From the NCBI RefSeq assembly GCF_009754915.1, contig NZ_WPIK01000001.1:186001-250000 (forward strand): DNA of 64,000 nt, read 5' to 3'. Shown one piece after another: positions 1 through 64,000 of the stretch; within the stretch, counting starts at the first letter, position 1, and every line of letters starts with the position of its first letter. Source of the DNA: Mucilaginibacter arboris. Its GTDB lineage: Bacteria > Bacteroidota > Bacteroidia > Sphingobacteriales > Sphingobacteriaceae. The notes beneath the pieces are model-generated. The model was given only the letters and a program-made list of their open reading frames with translations. It searched no databases and was not told the origin of the DNA. The position numbers and the translations under genes were made by a program.

Positions 1-2
1 CT

Positions 3-896
3 TACGCACGAGATAAAAATCATAAAGCACTTTATTTATTTTCTAACGAGGCTATCAAAATAAAACCAGACTCAGAAATTGTTGCAGACAATGCTAAACT
101 GCAATTGATCGCCAAACAGTTTAAGTTTACAGAAGGGCCGGCAGTTGATAAAATGGGAAATGTTTTTTTTACCGATCAGCCCAACGACAAGATCTGGAAA
201 TACGACATTAACGGAAATCTTTCTGTTTTTATGGATAAAAGCGGTCGTTCTAACGGTTTGTATTTTGATAAAAAAGGAAATTTGATTGCCTGTGCTGATG
301 AAAAAGATGAATTGTGGTCTATCTCGCCCGGAAAAAAAATCACGGTTTTGGTTGAAGGTTTTGAAGGCAAGAAATTAAACGGGCCAAACGATTTGTGGAT
401 AGATGCAAAAGGCGGAATTTACATTACTGACCCGTATTACCAGCGCGATTACTGGACACGAAAAAAACCTGATTTGGAAGGCCAAAAGGTGTATTATCTC
501 CCGAAAGGAAAAAAAGATTTGGTAATGGTTGCCGATGACTTAAAAAAACCAAACGGCATTGTAGGAACGCCAGACGGAAAATATTTATTTGTGGCCGATA
601 TTGAAGGAAATAAAACTTATAAGTACGAAATTAAAGCAGACGGAACTTTAACTAACCGGCAGCTTTTTGCAGAAAAAGGTTCTGATGGAATGACGATGGA
701 TAACCAGGGAAACATTTACCTGACCGGAAATGGCGTTTTTGTTTTCAATTCTGAAGGGAAGCAAATTAAACATATCGGCATTCCGGAAAAGTGGACTGGC
801 AATATTTGCTTCGGTGGAAAAAACAGAGACATATTATTTATTACTGCTTCCGAAGGAATTTATACGCTGAAAACGAAAGTAAAAGGTGTTGAATAA
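3..896 (+). CDS. SMP-30/gluconolactonase-like beta-propeller hydrolase (5'-truncated by window)
   Basis: The frame is open back to the window edge, so the true start and probably a signal peptide lie outside. A TTG at 105 is not a credible start because homologous-looking sequence continues upstream. The family folds as a six-bladed propeller with one divalent metal bound by Glu, Asn and Asp and hydrolyses lactones such as gluconolactone. Visible signatures are FTEGPAVD (metal Glu), SNGLYFDKKGNLIACAD, LNGPNDLWIDAKGGIYITDP (metal Asn) and SDGMTMD (metal Asp). The gene converges on a Uma2 gene and ends 10 bases before a perfect hairpin. The substrate cannot be told from sequence. Confidence 0.85.
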   Translation, partial: YARDKNHKALYLFSNEAIKIKPDSEIVADNAKLQLIAKQFKFTEGPAVDKMGNVFFTDQPNDKIWKYDINGNLSVFMDKSGRSNGLYFDKKGNLIACADEKDELWSISPGKKITVLVEGFEGKKLNGPNDLWIDAKGGIYITDPYYQRDYWTRKKPDLEGQKVYYLPKGKKDLVMVADDLKKPNGIVGTPDGKYLFVADIEGNKTYKYEIKADGTLTNRQLFAEKGSDGMTMDNQGNIYLTGNGVFVFNSEGKQIKHIGIPEKWTGNICFGGKNRDILFITASEGIYTLKTKVKGVE

Positions 897-906
897 TTTT
901 ATGCTA

Positions 907-936
907 ATACTGTTTTTATGCCGGTAAAAACAGTAT
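907..936. terminator. Perfect 12-bp hairpin built from two TAAAAACAGTAT words
   Basis: ATACTGTTTTTA (907-918) and TAAAAACAGTAT (925-936) are exact inverted copies with the loop TGCCGG. The hairpin sits between two convergent genes and its last base belongs to the TGA stop of the Uma2 gene. It lacks a long U-tract, so termination is inferred from position and structure. Both arms are copies of the sister form of the window-wide dispersed motif. Confidence 0.6.
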
Positions 937-1493
937 CAGGAAAATAGCTTTTGCAAATCGATTTGCAAACCAGGCAAAGTATTTAAGGTGATGGTGCCGT
1001 TTTGATGCTCTTTTTGCTGTAAGATAAATTGTTTATCGTTTAAAACATAAACTTCTGCATTTTTGGATAAAGGGTCGATAATCAAATATTCCTTTACGCC
1101 GTAACGTTCGTAAAAATCTTTTTTATGTATTAAATCATAATAAGCGGTGGCAGGCGAAAGGGTTTCGATAACCAAATCAGGTGCACCATGGATACGATCG
1201 TAAAGTAATTCAACTTTGCTTTCGTTAGAGATGTAAATCAAATCAGGCTGAAAGGTATTTTTTTCATCCAGCACAACATCAACAGGATAAAACAAACAAA
1301 GTCCTCCTAAACCGTTTTTTTCTAAATGTTGAGAGATCAACATAAAAAGTTTCCCATTAACCAACTGATGATTAAGCGAAAAAATTGGCGGCATCACTTT
1401 TTCTCCATCAATCAATTGAAACTGCGGGCCTACTTCCAGCGAATGGTAATCTAATTCGGTATATTTCTTTTTCTCCGCAACTGGCATAATCAA
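936..1493 (-). CDS. Uma2-family (DUF820) PD-(D/E)XK endonuclease-like protein, copy 1
   Basis: This 185-residue protein has the Uma2 restriction-endonuclease fold, an abundant family of unclear biological role. Signatures are FQPDLIYIS (first acidic residue of the PD-(D/E)XK site), GAPDLVIE with the catalytic Glu, and ERYGVKEYLIIDP near the C-terminus. It is a tandem paralogue of the gene at 1525-2076, with near-identical gene ends including the dispersed motif. The stop codon TGA (936-938) uses the last base of a motif copy. No partner gene suggests a target. Confidence 0.85.
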   Translation of the reverse strand: MIMPVAEKKKYTELDYHSLEVGPQFQLIDGEKVMPPIFSLNHQLVNGKLFMLISQHLEKNGLGGLCLFYPVDVVLDEKNTFQPDLIYISNESKVELLYDRIHGAPDLVIETLSPATAYYDLIHKKDFYERYGVKEYLIIDPLSKNAEVYVLNDKQFILQQKEHQNGTITLNTLPGLQIDLQKLFS

Positions 1494-1513
1494 GTTTATA
1501 AATTTTTAGATGG

Positions 1514-1525
1514 TAAAAGAAGCAT
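1514..1525 (+). repeat. Dispersed 12-mer TAAAAGAAGCAT
   Basis: Exact copy, preceded by TTTTTAGATGG. Its last base starts the TCA that is the TGA stop of the Uma2 gene 1525-2076. Confidence 0.9.
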
Positions 1526-2076
1526 CAGGAAAACAGCTTTTGCAGGTCAATTTGTAAACCAGGCAAGGTATTTAAGTTGATCGTATCATTTTGCTTTTGC
1601 TGTAGCTCAAATTTATTTTCTCTTAAAACATAAGCTTCAGCATAGAAATGTTTTGGATCAATAATCAAATATTCCTTTACGCCGTAACGTTCGTAAAAAT
1701 TTTTCTTCTGCTGCAAATCATAATAAGCGGTAGAAGGAGAAAGAATTTCGACGATCAAATCAGGTGCGCCCATAATCCGGTCATGAAACAGCTCCTTTTT
1801 TCTTTCGCCTGAAATGTAGATTAAATCAGTTTGAAAAATGTTTTCTTCATCTAAAACTACATCCAACGGAGCATATAAACATAGTCCGTCAGCATTAATT
1901 TTTTCTGAAAAAGCGTCTATAATTTTAAAAATCCGTGCTGATAATAGCTGATGATAAGAACTTGGCGATGGCGACATAACTAAATCTCCGTTAATGAGTT
2001 GAAACGGCGCACCTTCTTCCAGCAGTTGGTAGTCTTTTTCGGTGTATTTCTTTTTCTCCGTGATGTGCATAATCAA
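1525..2076 (-). CDS. Uma2-family (DUF820) PD-(D/E)XK endonuclease-like protein, copy 2
   Basis: This 183-residue paralogue of the adjacent Uma2 gene shares TDLIYISGE, GAPDLIVEILSPSTAYYDL and ERYGVKEYLIIDP, so the nuclease-fold catalytic residues are retained. The two genes share direction and a 31-base gap, which indicates tandem duplication. Both carry a dispersed-motif copy at the stop codon, but of different type (TAAAAGAAGCAT here, TAAAAACAGTAT in copy 1). DNA binding or cleavage is inferred from the family only. Confidence 0.85.
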   Translation of the reverse strand: MIMHITEKKKYTEKDYQLLEEGAPFQLINGDLVMSPSPSSYHQLLSARIFKIIDAFSEKINADGLCLYAPLDVVLDEENIFQTDLIYISGERKKELFHDRIMGAPDLIVEILSPSTAYYDLQQKKNFYERYGVKEYLIIDPKHFYAEAYVLRENKFELQQKQNDTINLNTLPGLQIDLQKLFS

Positions 2077-2096
2077 ATGTATACATTTTTAGGTGG

Positions 2097-2108
2097 TAAA
2101 AGAAGCAT
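2097..2108 (+). repeat. Dispersed 12-mer TAAAAGAAGCAT
   Basis: Exact copy preceded by TTTTTAGGTGG, six bases beyond the stop codon of the FKBP gene. Confidence 0.9.
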
Positions 2109-2114
2109 TAGAAA

Positions 2115-2585
2115 TTATCCTTGTACAGCACGCAAATCAATGGTAAATACCAAAACAGAGTTTGCCGGAATAGTGCCGGCCGCCGAATTGCCATAACCTA
2201 AAGCCGAAGGAATTAGTAGCAAAATACGGCCTCCGGGTTGATCATAGGGAATACCAATTTTCCAGCCTTGAATCAAATTACCACCTAAAAGAGAAGTAAA
2301 ATTCATGCTGCTATCAAATTGAGTTCCATCTAACAGTGTTCCAGTATATGCTACAGTTATAGTAGATTTAAGCGTTGGTGCAGTTCCACTTCCCGGGATT
2401 AAAATCTGATAATACAAGCCGGACGGATCTTTTACAGCTGTAATATTTTTAGCTTTAATATAAGCCTGAATTTTATCATCATCAATTTTAGCCTGTACAG
2501 CTGGATCAACAGTTGCGGTACTACTTTTTTTACAGGCAGAAAAAATAAGGGTAAAAAGAGCAAAGAATAATAAATATTTTTTCAT
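2115..2585 (-). CDS. FKBP-type peptidyl-prolyl cis-trans isomerase, lipoprotein
   Basis: This 156-residue protein begins with a lipoprotein signal (hydrophobic stretch then FSAC with Cys17), so it is probably anchored in the cell envelope. From about residue 60 it has an FKBP domain: GSGTAPTLKSTITVAYTGTL, DGTQFDSS, a GWKIGIPYDQPGG segment corresponding to the usual V/IxGWxxG core, and LLIPSALGYG followed by IPANSVLVFTIDL. It would catalyse prolyl isomerisation during folding of exported proteins. It lies 23 bases downstream of aspS on the same strand and may be cotranscribed. Confidence 0.88.
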   Translation of the reverse strand: MKKYLLFFALFTLIFSACKKSSTATVDPAVQAKIDDDKIQAYIKAKNITAVKDPSGLYYQILIPGSGTAPTLKSTITVAYTGTLLDGTQFDSSMNFTSLLGGNLIQGWKIGIPYDQPGGRILLLIPSALGYGNSAAGTIPANSVLVFTIDLRAVQG

Positions 2586-2608
2586 GTGGAGATTTGCTTT
2601 GGTAACGC

Positions 2609-4354
2609 CTAAGCTGTTGTTTTGATCTTCAATTCATTCAATTGTTTTTCGTCGATGGTGGATGGCGAATCGATCATCACATCCCTTCCCGAATTATTTT
2701 TAGGGAAGGCAATGACATCGCGGATAGAATCCAGTCCGGCAAAAATGGAACACAAACGGTCAAAACCAAAGGCAATGCCGCCATGCGGGGGCGCGCCAAA
2801 TTCAAAAGCATCCATTAAAAAGCCAAACTGTTTTTGGGCTTCTTCCTGAGAAAAACCTAAATGCTTAAACATTAAAGCCTGCAGGTTTTTATCGTGGATA
2901 CGGATAGAACCGCCGCCAATTTCAGTTCCGTTAATAACCATATCATAAGCATTGGCCCGAACTTCTCCCGGATCGGTTTCCAGCAAAGCAATATCTTCCG
3001 GTTTTGGCGAAGTGAACGGATGGTGCATCGCATGGTAACGCTCGGTTTCTTCGTCCCATTCCAGCAACGGAAAATCCAAGACCCAAAGCGGCGAAAACGT
3101 ATTTTTATCGCGCAAACCTAAACGGCTGCCCATTTCCAAACGCAATTCGTTCAGTTGCTTGCGCACTTTATCTTTTTTACCTGCTAAAAGAAGCATCAAG
3201 TCGCCGGGTTCTGCATCAAAAGCAGTCGCCCATTGTTTTAAATCTTCTTCATTATAAAATTTATCTACCGATGATTTTAAAGTTCCGTCGGTATTGTAAC
3301 GCAGATAAATTAAACCAGTTGCACCAATTTGCGGACGTTTAATAAAATAAGTAAGTTCATCCAATTGCTTGCGAGTGTAAGAAGCACAGTTTTTTGCGTT
3401 GATACCAACTACCAGTTCTGCTTGATGAAAAACCGGGAAATTTTTGCCTTTTACCAGATCTGTCAGTTCTGCAAACTGCATCCCAAAACGCGTATCGGGT
3501 TTATCAGAACCGTACAAACGCATGGCATCAGCATAAGTCATGCGTGGCACTTCAACCAGATCAATTCCTTTTACGTTTTTGAAAAGTGTACGCACCATTC
3601 CTTCAAAAACATTCAGAATATCTTCTTGCGTGATGAAGGACATTTCGCAATCAATCTGTGTAAATTCCGGCTGACGGTCAGCACGCAGATCCTCATCGCG
3701 GAAACATTTTACGATCTGGAAATAACGGTCAAACCCGGAAACCATCAGCAATTGCTTAAAGGTTTGCGGCGATTGCGGCAAAGCGTAAAATTCGCCGGCG
3801 TTCATGCGGCTTGGCACCACAAAATCACGCGCGCCTTCAGGCGTTGATTTGATTAAAACCGGTGTTTCTACTTCAATAAAATCCAGTCCGTCTAAATATT
3901 TACGTACTTCCTGCGCCATTTTGTGGCGAAGAACCAAGTTGTTACGGATTGGATTTCTACGCAGATCCAAATAACGGTACTTGGCACGCAGCTCTTCGCC
4001 GCCGTCGGTTTCATCCTCAATTAAAAAAGGCGGTACTTTGGATTGATTTAAAATTTCCAGCGCAGTTACGGCAATTTCAATTTCTCCTGTTGGTATTTTC
4101 GGGTTTTTGTTGGAGCGCTCAATTACTTTTCCGGAAACTTTAATCACAAATTCGCGGCCTAAATCACGCGCCTGGTTTCGTACGGCAGCATCGGTTTCAT
4201 CATTAAAAACCAGTTGTGTAATGCCGTAACGGTCTCGTACATCAATAAAAGTAGTTCCGCCTAAATCGCGCGATTTTTGCACCCAGCCGCAAAGTGTAAC
4301 TTCTTTGCCTAAATCGTTCCGTGTTAATTCGCCGCAAGTATTTGTTCTGAGCAT
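2609..4354 (-). CDS. aspS: Aspartyl-tRNA synthetase
   Basis: At 581 residues this is the normal length of a bacterial AspRS. An N-terminal OB-fold anticodon-binding domain ([23 protein letters not shown]) precedes a class II catalytic core. Motif 2 is [18 protein letters not shown] and motif 3 is [10 protein letters not shown]. The bacterial GAD insertion lies in the middle third. It charges tRNA-Asp in the cytoplasm. A TACTTTTG -7-like box precedes it, and an FKBP lipoprotein follows closely. One dispersed motif copy (3185-3196) lies inside and is read as MLLL. Confidence 0.98.
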
Positions 4355-4377
4355 GTTATGCTAATTATTTGAATTTG

Positions 4378-4385
4378 CAAAAGTA
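4378..4385 (-). promoter_or_regulatory. Putative -7 box TACTTTTG of aspS
   Basis: On the minus strand TACTTTTG matches the Bacteroidota -7 consensus TAnnTTTG and lies about 23 bases before the aspS ATG. No clear -33 TTTG is seen. Confidence 0.4.
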
Positions 4386-4598
4386 GGGTTTTGAGGTGAA
4401 AGGCGGAAAGGTGAAGGGAAGAAAGGTTTGAACGTGAAGCGATGCCAATTTTTAGGTGGTAAAAGAAGTATGAATGATTTTATAATAGGGGATTAAAGGA
4501 GTGAAATTTTAATATCTGGGAATTATCGTAATATCTGTATAGGTTACTTAAGAGGCATATACATCAGTACCTGGTTTTTCTATAAAGGGAAGTTTAAA
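4386..4598. repeat. Gene-free stretch with purine-rich repeat and one dispersed-motif variant
   Basis: 4392-4430 is a low-complexity run of GGTGAAAGG-like words, similar to those at 12284-12352. TAAAAGAAGTAT at 4460-4471, preceded by TTTTTAGGTGG, is a one-base variant of the dispersed word. No ORF is supported here. Confidence 0.6.
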
Positions 4599-4892
4599 TT
4601 ACAATTTTAACTTTTCTGGATTTCTTCTGCTGTCCCAGATGGTAATAATTTCTAAAAACTGATCTGTAATACGATAGAAAATGGAGTAATCGCGTACGAT
4701 CTTTATTCTTACGTTTGGAAAATCAGTAGGTTTTCCAAGCGCTGGAATTTGAGCTAACAATTCAATATTTTCTCTAAACAAAGAATCAAGTTTTATGCTA
4801 TAAGAATTCGATTGATTTCTTTTAATCCAATAATCTAAAATCTCCAGCCTGTCCTGATTAGCGCGAACCGACCATTTTATCTGTTTAGCCAT
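4599..4892 (-). CDS. RelE/ParE-superfamily toxin
   Basis: This 97-residue basic protein has the ParE/RelE layout: an N-terminal helical pair (WSVRANQDRLEILDYWIKRN), PALGKPTDFPNVR, and C-terminal strands IVRDYSIFYRITDQFLEIITIWDSRRNPEKL, where the IxxxRxxP-like tail is typical. Family members inhibit gyrase (ParE) or cleave mRNA on ribosomes (RelE); which applies is not decidable here. It overlaps its antitoxin by 16 bases and follows it, the usual antitoxin-toxin order. Confidence 0.85.
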   Translation of the reverse strand: MAKQIKWSVRANQDRLEILDYWIKRNQSNSYSIKLDSLFRENIELLAQIPALGKPTDFPNVRIKIVRDYSIFYRITDQFLEIITIWDSRRNPEKLKL

Positions 4893-5113
4893 TGATCGGC
4901 TTGCCTATTAGCTTCCTCATTCGATATAAACATCCCTTTATTAAGCTGTGCTATACCTTCATTTACAGCTTCTGCCTCCTCTTTACTTAGATCATAGACT
5001 TCATGTGCTTTAGACTCTAAATCAATTATACGCAAAAGCTGATTCAAAAGCTCTTCGTTATTAATGCTGTCGATTTTTGCTATCAGTTTTTCCTTTAATT
5101 CAATATCAATCAT
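4877..5113 (-). CDS. Antitoxin partner of the ParE-like toxin
   Basis: The ATG at 5113 gives 78 residues beginning MIDIELKEKLIAKID. The frame extends further upstream, but that part overlaps the TPP riboswitch on the other strand and has no family features. The protein is acidic and helical, with a C-terminal EEANRQADQWLNR segment that could embrace the toxin. It immediately precedes and overlaps the toxin gene. A recognisable DNA-binding domain is not obvious; the role is inferred from context. Confidence 0.7.
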   Translation of the reverse strand: MIDIELKEKLIAKIDSINNEELLNQLLRIIDLESKAHEVYDLSKEEAEAVNEGIAQLNKGMFISNEEANRQADQWLNR

Positions 5114-5176
5114 AGCTATTGCTTTTACCAAATATAAGAATTTGAAATCAAAGCTTCCAAATCCAAAACCAAACCC

Positions 5177-5184
5177 TATCTTTG
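5177..5184 (+). promoter_or_regulatory. -7 promoter box TATCTTTG for the TPP-riboswitch operon
   Basis: TATCTTTG fits TAnnTTTG exactly and ends six bases before the first paired bases of the riboswitch, so transcription would begin at its 5' edge. No good TTTG at the -33 spacing is visible. Confidence 0.5.
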
Positions 5185-5190
5185 CCCAAA

Positions 5191-5392
5191 TTCTCAAGGG
5201 GTGCCTTGCTTGGTAATAGTTTACAATCTGCAGATTGTTGCTACCAACTGAAAAACAGGCTGAGATCAAACCCAGGAAGAAGAGTTGTAAGTTATAAGTT
5301 TTAAGTTGTACGTGCGCTAAACGTATAACTTATAACGTACCACTTCAAACTCCAATCCGCACCTGATCCGGGTAATGCCGGCGTAGGGAGAG
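5191..5392 (+). promoter_or_regulatory. TPP (thiamine pyrophosphate) riboswitch, THI element
   Basis: The conserved blocks are present in order: GGGGTGCC (5198-5205), CTGAGATCAAACCC (about 5258-5271), and CCTGATCCGGGTAATGCC followed by GGCGTAGGGAGA (5362-5392). The outer P1 stem pairs TCTC with GAGA. The variable P3 arm is long (GTTATAAGTT with AACTTATAAC). It precedes a TonB receptor and a PnuC-family gene, matching the known thiamine-uptake arrangement of Bacteroidota, so TPP is expected to repress expression. A GCCC-TGGC-GGGC hairpin near 5431-5442 may belong to the expression platform. Confidence 0.95.
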
Positions 5393-5464
5393 GTAAAAAG
5401 TTAAGTGTACTGCACGTTCGCCCTGGCGGGCAGATGGTTTAACTACAGTTTATTTTAAAACATT

Positions 5465-7849
5465 TTGAAAAAATTATTACTGGCTTTTACAGCCCTGCTG
5501 CTTCCTTTTCTGGCTGCGGCGCAGTTTTCCCTGTCGGGGAAAATTACCGATGTTCAAACCGGCGAAACTTTGCCAAACGCAAGTATCAGCATTGAAAAAA
5601 CAGCGTTAAAAACAGTATCGGATGCCAGCGGAAATTTCCGTTTCCACAATTTAAAAGCCGGAACCTACCATGTTATCGTTAGCTATATCGGTTATCAGCA
5701 ATTACAGCAATCGGTAGTAATCAACACAGGTCAATCTCTAAATTTTGCCCTTAAAAGAAGCACGGTACAAGCAGACGAAGTGTTTGTACGCGCTACCCGG
5801 ACCGGACAAAATTCGGGTTTTACTTATACCAACCTCAGTAAAAAAGAACTGGCCAAAAATAACTTAGGCCAGGATTTGCCTTATTTGCTCAACCAAACGC
5901 CTTCTGCCGTAATTACTTCGGATGCTGGTGCTGGCGTTGGTTATACTGGTATCCGAATTCGTGGTTCTGATGCTACGCGGATAAATGTTACGCTGAACGG
6001 CATTCCGCTAAACGATGCCGAAAGTCAGGGAAGTTTTTTTGTAGATATTCCTGATCTGGCTTCTTCTGTGGATAACATCCAGATCCAGCGCGGCGTAGGC
6101 ACTTCCACCAACGGCGCAGGTGCTTTTGGTGCCAGCATTAACGTTCAAACAACAACACGGCAGGATACTGCTTATGCACAATTGGATAATTCTGTTGGCT
6201 CTTACGGAACGGTAAAAAACACGATCAGTTTAGGTTCTGGTTTGATTGCTAACCATTTTACGTTTGACGGCCGTTTGTCGCGCATTCATTCTGATGGTTA
6301 TATTGATCGTGCTTCTTCTGACCTCAAATCCTACTTCCTTACAGGCGCTTATTATGGTAAAAATACGTCCATCCGCTTAAACGTTTTCTCCGGATCAGAA
6401 AAAACTTACCAGGCCTGGGACGGCGTTCCGGAAGATAAACTGTTAGCAGGAGATCGAACTTACAATGAATTAGGCTTGATGCCGAACGGCGATTTCTATA
6501 AAAATCAAACTGATAATTATATCCAGAACCATTACCAGCTGCTTTTCAACCAAAAAATTTCTGATAAACTTTCTTTTAACGGCGCCTTGCATTATACGCA
6601 GGGAAGCGGCTATTACGAAGAATATAAGATTGCCCAGCCTTTTGCAAAATATGGTTTAACGCCGATAATTAAGGGCGTGGATACCACAGATCTGGTTAGA
6701 AGGCTTTGGCTGACTAATTATTTCTACGGCGTTACTTACAACCTCAATTACCAGGCACAAAAAAACCTGAATTTTACTTTGGGCGGCGCTTACAATCAAT
6801 ACCGAGGGCAGCACTACAACCGCATTGAATGGACGCAGCAAAGCACCAATATTACGCCGGATTACGAATACTCGCGCAACAATGCTTTTAAAACCGATTT
6901 CAATATTTTTGGCAAGATGGATTACCGGCTGGGCAACTTAAACTTGTATGCCGATGTGCAGTACCGCCGCGTTTATTATTCGTTTTTAGGATATGATTAT
7001 AACTTAAATAATGTGCAGCAATCGGCAACACTCAACTTTTTCAATCCTAAACTTGGTTTAAGTTACCAGATCGATCCTGCAAATAATGTTTATGCTTCTT
7101 TTGCGGTAGGAAATCATGAACCGAACCGGGATGATTACACGCAATCTACTCCTTCCAGCCGGCCAAAAGCAGAAACTTTATACGATTTTGAAGCCGGATA
7201 CAGAACTAAACAAGGTGTTTTTACAGGTGGAATTAACGGTTTCTACATGCTGTATCATAACCAGCTGGTGCTTACCGGAAGTTTGAACGATGTTGGCGCA
7301 GCTATTAGAAGTAACGTAAAAGACAGCTATCGTGCAGGATTGGAACTGGATGGGCGAATACAAATTGCACAACCACTTTATTGGTCGCTTACTGCTGCTT
7401 TAAGTGCTAATAAAGTGAAAAACTTCCAGCAGTATTTAGAAAATTATGATACTGGACAAACGGTATTGAACCAGCAGTTCCAAAAAACCGATATTGCTTA
7501 TTCGCCGGATTTTGTAAGTTCCAGCGAAATTGGTTACAGCCCGATCAAAGGCGGAGAAATTGCGCTCATCAGTAAATATGTAAGCAAGCAATATTTGGAT
7601 AATACTTCCAGTAATGACCGAAAATTGGATGCTTTTTTTGTAAATAATATCCGGTTACGCTACAATTTCAGCACCAAAGCAGTTAAAAATATTGGCATTT
7701 CTTTCCTCATCAACAATATTTTCAGCGAATTGTACGAGCCAAACGGTGCAACTTATCCGGATATTGAAGGTGGAAAAGTAGTGAATTACAACTATTACTA
7801 TCCGCAGGCAACCCGAAATTTTCTGGCTGCATTAAGTCTAAGATTTTAG
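5465..7849 (+). CDS. TonB-dependent outer-membrane receptor, probably for thiamine
   Basis: This 794-residue protein starts at a TTG (5465) giving a signal peptide MKKLLLAFTALLLPFLAAAQ. A carboxypeptidase-regulatory-like domain follows (about 22-100; GNFRFHNLKAGTYHVIVSYIG). The plug (about 120-230) contains GIRIRGSDATRINVTLNGIP and GTSTNGAGAFGASI. A 22-strand-type barrel then ends in LAALSLRF with the terminal Phe. Position directly behind a TPP riboswitch and before a PnuC-family permease points to uptake of thiamine or a derivative across the outer membrane; specificity is inferred from that context. Confidence 0.9.
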   Translation: MKKLLLAFTALLLPFLAAAQFSLSGKITDVQTGETLPNASISIEKTALKTVSDASGNFRFHNLKAGTYHVIVSYIGYQQLQQSVVINTGQSLNFALKRSTVQADEVFVRATRTGQNSGFTYTNLSKKELAKNNLGQDLPYLLNQTPSAVITSDAGAGVGYTGIRIRGSDATRINVTLNGIPLNDAESQGSFFVDIPDLASSVDNIQIQRGVGTSTNGAGAFGASINVQTTTRQDTAYAQLDNSVGSYGTVKNTISLGSGLIANHFTFDGRLSRIHSDGYIDRASSDLKSYFLTGAYYGKNTSIRLNVFSGSEKTYQAWDGVPEDKLLAGDRTYNELGLMPNGDFYKNQTDNYIQNHYQLLFNQKISDKLSFNGALHYTQGSGYYEEYKIAQPFAKYGLTPIIKGVDTTDLVRRLWLTNYFYGVTYNLNYQAQKNLNFTLGGAYNQYRGQHYNRIEWTQQSTNITPDYEYSRNNAFKTDFNIFGKMDYRLGNLNLYADVQYRRVYYSFLGYDYNLNNVQQSATLNFFNPKLGLSYQIDPANNVYASFAVGNHEPNRDDYTQSTPSSRPKAETLYDFEAGYRTKQGVFTGGINGFYMLYHNQLVLTGSLNDVGAAIRSNVKDSYRAGLELDGRIQIAQPLYWSLTAALSANKVKNFQQYLENYDTGQTVLNQQFQKTDIAYSPDFVSSSEIGYSPIKGGEIALISKYVSKQYLDNTSSNDRKLDAFFVNNIRLRYNFSTKAVKNIGISFLINNIFSELYEPNGATYPDIEGGKVVNYNYYYPQATRNFLAALSLRF

Positions 7850-7854
7850 GCCGA

Positions 7855-7866
7855 TAAAAGAAGCAT
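7855..7866 (+). repeat. Dispersed 12-mer TAAAAGAAGCAT
   Basis: Exact copy five bases after the receptor stop codon, preceded by TTTTAGGCCGA. The identical left flank occurs at 36549. Confidence 0.9.
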
Positions 7867-7872
7867 CACAAA

Positions 7873-8499
7873 ATGGACATGCAATACTGGCTGCAGCTTT
7901 TATCCCAACAAATCCTGGAAACCGGCTGGCTGCAATGGCTGGCCGTGGTTTTTGGCGTTGCCGAAGTTTTATTGGCCAAACGCAATAATGTTTTACTTTA
8001 TCCGGCCGGATTGATTGGCACCATGCTTTCCATCGTTCTGTTGCTGGAAGCGCAGTTATATGCCGAAACCTTACTAAACGTGTATTATATTGCCATGAGC
8101 GTTTATGGCTGGTGGTTTTGGATGAAAAAACGCAATCAGCCCACCGTTCCCATTACTTATAGTAACAGGCGAGAATGGATCATTACTGCTTTAATTACTT
8201 TCGTTGGCGGGTTGGTTTTATACCTGGTCTTAAAAAAGTTTACACCTTCCACCGTTCCCGTTTGGGATGCTTTTGTTTCGGCTTCTGCCTGGGCTGGAAC
8301 GTGGCTATTAACTCGACGAAAAATTGAAAACTGGATCGTTCTAAATGTTTCTAACCTGTTTGCCGTACCGCTTTTGTTTTACAAACAACTACCGCTGTTT
8401 GCCTTGCTTACCATTTTCCTGTTTGTAGTGGCCATTTTTGGTTATTTTGACTGGAAGAGGATCTATCGGCAGCAATCTAAAGCTAATTCATCCCCCTAA
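7873..8499 (+). CDS. pnuT: PnuC-family transporter, probably thiamine permease PnuT
   Basis: A 208-residue inner-membrane protein with about seven to eight hydrophobic segments. PnuC-family marks are YYIAMSVYGWWFWMKK and the C-terminal TWLLTRRKIENWIVLNVSN with FVVAIFGYFDW. PnuC relatives carry vitamin precursors by facilitated diffusion, trapped by phosphorylation. The TPP riboswitch and TonB receptor upstream indicate thiamine rather than nicotinamide riboside, hence PnuT. Its last codons and stop lie inside the left arm of a long inverted repeat. Confidence 0.85.
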   Translation: MDMQYWLQLLSQQILETGWLQWLAVVFGVAEVLLAKRNNVLLYPAGLIGTMLSIVLLLEAQLYAETLLNVYYIAMSVYGWWFWMKKRNQPTVPITYSNRREWIITALITFVGGLVLYLVLKKFTPSTVPVWDAFVSASAWAGTWLLTRRKIENWIVLNVSNLFAVPLLFYKQLPLFALLTIFLFVVAIFGYFDWKRIYRQQSKANSSP

Positions 8500-8608
8500 C
8501 CCCCTTCAAAGGGGGAAGCCAGACACCTACCTTTCTGCCGTTTAAATTTGCAGTCAGAACGGTATAAGCCCTGGCCCTTTTCCCCCTTTGAAGGGGGTTA
8601 GGGGGATG
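8489..8608. repeat. 120-bp element with perfect 29-bp terminal inverted repeats
   Basis: 8489-8517 and 8580-8608 are exact reverse complements, each containing its own CCCCCTT/AAGGGGG near-palindrome. The spacer is 62 bases and has no ORF. The left arm encodes the last residues and stop of the PnuC-family gene. The arms resemble the dispersed intergenic palindromes often seen in Bacteroidota genomes. It could act as a strong transcription barrier or be a non-autonomous mobile repeat. Confidence 0.85.
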
Positions 8609-8629
8609 ATTTTATTAATTTATAACTTC

Positions 8630-9736
8630 ATGAACATTTCCCATCCTTCTACACTTCTCCAACCTGAATGGATCGAAATTATCCGATCCGGCGCAGCAAA
8701 AGCCGAAGAAACCGGTTTGCTTCAACCCAAACAATTAGAACTGATCTACCAGCAGCAATGGTTTAAATTGTTAGTGCCACAAGTTTATTCGGGAACAGAA
8801 AAACCTCTGCCGGAAATGGTGCGGCTGGAAGAAAGCCTGGCCTGGGCCGAGGGCAGCGTGGGCTGGGTAATTACTTTATGCAGCGGCGCAGGTTGGTTCG
8901 GAGGTTTTATGTCGGTAAAAACAGCATCGGCAATTTTTAAAGGCGAAAATGTTTGCCTGGCCGGAAGCGGCGCTTTTAACGGAACAGCTACCAAAACCAA
9001 CGATGGCTTTATCATCAGCGGAAAATGGAAATACGCCAGTGGCGCGCAGCATGCCACGCACTTCACCGCAAATTGCCTGATAAAAGAAGCACGGGAAACG
9101 GTTTTAAATGAAAACGGAGATCCGCTGATCTTATCTTTTATTATTAATGCCAAAGATGTTACACTGATACCTGCCTGGAAATACATGGGCATGATGGGAA
9201 CCGGAAGCGATGCTTTTGAAGTGAAAGATTTGTTTGTTCCGGCAGCTCGCAGCTTTAAAATTGACCCGGATTCTGCAGTGATTGAACGGCCTTTGTACCG
9301 TTATCCGTTCCTGCAATTAGCAGAAGCTACCCTTGCGGCAAATCTTTCGGGCATGGCTATTCGTTTTATGGATTTGGCAGAAGTGATTTTTCAGGAAAAA
9401 ATCGGGCAAAATAAGCTTTCATCAACCCAAAAATCAGTTTTAAGAAACACATTTAAAACGCTTGAAGCTGCATTTAACCAGATTCGGCAGGCGTTTTATC
9501 AGGCAGTTGATCAATCCTGGGTGCTTCTTTTATCTGATGAAAAAAGTATGGTAAAAGAAGCATTGCAGGAAGTTAGTAAAACCAGTCGCCAATTAGCTAA
9601 AACTGCAAGGGAAACTGTTGACGAATTGTATCCTTACTGCGGTTTATTGGCTGCCAGTCCGGATACAGAAATTAACCGCGTTTGGCGCGATCTGCATACG
9701 GCAAGTCAGCATAGTTTGCTTACTTTTTCAGCCTAA
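8630..9736 (+). CDS. Acyl-CoA dehydrogenase-fold flavoprotein
   Basis: About 368 residues from ATG 8630; ATG 8606 and TTG 8588 are possible upstream starts but lie at the edge of or inside the inverted repeat. The layout follows acyl-CoA dehydrogenase/HpaC-linked monooxygenase relatives: an N-terminal helical part with GTEKPLPEMVRLEESLAWAEGSVGW, a middle beta domain (LAGSGAFNGTATKTNDGFIISGKWKYASG, then MMGTGSDAFEVKDLFVP), and a C-terminal helical domain with DLHTASQHS. Such proteins bind FAD or reduced flavin. The substrate is unknown, and no CoA-pathway neighbour is present. Confidence 0.75.
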   Translation: MNISHPSTLLQPEWIEIIRSGAAKAEETGLLQPKQLELIYQQQWFKLLVPQVYSGTEKPLPEMVRLEESLAWAEGSVGWVITLCSGAGWFGGFMSVKTASAIFKGENVCLAGSGAFNGTATKTNDGFIISGKWKYASGAQHATHFTANCLIKEARETVLNENGDPLILSFIINAKDVTLIPAWKYMGMMGTGSDAFEVKDLFVPAARSFKIDPDSAVIERPLYRYPFLQLAEATLAANLSGMAIRFMDLAEVIFQEKIGQNKLSSTQKSVLRNTFKTLEAAFNQIRQAFYQAVDQSWVLLLSDEKSMVKEALQEVSKTSRQLAKTARETVDELYPYCGLLAASPDTEINRVWRDLHTASQHSLLTFSA

Positions 9737-9866
9737 AGAAACCTGCTCTTCTAACAACTCAAGGGTTCCTTTGCATCTATAAAAAAACAAAAATCACATT
9801 TTATTAGTCCTAACAAGCAGCAACTATTATGTAAACAGGAGCGAATGCAAAATTGGATAAAGTGTT

Positions 9867-10538
9867 ATGCTGATATGGACTGAAGTTATCATCCGTTTAA
9901 CCTTAGCTGCTTTTTTCGGGGCAGTTATTGGATTAGAAAGAGAAAGAAAAAATTGGACGGCTGGTATGCGTACACACATGATGGTTTGTGTAGGTTCTAC
10001 ATTAATCATGATGGTTTCCGCTTTTGGCTTCTCAGATGTTTTAGGAACGGCACATGTTGTTCTTGATCCGGCGAGAATTGCAGCACAGGTAATCAGCGGG
10101 ATCGGCTTTATCGGGGCAGGAACTATCCTGTTTTCAAAACAAGGGACAATCCGTGGCTTAACCACGGCTTCCGGTTTGTGGACCGTTGCTGCAATTGGCC
10201 TGGCAACTGGCGGCGGAATGTATTTTGCAGCCGCAACAACCACTGCTATAGCTATTATAATTCTTTGGTTATTGCAACCGCTTGAAAACAGGATAGCCAA
10301 GCGGTTCAGGCAAAAAACTTTAAGGATAATAACCAAATCCAACGCAAACCCGGCAGAAATGCTGCAAGAATTAACTCAAAATAAATCCTTTAAATTATTA
10401 AGTTTTTCTTTGGATAAAGGTGATGATGAATTTATTATTCAACTAAAATTTGAAAATATTGACTTTCTTAAAGTTACAGAAGTAATTAGCAGCTTGCAGG
10501 CAAACCCAACGATAAAAGAAGTTTTTTGGAGTAATTAA
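9867..10538 (+). CDS. MgtC/SapB-family inner-membrane protein
   Basis: A 223-residue protein with four to five membrane segments in the first 140 residues and a soluble ACT-like C-terminal domain. The family core is plain: AAFFGAVIGLERERKNWTAGMRTHMMVCVGSTLIMM, then DPARIAAQVISGIGFIGAGTIL and IRGLTTASGLWTVAAIGLATGGG. Members act in Mg2+ limitation, pH or ATP-synthase regulation rather than as proven Mg2+ transporters. It stands alone, with no mgtB or Mg-sensing leader seen. Confidence 0.9.
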   Translation: MLIWTEVIIRLTLAAFFGAVIGLERERKNWTAGMRTHMMVCVGSTLIMMVSAFGFSDVLGTAHVVLDPARIAAQVISGIGFIGAGTILFSKQGTIRGLTTASGLWTVAAIGLATGGGMYFAAATTTAIAIIILWLLQPLENRIAKRFRQKTLRIITKSNANPAEMLQELTQNKSFKLLSFSLDKGDDEFIIQLKFENIDFLKVTEVISSLQANPTIKEVFWSN

Positions 10539-10646
10539 CCCTAAAACTGCCTTTAAAACTTGTATCATTAGTTGTTTCTTAACAGAAATATCACAGACCA
10601 ACCCATTTTCATTGCTGATATTTACAACGTAACTTAAAATTTAAGG

Positions 10647-12290
10647 ATGAAAATTAAATACCTGCTGCTCTTTCCTGCATTACTTGGCAATGCTTCTTTT
10701 GCACAGAAAAAAACGGCACCTGCTGTTACTGCTCTTCCCAGGCCAAAATTAATGGTTGGGATTGTGGTTGACCAAATGCGCTGGGATTATTTGTACCGTT
10801 ATTACGACCGCTACCAAACGGGTGGTTTTAAGCGGATGCTGAATGAAGGTTTTACCTGTGAAAACACGAATATTGATTATATTCCAACGGTAACTGCTGC
10901 CGGACATACTTGTATTTACACCGGTTCTGTTCCGTCTATTCATGGTATTGCCGGTAATGATTTTATCATCCAGGCAACCGGAAAATCTGTTTATTGCACA
11001 GAAGATAGCACCGTAAAAACAGTAGGAAGCGCTTCTGATGCTGGCCAAATGTCGCCCAGAAATTTATTGGCAAGTACTGTTACCGATGAGCTTCGTTTAG
11101 CCACTAATTTTCGTTCTAAAGTAATCGGCATCGCTTTAAAAGACCGCGGTGGAATTTTACCTGCCGGCCATGCTGCCAATGCTGCTTATTGGTTTGATGA
11201 TGCTTCCGGCAACTGGATCACAAGCACTTATTACATGAGCGGGCTTCCTTTATGGGTTAAAAATTTCAATGAGCAAAAGCTGGCGCAAAAATATTTAAAA
11301 CAGGATTGGAATACGCTTTATCCGATTCAAACTTATGTACAAAGCGAGGCAGATAACAACAAACACGAAGGTGCTTTCAGTGGTTCTGAAACGCCAACTT
11401 TTCCTGTTAAAACGGCTGCTATGCTGGCAAAAGGTGTTGGTATCATCCGCAGTACTCCTTATGGTAATTCGCTCACCTTAGACCTGGCTAAAGCAGCTGT
11501 TGAAAATGAACAATTAGGCAAAAATACGGTAACAGATTTTTTAGCTGTAAGCCTTTCTTCTACCGATTATATTGGCCATCAGTTTGGACCTAATTCCGTA
11601 GAAATTGAAGATACATATTTACGTTTAGACCGAGATCTGGCCAACTTCTTTACTTATTTAGATGGCAAAGTTGGTAAAGGAAATTATACTGTTTTTTTAA
11701 CTGCCGATCATGGTGCTTCACATAATCCTAACTTTTTAATTGATCATCAAATTCCTGCCGGTTTATGGGGAGCTTCTACGCTGAAAGATCTGAACCAGAT
11801 GCTGGAGAATAAATATAAGGCAAAAAAACTGGTGATCAACTTAGGAAACTATCAGGTTAACCTCAACAATGTGCTCATTCAAAACAACAAATTAAACCTG
11901 AATGAGATTAAAGCTGACTGCATTGCATTTTTACAACAGCAAAAAGGCGTAGCGTATGCAATAGATATGGAAAAAGTACAACAAGCCAGTATTCCGAATG
12001 AATTGCGTGATCGGATTATAAACGGTTATAATCATGACCGTTCCGGAGCAATCCAAATTATTCTGCAACCTGGTTGGTATTCTGGCCATGGTGCAACCGG
12101 CACTACGCACGGCACCTGGAACCCTTATGATGCACATATTCCGTTAGTTTTTATGGGTTGGGGCATCCAGCATGGACATTTAAACCGCGAAACACACATG
12201 ACAGATATTTCTGCAACTGTAGCTGCTTTGCTGCATATACAGGCGCCGAATGGTTGTATCGGCCAGCCAATTTCTGAGGTGTTGAGGTGA
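10647..12290 (+). CDS. PafA-like alkaline phosphatase superfamily enzyme
   Basis: This 547-residue protein has an export signal ending ASFAQ. Catalytic signatures match PafA: MVGIVVDQMRWDYL (metal Asp), IPTVTAAGHTCIYTGS (Thr nucleophile in the T-A-A-G-H-T segment), SLSSTDYIGHQFGPNS (metal Asp and His), LTADHGASHNP and a late SGHGATGTTHGTW. It should hydrolyse phosphomonoesters in the periplasm with two zinc ions. The stop codon runs into a purine-rich repeat. Confidence 0.9.
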   Translation: MKIKYLLLFPALLGNASFAQKKTAPAVTALPRPKLMVGIVVDQMRWDYLYRYYDRYQTGGFKRMLNEGFTCENTNIDYIPTVTAAGHTCIYTGSVPSIHGIAGNDFIIQATGKSVYCTEDSTVKTVGSASDAGQMSPRNLLASTVTDELRLATNFRSKVIGIALKDRGGILPAGHAANAAYWFDDASGNWITSTYYMSGLPLWVKNFNEQKLAQKYLKQDWNTLYPIQTYVQSEADNNKHEGAFSGSETPTFPVKTAAMLAKGVGIIRSTPYGNSLTLDLAKAAVENEQLGKNTVTDFLAVSLSSTDYIGHQFGPNSVEIEDTYLRLDRDLANFFTYLDGKVGKGNYTVFLTADHGASHNPNFLIDHQIPAGLWGASTLKDLNQMLENKYKAKKLVINLGNYQVNLNNVLIQNNKLNLNEIKADCIAFLQQQKGVAYAIDMEKVQQASIPNELRDRIINGYNHDRSGAIQIILQPGWYSGHGATGTTHGTWNPYDAHIPLVFMGWGIQHGHLNRETHMTDISATVAALLHIQAPNGCIGQPISEVLR

Positions 12291-12455
12291 AAGGTTTTAA
12301 GGTAAAAGGTTAAGAGGTGAAAGGTAAAAGGTTGAAAGGTAAGAGGAAGAACGAAAAAGCCTAAAGTTTTTTCTAAATTTACCTAAACACTTGCAAATTT
12401 TTCCTTTCACCTTAAAACCTTTTTCCTTTCACCTTAAAACCCTTTACCTTTTCCT
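12284..12455. repeat. Purine-rich and complementary pyrimidine-rich repeat block with exact 22-bp tandem duplication
   Basis: 12284-12352 consists of AGGTGAAAGG / AGGTAAAAGG words. 12398-12419 and 12420-12441 are identical 22-mers of the complementary kind (TTTTTCCTTTCACC plus TTAAAACC). The halves can pair in a long imperfect hairpin, which may end transcription of the phosphatase gene. Similar words occur near 4392-4430 and 61448-61500. Confidence 0.75.
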
Positions 12456-13022
12456 ATGTCTTCCCATCACGTTGTTCGCGAAAAACAAGAACCCGCTTTA
12501 CTTATTTTAGAGCTGGATTTATTTGATGAAGAGCACCTGGGCCAATTATTAGAATGGAGCCCGACAGTTTTGGTAACGGATGATGCTGCAGAGAAACTGT
12601 ACAGTTTAGGGATTAAGTTTGATGTGCTGCTTACTCAAACCGAACCGGTATTTTTACAGGAAAACTTGCGCTTAATTACAGTTGAGGAAGACGCACTAAA
12701 AGCAGGATTACAATTTTTAATCAGCGAAAAATATCCGGCAGTCAATATTATTGCCGGTAAAAGAAGCATGGCAGATTTTCTGGTTTACGCGGATCAGATC
12801 ACTTTAGTTATTTTCAGCAATCATCAAAAAATTTATCCGGTAAGCAGCAGTTTCAGTAAATGGAAAGCAGCAGGAGAACTCATTTATATTGATGATATTC
12901 CTGCTGATTTGGAACAAAGCGGACTGGAGCAAATCAACCAAAATCAGTTTAAAACAAAAAACGATGGTTTTTTTACGTTGAAATTTGCGCAACCTTATTT
13001 ATTTATTGCGGAAGATATTTAA
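12456..13022 (+). CDS. Thiamine-pyrophosphokinase-like protein lacking catalytic Asp motif
   Basis: 188 residues starting MSSHHVVREKQEPALLI, which I recognise as the start of Bacteroidota thiamine pyrophosphokinases; LLEWSPTVLVTDDAAEKLYSLGIKFDVLL follows. At the place where TPKs have the Mg/substrate motif GDFDS this protein reads LTQTEP, and the later DH-type residues are not evident, so it is probably not catalytically normal. It may be a TPK paralogue with a changed role or in decay. It converges on an SDR gene, overlapping by four bases. Residues 102-105 (KRSM) are read from a dispersed motif copy at 12758. Identification is from memory of the family, not a search. Confidence 0.55.
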   Translation: MSSHHVVREKQEPALLILELDLFDEEHLGQLLEWSPTVLVTDDAAEKLYSLGIKFDVLLTQTEPVFLQENLRLITVEEDALKAGLQFLISEKYPAVNIIAGKRSMADFLVYADQITLVIFSNHQKIYPVSSSFSKWKAAGELIYIDDIPADLEQSGLEQINQNQFKTKNDGFFTLKFAQPYLFIAEDI

Positions 13023-13843
13023 AAAGCAGCCGGATCATCCAAACATTTCATTAAATCAGGATATTGGAACTGGTAATTCAAATCAGCAATAATTTTATCA
13101 GGGCTGATGATTTTCCATTGCGTTTTCTCTTCCAAAAAATCCGGCACAGCAAAACCTGATCTTAAAATTGCCTTGCCGTAAAATTCTTTTTTAGTGGGAT
13201 GAGAAGGTGCAACTGCATTGTAAATTCCGGTTTTTTGCTGGTTTAAAACAGCTTCGATCAAACCCAAACAATCATTTAAATGGATCAGGTTAACCGGAGC
13301 TAAGCCATTGGGAATACTGTTTTTATCCCTGAAAAATCTTCCCGGGTTTCTGTTAGGGCCAAACAATCCGCCAAAACGGATCACAGTGGTATCAAAGTTT
13401 TTATCCGGTAAAAACAGCATCTCTGCCAGCAGCAATTCCGATGGATTGCTCGGCTCGTCTGCTTCGGTAACTTCGCGGCAAACATCAGCGTAAACAGAAG
13501 TAGAACTGATAAAAATAACTTTGCCGATAGTGGCAGCGTGCATAAAAGGCAGCAAACCTTGCATTTTTTCGAGGTAACCAGCCTGGGCGTTTTTTCTGGA
13601 TGGCGGCACATTGATCAACAAAAAATCTGAATTGAAAAATACCGGGTCAACTTGCTCTTTTAAATTTCCTAACTGCATTAAAAAAGGCTCAATTGCAGCT
13701 TTTTCAAGCAACGTTAACTTTTCCCGGGTTGTGGTAGAACCTTTAACCCGCCAGCCTTTTTTAACCAGTTTTTGTGCCAGCGGAAGGCCCAGCCAGCCGC
13801 ATCCTGCAATGCTTATTGTTTTATTTTTACCTTTGCTGCTCAT
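13019..13843 (-). CDS. Atypical SDR/NAD(P)-dependent epimerase-like protein (YeeZ-like)
   Basis: ATG 13843 (MSSKGKNKTIS) is preferred to a start eight codons upstream because a TATCTTTG box lies between them. A Rossmann motif ISIAGCGWLGLPLAQKL opens the protein, followed by the extended-SDR catalytic pattern ISSTSVYAD, VIRFGGLFGPNRNPG and NLIHLNDCLGLIEAVL. The usual YxxxK is weakened (ELLLAEML), as in the GxGxxG-type YeeZ group. The substrate is unknown. It overlaps the convergent TPK-like gene by four bases. Confidence 0.75.
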   Translation of the reverse strand: MSSKGKNKTISIAGCGWLGLPLAQKLVKKGWRVKGSTTTREKLTLLEKAAIEPFLMQLGNLKEQVDPVFFNSDFLLINVPPSRKNAQAGYLEKMQGLLPFMHAATIGKVIFISSTSVYADVCREVTEADEPSNPSELLLAEMLFLPDKNFDTTVIRFGGLFGPNRNPGRFFRDKNSIPNGLAPVNLIHLNDCLGLIEAVLNQQKTGIYNAVAPSHPTKKEFYGKAILRSGFAVPDFLEEKTQWKIISPDKIIADLNYQFQYPDLMKCLDDPAAF

Positions 13844-13848
13844 TCTAG

Positions 13849-13856
13849 CAAAGATA
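13849..13856 (-). promoter_or_regulatory. -7 box TATCTTTG directly before the SDR start
   Basis: TATCTTTG lies five bases upstream of ATG 13843 on the minus strand, implying a leaderless or near-leaderless mRNA if used. Confidence 0.4.
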
Positions 13857-13914
13857 AACCAAATCATTTTGGCATCTCATTTGTAATCATGCAACTTAAA
13901 TACGATCATCAACT

Positions 13915-14592
13915 ATGAAAATTTTATCCAGAAAATTAGCCGTTACCAGTATAGCCATTGCTATGGCAGCAACGTTTAACACCGGTTGTTCATCTTTCAC
14001 CAAAACCCAAAAAGGCACAGCTATTGGTGCCGGAGCCGGTGGTACAATTGGTGCTTTAATTGGTAAAAAAGCAGGAAATACAGCCATTGGAGCCATTATT
14101 GGCGGTGCAATTGGCGGAACTGCAGGTGCTTTTATTGGTAGGAAAATGGACCGCCAGGCAGCAGAAATTAAACAAACCGTTCCCGGAGCTGATGTAGTTC
14201 GCGAAGGAGAAGGTTTGATTGTAAAATTTGATTCGGGCATTTTGTTCGATGTAAATAAAACCGATTTAAAGCCTGCTGCAACCACTAATTTGCAAAACCT
14301 GGCAGCTTCTATGCAAAAAAACCCGGACACCAATATTTCGATCATCGGTTATACGGATAATACCGGTTCTGCGCAATATAACCAGGATTTATCTGTACGC
14401 CGGGCAGAAGCTGTAAAATCTGCAATAACAGCTAACGGTGTTTCCGGTTCCCGTTTAACTACTCAGGGAAAAGGCGAGGGCGACCCGATTGCAGATAACA
14501 GTACAGAAGCCGGACGTGCACAAAACCGCCGCGTAGAAATTGTAATTGTAGCCAATGATAAAATGAAAGCTGACGCAAAAACGGCTCAATAA
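13915..14592 (+). CDS. OmpA-family lipoprotein with glycine-zipper domain
   Basis: 225 residues. A lipoprotein signal ends NTGC (Cys25). Residues about 33-85 are a glycine-rich zipper (GTAIGAGAGGTIGALIGKKAG and a second GAIIGGAIGG run), as in YiaD-like proteins. The C-terminal OmpA domain (about 100-215) carries IIGYTDNTGSAQYNQDLSVRRAEAV and GRAQNRRVEI, the residues that bind diaminopimelate in peptidoglycan. It should be an outer-membrane lipoprotein tethering the envelope. A strong hairpin made from two dispersed motifs ends the gene. Confidence 0.92.
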   Translation: MKILSRKLAVTSIAIAMAATFNTGCSSFTKTQKGTAIGAGAGGTIGALIGKKAGNTAIGAIIGGAIGGTAGAFIGRKMDRQAAEIKQTVPGADVVREGEGLIVKFDSGILFDVNKTDLKPAATTNLQNLAASMQKNPDTNISIIGYTDNTGSAQYNQDLSVRRAEAVKSAITANGVSGSRLTTQGKGEGDPIADNSTEAGRAQNRRVEIVIVANDKMKADAKTAQ

Positions 14593-14600
14593 TTTTAATT

Positions 14601-14655
14601 TTTACCTGGTAAAAGAAGCATTCCTGCAAAACGGGGATGCTTCTTTTATTTTACG
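14601..14655 (+). terminator. Rho-independent terminator made of an inverted motif pair
   Basis: TAAAAGAAGCAT (14610-14621) and ATGCTTCTTTTA (14637-14648) pair over 12 bases, extended by T-G, C-G, C-G pairs. The loop is about nine bases and is followed by TTATTTTA. It starts nine bases after the OmpA-lipoprotein stop. Confidence 0.85.
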
Positions 14656-14687
14656 GCAAACCGGTACTTCGCTATTAAAAAATGCTT

Positions 14688-14695
14688 TATCTTTG
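14688..14695 (+). promoter_or_regulatory. -7 box TATCTTTG directly before the HYC_CC_PP gene
   Basis: Exact TAnnTTTG match ending five bases before ATG 14701; a candidate leaderless promoter for the three-gene metal cassette. Confidence 0.45.
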
Positions 14696-14700
14696 CATCG

Positions 14701-15072
14701 ATGTTAAAAAGATCAGGAATAGTTTTAGTTGTGCTGCTGTATTTAGTTACAGCTACCGGCTTTGCTTTAAACCTGCATTTTTGCGGCAATAGTATCGAAT
14801 CGGTAAAGATTGACGGGCCAACTAAAAAGTGCGGTATGGACAGCAAATGCTGTAAAAATACGCATTTGGAAGTTAAGGTTAAAGATGCACATCAGGCTGT
14901 ACATGCTTCTTTTACCGGCAAAAATTTAGTGTTCCTTGTTCCTGTTCTTAGTTATGCTTCTTCTCAAGAGCTATTAACTATTAACCAATTTGCCAATCCA
15001 GTTCCAGATCGCGGTCCGCCACATCTTAATTCTGTTCCTGTTTTTGTCAAAAATTGCACTTTCCGGATTTGA
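14701..15072 (+). CDS. HYC_CC_PP family small exported protein
   Basis: 123 residues with a hydrophobic N-terminus (residues 5-24). The features that name this Bacteroidota family are all present: LHFCGNS (H-x-C), SKCCKN (CC) and RGPPHL (PP). The conserved cysteines and histidine suggest metal binding. It heads a same-strand set with a heavy-metal-associated domain protein and a beta-barrel protein, which supports a role in copper or similar metal handling. HASFTG at residues 68-73 is read from a dispersed motif copy (14903-14914). Confidence 0.75.
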   Translation: MLKRSGIVLVVLLYLVTATGFALNLHFCGNSIESVKIDGPTKKCGMDSKCCKNTHLEVKVKDAHQAVHASFTGKNLVFLVPVLSYASSQELLTINQFANPVPDRGPPHLNSVPVFVKNCTFRI

Positions 15073-15157
15073 TTGAATTGTAATTCTTCAGAAAATAACA
15101 CAGCTTTTAGCTGCTGTTCTACTGTTTTTACAATTACAATTTTACGATCATTCCTTC

Positions 15158-15679
15158 ATGAAAACTTTTAAAATATTACTGGCTGTTCTGGCCGTTTCTA
15201 TTGGTGCTGCAAAAGCACAATTTGTTAAAGCCGAGTTACAAGTTAGCGGTTTAACTTGTTCTATGTGTTCTAAAGCAACCGAAAAATCATTACGCACTCT
15301 GCCTTTTATCAGCGATATTAAGCCTGATTTAAACCGCAATCTTTTTGTGATCACTTTTAAAAAAGATGCACCTGTAAACCTGGAAGCGATCAGCAAAAAA
15401 GTGCAGGACGCGGGGTTTTCTGTTAATAAGCTAACTGCTTCTTTCAATTTTGATAACTTAAAGATCAACAACAATTATCATTTTAATTACGCAGGAAACA
15501 CGTATCATTTCCTGAATGTAAAGGATGAAACTTTAAACGGGGTTACGCCGGTTACTATAGTTGATAAAAATTTTGTGCCGGTTTCTACTTATAAAAAATA
15601 TGCTGCTCAAACTACTAATTTTCCTTGCTATAAAAGCGGCATGATGGGCAGCCAGAAAGTTTACCACGTTACTATTTAA
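15158..15679 (+). CDS. Exported heavy-metal-associated (HMA) domain protein
   Basis: 173 residues with a signal peptide ending AAKAQ. An HMA domain occupies about residues 23-90, with the metal-binding GLTCSMCSKATEKSL (CxxC). The remaining ~80 residues have no family I recognise. HMA domains carry Cu(I) or other soft metals. Being exported and lying between a Cys-rich protein and a barrel protein, it may bind copper in the periplasm or pass it on. 11 bases separate it from the next gene. Confidence 0.85.
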   Translation: MKTFKILLAVLAVSIGAAKAQFVKAELQVSGLTCSMCSKATEKSLRTLPFISDIKPDLNRNLFVITFKKDAPVNLEAISKKVQDAGFSVNKLTASFNFDNLKINNNYHFNYAGNTYHFLNVKDETLNGVTPVTIVDKNFVPVSTYKKYAAQTTNFPCYKSGMMGSQKVYHVTI

Positions 15680-15690
15680 AGGTTAAGGAA

Positions 15691-16491
15691 ATGAAATATG
15701 CATTTCTTTTTTGGTGCTTTTTAGCATCAACCTTAACTGCTTTTGCCCAGGAATTATATGTAAATACCGAACCGGCCAGCAATATGGCACGACATTCTTT
15801 AGGGCTCAGGTTAGAAAATCAGGGTTACTTTAACCCTGGTTTTCGTAACCGAAATACGGTAGAATTGATGTATGGCGCAAGCAAAAATTGGATGGTGCAT
15901 GCTTCCGGTTACGTATCAGATTTTTACCGGCAAAAACAGCATTTAGATGGTTTTAGCGCTTATGCAAAATATCGTTTTTTATCGGTTGATTCTGTTCAGA
16001 AGCATTTTCGCGGCGCGGCTTTTATTAAAGCATCAACCATTAATAATCCAATTATTAACCAGGAAATTACTTTGGAAGGAGACAATTCGGGCTTGCAAGG
16101 CGGCTTGGTTTTTACGCAATTACTGCATAAACTGGCGCTTTCCGGTTCTGTAAGTTATTTGCGTGGATTGGATAATCAGCATAACCAAATTCCTGTTGGT
16201 TTTGCGCGGGATGCTGTTGCTTATACTTTATCTTCCGGTTACCTGCTTTTCCCTAAAAACTATACCAATTACAATCAAACCAATGTGAACGCATATCTGG
16301 AATTATTGGGGAAAACGAATCCGGGTTACGGGCAAAGTTACTTAGATGCTGCTCCTGCTATTCAATTTATTATTAATAGTGTTTTTAGGGTTGATCTATC
16401 TTACAGAACACCTTTGTATAATAGCATGACTCGCAATTCACAAAATATGTATTTGGTGCGGTTGGAGTATAATTTTTTTAATTTGTTTTGA
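15691..16491 (+). CDS. Outer-membrane beta-barrel protein of the metal cassette
   Basis: 266 residues with signal peptide MKYAFLFWCFLASTLTAFAQ. The rest has alternating strands and ends in RLEYNFFNLF with a terminal aromatic, like a small barrel. ASNMARHSLGLRLENQG opens the mature part. I do not recognise a named family. It follows the HMA gene by 11 bases and is probably cotranscribed, suggesting an outer-membrane step of metal export or sensing. Confidence 0.65.
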   Translation: MKYAFLFWCFLASTLTAFAQELYVNTEPASNMARHSLGLRLENQGYFNPGFRNRNTVELMYGASKNWMVHASGYVSDFYRQKQHLDGFSAYAKYRFLSVDSVQKHFRGAAFIKASTINNPIINQEITLEGDNSGLQGGLVFTQLLHKLALSGSVSYLRGLDNQHNQIPVGFARDAVAYTLSSGYLLFPKNYTNYNQTNVNAYLELLGKTNPGYGQSYLDAAPAIQFIINSVFRVDLSYRTPLYNSMTRNSQNMYLVRLEYNFFNLF

Positions 16492-16507
16492 GGGAAATTT
16501 AAGGTGA

Positions 16508-16519
16508 TAAAAGAAGTAT
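16508..16519 (+). repeat. Dispersed motif variant TAAAAGAAGTAT
   Basis: One-base variant located between the stop codons of two convergent genes (16491 and 16525). Confidence 0.8.
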
Positions 16520-16524
16520 TCTTT

Positions 16525-16842
16525 TTATTCTGATCTGTTAATTTTTACAGGGTTTTGCCTTGTATCAAAAACGTCAGCGATTTCAATCCTGTTTTTCTTC
16601 TCGTTAATCCAATAAATAATCTTATAATTTTTATAAACCAAATAACGATATTCTTGCGCATGTTTGGAAAGTAATTCTTCTATTTGTCCGATACGAGGTT
16701 CTGTTTTTAACCTCAAAGTTTCATGCACTATTCCGGAAGTCAGTTTTTTCGCTACTCCGGAATTTGCTTTTTCTTTATAATAGCTAAAAATATTCTGCAA
16801 CTCATTTTTAGCAACAACAGTCCAATAAAGGTTTAACTCCAA
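16525..16842 (-). CDS. RelE/ParE-superfamily toxin, second copy
   Basis: 105 residues with the ParE/RelE layout: YWTVVAKNELQNIFSYYKEKA, RLKTEPRIGQIEELL, and the C-terminal YRYLVYKNYKIIYWINEKKNRIEIADVFDTRQNPVKI strands ending in RQNP. It overlaps its antitoxin gene by ten bases. It is clearly different in sequence from the toxin at 4599, so this is an independent module rather than a recent duplicate. Confidence 0.85.
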   Translation of the reverse strand: MELNLYWTVVAKNELQNIFSYYKEKANSGVAKKLTSGIVHETLRLKTEPRIGQIEELLSKHAQEYRYLVYKNYKIIYWINEKKNRIEIADVFDTRQNPVKINRSE

Positions 16843-17075
16843 GTTTCTATTTCAGCTAAAAGTTCAGTAACTTCGATCAATCTGCCATTTTTAGAATCTT
16901 CTATAGAAGCATCTATTCGTTTGTGAAATTCTTCCATCGTCATTGGCTTAAAGCTGTTGTTTTCAAGCTTTTTCTTTTCTTCTTTTAACAGCTGTTCAAA
17001 ACGTAAAATTGCTTCTTCGCTTTGAAGTTTAAAGAACTCCTGAATAAAATCAAATTTTCTTGTCTTTAAATCCAT
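16833..17075 (-). CDS. Antitoxin partner of the second ParE-like toxin
   Basis: 80 residues, charged and helical (FKLQSEEAILRFEQLLKEEKKK; MTMEEFHKRIDASIEDSKNGRLIEV). The MTMEEFHKRIDxSxED segment is typical of toxin-wrapping tails of Bacteroidota ParD/RelB-like antitoxins. Position directly before and overlapping the toxin supports the pairing. Confidence 0.75.
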   Translation of the reverse strand: MDLKTRKFDFIQEFFKLQSEEAILRFEQLLKEEKKKLENNSFKPMTMEEFHKRIDASIEDSKNGRLIEVTELLAEIETWS

Positions 17076-17166
17076 GCCTTTAAGGTTTTAACAAAAATAA
17101 AGATTTTAGTTATATGCTATCACTTATTATGAGTATTATAAATAGATATTCAAATAGCACGTTGCT

Positions 17167-17402
17167 TTATTTCCACGTCCAGTCTTTAAAGTCTTCATCC
17201 TCAAATACATCCGGAATAACTAATTCATCATCACCGTTTTTCGCCATTTCTTTAAAAGCTTTTGCTCTTCAACCGGACTGATGACAATTGTATTATCCTT
17301 TACTTCAATGTTTACTTCATATTCAATTGAACATTCTTTAAGAATATTTTGAGGTAGAATTATACCTTTTGAATTGCCAATATTTCTTATTGTCGATTTC
17401 AT
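17167..17402 (-). pseudogene. Frameshifted MazE/SpoVT-AbrB antitoxin-like gene
   Basis: The frame starting at 17402 encodes an AbrB/MazE swapped-hairpin domain (MKSTIRNIGNSKGIILPQNI) but stops at 17220 after 60 residues. One base added in the T4 run at 17260-17263 restores a conserved-looking C-terminal tail (KAFKEMAKNGDDELVIPDVF onward, ending WTWK at 17170, stop 17167-17169). Such acidic tails neutralise MazF/PemK toxins. No MazF gene follows. It is therefore an orphan antitoxin broken by a one-base deletion, or a sequencing error in a homopolymer. Confidence 0.7.
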
Positions 17403-17460
17403 ATTTAAAGTTATAACAAATTATAACAATATAAAAGAACACAAACATTTTTAATTTTTC

Positions 17461-17979
17461 TCACACCTTCCCCATCGCCACCTTAATATGTCCCAAATGG
17501 TGCAAACCATGCCAGGCATACAAACCTAAAGCGGCTTTAAGTGAAACTGATTTTTGAGTAGCCGGATGAAAAAAAGTACGGCTCCATTGTTCTTCTGTTA
17601 AAGAGTTCATTAATTCTACCCAACGAAAATGTATGCCTTCAATCATTTGGAAAGATGGCGCAACCGGCATTTTATAATCTGGCAGCAAAGCCCAGTCTGC
17701 TTCCTGATAAGGTTTTATGGTTGGGTTATCTTCTGTTAAAGCCAGTTTAAAACGCGTTAAACTGTTGGAATGACTATCCGCAACATGATGGATTACCTGC
17801 CTGATCGTCCATCCGCCCAAACGGTATGTCGTATCAAACTGCTGGTAATTTAACCCGGCTACGGCTTGGCGCATTTGTCCGGGCAGATCGGCTATTTCCT
17901 GTATCCAGGACCGCATTTGTTCTTCCGTAAAGGATGCTGGTGCTGTGTATTTTCCAATGGGATATCTTTCGTCTGTCAT
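17461..17979 (-). CDS. YfiT/DinB-fold metal-dependent hydrolase or bacillithiol transferase-like protein
   Basis: 172 residues. YRLGGWTIRQVIHHVADSH and WHGLHHLGHI give the three-His metal site of the YfiT branch of DinB-fold proteins. YfiT relatives are annotated as putative metal hydrolases or bacillithiol S-transferases (BstA); the true reaction here is not known. It stands 32 bases from the amidase stop with a motif copy between. Confidence 0.8.
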   Translation of the reverse strand: MTDERYPIGKYTAPASFTEEQMRSWIQEIADLPGQMRQAVAGLNYQQFDTTYRLGGWTIRQVIHHVADSHSNSLTRFKLALTEDNPTIKPYQEADWALLPDYKMPVAPSFQMIEGIHFRWVELMNSLTEEQWSRTFFHPATQKSVSLKAALGLYAWHGLHHLGHIKVAMGKV

Positions 17980-17995
17980 GATCTTTTTTAATTAA

Positions 17996-18007
17996 ATGCT
18001 TCTTTTA
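17996..18007 (-). repeat. Dispersed 12-mer (ATGCTTCTTTTA on + strand)
   Basis: Exact copy four bases beyond the amidase stop. On the motif strand it is preceded by TTTTTAGGTGA. Confidence 0.9.
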
Positions 18008-18011
18008 TCAC

Positions 18012-19685
18012 CTAAAAATTGAGCTCCGGATGTTTCTTATTAAAATCCGTTGCATCCTGATAAATTTTAGCTGCTTCCAGAATTTTTCCTTCGCCAAATA
18101 ATTGTCCCATAAAAGTAATACTAACCGGCCGGCCTTGTTTATTAAAACCGTTAGGTAAAACTACGCAAGGATTTCCGGTTAAATTGGTAAGCACTAAGTT
18201 ACCGGAAAAAGCTGGCGCAATATACATATCCAGGCCTTTTAATTTTTCGTACCAATCCTGGATCACCATTGTACGAACACGGTTTGCCTGGATATATTCA
18301 ACCGCCGGAACAAATTGTGCCGTACGGAAAATATTTGGCCAGCCGCCCTTTCCCTGGCGGACCATCAAATCAGACTGATGGTTTAAAACCAGTTCCTGAA
18401 AAGCTGTCCCGGATTCTGTTTCCAGAATAAAACGCAAAGAGTTGTAAGGCAACGTTGGCAATTCTATCGGTACTAATGCTGCACCTAATTCTTTCAGTTT
18501 TATTAAGGTTGATGAATCACTTTCCCGGTTAAAGCGGCTTCGGTCGAAATCTGTTTTTAAATATCCTATTTTCCAGCCTTTTAACGATTTCTGTTTGCCA
18601 TCGTACTTAAAAGGAGCAGCAATGGTACTTAAATCTTGCGGATCAGTTCCCTGAATGGCGTTAAAAACAATGGCGCAATCTTCCGCACTTCTGGTAATCG
18701 GACCGAGTTTATCCATTGTCCAGCTTAAAGCCATCGCACCGGTTTTGCTAACGCGGCCAAAAGACGGGCGCAAACCGGTATCACCACATTCCGTAGAAGG
18801 CGAAACGATAGAACCCAACGTTTCTGAACCAATGGCAAAAGGCAAACAACCGGCAGAAACCGCAGAAGCCGGGCCAGCCGAAGAACCGCTGGAACCGCGC
18901 TTAATATCCCAGGGATTATTAGTCCTTCCGCCAAACCAAACATCGCCCGAAGCAAGTTCACCTAAAGTTAATTTAGCAACCAACACAGCGCCTGCTGCTT
19001 CCAGTTTTTTTACAACTGTTGCATCAATATCCAACTCCTGGTTTTTATATGGAACAGAACCCCAGGTTGTTTTATAACCTTTTGCTGCTAACAAATCTTT
19101 TACACCAAACGGAATACCATGCAAAATACCTTTATAATGTCCGGCTTTTATTTCGGCATCGGCTTGTGCTGCTTGTTTTAAGGCTAATTCTTCTGTAAAA
19201 TTTACGACGAATAATAATTTAGGATTATATTTTCTCAATCGTTCAATAAAGAATTTAGTCAGTTCTACAGAAGATATCTTTTTAGTACGGACCAGATCAG
19301 CCAATTGACGAATGGTATAAAAAGCCAACGCGTTTTTGTCCGCAGGCATATTGGCTGTGCTTCTTTTATCAAGCAAAAATTCATTGGTTTTATCAGGATA
19401 AACGAAGCCCACGGGAATTGGGTTGAAGTTTAAAGCTGGAACAACGTTATTTGGAAGATGCAATTTGCGCAGCTCTTCATACGCTTTACGGTGCTCGTTC
19501 AACCCAGTCAGCATTGAATCAGCTTGAGCCAGAGAAAACTCAATGCCAGTTATTTTTTCAGCTTCGTTGACCACCGCAACTGTTATCGGACTATTTTCTA
19601 GTTTTTGGGTGATAAAAGCACCACAAATAAAGCTGAAGCCACACAAAAAAGTGATGGTTAGAATTTTTTTGGTAGAAATACTCAT
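18012..19685 (-). CDS. Amidase-signature-family amidohydrolase
   Basis: 557 residues from ATG 19685 (MSISTKKILTITF); an apparent extension upstream to 20015 overlaps the divergent FAD gene and is rejected. A membrane anchor or signal spans residues 7-26. The Ser-cisSer-Lys triad is visible: GIPFGVKDLLAAKG (Lys), GSSGSSAGPASAVSAG, and GSETLGSIVSP. PSFGRVSKTGAMALSWTMDK and CVVLPNGF are also typical. It would hydrolyse an amide in the envelope; the substrate is unknown. It is divergent from the FAD oxidoreductase across 64 bases, so the two may be regulated together. Confidence 0.9.
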   Translation of the reverse strand: MSISTKKILTITFLCGFSFICGAFITQKLENSPITVAVVNEAEKITGIEFSLAQADSMLTGLNEHRKAYEELRKLHLPNNVVPALNFNPIPVGFVYPDKTNEFLLDKRSTANMPADKNALAFYTIRQLADLVRTKKISSVELTKFFIERLRKYNPKLLFVVNFTEELALKQAAQADAEIKAGHYKGILHGIPFGVKDLLAAKGYKTTWGSVPYKNQELDIDATVVKKLEAAGAVLVAKLTLGELASGDVWFGGRTNNPWDIKRGSSGSSAGPASAVSAGCLPFAIGSETLGSIVSPSTECGDTGLRPSFGRVSKTGAMALSWTMDKLGPITRSAEDCAIVFNAIQGTDPQDLSTIAAPFKYDGKQKSLKGWKIGYLKTDFDRSRFNRESDSSTLIKLKELGAALVPIELPTLPYNSLRFILETESGTAFQELVLNHQSDLMVRQGKGGWPNIFRTAQFVPAVEYIQANRVRTMVIQDWYEKLKGLDMYIAPAFSGNLVLTNLTGNPCVVLPNGFNKQGRPVSITFMGQLFGEGKILEAAKIYQDATDFNKKHPELNF

Positions 19686-19749
19686 CAATGTAACTTGTTT
19701 AACCGTTTGTTCTAAAAATAGCGTTTTGTAATTTGTTAACTTCGGCTCA

Positions 19750-21582
19750 ATGAAAAAAATTTGTATCTTTTTATTTACATTCATTTTTAACAGCGCCGCT
19801 TTTGCCCAAACCATTAAAACCGGTGTACTGGTAATTGGAGGTGGCGCAGCAGGCGTGGCAGCCGGAATCCAAAGCGCAAGGAGCAATGTAAAAACGATAA
19901 TTTTAGAACCTGGCCCATGGCTGGGCGGTAGTTTAACTTCTGCCGCGATGTGTGTTGTAGATGGAAACCGAAATTTTCCTTCGGGAATTTGGGGAGAATT
20001 CAGAAAACGGATCAAAGAATATTATAAAACTACGCCTGGTTTTGATACCACCAGCAATGCCGTTCTTCGTTTTGAACCTGCTGCTGGCGCGGCTGTCCTC
20101 AAAAAAATTACAGATACGGCTAAAAACCTCACCGTTCATTTGAATGCTTCTTTTACCGGCATAAAAAAAGACGGAACAGGTTATGAAGTTACCGCAAAAA
20201 TTAACGGAGAAAATGCTATCATCAAAGCGCAAGTTGTAGTTGATGGAACAGAGACCGGAGACGTAGCAGCTAAATTAGGCGTACCATTTGATGTTGGTTT
20301 TGAAAGTGAAGCACAAACCGGAGAAAAATGGGCGCCAAAAACAGCACTGCCAATCATTCAAAACATAACCTGGATTGCAATTTTACGAGATTACGGACGT
20401 GCGGCTGATCGAACCATTCCAAAGCCCGAAGGATATGATGAACATTTATACACTTCTCTCCAAAGCAAAAACATTAAACAAACCTTGGAAAGCGGCCGGT
20501 TGCCCAACGATAAATTTATGCTTAAAGTAAAAGGCGTAAATGATTACCCGGTTACCATTGCTGATTTTGCTTCGGCTTCGGCAAAAGAAAATGCTTATCA
20601 GCAAGCCCGCTTAAAAACATTGGGATTGGTTTATTATCTTCAAACAAAGTTGGGTTATAAAAACATCAGTCTGGATAATTTAGAATTTGCTTCTGTCGAT
20701 CATTTACCTTATCTTCCTTATATCCGCGAAGTAAGACGAAGCAAAGGCGTTATCAAAATGGTTTTAGATGATATTTATACGCCTTACAGCCGTTCTTCCA
20801 AACTTTACCGTACTTCTATTGGAATTGGCGATGCTTCGCCTGGCCAGCATCTTTTGCCGCTTGGCAAAGCTCCTGAAACCAATTATGGTGCTTTTCCGGC
20901 TTACAGTATTTCGGCAGGAGCAGCAATTGTAAAGGATTTTGATAATTTTTTGGTAGCAGAAAAAGCGATGTCTGTTACACATTTGGTAAATGCAAGTACC
21001 ATGTACCCATCGGTACAAATGACAGTTGGACAAGGCATTGGTTGTATTGCTGCTTATTGTGCCTTTTTTAAAACCACTACCAAAAGTATTAAGCTTCGCT
21101 TGATCCAGAATGAGATATTAAGTTATCATGGCTATTTAATGCCTTTTTTAGATGTGAAGCAAAATGACCCACAGTTTATTGCGATCCAAAAAATTGGTGT
21201 AACCGGATTGCTTCAAGGCGTGCAAAAACCTTCGGGCGGTTCTGCCCCTGTTTTCTTTTTGCCTGATTCTGCTGTAAAAACGGCTGAAATAAAACCTGTT
21301 TTAAGTGAAATTTATACCCGTTCGTTCCTTTGGTTCAACAAAACCAAACCTGCTGAATTTTTTACCATTGGTAATATGCTTTCTTTTATTGAGGAGCTGA
21401 ATTTGCGCGATGCCAAAACATTCCGGTTGCAAATTCAAAACGACTGGAAAACGAAATTGCATTTAAACACTGCATTTGATATAAGCCGGCCAATCACAAG
21501 AAGAGAATTTGCTGCATTGGCAGATGTTTACCTGAAACCTTTTGACCGTTCGATAGATTTAACAGGGAAACTTTTAAACTGA
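19750..21582 (+). CDS. Exported FAD-dependent oxidoreductase (FAD_oxidored family)
   Basis: 610 residues. A signal peptide ends SAAFAQ. The dinucleotide motif VLVIGGGAAGVAAGIQSA lies near residues 25-42, followed by PWLGGSLTSAAMCVVDGNR and VVVDGTETGDVAAKLGV. These are marks of the family found in Bacteroidota glycan- and small-molecule-utilising loci. The C-terminal ~120 residues are helical and of unknown role. The reaction is not determinable. The gene ends at a strong motif-pair hairpin. Confidence 0.85.
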   Translation: MKKICIFLFTFIFNSAAFAQTIKTGVLVIGGGAAGVAAGIQSARSNVKTIILEPGPWLGGSLTSAAMCVVDGNRNFPSGIWGEFRKRIKEYYKTTPGFDTTSNAVLRFEPAAGAAVLKKITDTAKNLTVHLNASFTGIKKDGTGYEVTAKINGENAIIKAQVVVDGTETGDVAAKLGVPFDVGFESEAQTGEKWAPKTALPIIQNITWIAILRDYGRAADRTIPKPEGYDEHLYTSLQSKNIKQTLESGRLPNDKFMLKVKGVNDYPVTIADFASASAKENAYQQARLKTLGLVYYLQTKLGYKNISLDNLEFASVDHLPYLPYIREVRRSKGVIKMVLDDIYTPYSRSSKLYRTSIGIGDASPGQHLLPLGKAPETNYGAFPAYSISAGAAIVKDFDNFLVAEKAMSVTHLVNASTMYPSVQMTVGQGIGCIAAYCAFFKTTTKSIKLRLIQNEILSYHGYLMPFLDVKQNDPQFIAIQKIGVTGLLQGVQKPSGGSAPVFFLPDSAVKTAEIKPVLSEIYTRSFLWFNKTKPAEFFTIGNMLSFIEELNLRDAKTFRLQIQNDWKTKLHLNTAFDISRPITRREFAALADVYLKPFDRSIDLTGKLLN

Positions 21583-21586
21583 ATTT

Positions 21587-21636
21587 TTTACTGGTAAAAG
21601 AAGCATTGGCAAAATAATGCATGCTTCTTTTACCGG
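21587..21636. terminator. 18-bp hairpin made of an inverted motif pair
   Basis: TAAAAGAAGCAT (21595-21606) and ATGCTTCTTTTA (21621-21632) pair, extended outward by GG/CC and TAC/GTA with one T-G pair. The loop is 14 bases. It follows the FAD-gene stop by seven bases and separates two convergent genes. A short T-rich run (GTTTCTTT) follows on the + strand. Confidence 0.8.
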
Positions 21637-21674
21637 TAGTTTCTTTGTGGTTGATAAAACAGATCGATATGGGA

Positions 21675-22196
21675 TCAAACAGGTCTCCTTCTTGAAAAAA
21701 TCAGTTCATCATCATACAAACCATTTTTATAAAGTGACTTTTTAAAAGTGGCCTCATGTTGATAACCGGCTTTTTGTAAAACTTTTGCAGAAGCCTGATT
21801 ACTGGCAAAAACACCGGCATAAATTCGTTCAATAGCAAACCGATCAAAAATATAGGTGGTAAACAAAGCAAGTGCTTCCGCCATGATGCCTTTTCCCCAA
21901 AACGGGCTGCCTAACCAATAACCTATTTTTGCGTTTTTACAATAAATCCCATTTTGCAAGTCAACACCAATTCCTCCCACAACTTCCTCACCTATTATTA
22001 GAGCTGCATTAGTTTGCGGTTCAGGCTGTTTCGTTTGTAAGGTTATCCAAAAATCAGCATCAGCAAGCGTATAAGGCGAAGGAAACCTGTTATCCAAATA
22101 GGCTTCAACCTTTGGATCATCAGCATATTTTTGTAAAGAAACTTCGTCGCCTTTTTTATAGGGACGAATTTCAAAGCTAAAGCCCTTCAATATCAT
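21675..22196 (-). CDS. GNAT-family N-acetyltransferase (RimJ/RimL type)
   Basis: 173 residues. The acetyl-CoA-binding core is IGYWLGSPFWGKGIMAEALALF followed by ERIYAGVFASNQASAKVLQKAGYQHE, the standard motif A and B of RimL-like enzymes. It would acetylate an amino group on a protein N-terminus or small molecule. It is convergent with the FAD gene and separated from the efflux operon by about 230 bases. Confidence 0.9.
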   Translation of the reverse strand: MILKGFSFEIRPYKKGDEVSLQKYADDPKVEAYLDNRFPSPYTLADADFWITLQTKQPEPQTNAALIIGEEVVGGIGVDLQNGIYCKNAKIGYWLGSPFWGKGIMAEALALFTTYIFDRFAIERIYAGVFASNQASAKVLQKAGYQHEATFKKSLYKNGLYDDELIFSRRRPV

Positions 22197-22390
22197 TTAT
22201 TAACAAATATGTGTAAAACTTTTTTCAAATAAATTGATGCAAACAGTTGTTTTAACAGATATTAAAGTATAATTTTATAAAGAGATTAAAAGCTTATTTA
22301 TTCTACCTGATTCGATTTTACTTCCAGTACTTTAGTTGCAGCACGAATAATAAGCGGTTTACATTCTAATTGTTAATTTTTTTTTGGGGG

Positions 22391-22428
22391 AAAGCCGTTC
22401 TGTTTTTTTACAGAACGGCTTTTTATTT
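22391..22428 (+). terminator. Rho-independent terminator, 13-bp stem with T-tract
   Basis: AAAGCCGTTCTGT (22391-22403) pairs with ACAGAACGGCTTT (22410-22422), followed by TTTATTTT on the + strand. There is no + strand gene in the 800 bases upstream. On the minus strand it lies just past the MFS stop but has no following T-run. Confidence 0.75.
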
Positions 22429-23978
22429 TAGTGGGCATCCACAGGCATCTGCACAGGCTTTCTTCTAAAAGGCTGCAGATACAAAAGTGGTATCGAACAC
22501 AACATGATCAATCCGGATACCCAATAGGCATCATCATAAGTTAACAGCAGGGATTGTTTGATTACTGCCCCTTCCATTGCACCGTAAGCCATGTGTGTGG
22601 CATCCAGCATAGATTTACCTTTTGCCAAAAATGCTTGGACATACATGTTATAACGCTGCACAAAAGCAGGGTTATAAGGATTAATATTAGTTAAAAGATT
22701 ATTCCGGTGAACACCTTGCCTGATGTGGATTAAAGTAGTTAATGCCGCTATACCAAAAGATCCTCCTAATTGCCGCATCATATTATTTAAGCCTGTTCCC
22801 TGTCCGAGTTCAGGCCCTTTTAAATCTGCAATGGCCAGCGTTGTTAATGGTACAAAAAGCAGTGCCATACCAATACCACGAATAGCAAGCGGCCAGAAGA
22901 AATCACCAATTCCTGTTTCAAGTGTCGAATTACTTAACATGTGCGTAAACACAAAGAACAGGAACATGCCAATGGTTGCCATAAATTGTGCAGGAACACC
23001 TTTGTTAAGCATTTTACCGATAAAAGGCATCATACATATTGTAAACAACCCTCCCGGAAAAAGTATTTTACCAGTTTGCGCAGCGGTAAAACCAAGCAAC
23101 GTCTGACAGAATATTGGAAATACAAACACCGAACCATATAAACCAAAACCCAAGATAAAAGAAGTAAACATCCCGACCGAAAAGCTCCTGTGCCGCATGA
23201 TACTGAAGTTAACTATTGGATTATCAGTACTTAACTCACGCCATATAAATAAGATGGTGCCGAGAACAGCCATAATGGTTAATACCAGGATATAAGTTTT
23301 TGCAAACCAATCTTCTGATTCCCCTTTTTCTAAAATGGTTTGTAAGCTTCCTACCGCAACCGCTAATAAGGCAATTCCCCACCAATCAATAGGTTTGTCT
23401 CTTCCGGTTTTAGGTGTAGCACGAACAAATGTATAAGTACAAAAGGCCGCTAAAGCACCTACCGGTATATTTACATAAAATATCCAGGGCCAGGAATAAT
23501 TATCTGTAATCCAACCACCAATTGTTGGACCAACGGTTGGCCCGACAACGGCGCCTAAACCAAATAATGCCGTTGCTGTACCTACCTGTTCGCGTGGCCA
23601 GGTTTCTAACAGAATAGCCTGGGCAGTTGATATTAATCCGCCGCCGGCAACCCCCTGAATAATACGGAAAACTACTAACTCGGAAAGACTATGTGCATTG
23701 CCGCAAAGAAAGGAAGCAATAGTAAACAGTACGATAGAACCTAAAAAGTAATTTTTTCTTCCAAAAAAGCTGCCCAGCCAACCAGACATTGGCAAAATGA
23801 TTACGTTGGCTACCGCATACCCGGTTGTAATCCAAGCAACATCTTCCAGGGTTGCCCCCAGGTTACCCTGTATTTGTGGTAAGGAAACATTCACAATGGT
23901 TGTATCAATCAACTCCAGCAAAGAAGCGGTGATTACCGTTATGGTAATGATCCATTTTTTAAAACCAGTTTCGGCCAT
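22428..23978 (-). CDS. MFS multidrug exporter, DHA2/EmrB family
   Basis: 516 residues from ATG 23978 (MAETGFKKWI); the 11 codons upstream overlap emrA-like sequence. Fourteen membrane helices are expected. DHA2 marks are ASLLELIDTTIVNVSLPQI in helix 1, GWLGSFFGRKNYFLGSIVLF (motif A), FRIIQGVAGGG and ALFGLGAVVGPTVGPTIGGW (motif C). It would extrude drugs by proton antiport as the inner-membrane part of a tripartite pump. It is the last gene of tetR-tolC-emrA-emrB. Confidence 0.93.
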   Translation of the reverse strand: MAETGFKKWIITITVITASLLELIDTTIVNVSLPQIQGNLGATLEDVAWITTGYAVANVIILPMSGWLGSFFGRKNYFLGSIVLFTIASFLCGNAHSLSELVVFRIIQGVAGGGLISTAQAILLETWPREQVGTATALFGLGAVVGPTVGPTIGGWITDNYSWPWIFYVNIPVGALAAFCTYTFVRATPKTGRDKPIDWWGIALLAVAVGSLQTILEKGESEDWFAKTYILVLTIMAVLGTILFIWRELSTDNPIVNFSIMRHRSFSVGMFTSFILGFGLYGSVFVFPIFCQTLLGFTAAQTGKILFPGGLFTICMMPFIGKMLNKGVPAQFMATIGMFLFFVFTHMLSNSTLETGIGDFFWPLAIRGIGMALLFVPLTTLAIADLKGPELGQGTGLNNMMRQLGGSFGIAALTTLIHIRQGVHRNNLLTNINPYNPAFVQRYNMYVQAFLAKGKSMLDATHMAYGAMEGAVIKQSLLLTYDDAYWVSGLIMLCSIPLLYLQPFRRKPVQMPVDAH

Positions 23979-23982
23979 TGTT

Positions 23983-25047
23983 TTAATCTTTATAAATAAC
24001 AGAAACATCAACGCTCATACCCGGGCGTAATTTTTCCATTACTTCTTTATTTGCATTGATTTTTATTTTAACCGGTACACGTTGTACAACTTTTACAAAG
24101 TTACCGGTAGCATTATCCGGAGGAAGCAATGAAAATTTGGCTCCTGTAGCAGGCGAAAAATTATAAACTTCTCCCTGTAATTTTAACCCAGGATAAGCAT
24201 CAACATTAATATCTACCTTTTCTCCGCTCCGTAAATGGTCTAACTGGGTTTCTTTAAAGTTAGCCGTAATATAAATACTGTTATCATTTACTACCGAAAA
24301 CAAAGTTTGTCCCGCTTGTACCAATTGCCCTTTTTGTACATTCTTTTTAGATATAATACCACTTGCAGGCGAATAAATAGTGGTGTATGATAGTTGTAAT
24401 TTTGCAAAATCGACATCTGCCTGGCGTTGGTTTACTCCTGTATTGGTTACTTGTAATTGATTTCTGGTAGTTCCGATTTGTAGCTGTGCAGCACGGTATT
24501 GTTCTTGTGCAGCGCTATAATTGGCTTGTGCCACATCTCTGTTTGCTTTAGCCTGATCAAATTGCTGCTGTGTTACAGAACCATCTTTTACCAAGTTAGC
24601 ATAACGGGCATAATCTCTGTTTGCTTGTTCTAATCTCGCTTTTGCAGATTCAGCCTGTGCACGTGCACTTGCAGAATTAGCAGAGGTAGCAGTTATTTGA
24701 GACTGGCCCACACCTACGCTTGCCCCTGCACCCTTTTGTGCTGCCTGTGCTTGTTCTAACCTTACTTTATAATCACGGTCATCCAGCTTTACCAAAACCT
24801 GGCCTTTATTAACGTGCGTATTTTCTTCAAAAGCAATGCTATCTACATAACCTCCCACACGTGCAACTACCGGGCTGATATCGCCGTCAATTTGTGCATC
24901 ATCTGTATCTTCGTGTTTGCTGTAATAAATATATTCTCTGATACCAAATATTACACCTGTTAAAAGTACTAAACCTAATATAATAGGAATTACCCTGTTC
25001 GGTTTCTTGGTAACTACTGGTTCTTCTGTTTCTATTTCTTGTGCCAT
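23983..25047 (-). CDS. HlyD/EmrA-family membrane fusion protein
   Basis: 354 residues with one N-terminal membrane helix (about 19-38). TDDAQIDGDISPVVARVGGYV and VLVKLDDRDYKVRLEQA form the lipoyl/barrel half, a long Ala/Gln-rich coiled-coil hairpin spans about 95-200, and YTTIYSPASGIISKKNVQKGQLV returns to the lipoyl domain. It joins the inner-membrane pump to the TolC-like channel. It is 14 bases from tolC and four from emrB, so all are one operon. Confidence 0.93.
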   Translation of the reverse strand: MAQEIETEEPVVTKKPNRVIPIILGLVLLTGVIFGIREYIYYSKHEDTDDAQIDGDISPVVARVGGYVDSIAFEENTHVNKGQVLVKLDDRDYKVRLEQAQAAQKGAGASVGVGQSQITATSANSASARAQAESAKARLEQANRDYARYANLVKDGSVTQQQFDQAKANRDVAQANYSAAQEQYRAAQLQIGTTRNQLQVTNTGVNQRQADVDFAKLQLSYTTIYSPASGIISKKNVQKGQLVQAGQTLFSVVNDNSIYITANFKETQLDHLRSGEKVDINVDAYPGLKLQGEVYNFSPATGAKFSLLPPDNATGNFVKVVQRVPVKIKINANKEVMEKLRPGMSVDVSVIYKD

Positions 25048-25061
25048 ATTAATTTCTAATT

Positions 25062-26432
25062 TTATTTGTTGATTTTTCCGGTTGATTTTAATAAATTATA
25101 ATAAGCTAAACCCGCATCTGCTTTTGCAAGTTCCAGGTTAATTTGTGCCTGATAAAGTAAGGTTTGTGCATCCGCACGATCTGTTGCTGTAGCAATATTG
25201 CTCCTGTAACGCGATTCCTGCAGCCTGTTGTTTTCTGTAGCCTGTGCAATAGAAGTTTGTAATAAGTTCACCTTATTTAAAGCAGCTAAATAGTTCTGAT
25301 AGTTTTGATTCACTTCATTTTTCAGGTTATCTGTAGTAATGCCTTTATTTATAATGGTTTGATCGCGTTCAATACGGGCTTCTGTTTCCCTGTTTTTGTT
25401 GCTCCAAAGTGAGCCAAAGTTCCAGGAGAATGATAAACCTGCAGTAAGTGGGGTGATATAATTACCTTTTGTTGGGAAAGGGTTAAGCGCAATATCCAGA
25501 TAATATGCCCCAACTGTTGCTGCTAATGTTGGCAACCTGTCTGCACGTGTATTTTTAATATTGGTTTCTGCAATTTGTGTACGTAAATCTACCTGGCGTA
25601 ACTCCGGGCGATTTGCATAAGCACTGTCCAAATAGTTTGTTAAAGGCAACACGGGATCATCTATAGTGTTAACCTGAGATACGCCAATTTCAGTTGTTTC
25701 CGGCAAACCTAACAACACATTCAGATTGTAATTAATTATTTTACGATTGCTCTCCAGTTCGATACCGTTTAATTCAATATCAGAACGTTGTAACTGAAAA
25801 CGTAAAACATCATTTTTAGTAACAATCCCCTGTTCAAAAAAACGTTGTGCCTGTTTAATCTGTTGGTCAACAGTTGCTAAATTTTGCTCTACTACTTTTT
25901 TGTTTTGTAATACTTTGTACAAATTGTAGTATTCGTTGATAATGCCATAAGTAATCTGGTCTTTATCATTATCAACATCTAAACGGGCTACTTTTACCAG
26001 TAAGTCTGTTGATTCGCGTGCATATTTAAATTTTCCGCCTGCATAAATTGGTTCAGCAAGAGAAGCGATCCCTAAATTAGCATTTGCACTTTTTGGCAGG
26101 CTGAAAGAACTCGTCCCAAAGCTTAAGTTATTAACCGGAATTTGTGCGCGGCTGTACATGTAACTTACGCTCCCGCTGGGCAAAGCACGGTCTTTCGCCT
26201 GGTTATATTGAGAAACCGCCTGATCTATTTTTGATTGGGAATACTTTAAAGTTTTACTGTTGTCTAAGCCTAATTTAATAGCTTCATCTAAAGTAAGTGT
26301 TCTGTCTTGTGCATTTACTGTACCAACTGTGGCAGCTACTAATAGCAGCACCGAGGTAACACACTTTAAAACAGTAGCCCTCCTGCTGTTAAATGCAAAA
26401 GCTGAAGTTAATTTATTAATTTGTTCTATCAT
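25062..26432 (-). CDS. TolC-family outer-membrane efflux protein
   Basis: 456 residues with a signal peptide (hydrophobic 22-39, VNAQ). Two outer-membrane-efflux repeats are seen: LTLDEAIKLGLDNSKTLKYSQSKIDQAVSQYNQAKDRALPS and the second from about 280 (ELRQVDLRTQIAETNIKNTRADRLPTL). It forms the trimeric exit duct. Its first four bases overlap the tetR stop, indicating translational coupling. Confidence 0.92.
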   Translation of the reverse strand: MIEQINKLTSAFAFNSRRATVLKCVTSVLLLVAATVGTVNAQDRTLTLDEAIKLGLDNSKTLKYSQSKIDQAVSQYNQAKDRALPSGSVSYMYSRAQIPVNNLSFGTSSFSLPKSANANLGIASLAEPIYAGGKFKYARESTDLLVKVARLDVDNDKDQITYGIINEYYNLYKVLQNKKVVEQNLATVDQQIKQAQRFFEQGIVTKNDVLRFQLQRSDIELNGIELESNRKIINYNLNVLLGLPETTEIGVSQVNTIDDPVLPLTNYLDSAYANRPELRQVDLRTQIAETNIKNTRADRLPTLAATVGAYYLDIALNPFPTKGNYITPLTAGLSFSWNFGSLWSNKNRETEARIERDQTIINKGITTDNLKNEVNQNYQNYLAALNKVNLLQTSIAQATENNRLQESRYRSNIATATDRADAQTLLYQAQINLELAKADAGLAYYNLLKSTGKINK

Positions 26433-27064
26433 TTTTCTGTTGCTAAATAAGATTTTAAAAGTTTTTTCATGTATATTTTCATACGTGGCTTTAATTCTGA
26501 TTCCAGGAAGTTTTCATCCAGCACATCTTTACCCAGCATCCGCGAGGCAACTTGCGGCGTATTGATGATATAATTTTTAGTGCCAAAAATAGTTGCAATA
26601 CACAGGCCGATGTCTGCACCTTCAAAAAACGAGCCGTTATCAACCCCCTCCTGCATCACTTTTTTAAATTCTAACACATTAGTCATTAAAATGTCGGTGA
26701 TTTTCTCATTAATTTCTGCATGCCTGCTTAAAGAAACCTCCCGGTTAACCAGCTTTTGAAAACAACTGTTGGCAACAACCCGATCTACATATTTATCAAT
26801 ATAAAGTTCCAGCTTGTTCCAGGAACTCAAGCTTTCATCTTCGTTGATGTTTTGCAGCAAGGTCCTAAAAAGATTTATTTTACGCTCAAAAACAGCAATA
26901 AACAAACCTTCCTTCGAGCCAAAGTAATAATTAAGCATGGCCATGTTCACATTTGCTTCACCTGAAATTAAACGTGTGGAAGCACCGTCATATCCCAACT
27001 CCGAAAAAACCTTTTCGGCAACATCCAGAATATGATCCTTTTTGTCGGTTTTCTCTTTTTCCAT
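26429..27064 (-). CDS. TetR/AcrR-family repressor of the efflux operon
   Basis: 211 residues. The HTH occupies about 8-55: KKDHILDVAEKVFSELGYDGASTRLISGEANVNMAMLNYYFGSKEGLF. The C-terminal ligand-binding domain is typical and variable. It leads the efflux operon, with a perfect 9-4-9 palindrome 12 bases upstream of its start, so autoregulation relieved by a pumped compound is the simplest reading. Confidence 0.93.
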   Translation of the reverse strand: MEKEKTDKKDHILDVAEKVFSELGYDGASTRLISGEANVNMAMLNYYFGSKEGLFIAVFERKINLFRTLLQNINEDESLSSWNKLELYIDKYVDRVVANSCFQKLVNREVSLSRHAEINEKITDILMTNVLEFKKVMQEGVDNGSFFEGADIGLCIATIFGTKNYIINTPQVASRMLGKDVLDENFLESELKPRMKIYMKKLLKSYLATEK

Positions 27065-27075
27065 TTCGATGCAAA

Positions 27076-27097
27076 TTTAATCAAACGATTGATTAAA
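27076..27097. promoter_or_regulatory. Palindromic operator TTTAATCAA-ACGA-TTGATTAAA
   Basis: A perfect inverted repeat immediately upstream of tetR, with size and place fitting a TetR-dimer site. A similar palindrome (TCAATCGATTGA core) lies upstream of the porin-like gene at 41471. Confidence 0.75.
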
Positions 27098-27169
27098 CTA
27101 CAAGTTGTTGTAAAATAATTGACACATAAATGTTTTTTTAACCTGAAGTAAAGCCCATACTTAATATAA

Positions 27170-27181
27170 ATACTTCTTTTA
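27170..27181 (-). repeat. Dispersed motif variant (ATACTTCTTTTA on + strand)
   Basis: Lies between divergent tetR and PIG-L genes; on the motif strand it is preceded by TTTTATAGTGG. Confidence 0.8.
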
Positions 27182-27273
27182 CCACTATAAAATTGTTGTT
27201 ATACTTTGTGTTAATAAACCGCGAACAAATAAGCCATGATCTTTTTAACTAACTTCACCATTTTATCTAAATA

Positions 27274-29727
27274 ATGAAACGTTTCTATATCCTGCTGCTT
27301 TTTTTATGGTGTAAAAGCAGTATTTATGCACAAACTTCTCCTCCTGCTGACCGGGTTTCTATCGAACAGGAACTTAAAAAACTGCCCGTTTTAGGAAGCG
27401 TCCTTTACGTTGCTGCCCATCCCGATGATGAAAACACCCGTTTGCTGGCTTATCTAGCACAGGAAAAACATTACAGAACCGGTTATCTGGCTTTAACCAG
27501 AGGCGATGGCGGACAAAATTTAATTGGCAATGAGCAGGGCGAATTGCTTGGGTTAATACGGACACAAGAATTGCTGGCTGCAAGGCACGTAGATGGCGCA
27601 GAACAATTTTTTACACGTGCAAAAGATTTTGGTTTTTCTAAAGGGCCGGACGAAACTTTAAAAATCTGGGACAGAGAAAAAATTCTGGGAGATGTAGTTT
27701 GGGTGATCAGAAAATTCAGGCCGGATGTAATGATCTGCCGTTTCCCTACAACCGGCGAAGGCGGGCACGGGCACCATACCGCATCGGCCATACTGGCGCA
27801 GGAAGCTTTTGCGGCTGCTGCAGATCCGAAACGTTTCCCGGAACAGTTACAATTTGTACAACCCTGGCAGGCCAAACGTCTGCTTTGGAATACGTTTAAT
27901 TTTGGCGGAAATGACACCACCAACCCCGACCAGTTTAAGATTGATGTTGGCGTTTATAATACGCTGCTGGGGAAAGGTTATGGCGAAATTGCTGCCGACA
28001 GTCGCTCTAACCATAAAAGCCAGGGATTTGGCACCGCAAAACAACGCGGCACTTCTTACGAATTTTTTAAAACGATATTAGGCGATGCCCCAAGAACAGA
28101 TTTAATGGATGGCGTAAATACTACCTGGAAAAGAGTGCAGGGCGGAGACGAAATTAATATCAGGATCAATGATCTGGTAAAAAGTTTCAATCCAACAGAA
28201 CCGGCAAAATCTTTGCCGCTGTTGATGGATATTTATGCTTCCGTACAAAAACTTTCAGATGCATACTGGAAAACACAAAAATTAAAAGAACTGGATTTAC
28301 TGATACCGGCCTGCGCTGGTTTATGGCTGGAAAGTTATGCCGTTAACCCTACTTATGCTGTTGGCGACAGCATCAGCATCCGCAACCAGGTGATTGATCG
28401 GTCCGGGATAAATATTAAGCTGGTAGCTACCGAAGCAGGCGATCAGAAAAACACTTTTAATACTTTGTTGCCAGCCAACCAAATGCTTGGTTTAGACAGT
28501 AAAACCATTGCAAAAAAAATTACGCAGCCTTACTGGCTCGATGGCCCGCAAATTCACGAAATGTATCCGGTAGCAGAGCAGCAGTTAGTTGGTTATCCTG
28601 AAAACCCTGATCCGGTTACTGTTAAATGGCAATTTGTAATTTATGGGCATCTGATCACTCTGCAGCGACAACTGATGTATAAATACGTAAACCCGGTTCG
28701 CGGAGAAGTTTATCAGCCTTTAGAAATTACACCGCCGGTTACTGCAAATTTGGATCAGGAAGTTTATATTTTCAACAACAATCAGCCTAAACAAATTACG
28801 GTTAAATTGAAAAGTTTTACCAACAGTAATGGCAGCATCAGTTTAAAAGTTCCGGCCGGATGGAAAGTAGCTCCCGCAAATGCTTCTTTTACCGGCAAAA
28901 AAAAGGGGGACGAGTGGGGCGCTGTTTTTACTGTTACTTCCGGCATCAGCAAAAACGAAACCGATACCATACAAGCAATTACGCAGGTTAATGGCAAAAC
29001 TTATACACAAGGCATTCATCAAATTAGTTACGAGCACATTCCGAATATTACTTTTTTCCCGCCGGCAGAAGCAAAACTGGTTAATGTAGATTTAAAAACA
29101 AACGGCAAAAGAATTGCTTATGTGCCCGGAGCTGGAGATTTAGTTTCGGAAGCTTTGCAACAAGTAGGCTATCAGGTTAATACGCTTACGGAAAATGAAA
29201 TACTGACCGGCAACCTCTCTGTTTATGATGCGATTATTATTGGTGTGCGCGCTTTCAACATTAACAATCGTTTAACCGTTGAACAGCCTAAATTATTAGA
29301 ATATGTTAAAAACGGAGGCAATTTATTAGTGCAATACAACAACAATAATGGTTTGGTAACTAACCGGATTGGCCCGTTTCCGTTTCGTATCGTTAACGTT
29401 CGGGTTACAGATGAAAATGCGCCGGTTACTATTTTAGATCCTGCTGATCCGGTTTTAAATTATCCAAATAAAATAACAGACCAGGATTTTAAAGGCTGGA
29501 TTCAGGAAAGAGGAATTTACTTTGCAACAGACATCGACCCAAAATACAGAACTATTTTGCAACTAAACGATCCAAATGAACAACCAAATAAAGGTTCGTT
29601 ATTAGTTGCAGATTACGGAAAAGGACGATTTGTATATACTTCGCTGGTATTTTTCAGGGAATTGCCGGCAGGTGTTCCGGGCGCTTACCGTTTATTTATC
29701 AATTTGATCAGCAAAGCAAAAAAATAA
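27274..29727 (+). CDS. Exported PIG-L (LmbE-like) family deacetylase, large two-part form
   Basis: 817 residues with a signal peptide ending SSIYAQ. The N-terminal half is a zinc-dependent N-acetylglucosaminyl deacetylase-type domain: AHPDDE at 48-53 and HGHHTA at 165-170. The middle is beta-rich (NPVRGEVYQPLEITPPV, then PAGWKVAPANASFTG). The last ~220 residues resemble a flavodoxin/ThuA-like glutamine-amidotransferase fold (YDAIIIGVRAFNIN, LLEYVKNGGNLLVQYN). It likely deacetylates a sugar or glycan in the periplasm. An ATACTTTG promoter-like sequence lies at about 27200. Confidence 0.85.
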   Translation: MKRFYILLLFLWCKSSIYAQTSPPADRVSIEQELKKLPVLGSVLYVAAHPDDENTRLLAYLAQEKHYRTGYLALTRGDGGQNLIGNEQGELLGLIRTQELLAARHVDGAEQFFTRAKDFGFSKGPDETLKIWDREKILGDVVWVIRKFRPDVMICRFPTTGEGGHGHHTASAILAQEAFAAAADPKRFPEQLQFVQPWQAKRLLWNTFNFGGNDTTNPDQFKIDVGVYNTLLGKGYGEIAADSRSNHKSQGFGTAKQRGTSYEFFKTILGDAPRTDLMDGVNTTWKRVQGGDEINIRINDLVKSFNPTEPAKSLPLLMDIYASVQKLSDAYWKTQKLKELDLLIPACAGLWLESYAVNPTYAVGDSISIRNQVIDRSGINIKLVATEAGDQKNTFNTLLPANQMLGLDSKTIAKKITQPYWLDGPQIHEMYPVAEQQLVGYPENPDPVTVKWQFVIYGHLITLQRQLMYKYVNPVRGEVYQPLEITPPVTANLDQEVYIFNNNQPKQITVKLKSFTNSNGSISLKVPAGWKVAPANASFTGKKKGDEWGAVFTVTSGISKNETDTIQAITQVNGKTYTQGIHQISYEHIPNITFFPPAEAKLVNVDLKTNGKRIAYVPGAGDLVSEALQQVGYQVNTLTENEILTGNLSVYDAIIIGVRAFNINNRLTVEQPKLLEYVKNGGNLLVQYNNNNGLVTNRIGPFPFRIVNVRVTDENAPVTILDPADPVLNYPNKITDQDFKGWIQERGIYFATDIDPKYRTILQLNDPNEQPNKGSLLVADYGKGRFVYTSLVFFRELPAGVPGAYRLFINLISKAKK

Positions 29728-29773
29728 AATTAGCATTAGGCAGCAATCAATTATTCGGTTAATTTTACTGCCG

Positions 29774-29785
29774 TAAAAACAGCAT
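29774..29785 (+). repeat. Sister motif TAAAAACAGCAT
   Basis: Copy ending one base before the ATG of the small membrane protein, preceded by TTTTACTGCCG. Confidence 0.8.
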
Positions 29786-29786
29786 T

Positions 29787-29978
29787 ATGGAAAATAACGA
29801 AACAGAAGAAGTTAAAAATTTTGACAACTTATACTATATAGTGGGTTTGTTGGCAGGAATTATTACTGCTTATATTGTACAGGGAACTTTTTTATGGATG
29901 CTGATCGGCGCCGTACTGGGTTTGCTGAGCGCAGGGTTTTATGTAAGTAAAGTTGCACCAAGAGACGTAGAAAATTAA
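29787..29978 (+). CDS. Small inner-membrane protein, unknown function
   Basis: 63 residues. An acidic N-terminal tail (MENNETEEVKNFDN) is followed by two hydrophobic helices (LYYIVGLLAGIITAYIVQG and MLIGAVLGLLSAGFYVSKV) with little between them. It has its own strong terminator 22 bases later. I recognise no family. Coding is supported by the clear helical hairpin, a position 59 bases after PIG-L and before the terminator, and an ordinary start. Confidence 0.65.
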   Translation: MENNETEEVKNFDNLYYIVGLLAGIITAYIVQGTFLWMLIGAVLGLLSAGFYVSKVAPRDVEN

Positions 29979-30000
29979 GGAACAGTTCCGCGCTTTTATC

Positions 30001-30056
30001 AAACTAAAAAACCAGCTAAACCACAAATGTGGTTTAGCTGGTTTTTTAGTTTTTGT
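30001..30056. terminator. 25-bp perfect hairpin, bidirectional terminator
   Basis: 30001-30025 and 30028-30052 are exact complements with a two-base AA centre. T-runs lie on both strands (TTTTTTAGTTTTTG on +, the same in mirror on -). It serves the small membrane-protein gene and the convergent DUF1080 gene. Confidence 0.93.
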
Positions 30057-30075
30057 GTTTAATTAATACCAGATC

Positions 30076-30768
30076 TTAAAGCTGGAGGATTTTAATATTT
30101 CTAAAGGAAACGCCATAGCCATGATCTTGTAATGCAATATGCCCTTTCGGAAAGGCCGCAAAGTTTTTCCAGGTCTTAAACTTGCTGTTTTCGAGCATGG
30201 TTTTCCATTCTTCGCTGCCCATTTGGGTTTCTACTATTTTTACACCGTTCAGCCAAAATGTTAGATGCCCGTTCTGTTTACGCAATTTTACCAGGTTCCA
30301 TTGTCCGGCCGGTTTAGCAACATCCTGCGAAGGAGCTTTCATATCATATAACGACCCCGCTAAATGATTGGCCTTTTTATTGTCTTCTGCATTTTTGTTA
30401 TCCAAAATCTGCATTTCTATACCGGTATCATACGTATTATGAAAAGCAGGGTCTTCATGAACGCCGAAAATTAAACCACTGTTTCCACCTTCGGCAATGT
30501 TCCATTCTAAGGTTAATTCAAAATTTTCGTATTCCTCATTAGTTACTAAATCTCCCTGGCCTTCGGCTTTTGGATTTAATTGGAGGATGCCGTTAGCAAC
30601 TGTCCAGGCAGGCGTAACATCCGGTTTCAGGTAAGTATGCCAGCCCTGCGTATTCTTTCCGTTAAACAACAACTGTTCTCCATATTGTTTTTGGGAAGAT
30701 TGATTTTGGGCAGATGCCGGATAAATAAAAGCAACAGATACAAATAAGCTTAACAGAAAGAGTTTCAT
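30076..30768 (-). CDS. DUF1080 (3-keto-disaccharide hydrolase-like) exported protein
   Basis: 230 residues with a signal peptide ending YPASAQ. The DUF1080 jelly-roll is clear: LLFNGKNTQGWHTYLKPDV, NEEYENFELTLEWNIAEGGNSGLIFGVHED, GIEMQILDN and GHIALQDHGYGVSFRNIKI. Members of this domain family hydrolyse 3-keto-glycosides or bind glycans. It stands alone, convergent with the small membrane-protein gene. Confidence 0.9.
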   Translation of the reverse strand: MKLFLLSLFVSVAFIYPASAQNQSSQKQYGEQLLFNGKNTQGWHTYLKPDVTPAWTVANGILQLNPKAEGQGDLVTNEEYENFELTLEWNIAEGGNSGLIFGVHEDPAFHNTYDTGIEMQILDNKNAEDNKKANHLAGSLYDMKAPSQDVAKPAGQWNLVKLRKQNGHLTFWLNGVKIVETQMGSEEWKTMLENSKFKTWKNFAAFPKGHIALQDHGYGVSFRNIKILQL

Positions 30769-30845
30769 AATTGGTTAAGGTTTGTGTTATTAAATTGGTT
30801 GAAGCTTCTTTTAAAGCTGTTAAATTTATAAATCTTAACCAAGAT

Positions 30846-30857
30846 ATGCTTCTTTTA
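30846..30857 (-). repeat. Dispersed 12-mer (ATGCTTCTTTTA on + strand)
   Basis: Exact copy between the DUF1080 start and the terminator of the next minus-strand gene. TTTTTATGTGC precedes it on the motif strand. Confidence 0.9.
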
Positions 30858-30870
30858 GCACATAAAAATC

Positions 30871-30915
30871 AGTGTAAAAAATAAAAGCCCCACGAAACGG
30901 TGTCCGTGGAGCTTT
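30871..30915 (-). terminator. Rho-independent terminator of the gene 30936-31406
   Basis: On the minus strand AAAGCTCCACG pairs with CGTGGGGCTTT (one mismatch) around a ten-base loop, then TTATTTTTT follows. Confidence 0.85.
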
Positions 30916-30935
30916 CAACCTAAACCTTATCACAA

Positions 30936-31406
30936 TTAAACCAATATTGCTATTGATTCAAATAATGATTCTTCAATTATCATACCAGAAATTAGCTTTT
31001 TTTCTAATAAACCTGCCCAGCTGTTTAAATATTTAATTACGTCTTCGCTTTTGTTGTGCTTTAAATATTGTTTTCCCTGCGGGAGATTAGCCAGAACTGC
31101 ATCATCAGAAAGTTTTTCCAGATGGGCAAGGTCAGAACGGGTAAAGCCAAAGGCCAGCATTTCGTCGATAATATGATCAAAAGGCAAACCGCTTTGCGGA
31201 CAATAATCAAATAATTGTTCGTTCCAGTCGCCATGTCGGCGCATTGCTTCCCGGTGTATAGCTGCCTTGTCCAGATTTGTAACCACTTGTGCTAAATTAC
31301 CGCAATTACAACTGCCCATGTGGCCCCATTGGTACGGCGCTTTGTTTTGCAAGTTTTCTGCCGTTTTACGCAAAGCTGCTATTACTTGTATTGTTGCTTT
31401 TGCCAT
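30936..31406 (-). CDS. Conserved-looking protein of unknown function with GSCNCGNLAQ motif
   Basis: ATG 31406 (MAKATIQVIAALR) gives 156 residues; an in-frame ATG at 31463 would add 19 residues and overlap the anti-sigma gene. The sequence YQWGHMGSCNCGNLAQ with CNC, then AIHREAMRRHGDWNE and CPQSGLPFDHIID, is soluble and helical. The cysteines and histidines could bind metal. I do not recognise the family. It follows the sigma/anti-sigma pair on the same strand and ends with its own terminator, so it may be part of that operon. Confidence 0.6.
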   Translation of the reverse strand: MAKATIQVIAALRKTAENLQNKAPYQWGHMGSCNCGNLAQVVTNLDKAAIHREAMRRHGDWNEQLFDYCPQSGLPFDHIIDEMLAFGFTRSDLAHLEKLSDDAVLANLPQGKQYLKHNKSEDVIKYLNSWAGLLEKKLISGMIIEESLFESIAILV

Positions 31407-31449
31407 CTGCCTTAATTTTTTGAACCACGATTTATAGCTAAAAATAGCG

Positions 31450-31938
31450 CTATTTCTTTTCAAAAAACCATTTTCTAAAATAATGATCTAAAAAGAACAA
31501 TCCTAAAACCACATCAAAAAACAAAAACCCTTTAATAACTACCGGATTTAAATAACTGTTTACAGCAGGCAGATTAATTTGTGGTAATTTTATTGCAACC
31601 GCATGCGACCAACTGATATTTGCAAAAATATATCCCAAAAGAAGCAGTATTGAAAAGATAAAAAAAGCAGCAATTACCCCAATAATGCGATGGTTAATAT
31701 GCGTTTTTAAGGGTACTCGTGCCTGTTCTGACCGGATGTTTTCCATCACTTTAAAGGTAAAACCCATTGATGGTTCTTCCAGGTCAATTGCATTTATGTT
31801 TTCCTGAAATGCTAACAATTCTGCATATTTCCTCCGGTAATTTTCATCTTTTTCAATACGCTGGCTGATGGTTTTTTGCTCTTCTTCTGTACAAAAACCA
31901 TCTATATAATTCCAAAGTTTTTCTTCTATTTCGTTCAT
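31450..31938 (-). CDS. Anti-sigma-factor-like membrane protein
   Basis: 162 residues. The N-terminal zinc-less anti-sigma-like helices (EEKLWNYIDGFCTEEEQKTISQRIEKDENYRRKYAEL) are followed by a membrane helix (VIAAFFIFSILLLLGYIFA) and a second C-terminal one (GFLFFDVVLGLFFLDHYF). It overlaps the ECF sigma gene by four bases, the classical arrangement. It probably holds the sigma factor at the membrane until a signal arrives. Confidence 0.75.
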   Translation of the reverse strand: MNEIEEKLWNYIDGFCTEEEQKTISQRIEKDENYRRKYAELLAFQENINAIDLEEPSMGFTFKVMENIRSEQARVPLKTHINHRIIGVIAAFFIFSILLLLGYIFANISWSHAVAIKLPQINLPAVNSYLNPVVIKGFLFFDVVLGLFFLDHYFRKWFFEKK

Positions 31939-32513
31939 AACAATTCCCTCACTTCCTCTTTTAACAAACTTTCCAGCTTTTCTTTTAAACGATGCCGCGC
32001 CCGGTGCAGTTTTACTTTCACCGTATTAGTTTCCATTTCCATTACGGCTGCTATTTCTTCTAATGATTGTTCGCCCTGGTAAAATAAAGTCATGATGGCG
32101 GCATCATCCGGCAATAATTTACTGATGGCTAAATTAATATAGAACGTTTGCGATTTTTGTTCTGTTTGGTCCGTTTTAAATTCTGTTTGATTTTTTACCT
32201 CCATAAAAACAGCATCATCATCTATAGAATAGGTGTTCAATTTTTTCTTCCGCAGAAAAGTCATGGAAGTAGTATAAACAATTGTGTACAGCCATGTACT
32301 AAATTTAGATTGCTGCTGAAAAGAACCCAATGCTTTATACGCTTTTACAAAACAATCCTGCGCCACTTCTTCCGCGTTTTCCCTGTTTTTTACAAAACGT
32401 ATGGCAAGCGTAAAAACGTACCGCTGATGGCGTTTCACCAAATCTGCGTAAGCAGACTGATGGCCGGCCAAAACCTGCTTAATCAGTTCTATATCGCTTA
32501 ATTCTTTTTGCAT
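31935..32513 (-). CDS. ECF-type RNA polymerase sigma factor
   Basis: 192 residues. Region 2 is YADLVKRHQRYVFTLAIRFVKNRENAEEVAQDCFVKAYKALGSF and region 4 is LPDDAAIMTLFYQGEQSLEEIAAVMEMETNTVKVKLHRARHRLKEKL. It would direct RNA polymerase to an envelope or stress regulon controlled by the coupled anti-sigma protein. It is divergent from the DUF6249 protein gene, a pairing often seen in Bacteroidota. Confidence 0.93.
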   Translation of the reverse strand: MQKELSDIELIKQVLAGHQSAYADLVKRHQRYVFTLAIRFVKNRENAEEVAQDCFVKAYKALGSFQQQSKFSTWLYTIVYTTSMTFLRKKKLNTYSIDDDAVFMEVKNQTEFKTDQTEQKSQTFYINLAISKLLPDDAAIMTLFYQGEQSLEEIAAVMEMETNTVKVKLHRARHRLKEKLESLLKEEVRELL

Positions 32514-32558
32514 GAATTGTAAACTCTGACGCCCGAAATTAAGATGAGGTTACAGCTA

Positions 32559-32687
32559 ATGCTTCTTTTATCGATATAAATTTATGAGCATCTTTTTATT
32601 TAACTGTATTTAACGTCCTTTTTGCTTGACCAAAAAGAACCAAAAAGTCAAGACCGCAGGTTTGCTAAATGGAATTTGCTTCTTTTA
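32559..32687 (-). repeat. Two dispersed-motif copies in the divergent intergenic region
   Basis: ATGCTTCTTTTA at 32559-32570 (exact) and TGCTTCTTTTA at 32677-32687. Both are followed on the + strand by ATATAAA-type sequence. Between them, 32624-32655 is a CTTTTTGCTTGACC / AAAAAGTCAAG inverted repeat. Confidence 0.8.
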
Positions 32688-32785
32688 TCAATATAAAATT
32701 TATTTATGCTTATGTGTAACCTAATTTAAAAGCAGGTGGTCATAACTTGTAATTCAATAAATTTAACTTTTTTAATATTAATAAA

Positions 32786-33148
32786 ATGAGTCAGAGTCAA
32801 TTAGCCCTTTTAATCCCAATTTTAGTTCCGCTTGCACTTTTTGCTTTGATTTTTGGGATTATTTACCTCAGGAACAAAGAAAGAATGGCCATGATTGAGC
32901 GTGGCATGGAACCCGATAACCGTTTACCGAGACAGCGGCAAAGCAATCCGGCCTTTAGCCTAACCTTTGGCTTATTGCTTATTGGCTCGGGCTTGGGTTT
33001 GTTTATTGCTTATATGATAGACCATTTTGCCTTATCAGACGAAAACAGCCCTGCAATTTATTTTTCGCTGATTGCATTTTTTGGTGGCTTGGGTTTGTTT
33101 GTTTCTTATTTGATAGAAAGAAAAGCAAACCAAAAGAAAGAACTGTAA
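32786..33148 (+). CDS. DUF6249-type inner-membrane protein
   Basis: 120 residues with three hydrophobic helices (residues 8-27, about 53-73 and 90-108) and the cytoplasmic segment RNKERMAMIERGMEPDNRLP, typical of the small membrane proteins paired with ECF sigma genes in this group. The function is unknown. The stop codon abuts a dispersed motif copy that also forms the stop of the convergent DinB gene. Confidence 0.75.
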   Translation: MSQSQLALLIPILVPLALFALIFGIIYLRNKERMAMIERGMEPDNRLPRQRQSNPAFSLTFGLLLIGSGLGLFIAYMIDHFALSDENSPAIYFSLIAFFGGLGLFVSYLIERKANQKKEL

Positions 33149-33160
33149 ATGCTTCTTTTA
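33149..33160 (-). repeat. Dispersed 12-mer containing the DinB stop codon
   Basis: Exact copy (ATGCTTCTTTTA on +). The minus-strand TAA that ends the DinB gene is the first three bases of the motif. Confidence 0.9.
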
Positions 33161-33670
33161 CAGGTATCTTTCTTTGATGATATTGATGTGGTGCATTTCG
33201 TGGCCCGAGATTATATACAGCAATGCTTTTACAGAAACAATGGCGTTGCTGGCTTTTCCTTTACGTTTTAACTCTTCTTCGGTCAGGTTTTTGTACAGGT
33301 ACAGGTTCGCTTTTCGTAACGCGCTAAATTCGTCTGCCAGATCTTCCAGTTCGCGTAACCTGTAGTTTGATTTTGAAGTGTAAAAGTTTTCATTAAAACC
33401 AGCCAGCGGATGATGATCGGCACGTGAAAACCGTAGCAAACGATAACTCATAATTCTTTCCGTATCGATCATGTGGCCCAATACTTCTTTTACCGACCAT
33501 TTTCCTTCGGCATAAGCAAAATCAGCTTTGTCCGGCGGAAGGGATAAAAAGAACTCATAAGTCTTTTTCTGATTGGATGAGAGTTTTTCGAGCACATCGT
33601 CATCACCAACCAAATCTACATATCCTTGGTAAAATGGCGCGTATTCTTCTGGTTTCGGTTTGCTGATCAT
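33158..33670 (-). CDS. DinB-fold protein
   Basis: 170 residues forming a four-helix DinB bundle. The metal-binding histidines are in GKWSVKEVLGHMIDTER and ISGHEMHHINII. These enzymes are thiol transferases or metal hydrolases of mostly unknown substrate. Its start overlaps the histidine kinase stop by four bases, so the two are coupled. VKEV near residue 60 is read from a motif variant (33481-33492). Confidence 0.88.
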   Translation of the reverse strand: MISKPKPEEYAPFYQGYVDLVGDDDVLEKLSSNQKKTYEFFLSLPPDKADFAYAEGKWSVKEVLGHMIDTERIMSYRLLRFSRADHHPLAGFNENFYTSKSNYRLRELEDLADEFSALRKANLYLYKNLTEEELKRKGKASNAIVSVKALLYIISGHEMHHINIIKERYL

Positions 33671-34926
33671 GCTTCAAGTCTTTTTAAAATAATACGAAAA
33701 GTGGTGCCTTTTCCAACTTCAGAGTCTTTCACAAAAATTTGTCCGTTATGATAATTTTCGATCATCCGTTTGGTTAACGAAAGCCCTAAGCCCCAGCCAC
33801 GTTTCCGCGTGGTGTAACCCGGACGGAAAACGGTCAGGAATTTAGAACGCGGGATACCTTTTCCAGTATCGCTAACATCAATATAAACTAATTTTTTTGA
33901 TACGCTTCCGCGGATAAAAACTTTGATTTGTCCGGTTCCTTCAATAGCATTTACGGCGTTTTTAAGCAGGTTTTCTAAAACCCAATCAAACAAAGGAATA
34001 TTTAAACCTGCCTTTAACTGTGTATCTCCTGCTAAATCAAAACTGATTTTATTGGTAACCCGCACTTTAAAATAATCTACATAATCTTTAACCACATCGT
34101 AAACTACATGCGTTTCTAATGCGGGTTTTGAACCGATCTTAGAAAAACGGTCTGCCACAATTTCTAGGCGTTTAACATCGTTGTCCATTTCCAGTAAAAG
34201 CGGGTCATCTTCGGCATTAAACTTATCTTTCAGCAACTCGATCCAGGCCATTAACGAAGAAATGGGCGTGCCTAACTGGTGTGCTGTTTCTTTGGCCAGG
34301 CCAACCCAAACCTGGTTCTGCTCTGATTTTCTGGACGAATTAAAAGCGGTATAAGCAACCAAAAGGAAAACGGCAATGAGCAAAAGCTGCACATACGGAA
34401 AAATTTTAAGCTGGGTAAGCAGCAGCGAATCCTTGTAATAAACCAGCCAGTAATTGCTTCCGAACATCTTTAAGCGGATGGGCTCGTGCTGGGCTTTCAT
34501 AGAAGCCAGTTCGTCTTTAAAATATTGCAGGTCGTATTTTACGGCCGGCGCTCCTTTTACCTGGTTTTTTTCTTCCAGATCAATAAAGGTTTTGGTAGAA
34601 TCGAGGCCTTTAGTAGAGATGAAATCGCCTTTTTCATCGGTAATAATGGCAGGAACAGAAAGGCTATCACGAACGGTAAAAACGTAATTTAAAAAATCAT
34701 TATCATCAGAAGATAAAACCTGCTGCATACTTCTCGCCCAAACTTCGGCACGCGTATGTTCGGATTCAGCTATATGTTTTACTAAGTAATTGGTATAAAA
34801 CAAAGAGCCGCTGGCAATAACTGCGGCAAAAACAAGCAGCAGATAATTCCACTGTCGTTTGTGTTCGTAAGGGTTCATCCGCTTCAAAATACGCGAATCG
34901 TCCTGAAATATGGCAGTTGGGTTCAT
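33667..34926 (-). CDS. Membrane sensor histidine kinase
   Basis: 419 residues. Two membrane helices (about 28-48 and 173-194) enclose a ~120-residue periplasmic sensor with GDFISTKGLDSTKTFIDLEE. The H-box is AKETAHQLGTPISSLMAW, and the ATPase has WVLENLLKNAVNAI (N), VSDTGKGIP (G1) and RGWGLGLSLTKRM (G2). It lacks HAMP and PAS domains. No response regulator is adjacent, so the partner is elsewhere. Coupled to the DinB gene. Confidence 0.92.
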   Translation of the reverse strand: MNPTAIFQDDSRILKRMNPYEHKRQWNYLLLVFAAVIASGSLFYTNYLVKHIAESEHTRAEVWARSMQQVLSSDDNDFLNYVFTVRDSLSVPAIITDEKGDFISTKGLDSTKTFIDLEEKNQVKGAPAVKYDLQYFKDELASMKAQHEPIRLKMFGSNYWLVYYKDSLLLTQLKIFPYVQLLLIAVFLLVAYTAFNSSRKSEQNQVWVGLAKETAHQLGTPISSLMAWIELLKDKFNAEDDPLLLEMDNDVKRLEIVADRFSKIGSKPALETHVVYDVVKDYVDYFKVRVTNKISFDLAGDTQLKAGLNIPLFDWVLENLLKNAVNAIEGTGQIKVFIRGSVSKKLVYIDVSDTGKGIPRSKFLTVFRPGYTTRKRGWGLGLSLTKRMIENYHNGQIFVKDSEVGKGTTFRIILKRLEA

Positions 34927-34976
34927 TTTGGCTTTGCTTTAAAATTATTGAAGCATTTATCTACAAGGTTAAAACT

Positions 34977-34984
34977 TATCTTTG
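34977..34984 (+). promoter_or_regulatory. -7 box TATCTTTG upstream of gltX
   Basis: Exact TAnnTTTG match 44 bases before the gltX ATG. A sister-motif copy (ATGCTGTTTTTA, 34999-35010) lies between. Confidence 0.45.
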
Positions 34985-34998
34985 CTTTAATTAAACAA

Positions 34999-35010
34999 AT
35001 GCTGTTTTTA
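34999..35010 (-). repeat. Sister motif (ATGCTGTTTTTA on + strand)
   Basis: Copy in the gltX leader, 17 bases before the ATG; TTTTAAGCGG precedes it on the motif strand. Confidence 0.8.
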
Positions 35011-35027
35011 CCGCTTAAAATTATATA

Positions 35028-36551
35028 ATGTCTAAAAAAGTAAGAGTCCGGTTTGCGCCAAGCCCAACCGGCGGCCTGCATCTGGGCGGAGTGCGTACTG
35101 CGCTTTTTAATTATCTTTTTGCCCGACAAAACGAAGGCGATTTTATTTTACGGGTTGAAGATACCGACCAAACGCGCTTTGTAGAAGGTGCAGAAGAATA
35201 TATTATAGATTGTTTAAACTGGTGCGGCATAACGCCGGATGAAGGGCCGCATGCAGGCGGCGGATTTGGGCCATACCGACAAAGCGAGCGCAAAGCGCTT
35301 TACCGGCAGTACGCCGAGCAACTGGTTAAACAAGGGAACGCTTATTACGCTTTTGATACACCGGAAGAACTGGAACAAAAACGTGCAGAAATAACCAATT
35401 TTCAATACGGGCACGCACACCGCAGCTCTTTGCGCAATTCACTTTTTTTGCCGGTAAAAGAAGTACAGGAATTATTGGATAAAGGAACGCCGCACGTCAT
35501 CCGCATTAAAATGCCGGTGGATGAAACCATTGGTTTTACCGATATGGTCCGCGGGCGCGTTAATTTTGAAACCAGCCAGGTTGATGACAAAGTACTTTTA
35601 AAGGCTGACGGTATGCCCACTTATCATTTGGCGGTTGTAGTGGATGATTACCTGATGCAAATTACACATGCTTTCCGCGGGGAAGAATGGCTGCCATCCG
35701 CACCGGTACATTTGCTTTTGTGGGAATATTTAGGCTGGAAAAATGAAATGCCGCAATGGGCACATTTGCCTTTGATTTTAAAACCTGACGGACACGGAAA
35801 ATTAAGCAAACGTGATGGCGACCGTTTAGGTTTCCCGGTTTATGCCATGAACTGGACCGATCCAAAATCTGGCGATTTGACAAAAGGTTTCCGCGAATTG
35901 GGTTTTTTACCGGAAGCTTTTGTAAACCTACTGGCACTTTTAGGCTGGAACAACGGAACAGATCAGGAGATTTTTACGTTGGATGAACTGGTGGAGCAAT
36001 TTTCGATGGAACGAATCAGCAAAGCAGGTGCGCAGTTTGATTTTGAGAAAGCGAAATGGTTTAACCACGAGTGGATCAGGCAAAGCACTGCAATCAGCTT
36101 AACGCCTAACGTTATTTCTGTTTTAAGGCAACATGACATTTCCGCAGAAAACCATCCGCAGCTTACTAAAATTATTGATCTGGTAAAAGACCGCTGTACT
36201 TTGCTGACTGATTTTTACGAACATGCTTCGTACTTCTTCCAGAAACCTGCCGAAAGTAAGATTGATTGGACAAGCATCCAACCCAAATGGAATGATGCCA
36301 AAACTGATTTTTTCATTGCTTTCATCCAAAAAACGCAGGAAACAGCAAGCTGGGAAGCAGCATCGATCGAAGCAGCTTTTAAAGCATTAACGCAGGAAAA
36401 AGGCATTAAAATTGGCGAAGTAATGCTGCCTTTACGTGTGATGCTGGTTGGCGGAAAATTTGGCCCTGCGGTTTTTGATATTGCCGAAGTGTTGGGCAAA
36501 GAGGAAACGGTGGAAAGAATTGAACTGGCTTTAGCAATTTTAGGCCGATAA
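35028..36551 (+). CDS. gltX: Glutamyl-tRNA synthetase
   Basis: 507 residues, normal for bacterial GluRS. The class I HIGH-like motif is FAPSPTGGLHLGGVRTALFN and the KMSKS motif is KLSKRDGDRLGFPV. FRGEEWLPSAPVHLLLWEYLGW is also typical. The C-terminal third is the anticodon-binding helical cage. The stop codon TAA is the first three bases of a dispersed motif, and the fic gene starts eight bases later. Confidence 0.98.
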   Translation: MSKKVRVRFAPSPTGGLHLGGVRTALFNYLFARQNEGDFILRVEDTDQTRFVEGAEEYIIDCLNWCGITPDEGPHAGGGFGPYRQSERKALYRQYAEQLVKQGNAYYAFDTPEELEQKRAEITNFQYGHAHRSSLRNSLFLPVKEVQELLDKGTPHVIRIKMPVDETIGFTDMVRGRVNFETSQVDDKVLLKADGMPTYHLAVVVDDYLMQITHAFRGEEWLPSAPVHLLLWEYLGWKNEMPQWAHLPLILKPDGHGKLSKRDGDRLGFPVYAMNWTDPKSGDLTKGFRELGFLPEAFVNLLALLGWNNGTDQEIFTLDELVEQFSMERISKAGAQFDFEKAKWFNHEWIRQSTAISLTPNVISVLRQHDISAENHPQLTKIIDLVKDRCTLLTDFYEHASYFFQKPAESKIDWTSIQPKWNDAKTDFFIAFIQKTQETASWEAASIEAAFKALTQEKGIKIGEVMLPLRVMLVGGKFGPAVFDIAEVLGKEETVERIELALAILGR

Positions 36552-36560
36552 AAGAAGCAT
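36549..36560 (+). repeat. Dispersed 12-mer joining gltX stop and fic start
   Basis: The exact TAAAAGAAGCAT begins with the gltX stop TAA and ends with the AT of the fic ATG. The left flank TTTTAGGCCGA equals that at 7855. Confidence 0.95.
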
Positions 36561-37686
36561 GATGAAATCCAATATAAAAGCCCTTCCTCCAGATACTGAT
36601 CTGGAAACAAAAGCTGTTCTAAAAAAACTACCTGCTGCGCATCGTCGGCTGGCAGAACTGAAAGGTATTTCGTCAACTATTCCTAATGAAACTATCCTGA
36701 TCAATACCCTTACCTTACAGGAAGCGAAAGATAGTTCTGCCATAGAAAATATCATTACCACCCATGATGAGATTTATAAAGCAATGCTTTTTGAAGAGCT
36801 TTTTTTAAATGCTTCTGCAAAAGAAGTTAACAGTTATGCTGAAGCCTTGAAAACAGGTTTTCAGATGATCCGGCAGCAAAAAATTTTAAAAACCAGTCAT
36901 ATTCTTCAAATTCAAAAAATCTTAGAGCAAAATGACGCCGGTTATCGTAAACTACCCGGAACTTCTTTAGTAAATGAAGCAACCGGAGAAACTGTTTATA
37001 CGCCTCCGCAGGATTATGATTCTGTCATCCAATTAATGGATAACCTGATTTCATTTATTAATGATACAGAATTATATCCTGCTGACCCTTTAATTAAAAT
37101 GGCTGTGATCCATCATCAGTTTGAAAGTATCCATCCTTTTTATGATGGGAACGGCAGAACGGGCAGGATTATTAATATTTTATACCTGGTCCTAAACGAA
37201 CTGCTTGATTTACCGATACTTTATTTAAGTCGTTATATCATCAGGCATAAAAGTGATTATTACCGTTTATTACAAAAAGTAAGAGATACAGGTGATTGGG
37301 AAGAATGGATTTTATACATGCTGGACGGCATTGAGCAAACCGCAAAAGAAACTATTTTATTAATTGTCAACATCAAAACCTTGATGCAGGATTATAAAAT
37401 GCGGATCCGCAAAGAATTTCCAAAAATGTATAGTCAAGACCTTTTAAATAACTTATTCAGACATCCCTATACCAAAATCGAATTTCTGATGAATGAACTA
37501 ATGGTTTCCAGGTTAACTGCAACCAGATATATAGATTTGCTGGTAGAAAAAGGTTTCTTAGAAAAACAAAGGATTGGCCGTAGCAATTTCTACATCAATA
37601 CTCCTTTATACCAATTATTTAAAGGAGAACCTGTAAAAGATGCTATTGCGCCACCTATTAAAACAATAAATGCTGAAAAATTATAA
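36559..37686 (+). CDS. Fic-domain AMP-transferase with N-terminal inhibitory helix and C-terminal winged helix
   Basis: 375 residues. The catalytic loop is HPFYDGNGRTGR (HxFx(D/E)GNGRxxR), so AMPylation activity is intact. SSAIEN near residue 55 matches the inhibitory (S/T)xxxE(G/N) motif, placing it in self-inhibited class II. The last ~90 residues (YTKIEFLMNELMVSRLTATRYIDLLVEKGFL) form a winged helix that may bind DNA. Downstream lies an unusual palindrome array, a possible binding target. Confidence 0.93.
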   Translation: MMKSNIKALPPDTDLETKAVLKKLPAAHRRLAELKGISSTIPNETILINTLTLQEAKDSSAIENIITTHDEIYKAMLFEELFLNASAKEVNSYAEALKTGFQMIRQQKILKTSHILQIQKILEQNDAGYRKLPGTSLVNEATGETVYTPPQDYDSVIQLMDNLISFINDTELYPADPLIKMAVIHHQFESIHPFYDGNGRTGRIINILYLVLNELLDLPILYLSRYIIRHKSDYYRLLQKVRDTGDWEEWILYMLDGIEQTAKETILLIVNIKTLMQDYKMRIRKEFPKMYSQDLLNNLFRHPYTKIEFLMNELMVSRLTATRYIDLLVEKGFLEKQRIGRSNFYINTPLYQLFKGEPVKDAIAPPIKTINAEKL

Positions 37687-37702
37687 ATTGATTGATTAAA
37701 TA

Positions 37703-37861
37703 ACGTGTAAAGAAAATGCCAAAATCTTTAAATGTGGATACTGATATGTAAAGAAAACAGCAAAATCTTTACATATCACTTTTGACGTGTATAGAAAAAC
37801 GCCATTTTCTATACATGTCGTTATTAACGTATATAGAAAAACGCCATTTTCTATACATATC
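37703..37861. repeat. Array of four ~41-bp-spaced imperfect palindromes
   Basis: Units start at 37703, 37743, 37784 and 37827. Units 1-2 have arms of TGTAAAGA with TCTTTA(C); units 3-4 have TATAGAAAA with TTTTCTATAC around a CGCC/GC centre. Each can form a hairpin of 11-15 pairs. The pairs 1-2 and 3-4 are closer to each other than across. It lies between fic and the amidase lipoprotein. The small reading frame through it is only a product of the repeats. Confidence 0.85.
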
Positions 37862-37896
37862 AGTTTTTCAGTCTGATTTTTTCTATCTTGCTTTCA

Positions 37897-38730
37897 ATGA
37901 AAACGAACCCTTTTCCCTTTTTAACTCTTCTCTCTTTATTTACTCTTGCTACCCTGATTTTAGGCGGTTGCGCCAGTAATCCTTATGCCATTACAAATCG
38001 TTCGTATAAAAAACAAGCGAAAGCGTATGCAAAGATTATCGGTCAAGTCCCGCCGGTAACAACAGGAGAAACGCCGCCTGATAAGGCCAATTGGGTTGGC
38101 ACAACCAATTTCAATTTGCGTAAACCCAACTATGTCATCATCCATCATACCGCGCAAAACTCAACAGAACAAACCTTGAAAACTTTTACGCTTCCCAGAA
38201 CGCAGGTAAGTGCGCATTATGTGATTGGGAAAGACGGCAAGGTTTACCATATGCTGAATGATTACTTGCGTGCGTGGCAAGCCGGAAATGCCAAATGGGG
38301 AGGAAATACCGACATCAACAGTAATTCGATTGGTATTGAACTGGACAATAATGGTTTTGTACCTTTCCCGGAAGCACAAATTAACAGCTTGCTACTGTTG
38401 CTTGCTAACCTGAAAAAAAACTACAATATTCCAACCGCTAATTTTATCGGGCATGGCGATATTGCACCAACCCGCAAAAACGATCCGAATAAATACTTTC
38501 CCTGGAAAACTTTAGCCGAACATGGTTTTGGCAACTGGTACGATATGGCTTTAGACACTGTTCCGGCAAACTTTAATGCTTTGCAAGCGATGCGTATTAT
38601 TGGTTATGATACACGTGATTCTATTGCTGCATTAGCTGCTTTTAAGCGGCATTTTACACCGCAGGATAGTACACGGATGGTTACGGATTCGAGCAGGATG
38701 ATTTTGAATAATTTGATTAGGAAGTATTAA
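37897..38730 (+). CDS. N-acetylmuramoyl-L-alanine amidase (Amidase_2/AmiD-like) lipoprotein
   Basis: 277 residues from ATG 37897; a TTG nine bases earlier is less likely. The lipobox is LGGC near residue 24. The amidase domain has NYVIIHHTAQNS (first zinc His), VSAHYVIGKDGKVYHM, GIELDNNG, and IGHGDIAPTRKNDPNKYFPW (zinc His and catalytic Lys/Asp). The C-terminal ~70 residues look like a peptidoglycan-binding helix bundle (MRIIGYDTRDSIAALAAFKRHF). It would cleave muropeptides at the outer membrane for recycling. Confidence 0.93.
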   Translation: MKTNPFPFLTLLSLFTLATLILGGCASNPYAITNRSYKKQAKAYAKIIGQVPPVTTGETPPDKANWVGTTNFNLRKPNYVIIHHTAQNSTEQTLKTFTLPRTQVSAHYVIGKDGKVYHMLNDYLRAWQAGNAKWGGNTDINSNSIGIELDNNGFVPFPEAQINSLLLLLANLKKNYNIPTANFIGHGDIAPTRKNDPNKYFPWKTLAEHGFGNWYDMALDTVPANFNALQAMRIIGYDTRDSIAALAAFKRHFTPQDSTRMVTDSSRMILNNLIRKY

Positions 38731-38830
38731 TTTTAATAGGATATAATTATCTTTATATACACTTTTTACTCGGATAAAACTTTCTAATTAAAACTACATC
38801 AGATATTTTTAATAAGTAAACCTAATTAAA

Positions 38831-39070
38831 ATGACTTATACAGACAAACATATTATTGAATCCTATTCAAAGCTTTTTGAAGGTCTTAGTCCAAGTAGTA
38901 AAATTGGATTAATTGAAAGCCTTACAAAGTCATTAAAAAAAGAAAACAAAAGTGTAGAAACTATATTTTACAACTCTTTTGGCGCATTTGATTTAGGAAA
39001 GGAAGCAGAAGAAATTATTGAAGATATTAGATCAAGCAGAAAATTTAGAGAAAAAGATATACAATTTTAA
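38831..39070 (+). CDS. VapB-type antitoxin candidate
   Basis: 79 residues, acidic C-terminus (FDLGKEAEEIIEDIRSSRKFREKDIQF), preceded by a helical N-terminal half. The tail EEIIEDIRSSRKFREKDI is typical of antitoxins paired with PIN toxins in Bacteroidota. Its stop codon is directly followed by the toxin ATG. Base composition is AT-rich (about 30% GC) compared with neighbours, suggesting mobility. Confidence 0.75.
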   Translation: MTYTDKHIIESYSKLFEGLSPSSKIGLIESLTKSLKKENKSVETIFYNSFGAFDLGKEAEEIIEDIRSSRKFREKDIQF

Positions 39071-39475
39071 ATGCAATATTTGCTTGATACTTCAATTTGT
39101 GTTTATTTCCTTAGAGGGAAACTGGATTTAGATAAGTTTATCAAAGAAAAAGGACGGGAAAATTTTTACATATCCGAGATTACAGTTGTTGAACTTTCTT
39201 ATGGTGCCGAAAATAGCAGCAATCCGATAAAATCGTATAAAGTTGTTGATGATTTTTTACTGGGCTTAACTATAATTCCAATTGTTGGCAGTATTAAACG
39301 TTATGCGAAAGAAAAAGTAAGATTACGAAGAATAGGAACACCTATGCACGATGACTTTGATCTTTTAATTGGAGTAACTGCAATTGAAAATAAACTAACT
39401 TTAGTTACCGATAATGTTAAAGATTTTCAGAGATTAGATGGAATAGTTATTGAAAACTGGTTTCAGCGGAAGTGA
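39071..39475 (+). CDS. VapC-type PIN-domain ribonuclease toxin
   Basis: 134 residues. The PIN acidic residues are visible: YLLDTSICVYFLRG (Asp6), SEITVVELSYGAE (Glu), HDDFDLLIGVTAIENKL (Asp) and LVTDNVKDFQRLDGI (Asp). It should cleave tRNA or other RNA when freed from the preceding antitoxin. There is no gap between the two genes. Confidence 0.92.
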   Translation: MQYLLDTSICVYFLRGKLDLDKFIKEKGRENFYISEITVVELSYGAENSSNPIKSYKVVDDFLLGLTIIPIVGSIKRYAKEKVRLRRIGTPMHDDFDLLIGVTAIENKLTLVTDNVKDFQRLDGIVIENWFQRK

Positions 39476-39532
39476 TTTATATAAATTAAAATACTACAAA
39501 CCTTTTCAATAACTATTACAGATTTCACCCGA

Positions 39533-39544
39533 TAAAAACAGCAT
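39533..39544 (+). repeat. Sister motif TAAAAACAGCAT at the glnS stop
   Basis: The final T is the first base of TCA, the minus-strand TGA stop of glnS, the same arrangement as at 936 and 1525. Confidence 0.85.
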
Positions 39545-41211
39545 CAACACTTCTTAACTTCCTTAGCCCAGGTATCTTTTAAAGTAACCGTCCTGTTAAA
39601 AACTAAATTTCCAGAAGTAGAATCAGGATCCAGACAAAAATAACCTTTTCTGATAAACTGATAGCCGCGGCCTATTTCCGCTTGTGTCAAATCTGGTTCG
39701 ATAAAAGCAGTAACCGCAGTTAAACTTTGCGGATTGATAAGATCTTCAAAATTACCTTCTGCACTGCCCATATCTTCTGCTGTAAACAAACGGTCGTATA
39801 AACGCACTTCGGCAGTTTTTGCATGCGGCACGCTTACCCAATGGATAGTTCCTTTTACATTGATGCCGCTGGTATCTTGTCCGCTTTTGCTTTCCGGGAT
39901 ATAGCTGCAACGGATTTCGGTGATCTGGCCGTTTTCATCTTTAACAAAATCCTCGCATTGAATAATGTAAGCATTTTTTAAACGAACCATTAAACCCGGA
40001 CCTAAACGGAAGAATTTTTTAGGCGCATTCTCCATAAAATCTTCACGCTCGATATAAAGCTCGCGACTAAAAGGAATATCCCGGCTGCCTTCGCCGCCTT
40101 CTGCTTCCGGGTTATTTTTGCCGTGCAGCATTTCTTCCTGTCCTTCCGGATAATTGGTGATGACTACTTTTACCGGGTCTAAGACAGCCATTCTTCTCCA
40201 GGCCGTTTTATTTAGTTCTTCCCGAATGCAAAATTCCAGCAAACTGTAATCAATCAAGTTTTCTCTTTTAGCTACACCAATGCGGTCGCAAAAATCACGG
40301 ATACTTGCAGCCGTGTAACCACGACGCCGCAGTCCACTGATAGTTGGCATCCGCGGGTCATCCCAGCCGGAAACAAATTTTTGATTAACCAACTGCAGCA
40401 GTTTACGCTTACTCATTACTGTATAAGTAATATTTAAACGCGCAAATTCGTATTGCTGCGAAGGGAAAATCTCCAGTTTTTCGATAAACCAGTTGTACAA
40501 CTCGCGGTGCGGGATAAACTCCAGCGTACAAAGCGAATGCGTGATATTTTCGATAGAATCGCTTTGTCCGTGTGCAAAATCATACATCGGATAAATGCAC
40601 CATTTATTGCCAGTACGATGATGGTGCGCATGTTTGATACGATACATTAATGGATCGCGCATGTGCATATTCGGCGAAGCCAGATCTGCTTTTGCACGCA
40701 GCACTTTTGCCCCATCAGGATATTTTCCGTCGTGCATTTCTTTAAAAAGCCTTTCGTTTTCTTCTACACTGCGACTTCGGTATTGTTTTGGCGTTCCCGG
40801 TTCTGTCGGTGTACCTTTTTGGGCAGCAATTTCTTCGGGAGAACTGTCATCAACATAAGCCAAACCTTTTTGGATCAGGTTTAAAGCGAAAGCATACAGC
40901 AGGTCGAAATAATCAGAAGCATAGAGTTCGTTTGCCCAGGTAAAACCCAGCCATTTTACATCGGCCTTGATACTTTCTACGTATTCGGTTTCTTCGGTTA
41001 CCGGATTGGTATCATCAAAACGAAGGTTGGTTTGCCCGCCATATTCCTGTGCCAAACCGAAATTTAGACAGATGGATTTGGCATGGCCAATATGTAAATA
41101 TCCGTTAGGTTCCGGCGGGAAACGGGTAAAAACCTTACCGCCGTTTTTGCCGTTACGGATATCTTCTTCAACAATTTCTTCTATAAAATTTAATGATCTT
41201 TTCTCGCTCAT
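39544..41211 (-). CDS. glnS: Glutaminyl-tRNA synthetase
   Basis: 555 residues from ATG 41211 (MSEKRSLNF). The HIGH motif is PPEPNGYLHIGHAKS, the KMSKS-like motif is VMSKRKLLQLV, and FRFDDTNPVTEETEYVESI-type sequence marks GlnRS as against GluRS. The C-terminal two-barrel anticodon domain ends KGYFCLDPDS with FNRTVTLKDTW. It charges tRNA-Gln directly. A TACTTTTG -7-like box lies 18 bases upstream. Confidence 0.97.
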   Translation of the reverse strand: MSEKRSLNFIEEIVEEDIRNGKNGGKVFTRFPPEPNGYLHIGHAKSICLNFGLAQEYGGQTNLRFDDTNPVTEETEYVESIKADVKWLGFTWANELYASDYFDLLYAFALNLIQKGLAYVDDSSPEEIAAQKGTPTEPGTPKQYRSRSVEENERLFKEMHDGKYPDGAKVLRAKADLASPNMHMRDPLMYRIKHAHHHRTGNKWCIYPMYDFAHGQSDSIENITHSLCTLEFIPHRELYNWFIEKLEIFPSQQYEFARLNITYTVMSKRKLLQLVNQKFVSGWDDPRMPTISGLRRRGYTAASIRDFCDRIGVAKRENLIDYSLLEFCIREELNKTAWRRMAVLDPVKVVITNYPEGQEEMLHGKNNPEAEGGEGSRDIPFSRELYIEREDFMENAPKKFFRLGPGLMVRLKNAYIIQCEDFVKDENGQITEIRCSYIPESKSGQDTSGINVKGTIHWVSVPHAKTAEVRLYDRLFTAEDMGSAEGNFEDLINPQSLTAVTAFIEPDLTQAEIGRGYQFIRKGYFCLDPDSTSGNLVFNRTVTLKDTWAKEVKKC

Positions 41212-41228
41212 AACCAATTGTGCTTCTG

Positions 41229-41236
41229 CAAAAGTA
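41229..41236 (-). promoter_or_regulatory. Putative -7 box TACTTTTG of glnS
   Basis: Minus-strand TACTTTTG, identical to the aspS box, 18 bases before the ATG. Confidence 0.4.
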
Positions 41237-41331
41237 GAAAAATTTTACAGCGCTTTATTTGGATAGCTTTATTGATTGTATAGATAGCTGTTTTAGTTAC
41301 AAATTCTGCTTTAATCACAATTTTTAGTCGA

Positions 41332-41343
41332 TAAAAGAAGCAT
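41332..41343 (+). repeat. Dispersed 12-mer TAAAAGAAGCAT
   Basis: Exact copy between divergent glnS and the porin-like gene, preceded by TTTTTAGTCGA. Confidence 0.9.
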
Positions 41344-41372
41344 TCATAATTTTGTATTAAAATATTTGTCTG

Positions 41373-41393
41373 TTAATCAATCGATTGAATAAT
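41373..41393. promoter_or_regulatory. Palindrome TTAATCAATCGATTGAATAA, candidate operator
   Basis: The core TCAATCGATTGA is a perfect 12-base palindrome about 80 bases upstream of the porin-like gene. It resembles the tetR operator (shared TTAATCAA and CGATTGA). A half-like copy, TTAATCAATCGAT, occurs at about 45271-45283. Confidence 0.5.
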
Positions 41394-41470
41394 ATTGACA
41401 TTTGAATGAAAAAGCTCTATAACTTAGTTGTTACATTTGTTGCGTGTTTAAACACATAATATATAAAAAA

Positions 41471-42064
41471 ATGAAAAATCTATTTAAATTCTCTATTCTA
41501 TCCCTGGCTATTGCCGGATTATCCTACAGTGCACAAGCACAAAATACTACCACAAGTACACCTTCTACCAGAACTTCTAAAGCAGTACGATTTAGCATTG
41601 GCCCAGATGCAGGTTTCCCGGTTGGATCATTAAGCAATACACATAACTGGAATTTGGGCGGATCTATTCAGGCTGATTTCCCGGTTGCTACTGGCTTGGA
41701 TGTAACTGCCAATGCTGGCTTTAACAACTTTTTTGGCAAGGATTATAAGATTGGCCCAATTGATGCCAAATACAACGACATTAACTTAATCCCGGTAAAA
41801 GTTGGCTTAAAATATTTTCCTGTAGAAAATTTTTATGTACAGGGAGAAGCAGGCGCTTCATTTATTGCTAATAAAAATAATATTGGCGCTAATCAATCTG
41901 CTGCATTTACTTATGCCCCCCAAATTGGTGTATTATTTCCGGTTGGCGACAAAAATTATATTGATGCCGGCATCCGTTACGAAAGCAATACCAAATTTAC
42001 TACTAACGGCAACAGCAATAATTTCTTCGGAATACGTGTAGCTTATGCTTTTGATTTAAAATAA
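41471..42064 (+). CDS. Outer-membrane beta-barrel protein (OMP_b-brl type)
   Basis: 197 residues from ATG 41471 (MKNLFKFSILSL); an earlier in-frame start adds nine non-signal residues. A signal peptide ends AQAQ. The mature part has alternating strands of a small eight-stranded barrel (FSIGPDAGFPVGSL, NLGGSIQADFPVATGL, GLKYFPVENFYVQGEAGASF) and ends FGIRVAYAFDLK. The role is unknown. A palindromic candidate operator is upstream and a terminator follows. Confidence 0.8.
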   Translation: MKNLFKFSILSLAIAGLSYSAQAQNTTTSTPSTRTSKAVRFSIGPDAGFPVGSLSNTHNWNLGGSIQADFPVATGLDVTANAGFNNFFGKDYKIGPIDAKYNDINLIPVKVGLKYFPVENFYVQGEAGASFIANKNNIGANQSAAFTYAPQIGVLFPVGDKNYIDAGIRYESNTKFTTNGNSNNFFGIRVAYAFDLK

Positions 42065-42089
42065 TTTTTTTGAATAAATGTGCTCCATT

Positions 42090-42120
42090 AAAAGCTGCTT
42101 TAGATAAGGCAGTTTTTTTT
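42090..42120 (+). terminator. Rho-independent terminator of the porin-like gene
   Basis: AAAAGCTGC pairs with GCAGTTTTT (one G-T pair) and the stem is followed by a run of eight T. Confidence 0.8.
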
Positions 42121-42223
42121 ATGCCCTTAATTTCCAATCCTAATTGTGGAACCTTTTTCTCAGGTTTAGCGTAAAGCAGTAACTATAGTTGTGTAGTGCT
42201 GAATTTTTAAAGCGATACTGGTT

Positions 42224-43663
42224 ATGAAAAAGCTGCTTATAATTGATGATGAAATAAACACAGCAAACCTGCTGTCCAGGTTTTTAACCCGAAATGGTTT
42301 TGAAGTAATGACGGCCGCAAGCGGCTCTGCTGCCGCCGAGCTTTTAAAAAACTATTCTTTTACACTTGTACTGTGCGATTTTCGGTTAGAAGATACCGAT
42401 GGCCGGGAGGTTTTGAAAAAAATCAAGCAACAATACCCGGAAACAGGCGTAATTATTATTACCGGTTATTCTGATATTAAAATGGCAGTCGAACTAATCA
42501 AAATGGGCGCTTATGATTATATTACCAAACCGCTTTATCCGGATGAAATACTAAATACCATCAACAAAGCCATAGAAACACAAAGCGCGTTAGCAGCAGC
42601 TCCACCAGAAAATATTTATCAAAATCCGGAAAAAAACACTGATAAAACAAGCTTTAAACCAACGTTAGGAAAAGGTGATTTAGTAACGGGCACCAGCGAA
42701 GCTTCAAAAGAACTTGCGCGACAAATAAACCTGGTTTCGCCAACTAATTATAGTGTCATTATTTTTGGTGAAAGTGGTACAGGAAAAGAATCGGTAGCAA
42801 AAAGTATCCACCAAAACAGCGACCGCTATGATAAACCTTTTATAGCGATGGATTGCGGGTCTTTAACTAAAGAGCTTGCCGGAAGCGAGTTTTTTGGCCA
42901 TGAAAAAGGTTCTTTTACCGGCGCATTAAATACTAAAATCGGCCATTTTGAAATGGCAAACGGCGGTACTTTATTTTTAGATGAGATAGGAAATTTATCC
43001 TACGAAATACAGGCTACATTATTAAGGACCGTACAGGAAAGAAAAGTAAAAAGGATAGGCAGCACGAAAGAAATTGACTTAGACGTACGCATTATTGTAG
43101 CAACAAACGAAAACCTGATAGAAGCTATTCAAAAAGGGCATTTCCGGGAAGACCTGTACCATCGTTTTAACGAATTTGCTATTTACATGCCTGCTTTACG
43201 TAACCGCGGTGCGGATATTATGCTGATTGCTACTCATTTTGCAAAAATCACCAGTCAGGAATTAGGCAAAAATATTACCCGTTTTTCTGCAGATGCAACT
43301 ACAGCATTAACCAATTATTCCTGGCCTGGCAACATCCGCGAACTTAAAAATGTAATCCGCAGGGCTACTTTATTAACAGAAGGCGAAGAAATTTTAACCA
43401 AATCATTGCCATTAGAAATATATAGTAATTATATAAAAACACCGGTAAACGAAGTATTGCCAGAATATAAGCAGCAAGTAGTTAATCCGCCTAAGCCCGA
43501 TCTGAAAAACGCTGCCTTAGAAGCCGAATATGAGACTATTCTGAGGGTTTTAAAAGAAGTAAACTTTAATAAAACAAAAGCTGCACAAATTCTAAACATT
43601 GACAGAAAAACTTTGTATAATAAAATGAATGCCGCCGACCATCAGCAAACTATAAAAGTATGA
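42224..43663 (+). CDS. NtrC-family sigma54-activating response regulator
   Basis: 479 residues. The receiver (1-120) has acidic D8-D9, phospho-acceptor Asp52 (LVLCDFRL), Thr80 and Lys102 (ITKPL). The AAA+ domain has Walker A FGESGTGKE, the sigma54 loop as FFGHEKGSFTGA (Ser in place of the common Ala), Walker B GGTLFLDEIG, and PALRNRGADI. A Fis-type HTH ends it (FNKTKAAQILNIDRKTLYNKM). It activates sigma54 promoters. Its stop overlaps by four bases the start of a 68-residue protein with a histidine-kinase-like H-box. Confidence 0.96.
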   Translation: MKKLLIIDDEINTANLLSRFLTRNGFEVMTAASGSAAAELLKNYSFTLVLCDFRLEDTDGREVLKKIKQQYPETGVIIITGYSDIKMAVELIKMGAYDYITKPLYPDEILNTINKAIETQSALAAAPPENIYQNPEKNTDKTSFKPTLGKGDLVTGTSEASKELARQINLVSPTNYSVIIFGESGTGKESVAKSIHQNSDRYDKPFIAMDCGSLTKELAGSEFFGHEKGSFTGALNTKIGHFEMANGGTLFLDEIGNLSYEIQATLLRTVQERKVKRIGSTKEIDLDVRIIVATNENLIEAIQKGHFREDLYHRFNEFAIYMPALRNRGADIMLIATHFAKITSQELGKNITRFSADATTALTNYSWPGNIRELKNVIRRATLLTEGEEILTKSLPLEIYSNYIKTPVNEVLPEYKQQVVNPPKPDLKNAALEAEYETILRVLKEVNFNKTKAAQILNIDRKTLYNKMNAADHQQTIKV

Positions 43664-43866
43664 GTGCAGAAAACGAAGCGATTATTGCTGCAAGGGTATT
43701 GGAGCATGATATTAGAAACCAGCTTGGCAATATATACCTGGCAGTAGAAGGTATTAAGGCCGAGTTTACAGAAAATGATAATGAAGATTTTATCTCTTAT
43801 ACAGATATTATTATCAATTGCTGTAAACAAGTAGAAAATATTATAAAAAGGGCTAAACCAATTTAA
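43660..43866 (+). CDS. Stand-alone DHp-like mini-protein (H-box, no ATPase), coupled to the NtrC-type regulator
   Basis: 68 residues. LEHDIRNQLGNIYLAVEGIK (15-33) resembles the phospho-acceptor helix of Spo0B/HPK5-type dimerisation domains (HDxRNxL), with His16, Asp17 and Asn20. A second helix (FISYTDIIINCCKQVENIIKRAK) completes a helical hairpin. There is no ATP-binding domain. The ATGA overlap with the regulator's stop implies coupled translation and close stoichiometry. It could accept or donate phosphate to Asp52, or inhibit. The function is inferred; I know no named family. Confidence 0.7.
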   Translation: MSAENEAIIAARVLEHDIRNQLGNIYLAVEGIKAEFTENDNEDFISYTDIIINCCKQVENIIKRAKPI

Positions 43867-43977
43867 TGATTTACATGTTTCACTAAAAATTTAAAATAAT
43901 TCAACCAACTATCTATTCACGGTAATGTTGTTAATCAAAAAAATAATTAGCAATATTGCATATCCAAAAAAAAGACA

Positions 43978-45117
43978 ATGAAAAAAGTAAACCTCTACTC
44001 ACTAATAGCTCTCGGCTTGTTGTCCCTGCCGGCGGCTAAGTCCTTCGGACAAGATTCTACAGCTACAAGAAGATCGGCCAGATCAAGTATGCCAGCCACA
44101 ACAACTACCCCAAAAGTATTTGGTGGCCGTGCACAGTACACTACCTGGAACATTGGTATCAATGCTGGTGTTTTAGCTCCGCTTATCCCTTTTGGAGTTA
44201 ATGATTTCACCAACAAAGAGCTGAATTTAGGTTACGGCATTACGATTAGAAAACAATTAGGCCATGCATTTGGCTTAGAATTAGAGGGTGTTTCCGGAAA
44301 ACTTTCTGGCTCTAATGTAAATGCTGTTGGTGGTGTAAGAAATGGCATTAGAGCATTTGATACACAATTAGCATATTCTGCGACTTTAAGTGGTGTAGTT
44401 AATGTTGCTACCGTAGATTTTATCCGTCGTAAAAACTCTGTTAACTTCTTCGTTTCTGCTGGTGGTGGCCTTGCTGCTTATGCCCCTAAAGTTACTTATG
44501 CAAACAATACTGTTATAGATTGGAAAGACAAAGCCAATGGCGGAAATGATACCTATGTTCATGAGTTAGTTATTCCTGTTGGTGTAGGTGTTAAATTTAG
44601 ATTATCTGATAAAGTTGCCCTTAATTTAGGCTATACTGCCAACTTCATAGACGGTGATAATTTAGACGGAAATACACAAGGTTATCCTACAAAAGATAAA
44701 TTTTCTTACGGTTATGGCGGTTTAGAATTTGCTTTGGGTGGAAAATCTAAACCAAATTTAGATTGGGTTAATCCGGCTGCCATGATGTATGATGAGTTAA
44801 AAGATTCTACATTACGTATTACTGTTGACAGCTTAAAAGGTAAAGTTAGTGGTGTTGAAACCAGTATTTCTGACTTGAAAAAAGATTCTGATGGTGATGG
44901 TGTTCGTGATGACTTAGACAAATGCCCAGGTACACCTGCTGGTACTGTTGTTGATGGTTCTGGTTGCGAAATTAAATTCCCGGCCCCTGTGGTTGTAGCA
45001 CCTCCTGCCCCTCCAGCTCCTGTAGTTATTAAAAAAACCGTTACTAAAAAATATCGTGTCCGTACTAAAAAGTACCATACTGTTGTTAAAAAGAAAAAAG
45101 CAGCAGCTAAAAAATAA
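43978..45117 (+). CDS. OmpA-like barrel with thrombospondin type 3 repeat and lysine-rich tail
   Basis: 379 residues. Signal peptide (ending KSFGQ), Ser/Thr-rich linker, ~230-residue barrel (NIGINAGVLAPLIPFGVND; FVSAGGGLAAYAP), then a calcium-type TSP3 motif DSDGDGVRDDLDKCPGTPAG with VDGSGC. In related OmpA proteins the peptidoglycan-binding OmpA domain comes next. Here a Pro/Val linker (VVVAPPAPPAPVV) and a ~28-residue basic tail (KKTVTKKYRVRTKKYHTVVK then KKKKAAAKK) replace it. The tail might bind peptidoglycan or LPS by charge. A strong terminator follows. Confidence 0.88.
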   Translation: MKKVNLYSLIALGLLSLPAAKSFGQDSTATRRSARSSMPATTTTPKVFGGRAQYTTWNIGINAGVLAPLIPFGVNDFTNKELNLGYGITIRKQLGHAFGLELEGVSGKLSGSNVNAVGGVRNGIRAFDTQLAYSATLSGVVNVATVDFIRRKNSVNFFVSAGGGLAAYAPKVTYANNTVIDWKDKANGGNDTYVHELVIPVGVGVKFRLSDKVALNLGYTANFIDGDNLDGNTQGYPTKDKFSYGYGGLEFALGGKSKPNLDWVNPAAMMYDELKDSTLRITVDSLKGKVSGVETSISDLKKDSDGDGVRDDLDKCPGTPAGTVVDGSGCEIKFPAPVVVAPPAPPAPVVIKKTVTKKYRVRTKKYHTVVKKKKAAAKK

Positions 45118-45136
45118 AATTTAGTTTGTGATAAAC

Positions 45137-45170
45137 AAAAAGCTCCGGATATTAATCCGGAGCTTTTTTT
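45137..45170 (+). terminator. Rho-independent terminator, 14-bp stem
   Basis: AAAAAGCTCCGGAT pairs with ATCCGGAGCTTTTT around ATTA, with T9 ending the run. It follows the OmpA-like gene by 19 bases. Confidence 0.95.
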
Positions 45171-45445
45171 ATGCCCTGATTTTATCAACTTGTTGCTACT
45201 GTTCCCGTGTTCCTGATGTAGGATAACAACCTTCTGTTAAGTAGTAAATAAAATTTATAGCAAACATTATTAATCAATCGATAGTTAGCTATTTTTAGTA
45301 TCGCAAGTAAAAGTATGATTGCTTATAAATTAAAATGACAAATGCTTTTTCCTATGCAATGCTTTTACAATAAAAGTATCAATTGTAAATTACTAAAACT
45401 GATTTCAATTCAAGGCATCAACAGTTTACAAAAAACCAATATCTT
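45171..45445. other. 275-base gene-free stretch upstream of the holin-like gene
   Basis: I see no ORF or RNA gene. It contains TTAATCAATCGAT (about 45271-45283), like half of the candidate operator at 41373. It also contains the AATGCTTTTAC / ATAAAAGTAT pair near 45358-45380, which looks like a decayed inverted motif pair with the central bases lost. Confidence 0.5.
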
Positions 45446-45796
45446 ATGGAACAAAACAAAATAAACCCCCCAATAATAGAGCAGATAAAAGAGTATATAG
45501 AAACCCGCATTAAACTACTTAAATACAAAGTAATTGATCAAGCAACCGGTATTGCTGCAAACGTAGTTGCTTATGCAATAATTGCTGTATTGGGTTTATT
45601 CATTTTGTTGTTTTTTAGTGTAACGCTCGCTTTACTATTTGGTTCGTTATTGGGTTCTTACTGGGCTGGTTTTGGCTGTATTACTTTATTATATATTATA
45701 CTGGCTATTTTAGTACTTGTATTAAAGGCTAAATATATTGAAGCACCGCTTATTGGTTTTTTTATTACAAAATTTTTTAAAAATAACAGCAAATGA
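45446..45796 (+). CDS. Phage_holin_3_6/YqjE-like two-helix membrane protein
   Basis: 116 residues: an amphipathic N-terminal part (IEQIKEYIETRIKLLKYKVIDQATG), then two long hydrophobic helices (about 37-63 and 70-95) and a basic tail. This is the layout of the holin-superfamily/YqjE proteins common outside phages and linked to stress and membranes. It overlaps the next gene by four bases (ATGA). No phage genes are nearby. Confidence 0.75.
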   Translation: MEQNKINPPIIEQIKEYIETRIKLLKYKVIDQATGIAANVVAYAIIAVLGLFILLFFSVTLALLFGSLLGSYWAGFGCITLLYIILAILVLVLKAKYIEAPLIGFFITKFFKNNSK

Positions 45797-46311
45797 TTGT
45801 ACCAATTAAAAGTATCCATGATTTAAGGAATGAGATTGTACGTTTAGAAACTTTAACCGTACAACAGGAAGCTGCTATTAAACAACGTTTCAGCAGTCCT
45901 AAAACTATTTATAAAACTATACTTTCGGCGTTTCCCAAATCTGAAAGCAGCAGTACGGGCACAAATGCAAATAGTTTATTTAGCCAGGATATTATTGGCG
46001 CTATTTCTAAATTTTTGCTCCCTTTAACGCTAAACAAAACCCTGTTTAAAGAATCTGGCTTTATTACCCGGTCAATCGTTACTTTCCTTTCTAAAAAAGC
46101 TTCCGGTTATATCAATCAGGATTCGGTAACTTCGGGATGGGAAAAATTGAAAACAGCAGTATCAAAATCAAAAATCCCTGATACAGTAATATCAAAAGTA
46201 AAACCACTTGAAAACTTACTGTCAAAAATAAAATTCCCTGCTAAAAAGACGATCAAAGTAAAAACGCTTGCAAAAGCAAACACACCAATCGTAATTAAAA
46301 GTATAGATTAA
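45793..46311 (+). CDS. Basic protein of unknown function coupled to the holin-like gene
   Basis: 172 residues, strongly basic (many Lys, especially the last 50 residues), with a short hydrophobic stretch near 78-90 (IGAISKFLLPLTLN). No family recognised. LRNEIVRLETLTVQQEAAIKQRF at the N-terminus is helical. The start overlaps the stop of the membrane protein by four bases, so the two are coexpressed. A terminator lies 28 bases downstream. Confidence 0.65.
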   Translation: MIVPIKSIHDLRNEIVRLETLTVQQEAAIKQRFSSPKTIYKTILSAFPKSESSSTGTNANSLFSQDIIGAISKFLLPLTLNKTLFKESGFITRSIVTFLSKKASGYINQDSVTSGWEKLKTAVSKSKIPDTVISKVKPLENLLSKIKFPAKKTIKVKTLAKANTPIVIKSID

Positions 46312-46338
46312 CAGCCATTACATTTTTTATTTTTTTTG

Positions 46339-46372
46339 AAGCAGGCCCTTTTCATCAGGTCCTGCTTTTTTT
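46339..46372 (+). terminator. Rho-independent terminator
   Basis: AAGCAGG (46339-46345) pairs with CCTGCTT (46361-46367), extended by partial pairing inward and followed by T7. Confidence 0.85.
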
Positions 46373-46446
46373 GTTTACATCTTACATTAAACAAAGTTTT
46401 ATAATTACAACCAACAGTTGCTCTTTTAGCTGCGGTATTTTAGGCA

Positions 46447-46458
46447 ATGCTTCTTTTA
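46447..46458 (-). repeat. Dispersed 12-mer (ATGCTTCTTTTA on + strand)
   Basis: Exact copy in the gap before trmB; TTTTTAGGTGA precedes it on the motif strand, as at 17996. Confidence 0.9.
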
Positions 46459-46608
46459 TCACCTAAAAATCATTGTTTATCTCACTTGTTGCTGTTATTA
46501 ATAGTAATATGTAATCGGTCCCTCAATGTTAAAAATAGAAACAACTTCAATTTATATTTCTGATACCTCTTTGCTAAAGCTATTTTTGCCAGCTAATTTT
46601 TTGAATTT

Positions 46609-47259
46609 GTGGGAAAAGATAAACTAAGGCGCTTTGCAGAAATATCAACTTTTGAAAACGTTTTACAATTAACAGAAGGCCATGCCTTAAAAGGAAACTG
46701 GAATGCTAATCATTTTCAAAATAACCATCCTTTAGTTCTGGAACTTGCTTGTGGAAAAGGAGAATATGCCGTAGAGATGGCGCAATTTTTTCCTGGTAAA
46801 AACTTTATTGGTATTGATTATAAAGGCAACCGGATTTGGCGCGGCGCCAAAACAGCGCTGGAAGAAAATGTAACTAACGTGGCTTTTTTAAGGATTCAGA
46901 TTGAGCAGATTTTAGAATACTTTGAACCAAAAGAAGTTTCGGAAATCTGGATCACTTTTCCTGATCCGCAACCACAGTTAGGACGCGAAAAAAAGAGGCT
47001 TACTTCGCCCCGTTTTCTCGTAAATTATCGTCATATTTTGCAACCCAAGGGCTTCATCCATTTAAAAACAGATAATGATGAGTTATATGCTTACACTTTG
47101 GAAAAGATTGCCGAACATCATCTGAAATTACATATTGCGACCAATGACCTTTATCATTCTGATCATGTAAATGAAATTCTATCCATTAAAACTTATTACG
47201 AAAAGAAGTATCTTCAAAATAATAAAAACATTAATTATCTAAAGTTTTCATTCGACTAA
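46609..47259 (+). CDS. trmB: tRNA (guanine-N7)-methyltransferase
   Basis: 216 residues from GTG 46609 (MGKDKLRRF). The SAM-binding motif is LELACGKGEYAVEMAQFFP, followed by NFIGIDYKGNRIWRGAKTAL and the family signature WITFPDPQPQLGREKKRLTSPRFL. It methylates G46 of tRNA. A possible TATTTTTG -7 box lies at 46581. It is followed at 59 bases by the alkyltransferase-like gene. Confidence 0.95.
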   Translation: MGKDKLRRFAEISTFENVLQLTEGHALKGNWNANHFQNNHPLVLELACGKGEYAVEMAQFFPGKNFIGIDYKGNRIWRGAKTALEENVTNVAFLRIQIEQILEYFEPKEVSEIWITFPDPQPQLGREKKRLTSPRFLVNYRHILQPKGFIHLKTDNDELYAYTLEKIAEHHLKLHIATNDLYHSDHVNEILSIKTYYEKKYLQNNKNINYLKFSFD

Positions 47260-47317
47260 TTTTTTAACTGTTTTTAAAATAGCAGCCCACAATTCTTTCT
47301 TTTGAGTAAATTTAAAA

Positions 47318-47656
47318 ATGGAGAACGACAGCTTTTACGAAAAGGTTTACTGGGTTGTTAGGCAAGTGCCGGCCGGAAGAGTAACCACTTACGGAGCAAT
47401 TGCAGCGTTTTTAGGCACAAAAGGATCGTCAAGGGTAGTTGGTTATGCAATGGGCGCTTCTGTTCATGTTTTGCCGCGGGTGCCTGCACATCGCGTAGTA
47501 AATAGAACGGGGTTATTAACCGGAAAACAACGTTTTGGCAGTCCGCATTTAATGCAGCAGTTATTAGAAAACGAAGGAATTGTGGTAGAAGATGATCAGA
47601 TCAAAAACTTTAAAGAAGTATTCTGGGACCCGGCAACAGAACTAATTTTACCCTGA
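47318..47656 (+). CDS. Alkyltransferase-like (Atl) protein, MGMT homologue without acceptor Cys
   Basis: 112 residues. The MGMT DNA-binding and active-site region is present (VPAGRVTTYGAIAAFLG; GYAMGAS), but the alkyl-accepting PCHR motif reads VPAHRVVN, with Ala for Cys. Atl proteins bind O6-alkylguanine without repairing it and hand it to nucleotide excision repair. The stop codon TGA directly precedes a dispersed motif copy. Confidence 0.9.
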   Translation: MENDSFYEKVYWVVRQVPAGRVTTYGAIAAFLGTKGSSRVVGYAMGASVHVLPRVPAHRVVNRTGLLTGKQRFGSPHLMQQLLENEGIVVEDDQIKNFKEVFWDPATELILP

Positions 47657-47668
47657 TAAAAGAAGCAT
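47657..47668 (+). repeat. Dispersed 12-mer TAAAAGAAGCAT
   Basis: Exact copy starting at the base after the atl stop codon, preceded by TTTTACCCTGA. Confidence 0.9.
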
Positions 47669-47689
47669 CATCGTTATAAATAAAAAAAT

Positions 47690-48049
47690 ATGAGTGAATT
47701 AATAAACGATTTTAACAACTATCGTAGCCGGATGAACGAGCGGATTATGGAAACGGCCAACACCAATATCAAACGTTTTTTTGCTTTAGATACCACAACT
47801 TATGCAAACGGAGCGCTTAGTGTAAAAACCAAAGAAATGCTTGGTTTGGTTGCATCAATGGTTTTGCGTTGCGATGATTGCATTAAATATCACTTGGAAA
47901 AATGTTATAATGAAGGCGTTAACCACGATGAAATGAACGAAATTTTTATGATTGCTAATTTAGTTGGCGGTTCTATCGTCATTCCGCATTACCGCCGTGC
48001 TGTTGAATTTTGGGATGAATTGAACCAGCAAGGAAATCATCAAAATTGA
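47690..48049 (+). CDS. Carboxymuconolactone decarboxylase/AhpD-fold protein
   Basis: 119 residues. The AhpD redox motif CDDCIKYHLEKCYNEGV (CxxCxxxH) is intact, followed by the EIFMIANLVGGSIVIPHYRRA helix. Members act as thiol peroxidase partners or decarboxylases; the CxxC favours a redox role. It stands between atl and a small exported protein gene. Confidence 0.85.
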   Translation: MSELINDFNNYRSRMNERIMETANTNIKRFFALDTTTYANGALSVKTKEMLGLVASMVLRCDDCIKYHLEKCYNEGVNHDEMNEIFMIANLVGGSIVIPHYRRAVEFWDELNQQGNHQN

Positions 48050-48097
48050 TTAAACGCTGAAGCTTTGCAATCGTCATAAATAAAAAAATAAAAATTT

Positions 48098-48394
48098 ATG
48101 AAAGCGATAAAATCAATAATGCTGATTTGCACTTTAGCCCTGATGTTTGCTTCTTGTGGCGGATCCTATTACGTAGCCGAACGCCCTGCGCCTTATGTTT
48201 ACACTCGCCCTGCCCCGCCTTTTGCCGGCGCTATCTGGATTGAACCGGAATATTACTGGAGCGGTGGCAGGTATGTGGCCCGTCCCGGTTATTGGAGCAG
48301 GCCACGCCCTAATTACAGCTATCATCCCGGACACTGGAACCATGATAGCCGCGGGCATACCTGGGTAAAAGGTGGTTGGCGGCCTGCAAGATAA
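48098..48394 (+). CDS. YXWGXW-type aromatic-repeat lipoprotein
   Basis: 98 residues. The lipobox is FASC (Cys20). The mature part is Tyr/Trp/Pro/Arg-rich with spaced units of the YXWGXW kind (WIEPEYYWSGGRYVARPGYW; PGHWNHDSRGHTWVKGGW). The family is small, exported and of unknown function. A perfect terminator follows within eight bases. Confidence 0.8.
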   Translation: MKAIKSIMLICTLALMFASCGGSYYVAERPAPYVYTRPAPPFAGAIWIEPEYYWSGGRYVARPGYWSRPRPNYSYHPGHWNHDSRGHTWVKGGWRPAR

Positions 48395-48401
48395 ATTTTT
48401 T

Positions 48402-48438
48402 AAAAATGCTGCTTAAATTTAGGCAGCATTTTTAATTT
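48402..48438 (+). terminator. Rho-independent terminator, 11-bp stem
   Basis: AAAAATGCTGC pairs with GCAGCATTTTT (48423-48433) around a ten-base loop, followed by AATTTT. Confidence 0.88.
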
Positions 48439-48444
48439 TAGGTA

Positions 48445-49014
48445 ATGGAAGAAAATACAATTACACGTTGTTCCTGGTGCGGAAATGACGAGTTATATAT
48501 GCGTTACCACGACGAAGAATGGGGCAAGGAGGTACACGACGACCGCATTCTTTTTGAATTTTTGGTCCTTGAATCTGCACAGGCTGGTTTAAGCTGGTTA
48601 ACAATTTTGCGCCGAAGGGAAAACTATAGAAAAGCTTTTGCTGATTTTGATGCCGTAAAAGTAGCAACTTTTACCGAAGCAGACGTAGAACGATTAATGC
48701 AGGATGCCGGGATTATCCGCAACCGTTTAAAAATCCAGGCGGCCATCAGCAACGCGATACTGTTTTTACAGGTGCAAAAAGAGTACGGCACTTTCGATCA
48801 GTATTTGTACAGTTTTATGCCCGAAGGAAAGCCAATCATCAACACAAAACAATTAAACAGCGGGCCGATAGTTACAACAGCAATTTCTGATGCCATTAGT
48901 AAAGACATGAAAAAACGCGGTTTTAAGTTCTTCGGTTCTACCATTTGTTATGCGCACATGCAGGCAACAGGCATGGTAAACGATCATACCGAAAATTGTA
49001 GCTTCAGATTCTAA
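48445..49014 (+). CDS. tag: DNA-3-methyladenine glycosylase I
   Basis: 189 residues. RCSWCGNDELYMRYHDEEWG opens the protein with the zinc-binding Cys, and FEFLVLESAQAGLSWLTILRRRENYRKAF is the family core. The closing HTENC-type zinc ligands are present (NDHTENCSF). It excises 3-methyladenine from DNA. With atl nearby this makes a small alkylation-repair neighbourhood, followed by polA. Confidence 0.95.
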   Translation: MEENTITRCSWCGNDELYMRYHDEEWGKEVHDDRILFEFLVLESAQAGLSWLTILRRRENYRKAFADFDAVKVATFTEADVERLMQDAGIIRNRLKIQAAISNAILFLQVQKEYGTFDQYLYSFMPEGKPIINTKQLNSGPIVTTAISDAISKDMKKRGFKFFGSTICYAHMQATGMVNDHTENCSFRF

Positions 49015-49097
49015 TTTTAAGCATCGCCTAATCAATCCAAATCCTTAAAATTGCATTAATCGGTGCAATCCTTTTGCATCCGTGTAATCAATATCCA

Positions 49098-51914
49098 ATG
49101 AAAAAATTATTCCTTCTGGACGGCATGGCGCTTATTTACCGCGCACATTTTGCGTTAAGCAAAAATCCTCGTTTTACCTCAAGTGGAATTAACACTTCTG
49201 CTGTAATGGGTTTTGCCAATACGCTGATGGAAATCCTTAAAAAAGAAGCACCAACGCATTTAGCTGTTGTTTTTGATACAGATGCGCCTACAGAACGCCA
49301 TACAGATTTTGTTGCTTATAAAGCGCACCGGCAGGCAATGCCCGAAGATTTATCGCTGGCTTTGCCTTATGTTGTCCGTTTAGTAGAAGGCTTTAATATT
49401 CCGGTAATTACTTCGGACGGTTTTGAAGCGGATGACATCATTGGCACTTTAGCCAAAAAAGCAGAGCAAAAAGGTTATACCGTTTTCTGTATGACGCCTG
49501 ATAAGGATTTTTGCCAATTGGTTTCCGAAAATATTTTCGTGTATAAACCTGCGCGAATGGGAAACGAGATGGAAATTTTAGGGGTAAAAGAAGTATTGGA
49601 AAAGTGGGAAGTAGAACGCGCAGAACAGGTAATTGATATTTTAGGTTTGTGGGGAGATGCGGTGGATAATATTCCGGGAATTCCAGGAATTGGAGAGAAA
49701 ACGGCAAAATTGCTGATCAAACAATTTGGTTCTGTTGAGGAAGTGATCAAAAATTCCCATCAGTTAAAAGGAAAAATGCGTGAAAACGTAGAGAACTTTG
49801 CCGAGCAGGGAATCGTTTCTAAAAAATTAGCCACAATATTACTGAATGCGCCGGTAGAACTGGACGAGGATGCTTTATTAGTAGGAAAGCCAAGCCGTGA
49901 TTTGCTGGAACCTTTATTTGCCGAACTGGAATTCAGGACGATTGGCCGTCGTGTTTTTGGTGAAGATTTCTCGGTAAACGAAGCACGTTCTACTATTGGC
50001 GTACAGACTGATTTATTTGGACAGCCGGTTGAAAACAGCAATGCTTCTTTTAGCACAGAAAAATCAGCAGAAGCAGAAACGCCGGAACCGATTGTGCCCA
50101 GCAAAAACATCAATAATACGGAGCACTCCTATTTTCTGGCTGATACATTTGGAAAACGACGCGAATTAATTGAATTATTAGGCAATCAAACTTCTATTTG
50201 TTTCGATACAGAAACAACCGGAACAGATGCTAACCAATGCGAGTTAGTTGGCTTATCTTTCTCCATAAAAATCGGAGAAGGTTATTACGTTCCCGTTCCT
50301 GCTGATCAAACTGAAACTCAAAGTATTGTAAACGAATTTAAAGAGGTCCTGGAAAACGGGCAGATCACGAAGATCGGTCAGAACCTGAAGTTTGATATTT
50401 TAATCCTGAAATGGTACGGCATCAACGTGCAGGGCGCTTTGTTTGACACCATGATGGCGCATTACCTGATCGATCCGGATACGCGCCACAATATGGATTT
50501 ACTTTCCGAAAATTATTTAGGTTATACGCCAGTTTCTATCACTTCGCTCATCGGTTCAAAAGGAAAAAACCAGGGAACGATGCGTGACGTGGAAGTTGAA
50601 AAAATCAAAGAATACGCTGCCGAAGATGCCGACATAACTTTGCAGCTAAAAGAAGCATTTGTACCAATCCTGAAAGCTGTAAATGCAGAAAAACTGGCGC
50701 ACGATCTGGAATATCCGCTGATTCATGTTTTGGCAGATATGGAGTTTGAAGGTGTAAAAATTAACCAGGAAACGTTAAAAGAATCTTCTTTACATTTAGA
50801 AAGTGACCTCGCTAAACTTGAAAAAACGGTTTATGAAAAGGCAGGATTAAAATTTAACATTTCATCACCCAAACAACTTGGAGAAGTTTTGTTTGAGAAG
50901 CTGATGCTTGATCCAAAAGCCAAAAAAACAAAAACCGGCCAATACCAAACCGGCGAAGACGTGCTTCTTTTATTGGCAAATAAAAGTGATATTGTTCGGG
51001 ATATCCTTGATTTCCGTCAGTTGCAAAAACTAAAATCAACTTATGTTGATGCTTTGCCGCTGATGATCAACCCAAAAACCGGTCGCGTTCATACTTCTTA
51101 CAATCAGGCAGTTGCAGCAACCGGAAGGTTAAGCTCCAATAATCCAAACTTGCAAAATATCCCGATTAAAACCGAACGTGGCCGGGAAGTACGGAAAGCT
51201 TTTGTTGCACGGGACGAAGACCATATTTTAGTTTCTGCGGATTATTCGCAAATCGAGCTTCGTTTAATTGCCGAAATCAGCAAAGATGAAAACATGATGG
51301 ATGCTTTTTTTAAAGGCATCGATATTCATACTGCAACAGCAGCAAAAGTTTACGGACGGACGATAGAAGAAGTGACTTCTACCGAACGACGAAACGCAAA
51401 AGCGGTTAATTTTGGTATTATTTACGGACAATCAGCTTTCGGTTTATCGCAAGGTTTAGGTATTTCCCGAAAAGAAGCATCAGAAATTATTGAACAATAT
51501 TTTAACCAGTATCCGGGTATCAAAAATTACATGAGCAGTACTTTGGATTTTGCACGGGAAAATGGTTACGTAGAAACTTTATTAGGCCGGAGAAGATATT
51601 TGCGCGATATTAATTCGGCTAATCCAACTGTCCGTGGTTATGCAGAACGAAATGCGATTAATGCGCCGATACAAGGTTCTGCTGCTGATATGATTAAAAT
51701 TGCAATGATTAATATCCATCATGATATTATCAGCAAAAAACTGGATGCAAAAATGACGATGCAAGTGCATGATGAGCTGGTGTTTGATGTACCAAAAAAT
51801 GAGCTGGAAACGGTATTGCCCTTAGTGAAAGAACACATGCAAAATGCTTTTAAAACATCCGTACCGATTGTGGTAGAAACAGGAAGCGGAAGCAATTGGC
51901 TGGAAGCACATTAA
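49098..51914 (+). CDS. polA: DNA polymerase I with 5' nuclease and 3'-5' exonuclease domains
   Basis: 938 residues from ATG 49098 (MKKLFLLDGMAL). The 5' nuclease has SDGFEADDIIGTLA and MTPDKDFCQLV. The 3'-5' exonuclease keeps its DxE motif (FDTETTGTDANQCELVG), so proofreading is likely. The polymerase motifs A, B and C are VSADYSQIELRLIAEIS, RRNAKAVNFGIIYG and MQVHDELVFDV. Four dispersed-motif copies or variants lie inside (49585, 50041, 50647, 50961), in different reading frames. Confidence 0.97.
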   Translation: MKKLFLLDGMALIYRAHFALSKNPRFTSSGINTSAVMGFANTLMEILKKEAPTHLAVVFDTDAPTERHTDFVAYKAHRQAMPEDLSLALPYVVRLVEGFNIPVITSDGFEADDIIGTLAKKAEQKGYTVFCMTPDKDFCQLVSENIFVYKPARMGNEMEILGVKEVLEKWEVERAEQVIDILGLWGDAVDNIPGIPGIGEKTAKLLIKQFGSVEEVIKNSHQLKGKMRENVENFAEQGIVSKKLATILLNAPVELDEDALLVGKPSRDLLEPLFAELEFRTIGRRVFGEDFSVNEARSTIGVQTDLFGQPVENSNASFSTEKSAEAETPEPIVPSKNINNTEHSYFLADTFGKRRELIELLGNQTSICFDTETTGTDANQCELVGLSFSIKIGEGYYVPVPADQTETQSIVNEFKEVLENGQITKIGQNLKFDILILKWYGINVQGALFDTMMAHYLIDPDTRHNMDLLSENYLGYTPVSITSLIGSKGKNQGTMRDVEVEKIKEYAAEDADITLQLKEAFVPILKAVNAEKLAHDLEYPLIHVLADMEFEGVKINQETLKESSLHLESDLAKLEKTVYEKAGLKFNISSPKQLGEVLFEKLMLDPKAKKTKTGQYQTGEDVLLLLANKSDIVRDILDFRQLQKLKSTYVDALPLMINPKTGRVHTSYNQAVAATGRLSSNNPNLQNIPIKTERGREVRKAFVARDEDHILVSADYSQIELRLIAEISKDENMMDAFFKGIDIHTATAAKVYGRTIEEVTSTERRNAKAVNFGIIYGQSAFGLSQGLGISRKEASEIIEQYFNQYPGIKNYMSSTLDFARENGYVETLLGRRRYLRDINSANPTVRGYAERNAINAPIQGSAADMIKIAMINIHHDIISKKLDAKMTMQVHDELVFDVPKNELETVLPLVKEHMQNAFKTSVPIVVETGSGSNWLEAH

Positions 51915-51996
51915 AGCTGAAACATATTAATATTATTTGAGTTTCCTATATTATAATTGCTACATTGAGCCTACCAATTATAAACTATTTCAAAGT

Positions 51997-53421
51997 ATGA
52001 AAGTAATTCATTTAAGTGCAGAATGTTATCCTGTTGCTAAAATCGGCGGTTTGGGAGATGTAGCTGGAGCGCTGCCCAAATACTTAAATCAGGCAGGTGT
52101 TGAAGCTGTGATTATGATGCCTTTTTACGAACGCAAGTTTGTACAGGAAAATGCATTTGATACCATCTTTCAGGCAACTACTACCATGGGCAACCGGCCT
52201 TTCTTTTTTGAAATTTTGAAAGAACGGACCGGAAAATTAGGTTTTGATCTTTATATCCTGAAAATCCCCGGCTTGCTCGACCGGACCGAAGTCTATGGCT
52301 ATGATGATGATATTGAACGTTTTGTAGCGTTTCAACTGGCATTTTTGGACTGGATGTTATGGTCGGGAGAGCAAACCGACATAATCCATTGTCACGATCA
52401 TCAAACCGGGCTGGTCCCTTTCCTGTTATACAATTCTTTCCGTTATACTTCTTTGTCTAATATCCGTACAGTTTTTACCATCCATAACGGTCAGTATCAT
52501 GGTGCTTTTGGCTGGGAAAAGTTTAGTTATCTTCCGGATGTTGATCCCTGGAGAACGGGTTTGCTGGATTGGAACGGCGGTATTAACCCTTTAGCTTCTG
52601 CGGTTAAATGTGCCGATGCTTTTACTACCGTTTCGCCAAGCTATTTACAAGAATTAGCTGTTAGCTCTAACGGATTAGAATTTTTGTTTGAGCTGGAAAA
52701 AGATTATGGGACAGGTATTATCAATGGTATCGATACGGATGTTTGGGACCCGAAAACAGACCCGATGATTTCCGCTAAGTACACAGCAAAAACTGTTTCA
52801 ACCAAAAAATTAAAGAACAAACAGTTACTATGCCAGCAATTCGGTTTTACTCCCGATAAACCATTGTTTACTTTTATTGGAAGGTTAGTGGTAGAAAAAG
52901 GTGCTGATTTATTGCCGGAACTTTTTCGGCAAATGCTTGCCGACCAGGAAAATCCGTCCAGCATTTTAGTATTAGGTTCTGGAAACGAAGCAACCGAACA
53001 TGAATTAAGTGTGCTAAAAGAAGCATTCCCGGGACAATACAACGCTTACATCGGTTATAACGAAGAATTGGCGCACCGCATTTATGCCGGTGCAGATTTT
53101 ATTTTGATGCCATCGCGTGTAGAACCCTGCGGTTTAAACCAGCTTTATGCTTTACGGTATGGTACGCTACCTATCGTAAACAGTACAGGCGGTTTAAAAG
53201 ATACGGTAATAGACATCAGTGAAACAGGAGGATACGGCATTCGTTGTAACGGAGCTACGGTGCCTGAAACATTTACCGGGGTAAAAAGAGCTATTGAACT
53301 TTTTAAGAACACAGCCGAATTACAATTGTTGTACCCTAAGGTAATGGCCCTCGATTTCTCCTGGGACCGTTCAGCTAAAGAATACATTAACCTATACCAA
53401 AGTTTAAAACCTAAATTATGA
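51997..53421 (+). CDS. glgA: Glycogen/starch synthase (GT5)
   Basis: 474 residues from ATG 51997 (MKVIHLSAECYPVAK). The ADP-glucose-binding KxGGL motif is present as AKIGGLGDVAGALPKYL, with VFTIHNGQYHGAF, TVSPSYLQEL, FIGRLVVEKG and the catalytic PSRVEPCGLNQLYALRYG. It elongates alpha-1,4-glucan from ADP-glucose. Its stop overlaps the glgC start by four bases. KEAFP is read from a motif copy at 53015. Confidence 0.96.
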   Translation: MKVIHLSAECYPVAKIGGLGDVAGALPKYLNQAGVEAVIMMPFYERKFVQENAFDTIFQATTTMGNRPFFFEILKERTGKLGFDLYILKIPGLLDRTEVYGYDDDIERFVAFQLAFLDWMLWSGEQTDIIHCHDHQTGLVPFLLYNSFRYTSLSNIRTVFTIHNGQYHGAFGWEKFSYLPDVDPWRTGLLDWNGGINPLASAVKCADAFTTVSPSYLQELAVSSNGLEFLFELEKDYGTGIINGIDTDVWDPKTDPMISAKYTAKTVSTKKLKNKQLLCQQFGFTPDKPLFTFIGRLVVEKGADLLPELFRQMLADQENPSSILVLGSGNEATEHELSVLKEAFPGQYNAYIGYNEELAHRIYAGADFILMPSRVEPCGLNQLYALRYGTLPIVNSTGGLKDTVIDISETGGYGIRCNGATVPETFTGVKRAIELFKNTAELQLLYPKVMALDFSWDRSAKEYINLYQSLKPKL

Positions 53422-54683
53422 GTTCCAAAGTAATCTGCATCGTATTGGGCGGCGGACAGGGATCCCGTCTGTTCCCCCTAACGGCTACGCGCTCTAAACC
53501 AGCCGTACCTATTGCCGGTAAATATCGTTTAGTAGATATTCCGATATCGAACTGCATCAACTCGGGCATCGAACGAATTTATGTACTAACGCAATTCAAT
53601 TCGGCATCATTAAACAAGCACATTAAAAACACTTACCATTTTAGTGTTTTTAGCGAGTCTTTTGTTGATATCCTTGCTGCAGAACAAACGCCACACAATA
53701 CAACCTGGTTTCAGGGAACGGCAGATGCAGTTAGGCAATCGTTACATCACCTTGCGCCGCACGAGTTTGATTATGTGCTGATTTTATCCGGAGACCAGTT
53801 GTACCAGATGGATTTTTGCAAAATGATAGACGAGCATGAAGCCAAAGGCGCTGAAATTTCTATCGCAACTATTCCGGTTGATGAAGCCGATTCTGCCGGT
53901 TTTGGCATCCTGAAAACAGACGAAAACCAGATGATCACTTCCTTTATCGAAAAGCCCAAAAAAGATATGTTGCCGGGATGGGATTCTGAAGTAAGTGATG
54001 AAATGAAATCACAAGGCAGGATTTACCTCGCATCCATGGGTATTTATATTTTTAACCGAAAAACTTTGTACGAGTTGCTGGAAGGAAATACCCGTACAGA
54101 TTTTGGAAAAGAAATTATTCCGCAATCTATCGGAACACACAAAATTTTAAGTTACCAGTATGAAGGTTACTGGACAGATATTGGTAGTATTCCGTCATTT
54201 TTTGATGCTAACCTTGGCTTAACAGACGAAATACCACAATTTAATTTGTTTGATAAAAGAAGCATTTTCTCGCGTGCACGCATGTTGCCACCTTCTAAAC
54301 TTTCAGGAACATCATTACACAATGCCATGATTTCTGACGGATGTATCATCCATGCAGCACATATATCCAGGTCCGTTATTGGTATCCGTACCCGTATTGG
54401 TGTCGGCACCACTATCCTGAATACTTATGTGATGGGAAATGATTATTATCAAAACCTGGAACAAATTGAAGAATACAAATTACAGAACAAGCCTTTAATG
54501 GGCGTGGGCGAGCGTTGTTATATCAATAATGCTATCCTCGATAAAAACTGTTATATAGGGAACGATGTAAAAATAAACGGGGGCAGCCATTTGGAGGATG
54601 GCGACTTTGGAACTTATACTGTTACAGAAGGTATTATTGTTGTCAAAAAGAATGCCGTCATCCAAAGCGGTACCATTATTTAA
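53418..54683 (+). CDS. glgC: Glucose-1-phosphate adenylyltransferase
   Basis: 421 residues. The nucleotidyltransferase site is LGGGQGSRLFPLTATRSKPAVPIAGKYRLVD, with GTADAVRQSLHHL and ILSGDQLYQMD. The C-terminal left-handed beta-helix carries GTSLHNAMISDGCIIHAAHI. It makes ADP-glucose for GlgA, with which it is translationally coupled. No branching or debranching gene is in the window. Confidence 0.96.
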   Translation: MSSKVICIVLGGGQGSRLFPLTATRSKPAVPIAGKYRLVDIPISNCINSGIERIYVLTQFNSASLNKHIKNTYHFSVFSESFVDILAAEQTPHNTTWFQGTADAVRQSLHHLAPHEFDYVLILSGDQLYQMDFCKMIDEHEAKGAEISIATIPVDEADSAGFGILKTDENQMITSFIEKPKKDMLPGWDSEVSDEMKSQGRIYLASMGIYIFNRKTLYELLEGNTRTDFGKEIIPQSIGTHKILSYQYEGYWTDIGSIPSFFDANLGLTDEIPQFNLFDKRSIFSRARMLPPSKLSGTSLHNAMISDGCIIHAAHISRSVIGIRTRIGVGTTILNTYVMGNDYYQNLEQIEEYKLQNKPLMGVGERCYINNAILDKNCYIGNDVKINGGSHLEDGDFGTYTVTEGIIVVKKNAVIQSGTII

Positions 54684-54685
54684 AC

Positions 54686-54697
54686 ATACTTCTTTTA
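54686..54697 (-). repeat. Dispersed motif variant (ATACTTCTTTTA on + strand)
   Basis: Two bases after the glgC stop. TTTTTGCCCA precedes it on the motif strand; these T bases are part of the neighbouring terminator. Confidence 0.8.
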
Positions 54698-54700
54698 TGG

Positions 54701-54737
54701 GCAAAAAGTCCCGGAAATTCCGGGACTTTTTGCTTTT
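54701..54737. terminator. Bidirectional 16-bp hairpin terminator
   Basis: GCAAAAAGTCCCGGAA and TTCCGGGACTTTTTGC are exact complements with T-runs on both strands. It lies between glgC and the convergent UlaG-like gene. Confidence 0.93.
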
Positions 54738-55413
54738 ACAGATCTATTGTTTGTCCTATTTCCGGTAAAGTAAAATTTAATCCGGCAGCAGCAAATTTGG
54801 ATTTAGCCGCTTCATGGTCTAATTTTATAGCTGGAAAAGTATCAAAATGAACGCCGATAATATTTTTACAATTGATAAAAGAAGCTGCTTTAACGGCATC
54901 CTCCGGCCCCATGGTATAATTATCTCCAACAGGTAAAAATGCCCAGTCTAAATTTTCATCTTCCAGCAACTTCATATCGTAAGTTAAAGCAGTGTCTCCG
55001 GCGATATAGATTTTTTTGCCATCAGCATAAATTACATAACCGGCAGGATTACCGCCATAAGTACCGTCAGCCATAGAACTGGAATGGATAGCACTTACCA
55101 TTTTTACACGTCCGAAATTAAAGTTGAAAGAACCGCCAATATTCATTCCGTGTACTTTATCTACATCATTTTTATTTAACCAGCCTTGGATTTCGGCAAT
55201 ACAAATTACAGTTGCATTGCTGTTGGTTTGAATAGTAAACAAATCTGCCACATGATCGATATGGCCATGGGTCAGCAAAATATAATCTGGTTTGATGGAA
55301 CCGATATCAATACCTTTTGCCAATTCATTTGGCGTAATAAAAGGATCAAACAACAATTTTGCTTTATCAGTTTCCAGCAAAATAGTTGCATGGCCGAAAT
55401 AAGTAGCTTTCAT
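54736..55413 (-). CDS. UPF0173/UlaG-like metallo-beta-lactamase-fold hydrolase
   Basis: 225 residues. The metal-binding motif is LLTHGHIDHVADL, and YFGHATILLET with LLFDPFITPNELA opens the fold. IYIAGDTALTYDMKLL supplies a bridging Asp and IIGVHFDTFPAI a late His. The substrate is unknown in this broad family. It is followed (29 bases) by ybaB upstream on the same strand. Confidence 0.9.
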   Translation of the reverse strand: MKATYFGHATILLETDKAKLLFDPFITPNELAKGIDIGSIKPDYILLTHGHIDHVADLFTIQTNSNATVICIAEIQGWLNKNDVDKVHGMNIGGSFNFNFGRVKMVSAIHSSSMADGTYGGNPAGYVIYADGKKIYIAGDTALTYDMKLLEDENLDWAFLPVGDNYTMGPEDAVKAASFINCKNIIGVHFDTFPAIKLDHEAAKSKFAAAGLNFTLPEIGQTIDL

Positions 55414-55442
55414 ATTTTCTTAGTATTTCTACCTTGAACAAA

Positions 55443-55757
55443 CTACTTTCCGAAAAGGTTTCCTAATGCCCCTAAATCGCCAAACATATTCTTTGTCATG
55501 GCAGCCATTTCTGCCTGGTTCAGATTTTCTGCCTGTTCTATGGCTTTGTTTACCGCTACGGCAAGCAGCTCTTCCAATTCTTCGCGGTCTGCTTCTTTAA
55601 AAAAACCATCTTGAATGCTGATGCTTTGCACTTGTTTGTTGCCGTTTGCCGTAACGGTAATCTTTCCGTTTTCGGCAGTTCCTGTTACAGTTATGCCATC
55701 CAGGCGTTTTTTAACTTCGTCTGCTTTTTGCTGTGCTTCAAATAATTTATCAAACAT
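55443..55757 (-). CDS. YbaB/EbfC-family nucleoid-associated protein
   Basis: 104 residues. MFDKLFEAQQKADEVKKRL and ITVTGTAENGKITVTANGNKQV match the family, with VNKAIEQAENLNQAEMAAMTKN at the end. It forms DNA-binding dimers. The sister motif (ATACTGTTTTTA, 55759-55770) touches its start and lies just beyond the stop of the upstream gene. Confidence 0.9.
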   Translation of the reverse strand: MFDKLFEAQQKADEVKKRLDGITVTGTAENGKITVTANGNKQVQSISIQDGFFKEADREELEELLAVAVNKAIEQAENLNQAEMAAMTKNMFGDLGALGNLFGK

Positions 55758-55758
55758 A

Positions 55759-55770
55759 ATACTGTTTTTA
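55759..55770 (-). repeat. Sister motif (ATACTGTTTTTA on + strand)
   Basis: Copy in the 21-base gap between the serine hydrolase stop (55779) and the ybaB start (55757). Confidence 0.8.
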
Positions 55771-55778
55771 GGTTATAT

Positions 55779-56984
55779 TTACTGATCTTCTGTTTCGTTG
55801 CCGTTACCGGTATAAGCACTTTTTCGTACAATTGGCATGCCGGTTATCCTAAATAATTCATCTAAGTGGAGCAGGCTGCCGTTTACCATATTTCCAAGCA
55901 ATACAATGGTTACATCATTTTTTAAATCCCTTAAAAAAATATGCCGGAAACCATGCCACCAACCCGTGTGGTAAACTACTTTCTGTCCGGGTGCTTCAAA
56001 CAAACGCCAGCCGTAGCCGTAATTAAAATGGCCGCGAAGCATTGGGTTTCGATTGCTATAAGCAGAATCCTGGGTTGCTTGCTTAAGTAAACGCCCTGCC
56101 CGCATAGCTTGGTCAAACAAATATAAATCAGCAATAGTGCTGTAAATTCCTTTATCGCCTACGGGGCCATCCAAAAAATTTTGTGCAACAGAATAACGCC
56201 AACTGTTACGATCGTGCCCAACCACATCAGCGGGAATTTTTTCATAAACCGCTTTAGAATAAACTGCTGTATGTGCCATTTCTGCCGGTTTAAATACATT
56301 TTCTTTCATAAACTGTGCATAAGGCATCCCCGATACTTTTTCTATTATGGCACCCAGCACCATAAAATTAGAGTTGTTGTACAGGAAACGGACATTAGGT
56401 TTGTTAAAAGGAGCTGGCTTATATTGGGCTATTAAAGCCATTTCCTGCGCATTGTTTAGCCCTTTTCTTTGATCACGATGTTCTTTACGGTAAATATCAT
56501 CTGTAAAATATACATAGTTCATCATTCCGGAACGGTGCGTAAGCAACAAACGGATGGTAATGCCATCGTAAGGAAAATCTGGGAAAAACGCTTTTACGTT
56601 CTGGTCTAATTTCAGTTTGCCCCTTTCCATCAGCATTAAAATAGCTGTAGAAGTTAATGTTTTGGAAACTGAAGCCAGTTCAAACTGAGAATTCAATTTC
56701 AAGCTGTCCCGCGTTAGATAATTGGCCCAGCCTAAAGCATTCTCGTACAGAATTTTCCCGTTTTTTGCAACCAGCACATTGCCGTTAAACCCGCTTCTTT
56801 TATGCAGGTTCTGCATAAAAGCGTCTATCCTTTTATCGGCATTTTTAGGATTGTATTTTAAGAGTGAAGCCGTATCAAACGGGACCTCGTATGCTGCTTC
56901 CTGGACTGTTTTTTTATGTTTGGAACAAGCGGACAGCAAAAAAAGGCCGGCCGTAATTGGTAGAAGGTAGTTCTGTAATCTCAT
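55779..56984 (-). CDS. Serine beta-lactamase-fold (class C/esterase-type) lipoprotein
   Basis: 401 residues with lipobox LLSAC (Cys20). The active-site set is SVSK (SxxK, in FELASVSKTLTSTAIL), YNN (YxN, in LYNNSNFMVLGAII) and HTG (VVYHTGWWHGF). This group includes peptidases, esterases and penicillin-recognising proteins; true beta-lactamase activity is not implied. It lies upstream of ybaB on the same strand. Confidence 0.9.
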   Translation of the reverse strand: MRLQNYLLPITAGLFLLSACSKHKKTVQEAAYEVPFDTASLLKYNPKNADKRIDAFMQNLHKRSGFNGNVLVAKNGKILYENALGWANYLTRDSLKLNSQFELASVSKTLTSTAILMLMERGKLKLDQNVKAFFPDFPYDGITIRLLLTHRSGMMNYVYFTDDIYRKEHRDQRKGLNNAQEMALIAQYKPAPFNKPNVRFLYNNSNFMVLGAIIEKVSGMPYAQFMKENVFKPAEMAHTAVYSKAVYEKIPADVVGHDRNSWRYSVAQNFLDGPVGDKGIYSTIADLYLFDQAMRAGRLLKQATQDSAYSNRNPMLRGHFNYGYGWRLFEAPGQKVVYHTGWWHGFRHIFLRDLKNDVTIVLLGNMVNGSLLHLDELFRITGMPIVRKSAYTGNGNETEDQ

Positions 56985-57175
56985 TAACCTGTAAAATCTG
57001 TCGCTTTAACGATCGCGAAAATAAGATATTATCTTACGAAAACTGGCTGAAAAGTTTCAATAATTATGATGCTTCTTTTACCTGCCTATTTTTTGTTTGG
57101 GTTGAAGGATAGAGGGATGACAAGAACGATATTACCATTGCAAGGGTTTGCGTTAGGGATTGGAAGGGTTTAGTG

Positions 57176-57232
57176 CGTAGCACCGGAGCGGAGCGCAGCC
57201 CTGGAAAGCCCGGCCCGCAGGGCAACGCCCAA
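57176..57232. repeat. GC-rich palindromic repeat
   Basis: The block is far richer in G and C than its ~35% GC surroundings, with internal inverted words (GCGTAGC; CCCGGCCCGCAGGGC). The style matches intergenic repeats common in Sphingobacteriaceae genomes. No coding potential. Confidence 0.55.
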
Positions 57233-57238
57233 AAAAGA

Positions 57239-57282
57239 ATACTTCTTTTACCACCTCAATTTTTGCCTGCTAAAAGAAGCAT
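57239..57282. repeat. Inverted pair of dispersed motifs
   Basis: ATACTTCTTTTA (57239-57250) and TAAAAGAAGCAT (57271-57282) can pair over 13 bases with one mismatch around a 20-base loop. Confidence 0.85.
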
Positions 57283-57306
57283 TGTAATTTTCTTAAAGTT
57301 TATAGC

Positions 57307-57334
57307 GTTGCTTTTAGATTAAGCCCTAAATTTG
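57307..57334 (+). promoter_or_regulatory. Bacteroidota-type promoter upstream of fumC
   Basis: GTTG at 57307-57310 (-33-like) and TAAATTTG at 57327-57334 (-7, exact TAnnTTTG) with a 16-base spacer, 23 bases before the ATG. Confidence 0.5.
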
Positions 57335-57357
57335 GCTGCAATTATCGAATTAAAATT

Positions 57358-58755
57358 ATGAGTTTCAGAACCGAACATGATACGATGGGCGCGGTGCAAG
57401 TGCCTGCCGACAAATACTGGGGCGCGCAAACCGAACGTTCGCGTAACAATTTTAAAATTGGCCCGGCGGCGAGTATGCCGGTAGAAATTATCGAAGCTTT
57501 TGCTTACCTGAAAAAAGCTGCTGCTTTTACCAACACAGATTTGGGTGTTTTACCTGCTGAAAAACGCGACCTGATTGCGCAGGTTTGCGATGAGATTTTA
57601 GAAGGGAAATTAGCAGATGAATTTCCGCTGGTGATCTGGCAAACCGGTTCGGGCACGCAATCGAACATGAATGTGAATGAAGTTGTAGCTAACCGCGCGC
57701 ATGTTTTACAAGGAAATGCTTTGGGCGAAGGCAAAACTTTTATCCACCCGAATGATGATGTGAACAAGTCACAATCTTCCAACGATACTTACCCGACTGC
57801 CATGCATATTGCTGCTTATAAAGTGGTTGTGGAAACGACCATTCCGGGTGTTGAGAAGTTAAGGGATACACTTCAGGCAAAATCTGAAGAATTTAAAAGT
57901 GTGGTTAAAATTGGCCGTACACATTTAATGGATGCTACGCCGCTTACTTTAGGCCAGGAATTTTCCGGTTATGTTTCGCAGTTAACACATGGTTTAAAAG
58001 CTTTAAGAAATACTTTAGATCATCTTTCTGAACTGGCTTTAGGCGGAACTGCGGTTGGGACCGGTATCAACACACCAAAAGGTTATGATGTAAAAGTGGC
58101 TGAGTATATTGCCAAGTTTACCAATCTGCCTTTTATCACTGCCGAAAATAAATTTGAAGCTTTGGCTGCGCATGATGCAATTGTAGAAACACATGGCGCA
58201 TTAAAGCAAATTGCGGTTTCTTTAATGAAAATTGCAAATGATATCCGGATGCTGGCTTCTGGGCCACGTTCTGGTATTGGCGAAATCCATATCCCGGATA
58301 ATGAGCCCGGTTCTTCTATCATGCCTGGAAAAGTAAATCCAACCCAAAACGAAGCCGTAACCATGGTTGCCGCACAAGTGATGGGAAATGATGTTACCAT
58401 TTCTATCGGCGGCTCTAACGGCCATTACGAATTGAACGTTTTTAAACCGGTTATGGCTGCTGCCTTTTTACAATCAGCACGTTTAATTGGCGATGCCTGC
58501 GTTTCTTTTAACGATCATTGTGCTGTTGGTATCACACCAAATTATGATGGTATTAAAAAGCACCTTGAAAATTCACTAATGTTGGTTACGGCTTTAAACC
58601 CCCATATTGGTTATGAAAATGCGGCCAAAATTGCTAAAACAGCTTTAAAAGAAAATCAATCCTTGCGCGAAGCAGCCCTAAGTTTAGGTTTGTTGACGAA
58701 TGAGCAGTTTGACGAATGGGTTCGACCAGAGAATATGATTGGCGGTTTGAAATAA
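57358..58755 (+). CDS. fumC: Class II fumarate hydratase
   Basis: 465 residues, standard length. [32 protein letters not shown] and the superfamily signature [15 protein letters not shown] are plain, with [14 protein letters not shown] (active-site loop) and [13 protein letters not shown]. It interconverts fumarate and malate in the TCA cycle as a homotetramer. A lipoprotein gene follows after a short hairpin. Confidence 0.97.
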
Positions 58756-58802
58756 TCGTTTCAAGACACACAAACTAAAAGCCTTACGGCCTCACCCTAA
58801 AT

Positions 58803-58821
58803 CCCTCTCCAATGGAGAGGG
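58803..58821. terminator. 8-bp hairpin after fumC, REP-like
   Basis: CCCTCTCC and GGAGAGGG pair around AAT. The preceding CTCACCCTAAAT is part of a repeat type frequent between genes in Bacteroidota. No T-run follows, so termination is uncertain. Confidence 0.45.
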
Positions 58822-58834
58822 ACTTGCCTTTCTG

Positions 58835-59332
58835 ATGTATAAAAAAACGTGCTTCTTTTACCTGCTATTTTTTGTTGCGTTGGCTTCTTGTAAGTTTAAT
58901 CCGGCTTTGCAAAACGTTGGTACAGATTTTTTACAGGGAGAATGGGCGCAGGATTCAGTAAAGCTGCAAAAAAAATTGCTAAACTATAGTCTGTATCAAT
59001 TCCGGTTTAGCTGCGATTCTGTTTTTATCACTACTAATAATTTCAGCAAAGTAAATTACGGAACCGATACCTGTATGAACCAGGGTAAATGGAAAGAATA
59101 TGTGCGGGGAAAATATGAACTGCACCACGATACATTACGTGTAAGAGGCTTGTACTGCAACCCGGATTTCAGCCTGAAAAATACCGGCTGCTTTCATACC
59201 GGCGTGTATGAAGATCTGTTTAAACTGCAGAAACAAACCGATTCTTTGTTTCATGTTACCAGTTTTTCCAGTACCGTTCCGTTTAATCTACGCTTAATTA
59301 AAAGAATTGCTTGTAATCCAAAACCATTATAA
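58835..59332 (+). CDS. Lipoprotein of unknown function
   Basis: 165 residues. The lipobox is ALASC (Cys19). The mature part has WAQDSVKLQKKLLNYSLYQF, several Cys (CDSV, DTCMN, GLYCN, TGCFH) and a beta-rich look. I recognise no domain. Five residues of the signal peptide (TCFFY) are read from a dispersed motif copy at 58849. It overlaps or abuts the nuclease gene downstream (next ATG five bases after the stop). Confidence 0.7.
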   Translation: MYKKTCFFYLLFFVALASCKFNPALQNVGTDFLQGEWAQDSVKLQKKLLNYSLYQFRFSCDSVFITTNNFSKVNYGTDTCMNQGKWKEYVRGKYELHHDTLRVRGLYCNPDFSLKNTGCFHTGVYEDLFKLQKQTDSLFHVTSFSSTVPFNLRLIKRIACNPKPL

Positions 59333-59336
59333 AAAG

Positions 59337-60131
59337 ATGAAAAAAAACAAACTTAGTATGCTTCTTTTAGGTATACTTTTTTCTTACCTGCCCTTGCAAA
59401 GTATGGCTTGGGGAATGTTAGGCCATCGCGTTGTGGGACAAATTGCCGATAGTTACTTAACCAAAAAGGCACGCAAAAATATTGAACTGATCTTAGGCGG
59501 AGAATCTGTAGCGATGGCAAGTACCTGGGGCGATTTTATTAAAGCTGACCCGGCCTACAACTATTTATCGCCCTGGCATTATATTGATTTTGACAAGCCT
59601 TATTCATACCCGGAAATGCAGGCTTTTTTAAAGCAGGATACCGCGGTTGATGCTTATACCAAACTCAACCTGATTATTGCCCAGCTGAAAAATAAAAACC
59701 TGGAGCAGGACAAAAAGCTGCTTTATCTGCGGATGCTTATTCATATTGTAGGAGATGTGCACCAGCCTATGCACACCGCACATACGGAAGATAAAGGCGG
59801 CAACGATGTAAAACTATTCTGGTTTAACAAACCCACCAACTTACATGCACTTTGGGATTCTGAAATGATTGACGACGAGCAATTGAGCTATACGGAATAT
59901 GCCAACTGGATTAACCGCAGCACAAAAGAACAACGTGACGCTTTACAGCACGACAATATCAGCAAATGGCTGTACGAATCAAGCCAAATCTCCGAAAAAT
60001 TATATGCTGAACTAAAACCCAATGTCCATTTAAGCTATCGTTATACCTTCGATCATATTGCCATAGCCAACCAGCAATTGTTAAAAGGCGGCATTCGTTT
60101 AGCTGGAATTTTAAATCAGTTGTTTGGATAG
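59337..60131 (+). CDS. S1/P1-type zinc nuclease, exported
   Basis: 264 residues from ATG 59337 (MKKNKLSMLLLG); the longer reading frame has no signal features. Cleavage after SMA would expose Trp as the N-terminal zinc ligand (WGMLGHRVVGQIA). Other ligands are in SPWHYIDFD, LIHIVGDVHQPMHTAH and GGNDVKLFW. Three zinc ions are expected. It degrades single-stranded nucleic acid and 3'-nucleotides in the periplasm or outside. A large inverted repeat follows. Confidence 0.93.
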   Translation: MKKNKLSMLLLGILFSYLPLQSMAWGMLGHRVVGQIADSYLTKKARKNIELILGGESVAMASTWGDFIKADPAYNYLSPWHYIDFDKPYSYPEMQAFLKQDTAVDAYTKLNLIIAQLKNKNLEQDKKLLYLRMLIHIVGDVHQPMHTAHTEDKGGNDVKLFWFNKPTNLHALWDSEMIDDEQLSYTEYANWINRSTKEQRDALQHDNISKWLYESSQISEKLYAELKPNVHLSYRYTFDHIAIANQQLLKGGIRLAGILNQLFG

Positions 60132-60137
60132 ATTTAA

Positions 60138-60203
60138 AAGAGCGAGGAGCGGAGAAGAAAGATATATAAAGCGTTATATCCATTTTCTCCGCTCCCCGCT
60201 CTT
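60138..60203. terminator. 19-bp inverted repeat with inner palindrome
   Basis: 60138-60156 and 60185-60203 are complements with one mismatch. The spacer contains GATATA...TATATC (60161-60180). A third copy of the GCTCCCCGCTCTT word follows near 60222-60236. It separates the nuclease from the phosphatase gene. Confidence 0.75.
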
Positions 60204-60257
60204 CTAAAATTTATCTTTCAATCGCTCCCCGCTCTTTCATCCTCACTCTCTCTCTCC

Positions 60258-60692
60258 ATGAAAATACTAATGGTTTGCCTCGGTAACATTTGTCGTTCGC
60301 CTTTGGCAGAAGGCATTATGAAACAGCAGGTAAAAGAAGCAGGTTTAGATTGGGAAGTTGATTCTGCCGGAACCGGAAACTGGCACGTAGGCGAAGGTCC
60401 AGACCGGCGTTCTACCCGTACTGCCAGAAATCATGGTATCAATATCAGCAAGCAGGTTTGCCGACAGTTTAAGGTGCAGGATTTTGATAATTTCGATTTG
60501 ATTCTGGTGATGGACAGAAATAACCGTGCTGATGTTTTAGCTCTCGCCCGAAACCAACACGACCGCGACAAAGTAAAACTGTTGTTGAATGATAAAGAAG
60601 TGCCCGATCCGTATTTTGATGACAGGCAGTTTGAGCCTGTATTTGATTTGATTGAAAGTGGCTGTAAGGATTTGATCCGGAAATATAAGTGA
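60258..60692 (+). CDS. Low-molecular-weight protein tyrosine phosphatase
   Basis: 144 residues. The P-loop is VCLGNICRSPLAEG (CX5R) and the general-acid motif is VPDPYFDD. These enzymes remove phosphate from tyrosine or arginine in proteins; some act on bacterial tyrosine kinases of polysaccharide export, none of which is nearby. KEAGL is read from a motif variant at 60331. Confidence 0.93.
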   Translation: MKILMVCLGNICRSPLAEGIMKQQVKEAGLDWEVDSAGTGNWHVGEGPDRRSTRTARNHGINISKQVCRQFKVQDFDNFDLILVMDRNNRADVLALARNQHDRDKVKLLLNDKEVPDPYFDDRQFEPVFDLIESGCKDLIRKYK

Positions 60693-60736
60693 TGGCGAAT
60701 GGTTCATTGATCACTAACAGCTATCAGGAATTCAAA

Positions 60737-60748
60737 ATACTTCTTTTA
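60737..60748 (-). repeat. Dispersed motif variant (ATACTTCTTTTA on + strand)
   Basis: 45 bases after the phosphatase stop; TTTTATACCGA precedes it on the motif strand. Confidence 0.8.
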
Positions 60749-60801
60749 TCGGTATAAAATTGCCCTATTTTTTTATTGGTTTGATTAGCGTAACTTTAAG
60801 T

Positions 60802-61044
60802 ATGATTAGAGAAATTGTAGAGGTTGCGGAAGAAACTATTATCCTAAAACTTCCTAAAAACTTAATTGGGAAAAAGGTAGAAGTAATTGCTTATGATATA
60901 ACAGAGCAACAAAATATTGTACCTGCTGAAATTCCTTTTAATCCTGACAAATTGAAAGACATACAAGAGCGGTACGATAAACTTCCTCGTATTTCGCACG
61001 AAAATTATAAGTTTGATCGGGACGAGGCCAACAATTATGAATAA
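60802..61044 (+). CDS. Antitoxin of a PIN-toxin pair
   Basis: 80 residues from ATG 60802 (MIREIVEVAEETIILKLP); the frame upstream is hydrophobic and not part of the family. The N-terminal half resembles a MazE/AbrB-like beta hairpin (TIILKLPKNLIGKKVEVIAYD) and the C-terminal half an acidic toxin-wrapping tail (YDKLPRISHENYKFDRDEAN). It overlaps the PIN gene by eight bases. Confidence 0.75.
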   Translation: MIREIVEVAEETIILKLPKNLIGKKVEVIAYDITEQQNIVPAEIPFNPDKLKDIQERYDKLPRISHENYKFDRDEANNYE

Positions 61045-61435
61045 TATTTTTGTTGATTCTAACATTGTATTGTATCTTATGGATGTAGATGAACATAAGA
61101 AAATTATATCCAGAAAACTGCTTTCAAACAATCCTACTATTTGCACCCAGGTATTAACAGAAGTGGCAAATGTTTGTAAATACCGATTTAAGTATAAAAA
61201 ACACGAGTTGCTAATTTTGTGGAGCGATTTATTAAGGGATTGTACTTTAATTCCTACCGATCATCAATCCGTTCACAAAGCAATTCAATTAGTAGAACTT
61301 TATGATTTTCAACTTTTTGATGCACTAATTATAGCTGATGCTTTAAAAGCAAATTGCACCATTCTTTATTCCGAAGATATGCAGCACAAAATGTTGTTAG
61401 AAAACAAGCTAACCATCATCAATCCTTTTTTGTAA
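61037..61435 (+). CDS. PIN-domain toxin (VapC-like)
   Basis: 132 residues from ATG 61037 (MNNIFVDSNIVLYLMD). The acidic PIN residues are VDSNIVLYL (Asp7), TQVLTEVANV (Glu), FDALIIADALKANC (Asp) and LYSEDMQHK (late acidic). It is an RNase toxin by family. The preceding overlapping gene is its antitoxin. Composition is AT-rich like the other PIN pair. Confidence 0.88.
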   Translation: MNNIFVDSNIVLYLMDVDEHKKIISRKLLSNNPTICTQVLTEVANVCKYRFKYKKHELLILWSDLLRDCTLIPTDHQSVHKAIQLVELYDFQLFDALIIADALKANCTILYSEDMQHKMLLENKLTIINPFL

Positions 61436-61521
61436 TCAGCAAAACAAATTACCCTTCACCTTTTCCCCTTTAACCTTTCCCCCCTTCACCTTCTATCCGC
61501 CTGTTTTTTTACCTTTGCCGC
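61436..61521. repeat. Pyrimidine-rich repeat and -7 box before hisS
   Basis: 61448-61500 consists of CCTTCACC / CCTTT words, complementary in kind to the purine repeats near 4392 and 12284. TACCTTTG (61510-61517) fits the -7 consensus and ends four bases before the hisS ATG. Confidence 0.55.
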
Positions 61522-63075
61522 ATGGCAGCCAACAAACCATCTGTACCGAAAGGAACCCGCGATTTCTCACCGGCCGAAATGGCCAAACGCAATTATATTT
61601 TTGATACGATAAAAACAGTATTCCGAAAATACGGCTACCAGGAAATCCAAACGCCTTCTATGGAAAATCTGGAAACCTTAACCGGAAAATATGGCGATGA
61701 AGGTGATAAGTTGATTTTTAAGATATTGAATAATGGAGATTTAATTAATCAAACACTATTAAAATCTTTTGATGAATTACTAAGTCTTCTAAATTCAAAA
61801 GGATTGGAAGTAGATATTTTAAATATTGAAAACGAAGAAGTAGGAAATGGAAATAAAGATCGAAAAGTTTCATGGAGAGACATTACAAGTAAATCATTTG
61901 AACAAATTTTTGAAAAGCTACGTTACGATTCAGATGACTTGTTTGAATTATATCAATTAACCTCATTAAAATTAGGAAACACTGTTTCCGAAAAAGCCCT
62001 TCGTTACGATTTAACCGTTCCCTTCGCCCGTTATGTAGTTTCTCATCAAAGTGAAATTACTTTTCCTTTCAAACGCTTTCAAGTGCAACCGGTTTGGCGT
62101 GCAGATCGTCCCCAAAAAGGCCGTTACCGCGAGTTTTACCAATGTGATGCCGACGTGGTTGGTTCTGATTCTTTGCTGAACGAAGCTGAATTTATTCTGA
62201 TTTATGATGAAGCTTTAAGCAATTTTGGCTTAAAGGATTTTACCATCAAAATTAATAACCGTAAAATTTTATCCGGCATTGCCGAAATTATTGGTAAACC
62301 AGAATTGATTGTGGATATGACGGTTGCCATTGATAAATTAGATAAAATTGGTATGGCCGGCGTAAGCAAAGAATTGCTGGAACGCGGTTTTACAGAAGAT
62401 GACTTGCAAAAACTTACACCAGTAATTTTATTAGGCGGCGGAAATGATGAAAAAATTGATGCCTTAAAAAAAGTATTGGCAGCTTCTCCAATCGGTTTAA
62501 AAGGAATTGAAGAAATCAATACTGTTTTTACCTACCTAAAAAATGCAAGGTTAAAAACAGCAAAACTGGAACTCGATATTACACTTGCCCGCGGTTTAAA
62601 CTATTATACCGGTGCAATTTTCGAAGTAAAAACCAACGAAGTAGCCATGGGAAGCATTGGCGGCGGCGGCCGTTACGATGATTTAACCGGAATGTTTGGC
62701 TTAAAAGGAATGACCGGAGCCGGAATTTCTTTTGGTGCCGACCGGATTTATGATGTTTTAGAGGAATTAAAGCTTTTCCCGGAGGATGCCACACAAGGCA
62801 CACAAGTTTTAATTTGTTGTTTTGATAAGGAGTTTGAAAACTACGGTTTCCAATTAGTGAATCAATTACGGCAGCAGGAAATCCGTGCAGAATTATATCC
62901 GCCGGGCGCAAAAATCAAAAAGCAGTTGGATTACGCTAATAATAAAAATATTCCATTTACGATTATGATTGGCAGCGAAGAAATGCAACGCGGCTTGTTA
63001 TCCTTAAAAAACATGCAAACCGGCGAGCAGCGAAAGCTTTTGGTAGAACAGGTTCTGGCTGAATTACAAGCTTAA
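61522..63075 (+). CDS. hisS: Histidyl-tRNA synthetase with an AT-rich internal insert
   Basis: 517 residues, about 60 longer than usual for this phylum. Class II core: [39 protein letters not shown] (motif 2), [14 protein letters not shown] (His-binding) and [17 protein letters not shown], then the anticodon domain. Residues about 74-154 (61741-61983) replace a normally short loop. That stretch is about 25% GC against about 42% in the flanks and contains [17 protein letters not shown]. The frame stays open and catalytic motifs are intact, so the enzyme is probably active. Confidence 0.95.
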
Positions 63076-63152
63076 CTATTTTATTATTTCAGCTTTTTTG
63101 CATTTAAGCCGAAGAGAGAAATCTTTATTAAAGAAAAAAAACGCTTTGAAGA

Positions 63153-63197
63153 ATGCTTCTTTTATCAACCTAAAAATTAAGGTGATAAAAGAAGCAT
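63153..63197. terminator. Inverted motif pair between convergent genes
   Basis: ATGCTTCTTTTA (63153-63164) and TAAAAGAAGCAT (63186-63197) form a 16-bp stem, extended past a one-base bulge by CCT/AGG. It lies between the hisS and TonB-receptor stops. T-runs are absent, so terminator activity is inferred. Confidence 0.75.
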
Positions 63198-63212
63198 TAT
63201 GGTTGTGATGGC

Positions 63213-64000
63213 TTATTTTTTAATCTGCAACGGAATATAAACACCAAAAGTAATGTTCCGGCCCATGTTGTAAACGCCTAAAGTTGGATCAGTCTGGTCT
63301 AAACGGCCAGGTTTTAATCTGCTTAAAGCATCGTAATAAGCTTTGTTTAGCAAGTTATTTCCGCTGACAGATAACCTTAAAGGCTGATGTTTGAGCATTA
63401 AGGTTGTACCAATACCAGCATTTAACAAAGTATAACCGCTGGTTGGTGTTTCAAAATCAGGATCGAAACGGTTTTGTGCGAAGTTGTTATCAATCCCAAT
63501 ATAAACATAAGAATCGGTTGTGTGCTTTATTTTAGGTTCAAAACGTAAAGTATTGCGTAGGCTTCCGGCTGGAATAAAAGAAAGCGGCCTGTTTAAACTT
63601 GTGTTTTGCGCGTAAGTATAACCAAACAGGTTTTCAAAATGGATAAACGAAGTTGGATGAATGGTTAAACTTCCTTCAAAACCAGATAAATTAGCATTAA
63701 CTTGCCCGTAACGGTAAACCGGATAAAGCTGTGGATTACCGTTAGCATCATTAACCGTTATGTTATCGCCCTTTTTATTAGCTGCATAAATAAAATCGTG
63801 AATATAGTTTTCGTAAATACCCAGGCTTCCGGTTATCATTTTGCTTTCATATTCCAGCGTTGCATCTACCTGATAGCTTCTTTCCGGTTTTAAGTTAGGG
63901 TTACCAATTTCATATCGATAAGTTCCTTCGTGTACACCATTTGAACCTAATTCTGCCGGGTTAGGCGACCGGAAAGCAGAACCTGCGTTAGCTTTAAAAT
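63213..64000 (-). CDS. TonB-dependent outer-membrane receptor, C-terminal part (5' end outside window)
   Basis: The frame is open to the window edge, giving about 262 residues of barrel. FRSPNPAELG, YEIGNPNLKPERSYQVDATLEYE, GFEGSLTIHPTSFIHFENLFGYTYAQN and LSVSGNNLLNKAYYDALSRLKP are standard barrel sequences of siderophore- or metal-type receptors (NPxLKPE; NNLLNKAYYD). The chain ends FGVYIPLQIKK. The ligand is unknown. An internal ATG at 63839 is not the start. Confidence 0.93.
   Translation of the reverse strand, partial: FKANAGSAFRSPNPAELGSNGVHEGTYRYEIGNPNLKPERSYQVDATLEYESKMITGSLGIYENYIHDFIYAANKKGDNITVNDANGNPQLYPVYRYGQVNANLSGFEGSLTIHPTSFIHFENLFGYTYAQNTSLNRPLSFIPAGSLRNTLRFEPKIKHTTDSYVYIGIDNNFAQNRFDPDFETPTSGYTLLNAGIGTTLMLKHQPLRLSVSGNNLLNKAYYDALSRLKPGRLDQTDPTLGVYNMGRNITFGVYIPLQIKK

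Follow-up and report, generated by a model that had tools for sequence, protein, structure and literature searches.

The hisS locus and its loop

The window, a 64,000-nucleotide stretch of the Mucilaginibacter arboris genome, carries a hisS gene in which a single loop is greatly enlarged. The features concerned are the following (positions are those of the window).

61522..63075, + strand: hisS, histidine--tRNA ligase (HisRS), 517 codons in a single open reading frame; TIGR00442 score 399.7 bits against a curated cut-off of 286.75; a single copy in its genome
61669..61728, + strand: the 20 codons 5' of the loop, apparently exchanged together with the loop in close relatives carrying different loops
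61729..61992, + strand: the loop cassette, a long allele of 88 codons and of type T0, recognized by its anchors and by length, composition and clustering; the common form has 27-32 codons
61993..62037, + strand: the conserved stretch [15 protein letters not shown] immediately 3' of the loop, where exchanged tracts appear to stop

The first-pass annotation had described an AT-rich, in-frame insert of about 60 extra residues at 61741-61983. These borders fall within the loop as delimited by the conserved anchors GDKLIFKIL and [13 protein letters not shown], and the insert is confirmed by the anchors, by the PDB comparison and by composition. The best PDB match of the window protein is 6NHI, the same enzyme from what we take to be Elizabethkingia, and in this sequence search residues 1-76 and those from 148 on align, i.e. 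both conserved parts of the protein, whereas the window HisRS has 71 residues between the aligned stretches and 6NHI only 11. The relatives examined mostly have 26-32 residues between the anchors as opposed to 88 in the window, and the extra residues therefore number about 60. The synthetase frame is kept throughout, as the first reading had it, and the conserved parts on either side of the loop are unbroken; charging of tRNA-His is the predicted activity. As in class II enzymes of this kind, the loop presumably forms the tip of a hairpin between motifs 1 and 2. Two structure predictions (62 and 66 rows) were mostly good for the protein but poor for residues ~50-165, where pLDDT blocks of 37-65 and tentative helices are uninformative on the loop.

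Composition sets the loop apart from its own gene. Its GC content is 26% against 40% in the remainder of hisS, its GC3 12% against 36%, and its GC at fourfold degenerate sites 7% (27 sites) against 46%, and this last gap indicates that the AT bias is not a matter of amino-acid content alone. When 49 open reading frames of the window were scanned for GC drops over 70 codons, hisS had the second largest, and among the ten stretches listed that of hisS was the lowest in both GC (24%) and GC3 (11%). The largest drop was found at 9867-10535, in a frame whose last third is AT-rich (GC 29%, drop 0.16).

Two genomes of the same genus illustrate what follows. In one (G001) the insert recurs with 81% amino-acid identity, which argues against an assembly artefact. 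The other (G002) carries in the identical place an unrelated insert of 87 residues.

Copies, domains and neighbours of the insert

The insert DNA has no second copy in its own genome, the best other match being 39 bases at E 0.08. A profile of type T0 run against 301 genomes hit seven hisS genes, all of them rows of the profile, and gave three more hits at E 0.001-0.009 that we read as chance; the insert as a protein query against the same genomes found, beyond the window's own genome (G000) and G001, only matches at E 0.003 or weaker. Above chance level, loop sequence of the window's type thus turned up in no gene of these genomes other than hisS. Together with the single-copy insert, this gives no support to a selfish element of the simple repeated kind, and that reading was rejected. 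Rickettsia palindromic elements are likewise AT-rich, in-frame inserts within protein genes, but the hisS insert differs from these in lacking a second genomic copy or another host gene, and in that many unrelated sequences occupy one site.

A phage origin was also rejected. Phage records searched with the insert yielded no match, and the two viral contigs that encode HisRS are both short-looped. Sequence searches of Pfam, PHROGs and the PDB gave nothing convincing in the way of a known domain in the loop. In a Pfam scan of the insert and ten other loops nothing exceeded a curated cut-off, and no splicing or nuclease domain was found. Among PADLOC defence models only NsnC responded (E 9e-4, 16.5 bits over 40 residues), a weak hit that we read as chance.

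Just 5' of hisS, at 60802-61435, lies an AT-rich pair consisting of an 80-residue antitoxin-like open reading frame and a PIN-domain open reading frame (PF01850, E 1.4e-13), to which the codon use of the insert had initially been likened. This tie did not hold, since G001 has the insert and no toxin-antitoxin pair in the stretch examined near hisS, while in G002 an 80-residue antitoxin-like frame, similar-looking by eye, stands 5' of hisS beside an unrelated insert. Each of the three genomes of this genus has its own set of genes around hisS, and no partner gene is therefore fixed beside it. Literature searches, read at the level of titles and abstract openings and with thin coverage of subscription papers, turned up no description of such a loop in HisRS, which is weak evidence of novelty.

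Many unrelated loops at one site

Beyond the reach of the first-pass annotation, the site turned out to host numerous alleles that are unrelated to one another and exchanged. Across Bacteroidota HisRS the loop behaves as a cassette with multiple alleles, comprising a common short form and many unrelated long forms of 46-162 residues, and the overall range in the loci compared is 26-162 residues. A census was made of genus g14, probably Mucilaginibacter, by taking every g14 genome in the family sample (the list was compiled by hand from the family search table), and all 105 gave a loop: 73 loops had 27-32 residues, none had 33-46 and 32 had 47-162. These 32 long loops fall into 15 sequence types by blastp single-linkage, and about 20 unrelated loop forms occur in a set of 142 genomes. 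The window's type T0 occurs in genera g1, g13, g14 and g18. Single linkage makes T0 and T1 loose groups, and some T0 members are only 18% identical to the first row. T2 and T3 are firmer: of six T2/T3 pairs checked, five have loop identities of 45-63%, and within T3 values of 30-45% were found; several long types exceed 100 residues with sequence conserved among members, T3 for example.

Long loops are also present in other families of the phylum. Of five genomes chosen there for long frames, four have loops of 117-147 residues; three loci from the phylum search have 125, 126 and 143, Yeosuana has 127, and one Microscillaceae genome has 63. Each species is represented by a single genome, and since many genomes outside g14 were selected for a long loop, census figures apply to g14 only. 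In the family sample 4 of 399 genomes lacked a hisS match at 1e-60; the phylum search matched 98 genomes, of which 30 loci were retained and 5 more added for long frames. One genome (G096, locus L224) is absent from the counts as it failed the anchor pattern, though its match spans 1-515 in a 522-residue frame.

Some loci deserve separate mention. Two f4-family genomes and a Bacteroidetes MAG have in common one 46-residue loop type (L140, L161, L162). Three loops (L186, L195, L231) lack the usual Ile-Ser-Glu before KALRYDLT and have similar 3' ends and distant cores; clustering divided them into T4 and T11. The HisRS of L192 (G110) has 522 residues and yet a loop of 28, pointing to an N-terminal extension or a wrong start, and L199 (G161) has one TAG within the matched hisS frame, the sole hisS found there, a possible nonsense change or sequencing error.

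Composition and constraint of the loops

The low GC of the window loop recurs in the other long loops examined. At fourfold degenerate sites 49 long loops (at least 46 residues) have 300/1245 GC (24%), their genes outside the loop 4132/8597 (48%), and 128 short loops have 700/1508 (46%) against 11746/23450 (50%); this set includes duplicates, as the loops of L041 and L063 are identical and some loci represent the same organism. Loop GC3 was below that of the remainder in 48 of the 49 long and 81 of the 128 short cases. The same insert with ordinary composition in most Sphingobacteriaceae would have spoken against the first-pass reading, but the relatives examined are mostly short-looped, and in the g14 census all 32 long loops are lower in fourfold-site GC than the remainder of their genes (233/828, 28%, against 3149/5711, 55%). 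The census figures for short loops, 389/883 against 7409/13192, indicate that these are mildly AT-rich too. Given these fourfold-site values, an explanation of the low loop GC by amino-acid make-up was rejected. Loop GC3 tracks host GC3 in part, with a slope of 0.29 and rho of 0.35 for 48 long loops and a slope of 0.51 for 101 short ones.

AT-rich codons were not seen to extend into the flanks, in that the GC3 of the last 15 codons 5' of the loop did not separate long from short alleles (p 0.44; relative to the 5' part of the gene, p 0.06). In the first 15 codons 3' of the loop GC3 is higher in long alleles. A candidate motif peculiar to long alleles at the 3' border was set aside: third-position identity over 15 codons is 0.51 vs 0.42 (g14, 26 and 17 rows), and further on the values are similar (0.58 and 0.60).

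Within types, loop dN/dS was 0.08-0.50 in 10 of 13 pairs (those with dS defined), and core dN/dS lay below these values, at 0.02-0.09 in 12 of 13 pairs, although dS is near saturation in most pairs and the ratios are a rough guide. Judged from these alignments the loops look like constrained protein, with diversity residing mostly between types.

Exchange of the loop and its tracts

The close relatives that differ in their loops reveal where the replaced segment would begin and end. Mean divergence was computed for 14 independent pairs of close relatives whose loops differ: at codons -55 to -21 it is 0.03-0.11, over the 20 codons 5' of the loop it rises to 0.18-0.36, and over the 60 codons 3' of the loop it is 0.07-0.14. 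In 14 pairs where both members have short loops the 20 codons 5' of the loop diverge by 0.06-0.16, and the contrast between the two kinds of pairs is strong on the 5' side (p 7e-5) and not on the 3' side (p 0.40). As read from these divergences, swaps include about 20 codons (~60 nt) upstream and end at the 3' edge of the loop. Of 24 pairs with different loops, 15 showed a 5' step supported by breakpoint fits, and ten of these steps lay between -58 and -76 nt. Among 20 short-short pairs the fits supported such a step in 7, there between -4 and -114 nt with two at -64 and -73. In most pairs displayed the change begins at or near conserved Met-Glu-Asn codons. For G000/G002, the pair that includes the window, the same fits detected no exchanged 5' tract. 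Where tracts are seen, they are short and their borders alike across separate pairs. This is most simply explained by homologous recombination between the conserved flanks, although a more specific mechanism may be at work.

The history of the loop also departs from that of the gene. On a loop-free tree of the g14 census the long/short state requires 29 changes, 27 of them forced by well supported branches, and shuffled labels require 27.6 on average, with 419 of 500 shuffles as low as observed; long and short loops in g14 are distributed as if at random on the core tree. The sub-types of the short loop, by contrast, do follow this tree (8 changes against 16.2 shuffled, 0/500 as low). In the 142 genomes of g14 and other genera, a set enriched for long loops outside g14, all types together took 43 changes, and shuffled labels averaged 43.2 (121/200 as low), and an earlier selected set of 89 rows had given weak long/short clustering (24 changes against 29.5, 10/500 as low for the long group). 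Monophyly was rejected for T0, T1, T2 and T3 among 58 rows (p-AU 5e-5, 2e-4, 8e-42 and 4e-23, respectively), where T2 and T3 weigh more; the only constraint escaping rejection was a clade of G184 and G310, kept together (p 0.097).

Other synthetase genes behave differently from the loop. In 20 genomes, mostly close relatives chosen for differing loops, a serS+thrS tree and a hisS-core tree gave the same eight sister groups, the members of which differ in loop, and the three species of the window's genus were placed differently by the two trees with weak support. No comparable insert or length change was found in serS or thrS in any of these 20 genomes, where matches span 1248-1257 and 1701 bases. 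Taken together, the loop cassette has very probably been exchanged between species. The window's own allele has persisted through one split, since in G000 and G001, which share the loop, loop dS (0.53) is near core dS (0.67).

What maintains the diversity

The explanation that we favour, to which we give a probability of about 0.5, is that the loop is a swappable cassette, exchanged by recombination and favoured as a variable surface facing a putative HisRS-directed antagonist. Short-tract homologous recombination between the conserved flanks would perform the swap, with donor DNA drawn from an AT-rich pool. One may speculate, with less certainty, that the loop is the surface where such an antagonist, be it a phage protein, a competitor toxin or an inhibitor, meets HisRS, and that a long foreign loop would alter or shield that surface. 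Selection would on this view favour long alleles only temporarily, with later loss, and this would account for the missing long/short phylogenetic signal in g14. The many unrelated types, the short residence in g14, the AT-rich source, the constraint within types and the restriction to a single site of one essential enzyme are compatible with selection that acts in episodes and comes from an agent in contact with this region of HisRS. A bolder version, tentative and with the odds somewhat against it, is that HisRS is the target of a widespread putative antagonist of the Bacteroidota (phage effector, competitor toxin or natural inhibitor), that a circulating pool of AT-rich cassettes decides sensitivity, and that an essential enzyme evolves like an immune locus. 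If such an antagonist drives the exchange, the loop types would point to a novel weapon against translation in a large phylum.

The constraint within types and the conservation of several types longer than 100 residues, such as T3, would also be expected from a useful accessory domain free of any conflict, with a loop that tunes tRNA binding, stability or the docking of a partner and is swapped by lineages to suit local conditions. We consider this unlikely, since about 20 unrelated forms exist and most relatives have none, and since long loops do not persist along the g14 phylogeny and close relatives differ.

It is improbable that the diversity is neutral, i.e. that a surface loop simply accepts foreign DNA, in frame only as the enzyme is essential and AT-rich as its codons are unselected. 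Such tolerance would agree with loop dN/dS exceeding that of the core and with the mild AT-richness of short loops, but the loop ratios are not close to 1, lengths are interrupted between 32 and 47, homologous types return repeatedly, and serS and thrS have nothing alike.

Conversion of short-loop hisS by long alleles, following a cut by an enzyme encoded elsewhere and with later loss, would be a homing-like, selfish process and is quite improbable. Inteins and homing elements are in-frame, reside at fixed sites in essential genes and move between species, all of which the hisS loop has in common with them, and the short tracts, the clustering of 5' borders in separate pairs and the position of long alleles mostly on isolated tips are as this process would predict. 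The loops differ from such elements in being constrained as protein and in yielding no splicing or nuclease domain in the scan of eleven; the many unrelated sequences, and the supported steps in short-short pairs, two of them at similar distances, likewise count against it. Should it be true, a novel means would be at hand by which DNA persists in frame within the gene of an essential protein.

An ordinary insert of a single lineage, inherited vertically, is refuted for the site as a whole by the unrelated loop of same-genus G002 and by the occurrence of T0 in four genera with its rejection as a clade, and is very improbable overall, although it may apply to the most recent step, between G000 and G001, which share the insert.

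Comparison with other variable loci

Short-tract recombination is known to generate mosaic or hypervariable bacterial genes, among them those of porins, other surface proteins and penicillin-binding proteins. The variable segment of hisS resembles these in being exchanged between conserved flanks and in having a history discordant with the remainder of the gene and with other genes, and hisS is a candidate mosaic locus. It is unlike mosaic surface genes in that the product is an intracellular, essential tRNA synthetase and the segments are unrelated, in-frame and of very different length. Diversity-generating retroelements also bring about localized replacement in a target gene, but their variants are of equal length, and the range of 26-162 residues is a misfit, as both the length and the whole sequence of the hisS loop change. 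The tRNA synthetases are commonly regarded as slow-evolving and vertically inherited, and in g14 one segment of hisS turns over faster than species split whereas the remainder of the gene does not.
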